23,955 nt of DNA, taken from positions 1 through 23,955 of the IMG/VR virus record IMGVR_UViG_3300025118_000147; one strand, written 5' to 3'. The DNA comes from a virus. A program made the translations under genes and the position numbers. The notes beneath the pieces are model-generated. The model saw nothing but the letters and a program-made list of their open reading frames with translations, did no database searches and had not been told where the DNA came from. Shown here piece by piece: positions 1 to 23,955 of the stretch. Numbering within the stretch: the first letter of the stretch is position 1; each line of letters begins with the position of its first letter.

Positions 1-812
1 AGCATGAAGTTCGAGCGTCCCATCGAAGCTTCACGGTCTATTAAATCTTCCTCTCCAAATCTATCAGGGTCAGTACAGGCGCCGATGTCGGCACCCATAT
101 CTATATCTTCCTGTAGTTGAGGGGCTATGAGTCCTTCATACTGGGAAAGCTTCTTGGGGTATCGGGCTGGCCAAACAAATGGTCGATAGCTCCGCTCTGC
201 CAACTTACGATAAACAGTAAAAGTAGTCTGAGGAGTCCCGAGATACATAATACGAGAATCGTTTTTCGGCGTAAGGATGGATTCAGCTTCTGTACAGAGT
301 TGAAGTAACTTCTCACGCATCAACTCCGTCATGGAGTTTCCAGGAACTTCTATATCGTCCAAAATCATTAAATCTGCTCTGCTTCCTGTTAGCTGTCCAG
401 TGATGCCCACCGACTTTACGCTTGGGGCTTGGTGAGGTGAACAGTTTACGTCGAAGCTGATGCGACTCCAGCGTGAATCGTCTGCTTTCGGTCGAAGATG
501 ATTTAGCCATGGGGTTTCAATGATTAGTTTTTGTAGGAAGATAGACATGTTATCCGCACGTTCTTTTGATGCGGATATAATCATTATTTTTTTCTCAGGA
601 TCTTTAAAGAGAGTCCAGAGGACGAAGGCTCCTGTGATCCAACTCTTTCCAACTCCACGGAAAGCTTGAATTTGAAGGCGTTTAGGTCCATTCTGAAGAT
701 AGTCTGCGATTGAGTATTGGGCACGAGTTGGGGAGGGTAAGTCAAGTTGTTCCCACAGAGCTTGTAGGAACAGCTTAAAGTCGTCTTGTAAGGCGGTTAG
801 GACGTTAGTCAT
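1..812 (-). CDS. terL: Terminase large subunit (T7 gp19-like), N-terminal 270 residues, cut by window edge
   Basis: This is the ATP-driven motor that packages DNA into the procapsid. The ATG at 810-812 opens a frame that stays open to the left edge, giving 270 codons. The sequence shows a Walker A motif (FRGVGKSWIT, residues 51-60), a Walker B motif (LMILDDIE, 148-155) and a coupling motif (LGTPQT, 191-196). This is the motif set of T7-type large terminases, which are close to 590 aa, so about half is visible. The C-terminal nuclease domain lies beyond the window. The gene is last in the late unit, as gene 19 is in T7. There is no Shine-Dalgarno before the start, only an AT-rich spacer. GC is clearly higher (about 40-55% per line) than in the gene just upstream (about 25-30%). 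The identification is firm. Confidence 0.95.
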   Translation of the reverse strand, partial: MTNVLTALQDDFKLFLQALWEQLDLPSPTRAQYSIADYLQNGPKRLQIQAFRGVGKSWITGAFVLWTLFKDPEKKIMIISASKERADNMSIFLQKLIIETPWLNHLRPKADDSRWSRISFDVNCSPHQAPSVKSVGITGQLTGSRADLMILDDIEVPGNSMTELMREKLLQLCTEAESILTPKNDSRIMYLGTPQTTFTVYRKLAERSYRPFVWPARYPKKLSQYEGLIAPQLQEDIDMGADIGACTDPDRFGEEDLIDREASMGRSNFM

Positions 813-824
813 ATAATATTGATA

Positions 825-2633
825 TTAAAATGTTTGTGGAGTAAAACCAAATATATTTTCTAATAATGTCAAATCACCTTTAACTGGTTTTAAAGCTTGT
901 GGTAATGTTAAAGCTTTATCTCTAAAACCACCTTTTACTGCAATTTCATTTACATTTGCTCTAAAGAATATTTGTTGTTCTTCTGGTAATAAATCAGTAA
1001 ACAATTTCCCAGGATTTAATTCTTCAAATAATTCTACTACTTTTTTAACTCTTCTTTGTAATACATTTCCTAAGATTTTTTCCGCAGAATTAAGAGAGTT
1101 ATATTGTAGCTTTGTAGCTTTATCTATATCCATATTTTTAACTTTACCACTTATAACAGCTTGTTGAGCTTCGTAAACTGGATTACCCGGTGTTTTCTCA
1201 GCTAATTCTGTTAAAGCATGAACATTTGAATGATCATTACTATAGATATCAAGTTTACTAGGTATTCTTATTGCTTTTCTATTATATTTATTTTTAATGC
1301 CTAATTTTTCAGATACTATTTCAAAACGGTTTTCCCACTCATCCCAATCTTTAGGTTTCCATTCTTCGATAACACCAAGCTTAGGATTTCTCCTATCAAA
1401 AGGAATATTAGGATCTCTAATTTTTATTGTTGGAAATTTATCTCCTTTCAATTGAGTCGATGTTTCAATAGAACTTTGAGGAAATACTTCTCCCTTTGTC
1501 TTAGGAAACTCTTTGCGCAGTGAGCGGAAAGCATCCATATCACCTTTAGTTGCATCTGATATATCTCCAATACCTTTTTCCATCCAACTTCCTTGGAACA
1601 TATCATCAATAGTTTGTCTATTTAATGTTCCTTCAAATTGATCAAATACCGCATCGACTTTAAAATTTCTACTTCCAGTAGTAAGTGTTTCTAAAACATC
1701 TGCAGTATTTTGGGCAAAATTACCAAGTTCAACACCCATTTTACGCAATTGCATTACAATAGGAGATTCTAATAATTGTCCTGTTTTAGCAGCGTTTTTA
1801 ATAGTTTGGAAAGAGCCATGAGCTGTAGGTATACGTTTAAATTTTTCTAAAAATCCTACATGATGAATATTTGTAATAGCTGAAGTTATTGGGCCACCCC
1901 AATTTTTAGATATATATTTACTAAATTGTTTATAGTCACCCGGACCAAAACCACTTGTTAAGAAAGCTGCAGAAGCTCTCCGCATCTCATCTCCTGTTTT
2001 AGTTACATCTGTTATAATTTTGTTCCATTTATTAATCTTTCTTAAAGGATATGATTTTTTAGCTACAGTGTAAGCTTGTTCAGATATAGTATTTTTAAGA
2101 AACATAGCTTCACCTAAATCTTGCGATAAGAAATCTGCCAAGGGTTTAGTAGGGCCAGGTTTCAACTGTTCTACTTTATAAGCAAACTGAGCACCTTTAC
2201 TAACATCAGATACTTTATCAACTACTGTAGCAACCTTTTTTGCTTTACCAAAACTTTTAGCAGCCTTCAATGCTGTAGGAGTAAAAGGAATTAAAAAATC
2301 AGCTACATCAAAATAACCTCTATAAATACCTGTAACAGCTGAGACACCTTCTATTGCTTTATCATAGACTTTTGTAACCCCAATCAAAGGATCTAATGGT
2401 CCTAAACCTAATACATTAGATTTACGAGCCTCTCTATTCATTTCAGCAAAGCCACCAATGAGTTCACCGCCAGCTCTGCCTACTTCAGATACAGTTTCTC
2501 TGAATGGTTCAGGTAAGTTTTGATAAGTATCTGATAAACGTTGTACCCCTTTTTGAAAAGTTTCTTTACCAATATCTTGTGGATACTCTTCATCTCGTTC
2601 CTTACCTGGTAATGGACCTCCGATATAACTCAT
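825..2633 (-). CDS. Hypothetical 602-aa protein between TerS-like and TerL genes
   Basis: I do not recognise this protein. The start ATG overlaps the stop of the 85-aa gene upstream (TAATG), and GGGAAGAAG just before it may act as a weak ribosome site. Residues 1-100 are polar and then glycine-rich. Residues 100-125 include a moderately hydrophobic stretch (DVADFLIPFTPTALKA). The middle is rich in Lys, Asp and Gly, and the C-terminal part (about 470-570) looks helical. There is no cysteine in the whole protein. An NIHHVGFLEKF segment near residue 255 vaguely recalls His-His motifs of HNH-like phage domains, but the rest of such a domain is not visible. The gene is notably AT-rich compared with TerL. 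Its position equals that of the Rz gene in T7, but size and content rule out a spanin. A virion or ejected protein is possible by composition, which is inference. Confidence 0.85.
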   Translation of the reverse strand: MSYIGGPLPGKERDEEYPQDIGKETFQKGVQRLSDTYQNLPEPFRETVSEVGRAGGELIGGFAEMNREARKSNVLGLGPLDPLIGVTKVYDKAIEGVSAVTGIYRGYFDVADFLIPFTPTALKAAKSFGKAKKVATVVDKVSDVSKGAQFAYKVEQLKPGPTKPLADFLSQDLGEAMFLKNTISEQAYTVAKKSYPLRKINKWNKIITDVTKTGDEMRRASAAFLTSGFGPGDYKQFSKYISKNWGGPITSAITNIHHVGFLEKFKRIPTAHGSFQTIKNAAKTGQLLESPIVMQLRKMGVELGNFAQNTADVLETLTTGSRNFKVDAVFDQFEGTLNRQTIDDMFQGSWMEKGIGDISDATKGDMDAFRSLRKEFPKTKGEVFPQSSIETSTQLKGDKFPTIKIRDPNIPFDRRNPKLGVIEEWKPKDWDEWENRFEIVSEKLGIKNKYNRKAIRIPSKLDIYSNDHSNVHALTELAEKTPGNPVYEAQQAVISGKVKNMDIDKATKLQYNSLNSAEKILGNVLQRRVKKVVELFEELNPGKLFTDLLPEEQQIFFRANVNEIAVKGGFRDKALTLPQALKPVKGDLTLLENIFGFTPQTF

Positions 2634-2890
2634 TACTTCTTCCCTTTATTCTTAGTTTCTACTGCTCTATTCTTTGATCTCTTTTCCCAGCCACCTTTTT
2701 GTCCATTTACAGACTTACCTTTTGAACTATGGCCAGCTTCAGTACCTGCAGGTTTTTTGACACCAGCTTTTTTCAAACCGTTTCGTAAGTTATCAGCATT
2801 CTTTCTGATTGTCTTAGCTTTTTTAGTTTGCATGGCAGCTTTAGCACTAGATTTCTTAGCACCATTTGCGTACCTACCTTCTTTGGCCAT
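2633..2890 (-). CDS. Small highly basic protein, 85 aa
   Basis: This is an 85-residue protein dominated by Lys, Arg, Ala, Gly and Asn, with almost no acidic residues. It could bind nucleic acid. The segment around residues 48-75 (GTEAGHSSKG, then GGWEKRSKNRA) is loosely like the His/Gly-Gly/Asn-Arg spacing in small HNH-related phage proteins. This is a weak resemblance and the catalytic set is not complete. The start is well supported: AGGAGG lies four bases upstream of the ATG, inside the last codons of the TerS-like gene, which it overlaps by 17 bases. Its stop overlaps the start of the 602-aa gene. Function is unknown; a role near DNA packaging is suggested only by position. Confidence 0.8.
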   Translation of the reverse strand: MAKEGRYANGAKKSSAKAAMQTKKAKTIRKNADNLRNGLKKAGVKKPAGTEAGHSSKGKSVNGQKGGWEKRSKNRAVETKNKGKK

Positions 2891-3116
2891 ATAGCCTCCT
2901 ATTGACTAGTTCAGGATCTACTTTGGGCATGATTCTATTTAACTTATCTAATGGATTCCCATCGTAAGCAACTCCACTTACATCATTTATTTTAAGCCAA
3001 TCGCAGGCTGCTTTTAAGTCCTGAGTAGTGGCCTCACCACTCTTAACCCGTTTAAGGAATTCAGAAGTGACGAGGTTATGTAACTCATTGAACTGTTGTT
3101 CTGTGGCTTTAGCCAT
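2874..3116 (-). CDS. Probable terminase small subunit (TerS-like), 80 aa
   Basis: This 80-residue protein is mostly helical by composition: an N-terminal helix with FNELHNLVTSEFLKRVKSG, then ATTQDLKAACDWLKINDVSG, then a charged tail. The pattern of a helix ending in a Lys/Gly turn, followed by Thr-x-x-(D/E)-Leu-Lys-Ala-Ala-x-x-x-Leu-Lys-x-Asn, is what I know from small terminase and DNA maturase A proteins of marine podoviruses. T7 gp18 has 89 residues, so the length fits. It sits downstream of the holin-like gene and upstream of TerL, as gene 18 does. The start overlaps the stop of the 58-aa gene (TAATG). The TerS assignment rests on pattern memory and context, not on a unique catalytic motif. 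Confidence 0.65.
   Translation of the reverse strand: MAKATEQQFNELHNLVTSEFLKRVKSGEATTQDLKAACDWLKINDVSGVAYDGNPLDKLNRIMPKVDPELVNRRLYGQRR
2895..2900 (-). promoter_or_regulatory. Shine-Dalgarno AGGAGG for the 85-aa gene
   Basis: On the minus strand AGGAGG is followed by CTAT and then ATG at 2888-2890. It lies in the Asn-Arg-Arg codons at the end of the TerS-like gene. It is the strongest ribosome site in a window where most starts have none, and it fixes the start of the basic protein. Confidence 0.75.
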
Positions 3117-3292
3117 TATGTTCTTCTAGTTTTTTTCTTAGCTGTTGTTTTCTTCTGGGCTAGAGGTGTTCCAGAACGTGTTTTCTTCTTCCCTTTTTCC
3201 TGGTTTATTATATCGATAAACTTTTGACGACCTGTTGGACTTAGGCTATCCCAACGTGCTTCGAGATTTTCTTGTAATTGCTTTACGTTCAT
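3116..3292 (-). CDS. Small basic protein, 58 aa
   Basis: The reading frame from the ATG at 3290-3292 to the TAA at 3116-3118 encodes 58 residues. The N-terminal half (MNVKQLQENLEARWDSLSPT, then GRQKFIDIIN) looks like two short helices. The C-terminal half is almost entirely Lys, Thr, Arg and Ala, ending KKKTRRT. The stop shares a base with the ATG of the TerS-like gene, and the start lies four bases after the previous stop, so it fits the packed operon. A nucleic-acid-binding tail is plausible. I do not recognise a named family. Confidence 0.7.
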   Translation of the reverse strand: MNVKQLQENLEARWDSLSPTGRQKFIDIINQEKGKKKTRSGTPLAQKKTTAKKKTRRT

Positions 3293-3295
3293 GAT

Positions 3296-3451
3296 TTAGG
3301 AGAATAGTTTTTCTTTTACAATTTTGAGTGCTTGATCGTCTAACTTATTATCAGTTCTAGCGACATAAGCTTCTAATAGGTCTACTACTAGCTTCTTCAC
3401 TGAATCTGACTTCAAGAAGGCGAATAGGATGGGCTTGATTAATAAGATCAT
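3296..3451 (-). CDS. Small hypothetical protein, 51 aa
   Basis: This 51-codon frame starts at an ATG overlapping the stop of the secreted 210-aa protein (ATGA) and ends at the TAA at 3296-3298. The sequence begins MILLIKPILFAFLKSDSVKK, a short hydrophobic or amphipathic N-terminus, followed by a helical stretch (LVVDLLEAYVARTDNKLDD). I recall similar small proteins near cyanophage holin-like genes but know no function. The overlap at one end, the four-base gap to the next ATG at the other, and the helix-forming sequence support a real gene. Confidence 0.7.
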   Translation of the reverse strand: MILLIKPILFAFLKSDSVKKLVVDLLEAYVARTDNKLDDQALKIVKEKLFS

Positions 3452-4080
3452 TTGTTTAGGGGGCATTTATTGGGTTTATGCCAAGGTTTGTACCAAGGCT
3501 TTGGTGGTTCTTTACATTCAAGAACCTTTTTTTCTGCTTTCTTATAAGCAGCTATAGGTATAACATCACTACACATATGATAAACACGAGAACCGGGAAG
3601 TAGCATAAAACCTTTTTGTTGCAGTTTAGCGCAATTATCGATTCTAACTAATTCATAGTTTAACTTCATCTTCTCATGTTGCTGCTTTGCTATAGATCTA
3701 CATCGTTCTAATCCTTTCTGATCTAGAGGAATCATAAAGTTAACTTGGAATCCCCAGTTTTCTGCTACTGTGTAGCTCTGTTGATCCATTGCATCATCAA
3801 AGGGTGTTGTATGATTCCCCATATAGAAAGGAGAGAAGGTCATGGTACTACCATTACAACTTATGTTTGGACCATAGTGTTGTCTAGATGGAGCACCATT
3901 ATTTTGGAATTGCACGGCTTGGTTGGTCACATTGCCCGTTGCAGCCGCTACTGGGTTTGAAGTGTTGTTTGTCTCACCTTCTTCAGCATATGCAGGAGTG
4001 CATCCTACTGTGAGAAGACTGATAAGGAGACTGTAGTAGAGGTAGTGTCGATTTCTCTTTCTATCTCTGTTACGGATAAT
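3448..4080 (-). CDS. Secreted cyanophage hypothetical protein, about 210 aa, no conventional start codon
   Basis: The body of this protein is clearly coding. An Arg-rich n-region is followed by a hydrophobic stretch (YLYYSLLISLLTVGC) and an Ala-x-Ala cleavage site (TPAYA, then EEGETN), the shape of a Sec signal peptide. The mature part has a conserved-looking core (NPVAAATGNVTNQAVQFQNN, then SCNGSTMTFSPFYMGN), six cysteines and a Pro/Trp/Lys-rich C-terminus. I recall related secreted proteins in marine cyanophages, function unknown. The start is a problem: in this frame there is no ATG, GTG or TTG from the ATG at 4210-4212 down to the hydrophobic core. I placed it at the ATT at 4078-4080, which gives a good n-region. 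The C-terminal coding region is secure; the start is a guess. It overlaps the upstream 123-aa gene. Confidence 0.65.
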   Translation of the reverse strand: MIRNRDRKRNRHYLYYSLLISLLTVGCTPAYAEEGETNNTSNPVAAATGNVTNQAVQFQNNGAPSRQHYGPNISCNGSTMTFSPFYMGNHTTPFDDAMDQQSYTVAENWGFQVNFMIPLDQKGLERCRSIAKQQHEKMKLNYELVRIDNCAKLQQKGFMLLPGSRVYHMCSDVIPIAAYKKAEKKVLECKEPPKPWYKPWHKPNKCPLNK

Positions 4081-4376
4081 ACTTGGCTGGCTGCTCTTGT
4101 CACTACTTCTAATGAGAAGGGATCGCCAACTGTATGTATCGTGAAGACGGAATCTGAGTCTAGTATTCCTCCAGAACTTGTTGAAGTATGAGTGATATTG
4201 ATTCCATCCCATGAATTTAAAGCTGATCCATAAGTTGTGGTGGTTATCTCCTCCACGATCTCTTGAGTCGTTGTTGTTGTTGAGTTCATGGACCCCTGAG
4301 TGAATTGTGGGGTCACGAGCTCTGCTCTTGCTACCGTGGGTGATGCCAGTAGGAAGAGTAAAATCCATTTTTTCAT
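4005..4376 (-). CDS. Secreted Thr-rich cyanophage hypothetical protein, 123 aa
   Basis: The protein has a clear signal peptide (MKKWILLFLLASPTVARA, cut before ELVTP). The mature part is rich in Thr and Ser and probably forms beta strands, ending in SLSVFSQ. I recall close relatives with the same QFTQGSMNSTTTTTQ-type start and LSVFSQ end in marine cyanophages; the function is unknown to me. I chose the ATG at 4374-4376, which overlaps the stop of the holin-like gene (ATGA) and has GGAAGA close upstream. A TTG nine codons earlier is possible but would put residues before the signal sequence. It may be exported to the periplasm or outer membrane late in infection, which is inference. Confidence 0.8.
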   Translation of the reverse strand: MKKWILLFLLASPTVARAELVTPQFTQGSMNSTTTTTQEIVEEITTTTYGSALNSWDGINITHTSTSSGGILDSDSVFTIHTVGDPFSLEVVTRAASQVLSVTEIEREIDTTSTTVSLSVFSQ

Positions 4377-4687
4377 TCTTCCTTTTTCTTTAACATAGGA
4401 CAATTAACAGGTGCTGCTTTACCTTTAGAGTTAGCTGTGTTCAAGCCAAAACTGGCCAGTGCTCCTGTAAATATACTAGCAACGAACGTGATATCAGAAC
4501 TACCAGATTTCTTAATAATATTCCCAGGTAGCTCAACGTAATTGAGGGTTATTATAAAACCAGCCCAAACAACAACGCCAAGTCTGACGAATGTAGAAAG
4601 GAGGGCTATTTGTTCTTCTTCAAATTCTCCTCTTGTTCCTTTGATTCGGTCAATAAGTCCTTTTTTTTCTTCCGGTTTTCCTTCCAT
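4373..4687 (-). CDS. Holin-like small membrane protein, 104 aa
   Basis: Holins form inner-membrane lesions that time lysis. This protein has a charged N-terminus (residues 1-27), a first membrane segment at about 29-51 (LLSTFVRLGVVVWAGFIITL), a short loop with KKSGSSD, a second hydrophobic segment at about 66-84 (ITFVASIFTGALASFGL) and a Lys/Glu-rich tail. Two membrane spans, a charged tail and a location between the fibres and TerS match T7 gene 17.5 in position. I recall homologues in marine cyanophages that are often left unnamed. The start ATG lies 82 bases inside the previous gene, an unusually long overlap for this window. The membrane topology is well supported; the holin role is inferred from size and context. 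Confidence 0.75.
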   Translation of the reverse strand: MEGKPEEKKGLIDRIKGTRGEFEEEQIALLSTFVRLGVVVWAGFIITLNYVELPGNIIKKSGSSDITFVASIFTGALASFGLNTANSKGKAAPVNCPMLKKKEE

Positions 4688-5028
4688 TTATTGACTTTAG
4701 TTTGTAGTTGTTTTTGAACTTTCTTTTTAATTGGTTCAAATAAGGTTTGAGTAACAGAGGTAGTTGCCACTGCCACTACAGCTGTTGTTACAGCCGTTAT
4801 TACTACCGCTGTTTCCGGTATTGGCATTTTAATATCAATAACCGGAATCTTTAGAGTAGGTGGTTCTGGTTGTTCTGTAGTTTCTTCTGGTTCTACCTCT
4901 TCAGGGGGCTCCAAATCAGCTGGAGGTACTACGATGGGTTGGAAGGCAGGAACGTCCGCTGTAGGCTGTCTGAGGTATAGCTGAGGAATATCTAGAGCCT
5001 TGGGTAGGGTTACTCTAGGTATTTCCAT
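4606..5028 (-). CDS. Proline-rich single-span protein, 140 aa, conserved cyanophage family of unknown function
   Basis: Residues 1-70 are proline-rich with an acidic patch (EPPEEVEPEETTEQPEPP). A hydrophobic Val/Ala/Thr segment follows at about 73-95 (ETAVVITAVTTAVVAVATTS), likely one membrane span. Residues 96-140 are very Lys-rich and probably helical. The N-terminus (MEIPRVTLPKALDIPQ) is one I associate with a protein found in many marine cyanophages, both podo- and myovirus; no function is known to me. The ATG overlaps the stop of the 96-aa gene (TAATG), which fixes the start. The last 82 bases also encode the N-terminus of the holin-like protein. A virion or membrane-anchored role is possible, but nothing in the sequence decides it. 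Confidence 0.8.
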   Translation of the reverse strand: MEIPRVTLPKALDIPQLYLRQPTADVPAFQPIVVPPADLEPPEEVEPEETTEQPEPPTLKIPVIDIKMPIPETAVVITAVTTAVVAVATTSVTQTLFEPIKKKVQKQLQTKVNKWKENRKKKKDLLTESKEQEENLKKNK

Positions 5029-5318
5029 TAGCTCTTAGGATATTTATCCTTTGTTTTTTTGATAGTAGCTTTCCATGCATCTATACCATTATGATAAATA
5101 TCATCTAGCTGCTCTACCAACCTAGGGTATTCGGCTGCTCTATCTCTTTGATACTTTTTATCCGCATATTCTGTTTCTAATTTAGTCTTTTCAGCAGCAA
5201 TCTCTGAATCAGTTGGTTTGGTTTGGGTTTTATCATGCCAATCCAAGACATCGTCATTAAGTGCAAATTGTGCTTTTGGACGTAAAGAAATAATAGCGTC
5301 AAAATTAGTTATGCTCAT
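5028..5318 (-). CDS. Small protein resembling tail-fibre assembly (XkdW-like) proteins, 96 aa
   Basis: The protein begins MSITNFDAIISLRPKAQFAL and contains a short DVLDWHDKTQTKPTDSEI linker, a charged helix with YQRDRAAEYPRL, and a C-terminal QLDDIYHNGIDAWKATIKK. I know this combination, including the Asp-x-Ile-Tyr-His-x-Gly-x-x-x-Trp segment, from small proteins that follow tail-fibre genes in marine phages and are annotated as XkdW-like or fibre assembly proteins. It lies directly after a fibre gene, with the start overlapping that gene's stop (ATGA). The likely job is helping fold or trimerise the fibre. Family resemblance is good; the chaperone role is inferred. Confidence 0.75.
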   Translation of the reverse strand: MSITNFDAIISLRPKAQFALNDDVLDWHDKTQTKPTDSEIAAEKTKLETEYADKKYQRDRAAEYPRLVEQLDDIYHNGIDAWKATIKKTKDKYPKS

Positions 5319-6130
5319 GCTGCTACCTCTATTACTGTTAATGATGAAGAAGTACCACTATTACCGTTTATCATCAATTGACTACCTCTACCTAATTTAT
5401 AATATATTTTATAAGTTCTTTCGCTTGTACTGCCAGCACCCTCTGTCCATACATTAGTATAGCTGGCATCAAGTTCTGTGTTTGATACACTTCCTCCACT
5501 TGCTTGGCTTGCGACAGTTCCTTCCCATAACCTACTAGAATTATCATTACTAGTTAAAGCTACATAAGTAATAGGATCATCAGTGCCTTTTGCTCTAACA
5601 TGTCCTAAAGCAGTAACAATAAATAAAGTACTATCTGATGCTGTAGGTGTAAATGTTCTATCTAGTGGGGACCAATTAGTAAAACTTGAATCAGTTGCAG
5701 TTAAGCTTGCTGTTGATTGAACGGTTTGAACCTGAAGGATCTTACCACCAGCTGCTGCAGCTTCCCAACCGGCATCACCATTGGAATCCATAGTAAGAAC
5801 ATAGTTATCACTACCAGCTGCTAATGCTGAAGGATTACCAGAGGAGTCTCCTACTATAAGTTTACCTCTAGCAAGAGCATCCATCTTAGCAAGAGTAACA
5901 GCATCATCTGCAATTTCATCAGTATCTACAGCATTATTTGCTAGGTGTTCATTGTCTATACTTGCAGCTGCATAATGCTCACTATCTATAGCATCATCAG
6001 CAATATGTGCATTATCTATAGATCCATCATTATAATGTTCTGAATCTATAGAGTTATCTGCCAATTTTGTTTCATCAATTAGATCAGCTGTTAAGGCATC
6101 AGCTTTAATTTTTGTTAGTGCATTTGCCAT
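5315..6130 (-). CDS. Short tail-fibre-like repeat protein, 271 aa
   Basis: Residues 15-82 are a run of about ten-residue repeats of the type (A/G)-x-I-D-(S/N)-x-H-(Y/I/L), followed by ALARGKLIVGDSSGNPSAL and VLTMDSNGDAGWEAA, a linker I associate with marine phage fibres. The C-terminal half (about 130-271) is a Ser/Thr-rich beta domain with no membrane segment or enzymatic motif; it probably trimerises and binds a surface. The start overlaps the stop of the 47-aa gene (TAATG). It probably attaches at or near the tail as an accessory fibre. Which receptor it binds cannot be seen. Confidence 0.8.
   Translation of the reverse strand: MANALTKIKADALTADLIDETKLADNSIDSEHYNDGSIDNAHIADDAIDSEHYAAASIDNEHLANNAVDTDEIADDAVTLAKMDALARGKLIVGDSSGNPSALAAGSDNYVLTMDSNGDAGWEAAAAGGKILQVQTVQSTASLTATDSSFTNWSPLDRTFTPTASDSTLFIVTALGHVRAKGTDDPITYVALTSNDNSSRLWEGTVASQASGGSVSNTELDASYTNVWTEGAGSTSERTYKIYYKLGRGSQLMINGNSGTSSSLTVIEVAA
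5884..6088 (-). repeat. Protein-level tandem repeats in the 271-aa fibre gene
   Basis: Residues 15-82 repeat a roughly ten-residue unit, for example NSIDSEHY, GSIDNAHI, DAIDSEHY, ASIDNEHL and NAVDTDEI. The DNA units have diverged from each other, so selection on the protein pattern is likelier than a recent duplication. Such repeats probably form a trimeric shaft. Confidence 0.75.
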
Positions 6131-6273
6131 TAATCAGTTTCCTCCGTAATTCCTATTGCCTTTTTCTGTTCCAGTGTATTTAGCCTTAGCCAATTCGCTG
6201 GATATTTAATTCCTCTTGACGTAAAAGGTAAGTCGAGTTTGAGAACAACTCCATCTAGTTTAAATTGTGTCAT
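6130..6273 (-). CDS. Mini-gene resembling the N-terminus of tail-fibre assembly proteins, 47 aa
   Basis: The ATG at 6271-6273 overlaps the stop of the LamG/SPRY adhesin (ATGA), and the TAA overlaps the start of the 271-aa fibre (TAATG), so the gene exactly fills the gap. The product has a short MTQFKLDGVVLKLDLPFTS start and then KYPANWLRLNTLEQKKAIGI. Tyr-Pro-x-Asn-Trp-Leu-Arg-Leu followed by Glu-x-x-x-Ala-x-Gly-Ile is a segment I know from the N-terminal part of fibre assembly or DUF4376-type proteins, which are normally longer. It may be a minimal chaperone for the preceding adhesin, or a remnant. A good ribosome site for the next gene (GGAGG) lies near its 3' end. Confidence 0.75.
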   Translation of the reverse strand: MTQFKLDGVVLKLDLPFTSRGIKYPANWLRLNTLEQKKAIGITEETD

Positions 6274-8594
6274 CGTGCATTAGCGTATTTAAATGGTCGT
6301 TCAGCAAAAGCCATGTATATATACGTACCGCTACTATTATTAGCAGCATTACCATCATCTCTTAATTTGACTCCATTAGAAACGAAATCAAATGGGACAG
6401 CACCATCGCTATCTAAACCTTGAGCATTAGAGTTGGCCATTATGTAATATCTTGTCGGATTATAAGTTGTTCTTTTACTATCAATTATATGCCAGTTATG
6501 ATCAGCATCTATACGTTTAACCATAAACCATGCTGGTTTGAATCCACAGTACAAGAAAGGACCATCGGTATCGCCATTACCTTCATAAGAACCTATCTTG
6601 CTATACCCTTCGACACTTGCAAATAGATAGGCAATATAAGTTGCTGTATCCTTATTTACTGTGTCATCCGTACCTACACTAAAAACTGAAGAAGTAGGAG
6701 CTGTATCATTGAAATCTGCTGCATCGTATTGGTCACTATTGTCAGAAAAAATTAATCTGTAAGTCCAATTATTTCCAGATAAATGTTTATGACCTACTTT
6801 CCAAGCTTGAGATTCACTTCGACACTTAATTATAATCATTTCAGGAGCAACACCTAAACTATGACTTATTGTTCGAGCTGATCCATTACCTGTATAACTA
6901 ACAATATCAAAACCTGCTGAAGCTGATTCTTTCCAAGCATAACCAAGATAGGTGTGTCCACTTCCGTTGTTCCTTGAGTTAGACCCAAAAGAATAACCAT
7001 CTGAATTAAAAGCAACTAAACCATCATCCCATTCTGTTTCAGGGTCTCCATCTTGTCTTAAGGCTTGCTCTACTCCTCTAACTGAATCCCACCGTTGCCA
7101 GTCATGTGTAGTACTTCTACATTTATCCCAAACCATATTTGGTTGGAAACTTAAACCAGTAATATCTTGATCACCGGCATTTCCAGCCCATAAACTTGTA
7201 TCAAAATGATCAGTACCTTTTAGGATTGTTGGTTCAGGTAGGTTTGATGTACATAAAGCCATGAATCCTGTTGGAGGAGTATAATAGAAATCTCCTAAGC
7301 CATTACCATCTGTATTACCTTGTGCTGTTTTCTCACCAGAAAATGATGAATCTTGACCTGCATTGAATACAATTTCTAAATCATATCCACCCGCTGAAGG
7401 ATATAAATAACCATCTGGTATATCAGCAGCAGCAATAGTATCTGTTGGGTTTGCACCTGTACTTGGGTTGCCATCTGTATCATCGCTAGACGAACCATAC
7501 CAAGTGTTATTTATACCAATCCAAAGCTTACTATTATCCATATCTACAGCAGCTTGGATTACACTATCTGCGGCTATTGCACTACCAAAATCAGTTGCTG
7601 TGCCATCTCTTACTAGGAATCTACCGCTACTAGCACCAACATGCCACATGCCTGTAGTTCTTTGTGCTGTTAGATCTGCATCAGATGCAACTACTCCAGC
7701 CCAAATAGATTTACTTCCATCAGTTAAAGTAGGGTTACAAAATTCAAAATACCATTTGCCAGACTTCATTCCTATAGTCCCTGCGGTATTTCGATGATTA
7801 GCTGATGTACTATCGTACTTTAAATTTCCTTCACTAAATGTACCATTACTTGCATAATCTTCATTTAAAGGATTTAAAGTACACCAATTATTACTTGGAG
7901 TATCTACCATGGAATCAACAGTTCCGAGGTTAGTAGGGGTAAAGTTATTACCATTGCCTGAAGTATCAGCTCCTAATGTACCAGCTGTAGTGTTTGAATT
8001 GTCGGAGAAATTAAGATAGAATCCATCTGTCCCATGACTGCCAGCATATTTCTTAGGAATCCATTGTCCTGTATCTGCATTTGTTTCACCAAATGATGAG
8101 GGTGCTACTACTGAGCCATCTACTAAATGGATCTCTGTCATATAGCCATTGTAATAAAAATTACTTGATGCATGACTACCTATCCTTGTTTCATTTGAAC
8201 CTGTAGTTAATGTAAAACCACTTCCAACTGCATTATGAACCTGAGCATTATTAATGTATGATGTTGCTACGCCTGAGTTTATCTGTACTACTACATGATA
8301 CCAAGCACTAGGATCTCTAAATTTAGCCGTAGATTCGTTTAAATTTGATCCATCATAAAGATAAAAAGTATCATTAGTGCTGTGAAAAGAAAAACCTTGA
8401 TTACCCATACTGAATATATATTCATAATCTGATGGATTACAGCTTCTTTTTATCCACAAAGAATATGTAAATGTTGTGCTAGTACCACTTGATGTCCTAG
8501 TTAGATTTGCGCTATCTGATGCATTAAACCTTAAAGATCGTTCTATTTCATAGGCACCAGCCGCACTGGCACCCATTCTCATTGTATCAAACAT
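6270..8594 (-). CDS. LamG/SPRY-containing tail adhesin, 774 aa
   Basis: This is a probable receptor-binding structural protein. Residues about 20-200 resemble a LamG/concanavalin-like jelly roll (FTYSLWIKRS, WYHVVVQIN, RIGSHASSNFYYNGYMTEIH). Residues about 245-450 look like a SPRY/B30.2 domain (SGKWYFEFC, IWAGVVASD, VIQAAVDMDNSKLWIGINN, YYTPPTGFMALC). Residues 455-774 hold three related beta units, each with a core like (V/A)PEMIIIKCR or KPAWFMVKR, ending in AYAWKE-, AYLFASVEG- and MAFAERPFKYANAR-type segments. I know this C-terminal pattern from marine phage proteins (a DUF7483-like family). The gene follows the T7-type fibre with a one-base gap and is followed by the 47-aa mini-gene. No hydrolase motif is visible. 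Attachment to the virion is inferred. Confidence 0.85.
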   Translation of the reverse strand: MFDTMRMGASAAGAYEIERSLRFNASDSANLTRTSSGTSTTFTYSLWIKRSCNPSDYEYIFSMGNQGFSFHSTNDTFYLYDGSNLNESTAKFRDPSAWYHVVVQINSGVATSYINNAQVHNAVGSGFTLTTGSNETRIGSHASSNFYYNGYMTEIHLVDGSVVAPSSFGETNADTGQWIPKKYAGSHGTDGFYLNFSDNSNTTAGTLGADTSGNGNNFTPTNLGTVDSMVDTPSNNWCTLNPLNEDYASNGTFSEGNLKYDSTSANHRNTAGTIGMKSGKWYFEFCNPTLTDGSKSIWAGVVASDADLTAQRTTGMWHVGASSGRFLVRDGTATDFGSAIAADSVIQAAVDMDNSKLWIGINNTWYGSSSDDTDGNPSTGANPTDTIAAADIPDGYLYPSAGGYDLEIVFNAGQDSSFSGEKTAQGNTDGNGLGDFYYTPPTGFMALCTSNLPEPTILKGTDHFDTSLWAGNAGDQDITGLSFQPNMVWDKCRSTTHDWQRWDSVRGVEQALRQDGDPETEWDDGLVAFNSDGYSFGSNSRNNGSGHTYLGYAWKESASAGFDIVSYTGNGSARTISHSLGVAPEMIIIKCRSESQAWKVGHKHLSGNNWTYRLIFSDNSDQYDAADFNDTAPTSSVFSVGTDDTVNKDTATYIAYLFASVEGYSKIGSYEGNGDTDGPFLYCGFKPAWFMVKRIDADHNWHIIDSKRTTYNPTRYYIMANSNAQGLDSDGAVPFDFVSNGVKLRDDGNAANNSSGTYIYMAFAERPFKYANAR

Positions 8595-8595
8595 A

Positions 8596-11100
8596 TCACG
8601 CCATCGCTAAACTAGCTACCGCATGTATATTACCAGCGGCTACGACTAAATAATCTATTCTATCTACAGCATTAGCTGCAGTTGATAGAGTAGGAGCTGT
8701 ACCTCCAGCCCATTTGAAAGCTGAGTTCCATGCAGCAGTTCTCGAACCAGAGGCATCCTGTGTAATTATGATTGAACCTGATTGCCCAACTACTTCATTA
8801 CTTGGATCTTGAAAAGTTGTATTCTCAGCTAAAGCTATAGAATGATGACAAGCAGCACCCATATCTAAAGTAATACTATTTGATGAAGAAACACTTGCTA
8901 ATATTTCTACTTGGACACTATCATTAATAACTAAAGGTCCAGTAATTGTACCTCCAGCTAATGGAAGTTTTGTAGCATCATCTACAACAAAATCTAAGGT
9001 TCCATCACTATCTTCATATGTTACTGTAATACCTGTTTCAGTATTACCAGTCACCATACCACCTACAAAGTCTTCTACTTGCTCTTCTGTTAGTTGGGTA
9101 TTAGTATTAGTTGTATAACTAGGTACTACCCATTCCATACCATTACTGGTATACTTAAGGAATTTATCTGTTCCACTAGGGGCTGCATGTATATCTAACT
9201 TAACTTCAGCTATTGAATCATCTGCTAACTTACTACCTGCAATATCTGCAGAAGCATTTATATCAGCATTTAATATAGCTCCATCTACAATCTTAGCAGA
9301 TGTAACTGTATTATCTCCCGGTGTAGGGATAGTAACAGCTGATCCACATTGCATAACAAATACATCAGCACCACTAGGAGGTCCAGCACAGAATGTAATT
9401 TCATCTGATGCTGATAATACGAAACCATCTAAACCAGAAGGATTAGTTCCAGCATTTGGTTTCTGTATAACACCATTTACACTAATTATAAGTTGTGCTG
9501 CAGTAGTTACAGCTGCCGCACTACCACCAGTTGTACCTTCTTTTAAATCATATGCAACAACAGTACTATTATAAGTAGGAGCATCGGTTGTATTCTGATT
9601 TGTTAATACAAGTATCTTAAAGTCACCTGTTGATGTTACTTCTCCCCATGAGGAACCGTCATAGACGTTCATCTTATCGGTTGAAGTATTAAAGTATAAG
9701 TCACCAGCATCATTATCAGATCCCGGTTCTGAACTTGCTATACGATATCTATTACCAAAGTCATCTATATCAGAACTTAGGTTTATTAAGTCAGCTTCTT
9801 TAAGTGTTGCTTTATGATAATTATAAATATGCCCAGAACCCGTAGATTCTACCATAAAGGCAACTCCAGCAGCAACAGTTGTGCTGTAGAATTGAGAATT
9901 TATACCATTGATTGTTACTGTAGAAGCACCAACAGTTCTACCTGTAGTACTAACACCAGATCCATTCACTACAAGACCACCAGCATCAGCTATACTAACT
10001 ATAATACCGCTAGCTGGTTGAGAGTTAGGGAATGCTGCATCAGTAGCAATAGTTTCAAAGCCACCTACTGTAGCAAGTTGAGTACTAACATAGTCTACAA
10101 CAGCTCCTGATGTAGGAACATGAGAGTCACTATCAGAGATAGTTGTCTGCTCACAACCTATCATACCAATCTCAACTGCATTAGATGCAATCGTTACCGC
10201 ACCATCATTAGCTAAAGTTACATCACCTGATATAGCCACAGCTGTAGGAACAGTAGAACCACTACCTACAATTACTTGGCCATCAGGTACTGCTGCAAGT
10301 TTAGTATGAGCAATAGCTGCAGCAGCATTTAGGTCATCATTTACAATAGCTCCGTTGGCTATTTTTGCTGAGTTAACTGCACCAGTTGCAATAGTTAATG
10401 ATGTAGCTCCAGTTACATCTCCAGTATGAGTTGCATTAGTTACTTTAGATGTGTTAGCAGATATAGCAGAAACAATAGAATTAGCTAATTTATCATTATC
10501 AACTGCATCATCTGCTATCATACCAGTTGCTACAGTTCCTGTATCTCCAGTCGTTACTACCGTACCTGTTACATTAGGTAAGGTAATAGTACGATCAGCT
10601 GTAGGGTCAACTACTGTAAGAGTAGTCTCATACCCATCATCTGTTGCACCTTCAAATATAATTGTCGTGTCTTCACCCATTGTCAGGTGACCCGTCATGG
10701 TATCACCAGTCGTTGACAGCTTATTTTCATCATACTCCATAGCCTTCCGTAGAAGCTGAGTCTGATTATTATTAAGATCACTTGCTGTTATACTAGAACC
10801 TGCAGAATAGATAGCTTGTGCTGTAGGAGCACCTAAATCTGTATTAGGTCTTATTATGATTGTACCGCTAGATAAAGTAGCTCCACCAATATGTATGGTT
10901 TTAGCTGATGTATCTACGGTATATTCACGTGGGGAGGCGGATTCATTTATGGTAGAAGCTGTAAATGTTAGATCAACTGCATCTAACGTTACTACTACTT
11001 CACTACCTTTGAATACATCAAAATTACTGGAGTAACTATATGTATTTGCTACACCGCCATGAATTGCGGAGTATGATTTTGTTACGCTTGCATGTGCCAT
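8596..11100 (-). CDS. Tail fibre protein (T7 gp17-like N-terminus), 834 aa
   Basis: The fibre recognises the host surface. Residues 1-125 match the T7 fibre N-terminal domain that joins the fibre to the tail: an early FDVFKGSEVVVTLD segment, then INESASPREYTVD, then ITASDLNNNQTQLLRKAMEY. After it comes a shaft with repeats (IADDAVDNDKLAN, NGAIVNDDLNAA, GAILNADINASADIAGSKL), a GDLYFNTSTDKMNVYDGSSW segment and LTEEQVEDFVGGMV. The last about 90 residues form a beta-rich tip (SIIITQDASGSRTAAW). T7 gp17 has 553 residues, so this one is longer, mostly in the shaft. It lies directly downstream of the gp16-like gene, as in T7. The N-terminal assignment is firm; the receptor is unknown. Confidence 0.9.
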   Translation of the reverse strand: MAHASVTKSYSAIHGGVANTYSYSSNFDVFKGSEVVVTLDAVDLTFTASTINESASPREYTVDTSAKTIHIGGATLSSGTIIIRPNTDLGAPTAQAIYSAGSSITASDLNNNQTQLLRKAMEYDENKLSTTGDTMTGHLTMGEDTTIIFEGATDDGYETTLTVVDPTADRTITLPNVTGTVVTTGDTGTVATGMIADDAVDNDKLANSIVSAISANTSKVTNATHTGDVTGATSLTIATGAVNSAKIANGAIVNDDLNAAAAIAHTKLAAVPDGQVIVGSGSTVPTAVAISGDVTLANDGAVTIASNAVEIGMIGCEQTTISDSDSHVPTSGAVVDYVSTQLATVGGFETIATDAAFPNSQPASGIIVSIADAGGLVVNGSGVSTTGRTVGASTVTINGINSQFYSTTVAAGVAFMVESTGSGHIYNYHKATLKEADLINLSSDIDDFGNRYRIASSEPGSDNDAGDLYFNTSTDKMNVYDGSSWGEVTSTGDFKILVLTNQNTTDAPTYNSTVVAYDLKEGTTGGSAAAVTTAAQLIISVNGVIQKPNAGTNPSGLDGFVLSASDEITFCAGPPSGADVFVMQCGSAVTIPTPGDNTVTSAKIVDGAILNADINASADIAGSKLADDSIAEVKLDIHAAPSGTDKFLKYTSNGMEWVVPSYTTNTNTQLTEEQVEDFVGGMVTGNTETGITVTYEDSDGTLDFVVDDATKLPLAGGTITGPLVINDSVQVEILASVSSSNSITLDMGAACHHSIALAENTTFQDPSNEVVGQSGSIIITQDASGSRTAAWNSAFKWAGGTAPTLSTAANAVDRIDYLVVAAGNIHAVASLAMA

Positions 11101-11104
11101 TTAG

Positions 11105-14100
11105 TTATTTGTTTAGTTGAAGTATCCGATTAATTTTATCTAAATCCTGATTCCGACCAGCATTCTTTTTCTGTAATTTTTCTCTTTCTCGGTTCCTAAT
11201 TTCATTGGAATTTGAAATACGATTAATAATTCTAGATTTTGCTGTTCTTAATGCTATATTAAGTCTACTTCTAATTCTAGAAAATTCAGGTACATCTTCA
11301 GAACTATAACCTTTGGATCTTATATAACGTAGAACATTTTCAAATCCTTTAATAGTTTTACCATTAGGATCGTCAAATTCTACTCTATCAGCACTTCTCA
11401 TAATTTTTTGTAATTCACTATGGAAGTAACCATCTTGACCCATAAGAGTTCCAAGTTCTTCTTTTTCAGTTGTAGTATAGGGTACTCCACCGGGGGATAC
11501 ATTGAAATGAGGTAAGACACTATATTCAATATCCATCAAGAATTGACCTTCTTTAGTTGGAGCTTCGTATGATTTAAATGGAGAATAAGTATTCTTCACT
11601 CTACTCCAGAAACTACCACCTTGTTTGTTTACTGGTTTGCCTGTTACAAAATCTACTACATTAGGTAATGCACCGTCATGGTCAAATATATCTAACCAAT
11701 TATTTCTATTCCTTATCATATCAGCTAGATCACCTTTCTCTACTTCTCTTAATTCACCATACATAACCTTACCAATTTCATTTCTAAAACCAGCTAATGG
11801 ATACATAGCGTTAGTTAAAGGCCCAGCCCATCTTGCAGCGGCATTACCGTTACCTGCTAAGACGCCAAATAGAGGCTCAATATCACCTAATAGAGATCTA
11901 TCAGTAATACTTGCACCTATTATAAAGCCCATTTTCTTACCAAATTTTTCAAGAGTAGTAGTAGATACTGAATCAAAGTTATCCATAACATTTACCGTCA
12001 TAGCAACCCAATCAGCCATTGGACCTAAGAATTCATAACTATGCCATTTACCATCTAGACCTTGATATGTACGTTTAGCATACCCTTGGTTATCTCGAAC
12101 TTTTTGTACTTGTCTATCCCAATGACCATCTCCTCTAATACGATCTTGACTGAATAACATCCAAGCTCCCATAACTGCTAAATTACCAGTAGCAACACGT
12201 CCTCTGATTTTATTTCTAAGATGATTAAACTTAGCCATATAATCACCAGACATATCTATACCACGTTTAGCAAGTATACTTTGTATTTCGTTAGGTGTGA
12301 AGTTTGATAATGTTTTGTTCCCCATTGGTCCAAATAATTCTGCATATTCTCCAGCAAAATTCGCTCCTATTGATTTACCTTCTAAACCAACTCTTGGAGA
12401 ATATTTACCAAACATAGTCAAGGCATTCATCTGGGTATTTGGGAACCAGAATATTGATCTTGCTATTGGAAATCTTCTAAGTAATGGATTTAAACGTTTA
12501 GTTAATGGTGTATCTAAGTTAAGTGCAATCTCTCGTCTTGAGTATTCTACAGCTGATTGACTTATATTCCCATCCTCATCCCATCCTTTCTTCCAAAAAT
12601 CTTTATATGCTTCATCCCATTGTTTCTTGCTCCAATTACCATCAGGAAATTTTTCACTTAAAAAGTCAAAGACCATTCCTCGATCTTGTGCTACTTTTTG
12701 TGTAGCTTCAGTGAAACCGTCTAAGGCTGTCATAGCATTAGGACCAAATCTAAGTACAGGATCGCCTCCTAGGGCTTCTAATTCCTTATATACACTAAGC
12801 ATACTTTGAGGTCCAAACTCACCTTTAGAAGCGGCTGCATTAGCTATTTCTTCAGCAAGTTCTAATCCTTTTAACTTTTCTATACGAAGATCTTCTCTAA
12901 ATAGTGTTGCTATTTCTTCTGGATTAGTAGAAGCTTTTCTAAAAGCTCTACCCATATACCCAAAACCTTTTTGGAAGGTATCAGTAAATCCAAAATACAT
13001 ATGGGATGCTCTACGTAATTGATGTAAATCACCACTTCTTAAAGCACCATAAAACACATGAGCAGGTTCAGCTATAAAACCACCAAAGTTACCAGTCATA
13101 GCTTTAATAGGAGTACCAATAGCAGACAACATAGAGTTGAATATATTGGTCATCATAGCTTTATTAACTAAAGAAGGTATCTCTGGAGCTCCATCTACAA
13201 TAATTTTATTAAGACTACCAAAAGTATTCTCAATATATTTGTTTAAACCTTTAATAGATTGTACATCACCCTCTGAGAATTCATATGCTAACCTAATAGC
13301 TCTAGCAAATTCAGGATTATTCTCTTGTATATCCGCCAACATTGCTCTGAATCGTTTAGCTTTAGGTATGATATCACTTAATTTATCATCGAAATTATCT
13401 TTTAAGTTCTTTAATTGTTTATTAACATTCTTAGGATTACCTTCTAATGCTGCAATTAAAGATTCTCTACCCTTCCAGTTGAAATCAACAATACCTGTTT
13501 CTATTTCAAAGAGTTCTAATCGATCTAAGATCAATTCATTGGCTCTACCTATAGCAGTAGTGCCATCCATATATCTAGCACCTTCAGCTATATTAGCTAT
13601 TTGTCCTGCTTCTGAAGTAATAAAATAAGCACTAGCTTTATGGTTAGTAAGATCAGCAAAATCATCTAATAATTTAATAGAAGATTTTGACATTGCATTA
13701 TATGCAACAGCATTAGCTTTTTTAAATCCGTTTACTGTAGTCTTAAAGTTATTTAAAATTTTAACCAGCTCACCTCTAGGTAAGGTAGGATCAGAAATAA
13801 TCTCTGCTAAAATAGTACCTTCTTGATTTATCTGTTTCCAAGATAACTTTTTACCATTAGCTAATTCAACCTTATAAGGACCAACTGCAAGTTGTTTTCT
13901 TAAAGTATTAATAAGAGTTCGTTTCTGAATCTCTTCAGGTTCTCTAGCAAGTTTACGGAAAGCCTCAGTAATAGTAGTACCTAAACTACCTTGAGAAGAT
14001 CCTATATTCTGGGCTATTTCAGTTTGTCGTTTAGCTACACCTAGTATACCATCTGTATCTTTAACAATCTGTCCAGTACGTAATTCATCATTAATTTTAT

Positions 14101-15265
14101 GAATTCCTACTGTAGGTGTGTCAGGTATATCTCCACTTTTCTTTGCATAATCACCTATCTCATTTAAGTCTCTAACATACTTATCATCAGATCTTCTTAG
14201 AGCTTCTTCGACAGGATTATCAGTATTATATACTTTAGAATCTAATGGATCGATAGTAGCTTTATCTAATGCCTTCTGATCTGTACTTCCTTCAGCTAAG
14301 TATTTAGTTACATTTTTAGTGCTTCTACCAGCTCTAGTTAGTTTAATCACACCTTCTGCAAGAGAAGCAAAGAAACTTAATCTTACTCCTTCTAATACAT
14401 TTAGCTTAGTTTTTTCATTTGCACTTTTCCCATCTGAATCCCATGATTCTGGTATTAATCCCCATCCCCACCATTTTTCTTTTCTCCAAACAGTAGCTAA
14501 GGTATCATCTTGTGCATTAATTTTATTTATAAAATCTGTAAAACCACCTACACCTAAGTCTAAACCACCTTTTGCAAAGCGAGAAAAGACAGGGTTGTTT
14601 CCTAAACGTACTAACCAAGGTGCTGCTACACCTGATTTATGTATATTTCCAAAGGCAGCCATTGACTTACCTTTTGTAAAATAAAAAGGTATTACAAGAG
14701 AAGATAAATCTCTAAATGCTTGAGCACCTTGATCTTCAAACTTAGGTACTTTAGGTATTTTAGCTTTACCTCTTGTGATAAATGAACTGAAATCAGAGAT
14801 CCAATCCATAGTACCTACTGCAGGAGACATCATTGCTTCTTGGTTAAAAAGAAGACTCCTTGATTTTAATAATTCTGCAATGCTTTTATGCTTGTCTGGG
14901 TTCTTATATATGTCATAATCTTTATAATTCATGCCATAATTTTCCATTGCCCAAGCATCCTTTGCAGGATCATCATCAGCAAGATTTTTTATTTCATTAT
15001 ACCCTGCCCAATATGCCTTACGTTTTTCACGTGTGGACATATCAGGTTGAGTAGTTGGAGATTGAGGTGAAGCCTCTACTACTGGTTCAGGTGTTACTGG
15101 TTCAGGTGTTACTGTTTCTGGTTCATCTGAATCAAATTCTTCTAAAATTGATTGATCTATATCATCAGATTCCGTAGAATCAAGAAGTTTGTTTTCTAAT
15201 CCAGAAGTTGGAATTTCCAGCCCTGATGAGTTCAGAGCTATTTCATCCCCGTAAGGATTTGCCAT
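11105..15265 (-). CDS. Internal virion protein, T7 gp16-like, 1386 aa
   Basis: In T7, gp16 sits in the inner core of the head and is ejected first to help form the channel for DNA across the cell envelope. This protein has the right length (T7 gp16 is 1318 aa) and lies between gp15- and gp17-like genes. It starts with an acidic, Pro-rich segment (residues 40-75, with VTPEP repeats), then a long helical body with a few hydrophobic stretches (for example TGNLAVMGAWMLF), and a basic coiled-coil-like C-terminus. The N-terminal lytic transglycosylase domain of T7 gp16 is not recognisable. I read no cysteine in all 1386 residues. The assignment rests on order, size and composition. An AT-rich spacer of 27 bases without a Shine-Dalgarno precedes the ATG. 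Confidence 0.85.
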   Translation of the reverse strand: MANPYGDEIALNSSGLEIPTSGLENKLLDSTESDDIDQSILEEFDSDEPETVTPEPVTPEPVVEASPQSPTTQPDMSTREKRKAYWAGYNEIKNLADDDPAKDAWAMENYGMNYKDYDIYKNPDKHKSIAELLKSRSLLFNQEAMMSPAVGTMDWISDFSSFITRGKAKIPKVPKFEDQGAQAFRDLSSLVIPFYFTKGKSMAAFGNIHKSGVAAPWLVRLGNNPVFSRFAKGGLDLGVGGFTDFINKINAQDDTLATVWRKEKWWGWGLIPESWDSDGKSANEKTKLNVLEGVRLSFFASLAEGVIKLTRAGRSTKNVTKYLAEGSTDQKALDKATIDPLDSKVYNTDNPVEEALRRSDDKYVRDLNEIGDYAKKSGDIPDTPTVGIHKINDELRTGQIVKDTDGILGVAKRQTEIAQNIGSSQGSLGTTITEAFRKLAREPEEIQKRTLINTLRKQLAVGPYKVELANGKKLSWKQINQEGTILAEIISDPTLPRGELVKILNNFKTTVNGFKKANAVAYNAMSKSSIKLLDDFADLTNHKASAYFITSEAGQIANIAEGARYMDGTTAIGRANELILDRLELFEIETGIVDFNWKGRESLIAALEGNPKNVNKQLKNLKDNFDDKLSDIIPKAKRFRAMLADIQENNPEFARAIRLAYEFSEGDVQSIKGLNKYIENTFGSLNKIIVDGAPEIPSLVNKAMMTNIFNSMLSAIGTPIKAMTGNFGGFIAEPAHVFYGALRSGDLHQLRRASHMYFGFTDTFQKGFGYMGRAFRKASTNPEEIATLFREDLRIEKLKGLELAEEIANAAASKGEFGPQSMLSVYKELEALGGDPVLRFGPNAMTALDGFTEATQKVAQDRGMVFDFLSEKFPDGNWSKKQWDEAYKDFWKKGWDEDGNISQSAVEYSRREIALNLDTPLTKRLNPLLRRFPIARSIFWFPNTQMNALTMFGKYSPRVGLEGKSIGANFAGEYAELFGPMGNKTLSNFTPNEIQSILAKRGIDMSGDYMAKFNHLRNKIRGRVATGNLAVMGAWMLFSQDRIRGDGHWDRQVQKVRDNQGYAKRTYQGLDGKWHSYEFLGPMADWVAMTVNVMDNFDSVSTTTLEKFGKKMGFIIGASITDRSLLGDIEPLFGVLAGNGNAAARWAGPLTNAMYPLAGFRNEIGKVMYGELREVEKGDLADMIRNRNNWLDIFDHDGALPNVVDFVTGKPVNKQGGSFWSRVKNTYSPFKSYEAPTKEGQFLMDIEYSVLPHFNVSPGGVPYTTTEKEELGTLMGQDGYFHSELQKIMRSADRVEFDDPNGKTIKGFENVLRYIRSKGYSSEDVPEFSRIRSRLNIALRTAKSRIINRISNSNEIRNREREKLQKKNAGRNQDLDKINRILQLNK
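15081..15110 (-). repeat. Two perfect 15-base tandem repeats in the gp16-like gene
   Basis: On the plus strand the unit ACTGGTTCAGGTGTT occurs twice in a row. It encodes Val-Thr-Pro-Glu-Pro type units near residues 52-61, and a third imperfect copy (EPETV) adjoins. Slippage within a flexible Pro/Glu linker is the likely origin; copy number may vary between related phages. Confidence 0.85.
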
Positions 15266-15292
15266 AATTATTTTTTAATTAGTTGCTAATGG

Positions 15293-17980
15293 TTATGCTC
15301 TATCTATTATATTTTGCAGACGGGGATCTGGTTTTTCATTTAACTTATCCCATTTTTGGCGGATCCTTTCTTTCCTTGCTGCGTCTAAGTCTGCTAGGCC
15401 ATCAACATAAGGATACCAATCTAGGTTTCCGTCAGCACCATACTTTGCCCTATTAAAATCTGGATCGTCAAGTAAACTAGGTACAAAATTTGGATCTTGA
15501 AGAGCCATATAATAACTCTCAACTAATTGATTTATACCAGCAGTTTTGAAATCTGACAGAGATTCAATACCAAATTGAGATATCCAGAATGCAAAAGCGT
15601 CGTTGAGATTTTCTTTTGCTCCAAAGGCTTCTGCTGCATCAGCAAACTCCTCTGCAACTAGATCTGCAGCTCCAGTAGCTGAACCACTTGCCTTTTGAAT
15701 TTCTGCTGTACATAAATTTCGATCATAAAGACCGTCATCATTACCACATATCTGATTCAATAAACCTTGTGATAGATTTTTAGATATATGACCACCTAAT
15801 GCTTCTTCGTCTTCTTTAGCTAATGGAGATAATCCCCAAGCTTTTCGTCTAGAATTGATAACTTGACTTAGAGGTAATTTACTAGATTTCTGAGCTGTCA
15901 CTAAATATTCTAAAGGTTTATTTATATCCATATTCTCTAGAATTTCTTTAGTTTCAGGTTGATCGGGTGTTACGTTTAATTGAATTGCTGGAACTGTTTC
16001 GTTATTTGAATTAATTTTTGTTGCTGATAAAGCATCTCTTCTACTACCTTTACCTGATTTTATAAATCTATCAAGTTTATTCCTCATTGCAGCATTGAAA
16101 TCTATTTTATCTACAGGAGGAACTTGTAAAGCATCTGTTAACGATTTATTAATAAGCTTGCCAGTTGTACCATTTAATGAATACATATTACTTGCTCCTT
16201 GACCAAGAGCATCTACTGCCTTTTTGGAGTTTTTAAAAGCTTCATCTCCACCATTTAATAAGTAATGATCTCTAGTTGCAGACATAGCTTCTGCTGCTGA
16301 CAATCCTTTCTCTCTCATCTGTTCATTAAAATAATCTTTTAAAGATTGTTGGATAATCATTACATGTCCGGGATCTACATCCTCGCCATATGATGTGCCA
16401 AATTGTCCTTTTATTACTGCTTTAGGAAGGTTTTCAACAGCCTTTAGCATATCTTTATAATTGTCATCTTTATCTAATTTTGCTTCTCTAGCTAGTTGCT
16501 CTTTAATCCATGTACGCCTAAGAGCCGCAGGAGATATTTCTGCTGCTCTATCAGATAGCCTACCTCCAGTCTTTGGATCAGCAAGCCAAGCTTTCCAATT
16601 TTCAATTTCTACATCTACTAGTGCAGGAGGTGTTTCGTGTATATCTAGGGCTTCATTTATTTTTTCATAATTTGCCCATTCTGCATACCCAAACTTCTTT
16701 TGTAAGATTTTAACTTTTTCTAATACTTGTTTTCTAGTTAAATCGTAATCTCCATCACCATCTTTATCTTCAAGAATTTCTTCATATAGTGCTTCCGATT
16801 CGTATGGAAACTCTCTTTCTAACTCACTCGTTGCAATATCACTTAACCTCCCTTCAGCATCATCAGCATATTTAAGCATTGAACCTAGTACGCCTTTCTC
16901 AGGATCATAACCATACTTTGTAGGCCATCTAGATCCATATGTTTCAGCATAACCTACTATTTTCCCATTCTCTTTAATTGGAACTAATGTACCTGCTGCA
17001 TTTTGGGTTTTCTGTCTTGTACCGGGTATTTCTTGATTTGAAATATCTACTATATTATTAAACTTTAGATGTCCTGAATCAAGTCCTGCCTTGAGAAACG
17101 TTTCCTGCAATTCCGTAATTTGTTTATAACTTCTCTTAGCACTTTTATCTGTTACACCAATCGTGATAGCATTTACGACCTTTTGAAAGTTCTCTCCAGT
17201 AGGATTTGCGATGTAAGCTTGTTGCGTTATTGCTTCTCGTTCCCTTGATTGTTGTATTGCTGCTTGAACTCTATACTTCGAGAATAAACCTCCCTCACCA
17301 GATTCTGCTTCATCTAGTGCTGCAAAGAATCCAGACCCACCTTGATCTGTTGGTAAGGCTAAATAACCATTACCATAATCATTATTTATATTATTATCTT
17401 CTAAGAATTTCCTAGATAAATAATGATGAGCTAGCATTTTATCTTCTACAGTTGTTGCTGTATTAAGAATAAATGGAGTTCCATTTTCTCTAAATAGTTC
17501 TGTCTCATCAGTTAACATACCATGCTCTATGGTAGGTGCAAACTTATTAGCTATTCTAGTAGTCTCAAGTTGGGCTATAGTATCTAAATAAGCTGGATGT
17601 CTTTTAGCTCCTTTATCTATAAGATCTTGTGGGACTCCTTCCTCTTGAGCTGTCTTTAAATTTTGATGATATATACCAGAAGAAATATTAGATGCTTTTA
17701 GTACAGCTTCAGTTTTCTTTGCATCATCTGAACCAAGATATCCTTGATATTTATTTCTATACCAATCATACATAGCCTCAGATGTATTCTTCTTGATCCT
17801 ATGCTGTTCAAGTTTCATCAAACCTTTCATTGCAAGATCAGATCCAAGGTTAGCAAACGTAGCTAGTTTCTTTTCCTGCCTTTGCTCCATATCAGCAATG
17901 TCATTGTTAATATTCTTTCGTTGTGCAGAAAATCTCCAATTAGCATTCCTTGCTTCATTAGTGTGTAGTTGTGTTACCAT
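15293..17980 (-). CDS. Internal virion protein, T7 gp15-like, 895 aa
   Basis: In T7, gp15 is a core protein that is ejected and lines the periplasmic part of the DNA channel. Here the gene occupies the same place between gp14- and gp16-like genes; T7 gp15 is 747 aa. The N-terminus (residues 1-75) is a charged helical stretch. The rest is mostly helical, polar and without membrane spans. Residues 405-414 (DKDGDGDYDL) form an Asp-x-Asp-x-Asp-Gly loop like those that bind calcium, though the twelfth loop position is not Glu. There are only two cysteines (CGNDDGLYDRNLC, near residues 743-755). The ATG lies two bases after the gp14-like stop. The family call rests on order, size and composition. 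Confidence 0.83.
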   Translation of the reverse strand: MVTQLHTNEARNANWRFSAQRKNINNDIADMEQRQEKKLATFANLGSDLAMKGLMKLEQHRIKKNTSEAMYDWYRNKYQGYLGSDDAKKTEAVLKASNISSGIYHQNLKTAQEEGVPQDLIDKGAKRHPAYLDTIAQLETTRIANKFAPTIEHGMLTDETELFRENGTPFILNTATTVEDKMLAHHYLSRKFLEDNNINNDYGNGYLALPTDQGGSGFFAALDEAESGEGGLFSKYRVQAAIQQSREREAITQQAYIANPTGENFQKVVNAITIGVTDKSAKRSYKQITELQETFLKAGLDSGHLKFNNIVDISNQEIPGTRQKTQNAAGTLVPIKENGKIVGYAETYGSRWPTKYGYDPEKGVLGSMLKYADDAEGRLSDIATSELEREFPYESEALYEEILEDKDGDGDYDLTRKQVLEKVKILQKKFGYAEWANYEKINEALDIHETPPALVDVEIENWKAWLADPKTGGRLSDRAAEISPAALRRTWIKEQLAREAKLDKDDNYKDMLKAVENLPKAVIKGQFGTSYGEDVDPGHVMIIQQSLKDYFNEQMREKGLSAAEAMSATRDHYLLNGGDEAFKNSKKAVDALGQGASNMYSLNGTTGKLINKSLTDALQVPPVDKIDFNAAMRNKLDRFIKSGKGSRRDALSATKINSNNETVPAIQLNVTPDQPETKEILENMDINKPLEYLVTAQKSSKLPLSQVINSRRKAWGLSPLAKEDEEALGGHISKNLSQGLLNQICGNDDGLYDRNLCTAEIQKASGSATGAADLVAEEFADAAEAFGAKENLNDAFAFWISQFGIESLSDFKTAGINQLVESYYMALQDPNFVPSLLDDPDFNRAKYGADGNLDWYPYVDGLADLDAARKERIRQKWDKLNEKPDPRLQNIIDRA

Positions 17981-17982
17981 AA

Positions 17983-18957
17983 TTAGAAAAAGTTAAATCC
18001 TAGTCCTTGACCTAAAATACCGGGGTTGAGAAATCTATTTTGATCAGAGCCGTATCGATAAAGAAAATCTCCGAAACGTGAATCGCCTCCATAACCCATA
18101 CCTGGTATTATACCACCCATAGCAGCACCTCGATTTGGCATTGGTCCTAATAGACTCATCTTGTTCATATTTGAACCTCCAGCGAAACCATAACTAGGAA
18201 ATGGTAATGTAGATCCAGAAGCATTCCAATCAAATATATTTTTAACGGAACTTTGTTTATTTCTATCAAGTAGCCAGCTTTTGCCTTTACCTAATATTTT
18301 ACCTGCATTAGCCATAAGTAAAGAACTACCTACACCAAGAGCTATTCGACCTAATAATGAACCAGTACCTGCTTCCTTCTCTAAGGTTGGAGCTAATGGT
18401 GTTGGTCCTCTTTGTGGTGCTATCCGTACTGCATCCCACTTCTCTCGGTATCCTGATTTATATTGGTCAAGTGCTATTTCTTTATTAATCTGTGCTTTAT
18501 TTTTATTTAATATTACATTAGCTACTGACTGGGTTAAAGCCATACCTGCTTCTCTAACAGGTGCATCAGCAAGTCTTTGTGCTGTAACACCTGTTTGTTC
18601 TCCTGCATATTCATTTCTATATCGTTTAGTTAAGATCTCTAAAGCATCAAATGCATGTTTAGCATAGACACCTTCCATCTCAATATCTTGTTGATTCCAA
18701 CTTTGAGAAGTTTGTTGGAATAAACTATCAATAGATACTTCAGCAGAAGATACACGATCTTTCCATGCAGTATCTTGCATCATTTGATCGACTATATAAG
18801 CATCATTATCTGCTTGAAAGTTAGCTAGTTTAGCTCTATTTCGAGCACTAATACCTCTGTTCTCCGAACCATGTTGGAAGACGCTATTTGCAGCACTTAT
18901 TCCCATCATGACTTTCGAAGTTGTAGACATAGCACCTATAGCTTTAGCTGCTGTCAT
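17983..18957 (-). CDS. Internal virion protein, T7 gp14-like, 324 aa
   Basis: T7 gp14 (196 aa) is the smallest ejected core protein and is thought to form the outer-membrane part of the DNA channel. This protein has an Ala/Met-rich N-terminus (MTAAKAIGAMSTTSKVMMG), a charged helical middle (about 40-190), a hydrophobic Gly/Leu stretch (LLGRIALGVGSSLLMANAG) and a Gly/Met/Pro-rich C-terminus (GGIIPGMGYGGD). I chose the ATG at 18955-18957 rather than a TTG ten codons upstream because AGGAG immediately precedes the ATG and the overlap with the gp13-like gene falls to 14 bases. Spacing of that AGGAG is short (two bases), so the start is not certain. With this start the protein has no cysteine. Confidence 0.83.
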   Translation of the reverse strand: MTAAKAIGAMSTTSKVMMGISAANSVFQHGSENRGISARNRAKLANFQADNDAYIVDQMMQDTAWKDRVSSAEVSIDSLFQQTSQSWNQQDIEMEGVYAKHAFDALEILTKRYRNEYAGEQTGVTAQRLADAPVREAGMALTQSVANVILNKNKAQINKEIALDQYKSGYREKWDAVRIAPQRGPTPLAPTLEKEAGTGSLLGRIALGVGSSLLMANAGKILGKGKSWLLDRNKQSSVKNIFDWNASGSTLPFPSYGFAGGSNMNKMSLLGPMPNRGAAMGGIIPGMGYGGDSRFGDFLYRYGSDQNRFLNPGILGQGLGFNFF

Positions 18958-19408
18958 TACTCCTAGAACGCACACGGCAAAATTCAATAAAGGTCAGTTG
19001 GTTAGGACCATATTTAAATTCTCTTAAGAACTTAAATCCTAAAAATTTCAGAAGTTTGAGATGAGCAGTGTTACGCTTATCTACAATATTCCAAAGTAGT
19101 TTTTCTTTTCTGTTATCCACAAAACGCTTGATATCTCTAGCAAGTGCTAATGGATGTTCTTCTATACGAGGTGTACTAAGTAACCATATTTGGCCATCTT
19201 CACTGACTCCTCCAATAGCGGCAGTTTTGCCGTCTGGTGTTTGTACAACAACAGAGTCACCTTGCATTGCAGATATAGGTATATGGAAACGTGGAAATAA
19301 CCCATGTCCTTCACATACTTCTTTATAATCTGCAGGTGTTAAATTAGAGGCCGCCTCAACAGCAGCCTCCATCGTGATTGGATGTATATATTTACAAGGG
19401 TTAGACAC
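18944..19408 (-). CDS. T7 gp13-like protein with a GNAT-like fold, 154 aa
   Basis: T7 gp13 is a minor protein needed for virion assembly, and its family is related in fold to GNAT acetyltransferases. The sequence starts with a strand and helix (YIHPITMEAAVEAASNLTPA, then DYKEVCEG), has a central AIGGVSEDGQIWLLST pair of strands, and ends with the GNAT-like NTAHLKLLKFLGFKFL segment. The usual acetyl-CoA loop (R/Q-x-x-G-x-G/A) is not evident, so catalysis is doubtful. The start is GTG at 19406-19408, overlapping the end of the gp12-like gene by eight bases. An ATG twelve codons in would remove the first strand. It lies between gp12- and gp14-like genes, as in T7. Confidence 0.82.
   Translation of the reverse strand: MSNPCKYIHPITMEAAVEAASNLTPADYKEVCEGHGLFPRFHIPISAMQGDSVVVQTPDGKTAAIGGVSEDGQIWLLSTPRIEEHPLALARDIKRFVDNRKEKLLWNIVDKRNTAHLKLLKFLGFKFLREFKYGPNQLTFIEFCRVRSRSNDSS
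18960..18964 (-). promoter_or_regulatory. AGGAG ribosome-binding site before the gp14-like start
   Basis: AGGAG on the minus strand is followed by TA and then the ATG at 18955-18957. The spacing is short but the match is strong. It favours this ATG over the in-frame TTG further upstream. Confidence 0.5.
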
Positions 19409-22400
19409 GTTTGTAAAGTTTATTTGAATAATCTCCTTCCCATGTTACAGAATGTAATATAGCTGGAGATGGGTGTGTTGATTTAAGATGTATACTTAAG
19501 TTAGTATTTCTATCATATACAGGTACAGTATGAATATAATCATCTGCTATTCCTATTGTACTAGCAAGATAACTATCCCATTCAAGTGATTCAAATGTTT
19601 GGGTATAAGGATCTCTACCTCTTCGTACTAATGTAGTATCAATCAGACCAACTGATCCAAAAGATAGATTTATTCTATGGATCACTAATGAACCACGAGT
19701 TTCTGATTTAACTTTATCATCTTTAGCTTCTTGAATGTATATAGTAGGAAGCTCTACTTCCATTTCATACTCATAACCAATTATGACATCAGTATTAACT
19801 GTTGATACTGTGCCATCAGTAGCTGTTTTAGGTGCTGTTTTCCAGTTACCATCTAAGGTTACCACCTTATTAGGATGTGATCCAGTTATAGATTCAGAGG
19901 GTACAGTTTTACCTATATTATCGCAGTCTGTATTACAATATGCTTTCAATGTATTTCCACTATAATAGCCCGCACCTAATGTAAAGGTTGTTTTATCAGT
20001 AGCAGTTACATAAGTTAAATCAGCTGACGCTATAGTTTTTTTAGTATCTAAATGAATTAAGTATTCAGATGGTGCTGTACCTACTAATAAAGTATCTGTT
20101 TCTTTCTTCACATCTAGTGCTTCTAAAGTATAATCACTTCCATTTTTAATAACAGCATAATATGTATCATCAAACATTGTATGATATGTTACAGTACCCG
20201 GAAGTACCCACCTAAACCAAGCTGATTGAATTCTTGTGTCTCCTTGAGTATAGAATTTATACCCCCATATTTCACTATTATCTATTGTACCAAATAGAAC
20301 CATTGAGTTTTCAGTAGATTCAGCTATTAAAGTACAATCTTCTGGGAATAGTTTAGATATTATTTTACTTTGTTCTAAGACTATTGGATCTCCAGATCTT
20401 TGGATACCTGCTATTTCATGGAATCTAGTACGTTTAGCAGTACTATTTAACCAACCTGCTGTAACACCTAATGAGAAAGGAACTGTTCTTTCATCAAAAG
20501 CATAGTTAGAAATGAACTGTATCCTAGCTGTCTCAGGGGTCATCTGAGCTTCGTCAGTAGATAGTAAGAATTGCTGAGAAGCACTGAATATAAGTAACCC
20601 AGCGTTAACTTCTATAGCATCAAATAAATCCGTAGGGTATAGAGAACTTGATTGTAGATCAATTGGATCAGCATTAGCTATAGTAAAAGCAGTCTTAGCC
20701 CAGAAATTATAGAAGTCATTTGTCCTTGATAATATAACATTCTCTTCTGCTAGTAGTCCTATTCTATTTCTATAGAAGAATATTTTATTTACTTTCTTAC
20801 CGACAAAGGAAGGTTTAGGGTTAGTGACATCATCACCTACATCTCTTTCAGACCAATTAGGGTAATCAAATCTGTATGCACCTGTTGTACTTAGATCTGT
20901 TGCTGTTCCATTTATGTCCTCATACTCTGTAAAAGTTTGAGCATTATTTCCAGTACCAGTTAAATTGATAGCAGTACCAGCAGTTGCATTTGCTAGGTTT
21001 GTAGCAAGCTTGATAGTATCAGCATCAACTTTAATACAATAATAAGCAGTGTTATTTGTTAATCCTGCAAGGGTTGTTCCTGAACCATTACTATAATATA
21101 CTGGGGTTCCTGTAGCTTTACCATGAGCTGTGATAGTTATAGTTTCAGCAGATGTATCTACTGCAGATGTAGCAACTGTATGTGTTACATTAAGGAGTCC
21201 TACTCTAACAAGTTTCAAAGGCATAGTATCCTTATCAAACTTAATCTCTAAATTAGGAGCTGCACATTCTTCCCATACACCTGTACCAAAACGGTTTGGG
21301 ATATAAGAAAGTGTTGCACCTGCATTGATTGTACCAGATGCTGAGTCGGTTAATGTAAAAGTATCAGCATCTACTCTAGTAATATCATACCAACCGTCTG
21401 TAGCTCCTCCAGATGTAAAATCTGCAATGATAGTATCGCCAGTAGATAGACCATGGGCAGTAGAAGTTACAGTTACAGTAGCACTTGATCGAGCATATGT
21501 GGCTGCTGTAGTTTCATCTCCTATATTGTTTACATTAAACTTAAGAAAATAATCGTCTTGATCTTCACCACTATTTACAACTTGAACAACATATCCATTT
21601 CTACAAGTTTTAGGTAGTTCAGTTGCATCATTAGCTTGAGATGTAATAATCTCCATCAATTGATCTTCTGAAGTTGTTATATTAAAAGGTGTTGATCTCC
21701 GTAAATGTAATCCATTACCTGTTACTGTTGCAGTTATACCATGACCACTGACAGCTTCAAAGGCACTCCTCAAACCAGCTAGAATACTTTCCGCTGAAAC
21801 ATTTTCTGCATTATTTGAAGAGGTTGCTTCTGGTCTTATTAAAGCAATGTTAGCTCTAGTTTTTATTTCTACATGAGATTTTATTTTAACAGTAGTTGTT
21901 AAACCTTTCTCTGATACATAACTGTGTGTGTCTCCAGTAACCCAACCTTCTCCTCCAAACTGAAGAGTAGCAAAAGGTTGATAAGAATCATCATAAGCAG
22001 TAGAGGTAGAACTACTTCCTTCAGGAACACCAACACAGCGTGTATCCATCTCATATCTAAGATTAGATTTACCACGTGTTATAGTTACATTACCTGATGT
22101 AGTACCTGATGCTGCGTCTGTAACAGTAAATCTATTTTCATCTAATCTTGATGCTATAGTATATGTATTATCAGTACCTGCTCCAGTTGTAAAATCTAAG
22201 GTAACTTTTTCCCCAGCATCCCAACCGTGGTCAGTTTTAGTAACTGTTACTGTAGTACCTGTTCTCGCATAAGTACCTGTATCTGTAGCTGAAGGTGGTG
22301 ATGTTGAATATACTGCTGGACCTTGTTTAGTAGATTCATGTACTACAGTAGATCTACCCATACCAGCACAGTGTCCATCTCCGGGGCTATGTCCACTTGT

Positions 22401-22976
22401 TGCATCATCAGCTTCTATTGATGTTGCTCTATTATAACTAACAGTACTGTGATCTGTAGGATCAAAGACATCTAGAGAATATTGTTTACCATATGCTATA
22501 GTCTTTAAATTTACATATGCTTCATATTCAGCAACTGGGGATTTGTTTGCTGAATCAGTTAACATAGCAACAGTCTTTGTTCTATTAGTAAACAAAGTTG
22601 TTTGGTTAACTGTAAGAGGTTGAATATCTTCTGAGTTAGTATGGGCTAAATAACTGGCAAGATTAGTACCGGGAACTAAAGCATAATCAACTGGTATTTC
22701 TACACCATCACTACATCTCCATATTTTTACAGCGCCATTTGTAGCTACTTGTCCTATATAATGTTCATCCTCTTCTCTATAAATAGGGAACCATTTACCA
22801 GTTGCTACAGGAGTAATCGCTTTCACTAAATCACTGCCGGGTCTTTTTATAAGTCCTCTAGTAATATCAGGTATCCCATTTTTTAAATCAACTACTTGGC
22901 CGGGTGCTTTTAGTTCATCTGGTAGTTCAGATATACCTAATTTATAATTTGGGATTTGTTGTGTTACACTTGCCAT
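19401..22976 (-). CDS. Tail tubular protein B / nozzle (T7 gp12-like), 1191 aa, with inserted beta domains
   Basis: In T7, gp12 (794 aa) forms the nozzle at the tail end. The N-terminal PNYKLGISELPDELKAPGQV, then NGIPDITRGLIKRPG, and the central KIFFYRNRIGLLAEENVILS and NDFYNFWAKTAF segments (residues 730-764) are typical of the family, as is a propeller-like remainder. The protein is about 400 residues longer than in T7. The extra length lies around residues 235-690 and includes two related units (235-301 and 493-559) starting TYAR-x-x-x-TVTVT and ending FT(V/L)TD(A/S)ASGT, plus a similar third unit (600-685). The ATG overlaps the gp11-like stop (TAATG). The inserts probably decorate the nozzle and may contact the host; that is inference. 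Confidence 0.93.
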   Translation of the reverse strand: MASVTQQIPNYKLGISELPDELKAPGQVVDLKNGIPDITRGLIKRPGSDLVKAITPVATGKWFPIYREEDEHYIGQVATNGAVKIWRCSDGVEIPVDYALVPGTNLASYLAHTNSEDIQPLTVNQTTLFTNRTKTVAMLTDSANKSPVAEYEAYVNLKTIAYGKQYSLDVFDPTDHSTVSYNRATSIEADDATSGHSPGDGHCAGMGRSTVVHESTKQGPAVYSTSPPSATDTGTYARTGTTVTVTKTDHGWDAGEKVTLDFTTGAGTDNTYTIASRLDENRFTVTDAASGTTSGNVTITRGKSNLRYEMDTRCVGVPEGSSSTSTAYDDSYQPFATLQFGGEGWVTGDTHSYVSEKGLTTTVKIKSHVEIKTRANIALIRPEATSSNNAENVSAESILAGLRSAFEAVSGHGITATVTGNGLHLRRSTPFNITTSEDQLMEIITSQANDATELPKTCRNGYVVQVVNSGEDQDDYFLKFNVNNIGDETTAATYARSSATVTVTSTAHGLSTGDTIIADFTSGGATDGWYDITRVDADTFTLTDSASGTINAGATLSYIPNRFGTGVWEECAAPNLEIKFDKDTMPLKLVRVGLLNVTHTVATSAVDTSAETITITAHGKATGTPVYYSNGSGTTLAGLTNNTAYYCIKVDADTIKLATNLANATAGTAINLTGTGNNAQTFTEYEDINGTATDLSTTGAYRFDYPNWSERDVGDDVTNPKPSFVGKKVNKIFFYRNRIGLLAEENVILSRTNDFYNFWAKTAFTIANADPIDLQSSSLYPTDLFDAIEVNAGLLIFSASQQFLLSTDEAQMTPETARIQFISNYAFDERTVPFSLGVTAGWLNSTAKRTRFHEIAGIQRSGDPIVLEQSKIISKLFPEDCTLIAESTENSMVLFGTIDNSEIWGYKFYTQGDTRIQSAWFRWVLPGTVTYHTMFDDTYYAVIKNGSDYTLEALDVKKETDTLLVGTAPSEYLIHLDTKKTIASADLTYVTATDKTTFTLGAGYYSGNTLKAYCNTDCDNIGKTVPSESITGSHPNKVVTLDGNWKTAPKTATDGTVSTVNTDVIIGYEYEMEVELPTIYIQEAKDDKVKSETRGSLVIHRINLSFGSVGLIDTTLVRRGRDPYTQTFESLEWDSYLASTIGIADDYIHTVPVYDRNTNLSIHLKSTHPSPAILHSVTWEGDYSNKLYKRV
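21300..21500 (-). repeat. Beta-rich insert domain, copy B, in the nozzle gene
   Basis: Residues 493-559 repeat the copy A pattern: TYARSSATVTVTSTAHGL, then SGGATDGWYDI, then DADTFTLTDSASGT. A looser third unit at residues 600-685 (20922-21179) has ETITITAHGKATGTPV and DADTIKLATN, with the same strand-turn order. Confidence 0.8.
22074..22274 (-). repeat. Beta-rich insert domain, copy A, in the nozzle gene
   Basis: Residues 235-301 share with copy B (21300-21500) the pattern TYAR, TVTVT, THG or DHG, a Gly turn, an FT-x-GA-like loop with Thr-Asp, then D-x-x-x-FT-x-TD-x-ASGT. Copies A and B are about 67 residues each and clearly related at protein level. Confidence 0.8.
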
Positions 22977-23614
22977 TAGCGTCTCAGTGCTGTATAAGGT
23001 TTGAATGATTGATAAGCTGATTCATCAGGCCATCCCATATAGTTATGGTCACCTTGATTACATTCATATTCTAAAGCTGCAGCTCTTGATTGCATTTCAA
23101 ATGTAGATAACATTTGTTGTAGTTGTGGATTAGCTACCAGCTGTACTGCTGCTCTACCTGCTGCTTTATAAATAATATATCTTTGAAAGGCAGAAGGTAT
23201 ATCTTCAAATTTTAATATTCGAACTACATTAAAATAGAAATATTCATCATCAGGATATTCGAATGTATGGTTTACTCTATCATATGCTCTCCATATTCCA
23301 TCTGAAGTATCTCTACGCCTTACAAAATCACGAGTACGATCCCAAGCATCTGTTGCATCAATGCGTATGACATCAGTTCCTATAGTGATTTTATTGTCAG
23401 TGTCTGTAAAATATTTCAAATGATATTCTAAATTAAATGTCCATCCTTCAGTTTGTACATCTTGATTAGATTCTTTAAGAAGATTAAAAATGAAAGCAAT
23501 CTCTGGGTTTGTATAATCTAAACTCGCTACAGGAGCTTGACCAATACTACCAAGAATCGCATTGACTGCGGATAGTTCTGTATCGATATCAACGGTTGTG
23601 GGAGTAGAAGTCAT
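22976..23614 (-). CDS. Tail tubular protein A (T7 gp11-like), 212 aa
   Basis: In T7, gp11 forms the dodecameric ring joining the portal to the gp12 nozzle and carries the fibres. The length (T7 gp11 is 196 aa) and the sequence fit well: LSAVNAILGSIGQAPVASLD near the N-terminus, NLLKESNQDVQTEGWTFN, a central DATDAWDRTRDFVRRRD segment, then FQRYIIYKAAGRAAVQLVAN. The N-terminal Asn-Ala-x-Leu-x-x-Ile-Gly pattern is the hallmark of this family. The start ATG lies after the terminator in an AT-rich leader without a Shine-Dalgarno. The stop overlaps the ATG of the gp12-like gene. Confidence 0.93.
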   Translation of the reverse strand: MTSTPTTVDIDTELSAVNAILGSIGQAPVASLDYTNPEIAFIFNLLKESNQDVQTEGWTFNLEYHLKYFTDTDNKITIGTDVIRIDATDAWDRTRDFVRRRDTSDGIWRAYDRVNHTFEYPDDEYFYFNVVRILKFEDIPSAFQRYIIYKAAGRAAVQLVANPQLQQMLSTFEMQSRAAALEYECNQGDHNYMGWPDESAYQSFKPYTALRR

Positions 23615-23634
23615 AAGTATAAATTTTTGTTAAT

Positions 23635-23665
23635 AAAAAAAAGGGAGGTAGTGATACCCCCCTTT
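23635..23665 (-). terminator. Intrinsic terminator between the 65-aa gene and tail tubular protein A
   Basis: Read on the minus strand, AAAGGGGGGTA and TACCTCCCTTT pair over eleven bases with one G-T wobble, around a TCAC loop. A run of eight T follows, counting the last stem bases. It lies eight bases past the stop of the 65-aa gene and about 20 bases before the gp11-like start. T7 has its main late terminator in the same place, just after gene 10. Transcription probably drops here so that the capsid region is made in excess over the tail genes. Confidence 0.9.
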
Positions 23666-23672
23666 ATTGTGT

Positions 23673-23870
23673 TTAAGTATACTGTGCTGTAACGACAGCG
23701 CAAGTGTCTAAGACACCCCCGCTACCTACAGAACTGTATGCTAAACGTAAGTTTTGTGTTGTGGAGGCAACCGCTGAAGGGGTGCCTGATTTACTTGTAT
23801 CTGAAGGAGAGATACGGGTCTCTGTACCTTGACAAGATCCGTACTCACCTACTGCGGTTGGTACTGCCAT
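23673..23870 (-). CDS. Small probable structural protein, 65 aa
   Basis: This is a 65-residue protein rich in Ser, Thr, Ala, Gly and Val, with two cysteines near the ends (EYGSCQG and LDTCAVV). The pattern suggests a small beta domain. There is no signal peptide or membrane segment. It lies 13 bases after a probable capsid-gene stop and directly before a strong terminator, so it belongs to the capsid transcription unit. A head decoration protein or a separately encoded counterpart of a minor capsid extension is plausible by position; I do not recognise the family. The spacer before its ATG has no Shine-Dalgarno and resembles the one before the gp16-like gene. Confidence 0.75.
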   Translation of the reverse strand: MAVPTAVGEYGSCQGTETRISPSDTSKSGTPSAVASTTQNLRLAYSSVGSGGVLDTCAVVTAQYT

Positions 23871-23883
23871 AATATTTAATTAG

Positions 23884-23955
23884 TTAAGAAACGGTACCTA
23901 TAGTGCCAGGGCTAAGATGTTGCCTACCGTACTCCAAAGGAGTTGGAGGATCTTT
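23884..23955 (-). CDS. C-terminal end of an upstream gene, probably major capsid protein (partial)
   Basis: One minus-strand frame from the right edge encodes a 23-residue tail ending LSPGTIGTVS before TAA at 23884-23886. The Pro/Gly-rich sequence looks protein-like and the stop lies 13 bases before the next ATG, the usual spacing here. In T7-like genomes the gene before tail tubular protein A is the major capsid protein, so that is the best guess. Another frame also stays open for 18 codons, so the frame choice is not proven. Confidence 0.4.
   Translation of the reverse strand, partial: KDPPTPLEYGRQHLSPGTIGTVS

Follow-up and report, generated by a model that had tools for sequence, protein, structure and literature searches.

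The DNA analysed here, a stretch of 23,955 nucleotides hereafter called the window, has cyanopodovirus surroundings: the N-terminus of its terminase large subunit (TerL) is 91.5% identical to that of Prochlorococcus phage NATL1A-7. Near one end, a slot is bounded by the genes for the terminase small subunit (TerS) and a small basic protein of 85 aa on one side and by TerL on the other, and it holds the gene for a protein of 602 aa. The genes and the module that matter for the analysis are the following:

3..812, minus strand: N-terminal 270 aa of TerL, right border of the slot (phrog_38, E 5.1e-64); the gene is cut by the window edge
825..2633, minus strand: 602-aa slot protein, with an ATG start
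2073..2549, minus strand: N-terminal module of the 602-aa protein, residues 29-187, common to the slot protein of locus L005 (phmmer E 1e-39)
2633..2890, minus strand: 85-aa Lys-rich basic protein, pI 10.9, of a family that adjoins TerS in most loci
2874..3116, minus strand: TerS, 80 aa, left border of the slot (PF11123, E 2.4e-15; phrog_891, E 1.3e-20)
11105..15265, minus strand: gp16-type internal virion protein, 1386 aa (phrog_6651), with no cysteine; comparison protein
15293..17980, minus strand: gp15-type protein, 895 aa, with two cysteines; comparison protein

The 85-aa gene shares 17 bp with TerS and 1 bp with the 602-aa gene, past which TerL follows after 12 bp; therefore, these genes look like one operon. 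On the coding strand, the order of the genes is tail tube A, tail tube B, a small internal-virion-type protein (phrog_308), the gp14 and gp15 types, the gp16 type, fibre genes, small genes, TerS, the 85-aa gene, the 602-aa gene and TerL. The gp14 and gp15 types were assigned by position and size, and the gp15 type gives no match in PHROGs. A first-pass annotation of this DNA had placed the 602-aa gene between TerS-like and TerL genes, and these borders are confirmed, although the 85-aa gene had been left out. It had also stated that T7 holds only the small Rz-type gene at this place, which agrees with 18.5/18.7 (Rz-like) as the sole content between the T7 terminase genes.

The 602-aa gene and its protein

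The ORF call on the window shows the 602-aa ORF to be intact, as annotated at first pass. In addition, the gene lies in a stretch of 5,400 bp that differs by only 2 mismatches from another IMG/VR contig, L001 (99.96% identity). The encoded protein has a mass of 67.2 kDa, a pI of 9.18 and, as already noticed in the earlier reading, no cysteine among its 602 residues. It has no transmembrane-like segment. A clear match to a known packaging, lysis or fibre family, which would have spoken against the earlier reading, was not found: searches of Pfam, NCBIfam and PADLOC gave no family match, the best PHROG hit had an E of 0.053 with no internal-virion match, and the best hit among PDB sequences had an E of 0.96. 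Relatives are scarce as well. A tblastn search of 50,697 phage records found none, and scans of IMG/VR with the whole protein, an N-terminal alignment and the C-terminal part found only L001 and L005. The slot protein of L005 is the sole distinct relative; it shares about residues 29-187 (46% identity over residues 9-182 by tblastn) and diverges after them. For the helical make-up named at first pass, the only basis is an AlphaFold2 model of the whole protein, built with this one partial relative; it was dropped as structural evidence, as its mean pLDDT of 32 carries no weight.

The base composition of the gene had been taken as a sign of insertion, with a GC content given as about 25-30%. The measured value is 32.8%, compared with 45.8% for TerL, 34.7-41.1% for the small genes upstream and 36.7% for the window as a whole. 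The contrast with TerL is real, but it had been misread, and by GC3 it is TerL (0.43) and TerS (0.37) that are high. The GC3 of the 602-aa gene (0.143) lies within the range of the tail, core and fibre genes (0.143-0.192) and is practically the same as in tail tube B (0.144) and in one fibre gene (0.143). Since GC3 matches that of the phage's own virion genes, low GC is not a mark of foreign origin here, and a foreign AT-rich insertion was rejected. Among relatives, too, the GC of the largest slot gene is below that of TerL at 66 of 74 loci.

A hypervariable slot between conserved borders

The slot was compared in a first sample made up of the best 80 of 597 IMG/VR loci by TerL and of the stretches around TerL in 18 public phage records. 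A slot was counted as complete when the whole TerS-TerL interval was present; this is the case for 78 loci, the near-identical L001 included, and the 20 loci of the first set without a detected or annotated TerS lie outside this number. An ORF of at least 140 aa is present in 75 of the 78 complete slots, all except those of L042, L045 and L078. Consequently, the 602-aa protein is not "extra" to this phage, as had been considered at first pass, because nearly every slot is occupied.

What occupies the slot changes even between close relatives. Many slot proteins remain singletons after clustering. A comparison of 63 loci yields 862 pairs whose TerL N-termini are at least 90% identical. Any slot homology (E 1e-3) is found in 55 of these pairs, and in 23 of them it extends over 70% or more of the shorter protein, at an identity of no less than 40%. 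When TerL is at least 95% identical (145 pairs), 32 pairs show some slot homology and 22 show it over most of the length. For instance, the window and L003 share 96.7% identity in TerL and have no detectable slot homology; their nucleotide similarity ends near the TerS end and resumes at TerL. Homology, where it exists, is frequently partial (79 of 112 homologous slot pairs), as in L081, whose slot protein is composed of a P-SSP2/P-SSP3-like N-terminal half and a P-SSP7 gp50-like C-terminal half. The slot is hypervariable with conserved borders, and its content is replaced or reshuffled even at 95-97% identical TerL N-termini. Its variability across cyanopodoviruses, a question raised at first pass, is thereby supported.

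Some occupants can be recognized. Among 97 scanned slot proteins, one matches photosystem II D1 (to judge by its sequence, the 358-aa psbA ORF of L074) and one a sulfotransferase, and slot ORFs of L027 and L054 match the lysozyme-type phrog_90 (E 1.4e-32 and 2e-21). A tblastn search with the slot proteins of L005, L069 and L011 found no relatives in the 50,697 phage records. A stand-alone HNH gene of about 109 aa is also found at the slot in 55 of the 78 complete loci and is missing in the other 23, the window type included.

Cysteine exclusion and HNH-like motifs

The large slot proteins practically lack cysteine. Among those of at least 190 aa, 101 of 106 are free of it, and the 37,408 aa of the whole group contain six cysteines. 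These are in Syn5 gp53 and gp54, in the psbA ORF and in two ORFs of P60, a record without a detected TerS, for which all ORFs of the stretch that precedes TerL were taken. Base composition does not account for this, because the other frames of the same genes are rich in cysteine codons: TGT and TGC occur 0.16 times per 1000 codons in frame and 15 and 58 times in the other two. Nor is cysteine excluded from the adjoining genes. TerL has nine in NATL1A-7 and nine in P-SSP7, and per 1000 aa there are 52 in the 109-aa HNH family, 3.4 in the 85-aa family and 4.5-5.4 in slot ORFs shorter than 190 aa.

A second sample was drawn with the hypothesis fixed, by means of other TerL queries (the NATL1A-7 and Syn5 query sets). 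It comprises 75 loci with a complete slot out of 108 new ones, after the repeats L132, L148 and L182 were dropped, and overlapping ORFs were retained among its controls. In the NATL1A-7 query set, every one of the 61 slot ORFs with 190 aa or more is cysteine-free, against 7 of 156 other ORFs. Once those similar to earlier proteins are removed, it is 45 of 45, with no cysteine in 17,532 aa; S-CBP1, which recurs in the second sample, was taken out in this non-redundant count only. In the Syn5 query set, 15 of 16 slot ORFs (10 of 11 when non-redundant) are cysteine-free, against 3 of 54 other ORFs.

A likeness to ejected core proteins had been suggested at first pass, and the cysteine signature that backs it is both strong and repeated. 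Large ejected proteins contain no cysteine in T7 (gp15 and gp16, 2,065 aa), P22 (gp7, gp20 and gp16, 1,309 aa) and N4 (vRNAP, 3,500 aa), and the gp15 and gp16 types of P-SSP7, Syn5, NATL1A-7 and the window have two in 8,880 aa. P-SSP7 has 16 ORFs of 250 aa or more and NATL1A-7 has 17; in both phages, the slot protein is one of only four without cysteine, beside the scaffold, gp15 and gp16. The ejected status of the comparison proteins is in part taken as background, and N4 gp51 and T7 gp7.3 are regarded as uncertain in this respect. Some findings weaken the rule. N4 gp56 and gp57, scaffolds and the product of a 271-aa fibre gene of the window also lack cysteine, though they are not known as ejected. 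Conversely, the smaller ejected proteins gp14 and gp6.7 of T7 have one each, as do the cyanophage gp14 types, and the gp15 type of the window has two. The word "cysteine" is missing from the main text of a review on ejection proteins (PMC8954989) and of a paper on the ejectosome (PMC11440229).

A sizeable minority of slot proteins also has a recurrent histidine motif. An HH pair is present in 33 of 90 non-redundant slot proteins, compared with a mean of 7.8 and a maximum of 15 in 200 shuffles and with 8 of 60 proteins in a non-redundant control set. HH followed by HxxxH, with 20-220 residues allowed between them, is present in 16 of the 90, including the window protein; shuffles give a mean of 0.3 and at most 2, and the controls 2 of 60. 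HxxxH alone is per residue no more frequent in slot proteins than in controls. In the other 15 proteins, the spacing is 49-64 residues and the motif HH...N...HxxxH is complete. When aligned, they have in common HH, a segment whose length varies, G-hydrophobic-x-x-G-N/D-x-x-x-N and then LPxxVHxxLH. An iterated profile, whose hits include its own members and the near-duplicates L034 and L035, links 30 slot proteins, some of them without the full motif. When left out in turn, 15 of the 19 proteins listed reach 12.9-60.9 bits, compared with 6.4 or less for reversed sequences; the low scorers are L003 (10.0), L072 (9.8), L056 (8.3) and L083 (4.3 bits). The slot protein of L005 scores 12.9 bits when left out and has an E of 0.005 in a stricter profile, where one reversed sequence reaches 0.03. 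In the second sample, the profile detects 12 of 56 new non-redundant slot proteins at E <0.01.

The L049 domain was modelled with AlphaFold2 from 24 sequences (mean pLDDT 75.5, pTM 0.56). In this model, HH stands at the end of a strand, which two helices follow; a second strand comes after the conserved N, and HxxxH lies in a helix. Such a strand-helix order would fit a beta-beta-alpha-metal nuclease. With this model, the best Foldseek hit has an E of 0.97 and VIA-align gives one chain at Z 2.3; no nuclease is listed by them, which excludes nothing. The family as a whole has no significant match in Pfam, NCBIfam, PDB sequences or folds, and hhalign against the S-RIP2-type alignment, the 109-aa HNH alignment and the S-RIP2 and P-SSP2 proteins is not significant. 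Matches of its profile to PDB sequences of designed repeat proteins and, weakly, of a deacetylase were judged spurious; those to designed repeats have a whole-sequence E down to 8.8e-08 with no single stretch passing. An endonuclease VII PHROG is matched by 7 of 97 slot proteins, that of S-RIP2 included (E 3.4e-5), and S-RIP2-type slot proteins match HNH/EndoVII PHROGs. With less support than for ejection as cargo, we infer from these motifs and matches that the product may be a nuclease in many slot lineages.

Two segments of the 602-aa protein bear on its place in this family:

1860..1865, minus strand: His257-His258, candidate start of an HNH-like motif, by motif only, with a profile score that is not significant
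1707..1736, minus strand: residues 300-309, GVELGNFAQN, which fit the family core G-x-x-x-G-N/D-x-x-x-N

HH257 and N309 are present, and an HxxxH at the family spacing is absent. The HxxxH at residues 468-472 was considered as the partner of HH257 and rejected, as it lies 211 residues away. The combination of HH and core, a pattern written after the family and the window segment were seen, occurs in 2 of 100,000 shuffles of the protein, in none of 205 controls or 298 reversed sequences and in 18 of 298 slot ORFs. Profiles of the HH family give the protein 3.5-4.8 bits, which is not significant, hhalign aligns its residues 293-316 to the family, again without significance, and curated HNH models do not match it. 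Because the HNH-like core is incomplete, catalysis by the 602-aa protein itself is a guess, and its being an active nuclease is conceivable, if rather doubtful.

Proposed ejected cargo and its alternatives

The exclusion of cysteine is strong indirect evidence that slot products would be inside the procapsid and leave through the tail. In the proposed course of events, the product would be made late, together with the packaging proteins, would enter the procapsid and stay with the DNA, and would exit via the narrow tail at infection; the ban on cysteine would be due to this passage. Once in the cell, it may be an effector, in many lineages a nuclease, that aids host takeover or attacks competing genetic elements. 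For the HNH-like members, the most economical role would be that of a nuclease directed against DNA or RNA of the host or of competitors; members that resemble lysozyme would target the wall. Conflict with the defences of the host or with rival phages would explain why occupants are exchanged. The 602-aa protein is probably virion cargo, and we favour, by a little, the fuller description of it as the protein that now fills a hypervariable cargo slot of the cyanopodovirus packaging operon. A more general proposal is speculative, namely that cyanopodovirus virions inject a polymorphic-toxin-like nuclease effector from a very large pool of exchangeable genes at the TerS-TerL locus, for use against the host or against rival elements, and that cysteine exclusion may be a general mark, readable from sequence alone, of large proteins that traverse a short phage tail. 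That the occupant is swapped, and often has an HNH-like motif, goes beyond the first-pass annotation.

Slot proteins resemble T7 gp14-gp15-gp16, P22 gp7-gp20-gp16 and N4 vRNAP in being large and without cysteine. Podoviral ejection proteins are also described as mosaic (PMC8954989), which is a further likeness. Unlike them, slot proteins are encoded at the terminase genes instead of with the core genes, are swapped between close relatives and are basic (median pI 9.6, against 5.1-7.0 for gp15 and gp16 types). No homology was found either, BLASTP of the 602-aa protein against the gp16 and gp15 types of the window giving a best E of 0.27 and 1.4. Hydrophobic segments (KD19 >= 1.2) are in no clear excess, being present in 33 of 106 slot proteins and in 53 of the 205 controls, a redundant set with many TerL that also served for the cysteine and core-pattern counts; the 602-aa protein has no such segment.

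Other phages are known to inject proteins, such as the T4-type internal proteins and other injected effectors, and an exchangeable, strain-specific cargo would be the same idea as the slot. T4-type internal proteins share an N-terminal capsid targeting sequence. Such a shared leader was not seen by eye in the termini of slot proteins, and the phage type is different. Polymorphic-toxin HNH/EndoVII and colicin-type HNH nucleases are another class for comparison: they share with slot proteins the order HH...N...HxxxH and variable modules joined to others. In contrast to them, the HH family has no significant database or fold match, and no immunity gene was identified. The genomic island of HTVC010P-type pelagiphages differs in being bounded by tail fibre genes instead of terminase genes, and its authors, in the available portion of their work, report sequence variation more than gene-content variation. 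The 602-aa protein was not filed as a gp14-gp16, HNH or Syn5 structural member because the defining features of these groups are absent from it or only partial.

An unlikely alternative to ejected cargo is that the slot protein is, or replaces, the terminase-associated HNH nuclease and acts, within the cytoplasm, on phage DNA that has been replicated or packaged. The slot gene adjoins TerL and shares the operon overlap, and the stand-alone HNH is absent from the 23 complete loci noted above. HH slot proteins are commoner in those loci (14 of 23) than in the ones that have it (17 of 55; Fisher p 0.02); for HH with HxxxH, the numbers are 6 of 23 and 7 of 55 (p 0.19). Strict complementarity between a stand-alone HNH and an HH-bearing slot protein was set aside, as it is only weak. 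Nevertheless, a partner of the motor should vary little at 95-97% TerL identity, which is at odds with the swapping of the slot. The HNH and a large slot protein occur together at many loci, and three loci lack a large protein altogether. TerL and HNH are rich in cysteine, of which slot proteins have none.

A role in decorating the capsid exterior or a vertex is improbable. It would be modelled on Syn5, where gp53, gp54 and gp58, annotated as structural, lie in the same slot, between TerS plus HNH and TerL; gp53 and gp54 presumably form the horn. However, the 602-aa protein shows no homology to these two (best BLASTP E of 2.4 with one and 0.67 with the other), which are acidic (pI 4.2 and 5.1) and contain cysteine. 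In its available portion, PMC10575957 describes knob and horn proteins for Syn5 and a P-SSP7 shell consisting of the major protein only, although the P-SSP7 slot holds a 568-aa protein. Least probable of all is a selfish homing endonuclease at a favoured site between the terminase genes: HNH-like motifs and EndoVII/HNH PHROG matches at a hypervariable site agree with it, but nearly all slots are occupied, the occupants in close relatives are mostly unrelated rather than near-identical, the GC3 of the 602-aa gene is that of the phage's virion genes, and homing gives no reason for the exclusion of cysteine.

A TerS-TerL cargo slot with cysteine-free, partly HNH-like products was not found in a literature search that drew on partial texts and left key Syn5 and P-SSP7 virion work uncovered, so this is no proof of novelty. 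In marine phage metagenomes, terminase genes are among the under-recruiting, microdiverse regions, for reasons called obscure in the available portions of PMC3861242 and PMC3909814. For cyanopodoviruses, the exchange of this slot between close relatives may contribute to the explanation. Two cultured phages, P-SSP7 and NATL1A-7, permit a direct test of the slot cargo, and engineering of a T7-like cyanophage is reported in PMC8776855. The cysteine signature seen in T7, P22, N4 and cyanophages could serve to predict injected proteins in other podoviruses. If the slot products are indeed ejected, these abundant viruses would release a diverse armoury just as infection begins.

Content of the interval between TerS and TerL

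The proposed cargo protein seems to be dispensable in some lineages, because the interval between TerS and TerL (the slot) does not hold a large protein in three of the loci collected via TerL. In L042, the only ORF of the slot encodes 86 aa; in L045, a stand-alone HNH gene of 109 aa is its sole content, and in L078, an ORF of 80 aa is accompanied by an HNH gene of 111 aa. In other loci, the slot holds recognisable genes:

L074:5363-6439, psbA-like ORF, full-length, 358 aa
L027:6339-7004, lysozyme-like ORF
L054:2353-2928, lysozyme-like ORF

In addition, residues 396-494 of phrog_38472 (1175 residues, annotated as an endolysin) match C-terminal segments of two proteins:

L084:4279-5985, P-SSP7 gp50, matching at residues 444-542
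L081:1982-3373, the second matching protein

Small neighbours of the slot protein and the terminase genes

Next to TerS, the window encodes a small basic protein:

2633-2890, Lys-rich protein of 85 aa, pI 10.9

Its family adjoins TerS in most of the collected loci (62 by an initial clustering, 69 by a further count), and the slot protein may have this small protein as a partner. Another Lys-rich protein, of 64-71 aa, is found between the slot protein and TerL (L083:5789-6004, L012:3085-3297, L014:4381-4575); in L049, the C-terminal part of the slot protein (L049:4615-5865) is fused to the sequence family of this small protein.

The terminase genes themselves are far above the remaining larger genes of the window in GC3 (TerL, 3-812, 0.43; TerS, 2874-3116, 0.37; versus 0.14-0.19). 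The window also contains the following pair:

3448-4403, minus strand, two overlapping ORFs of 306 aa and 132 aa in different frames, with uncertain starts

Each of them has a signal-like stretch (LLTVGC and MKKWILLFLLASPTVARA), and their products may be exported or lipoproteins.

Cysteine exclusion in scaffolding proteins and one fibre-type protein

Two fibre-type proteins of the window, of 271 aa (5315-6130) and 834 aa (8596-11100), match phrog_13518, and the shorter one is devoid of cysteine. In the reference phages P-SSP7, Syn5, NATL1A-7, T7 and P22 (L101-L105), the scaffolding proteins lack cysteine, as the large ejected proteins do. Thus, the absence of cysteine may mark any protein that exits from inside the procapsid, whichever way it takes.
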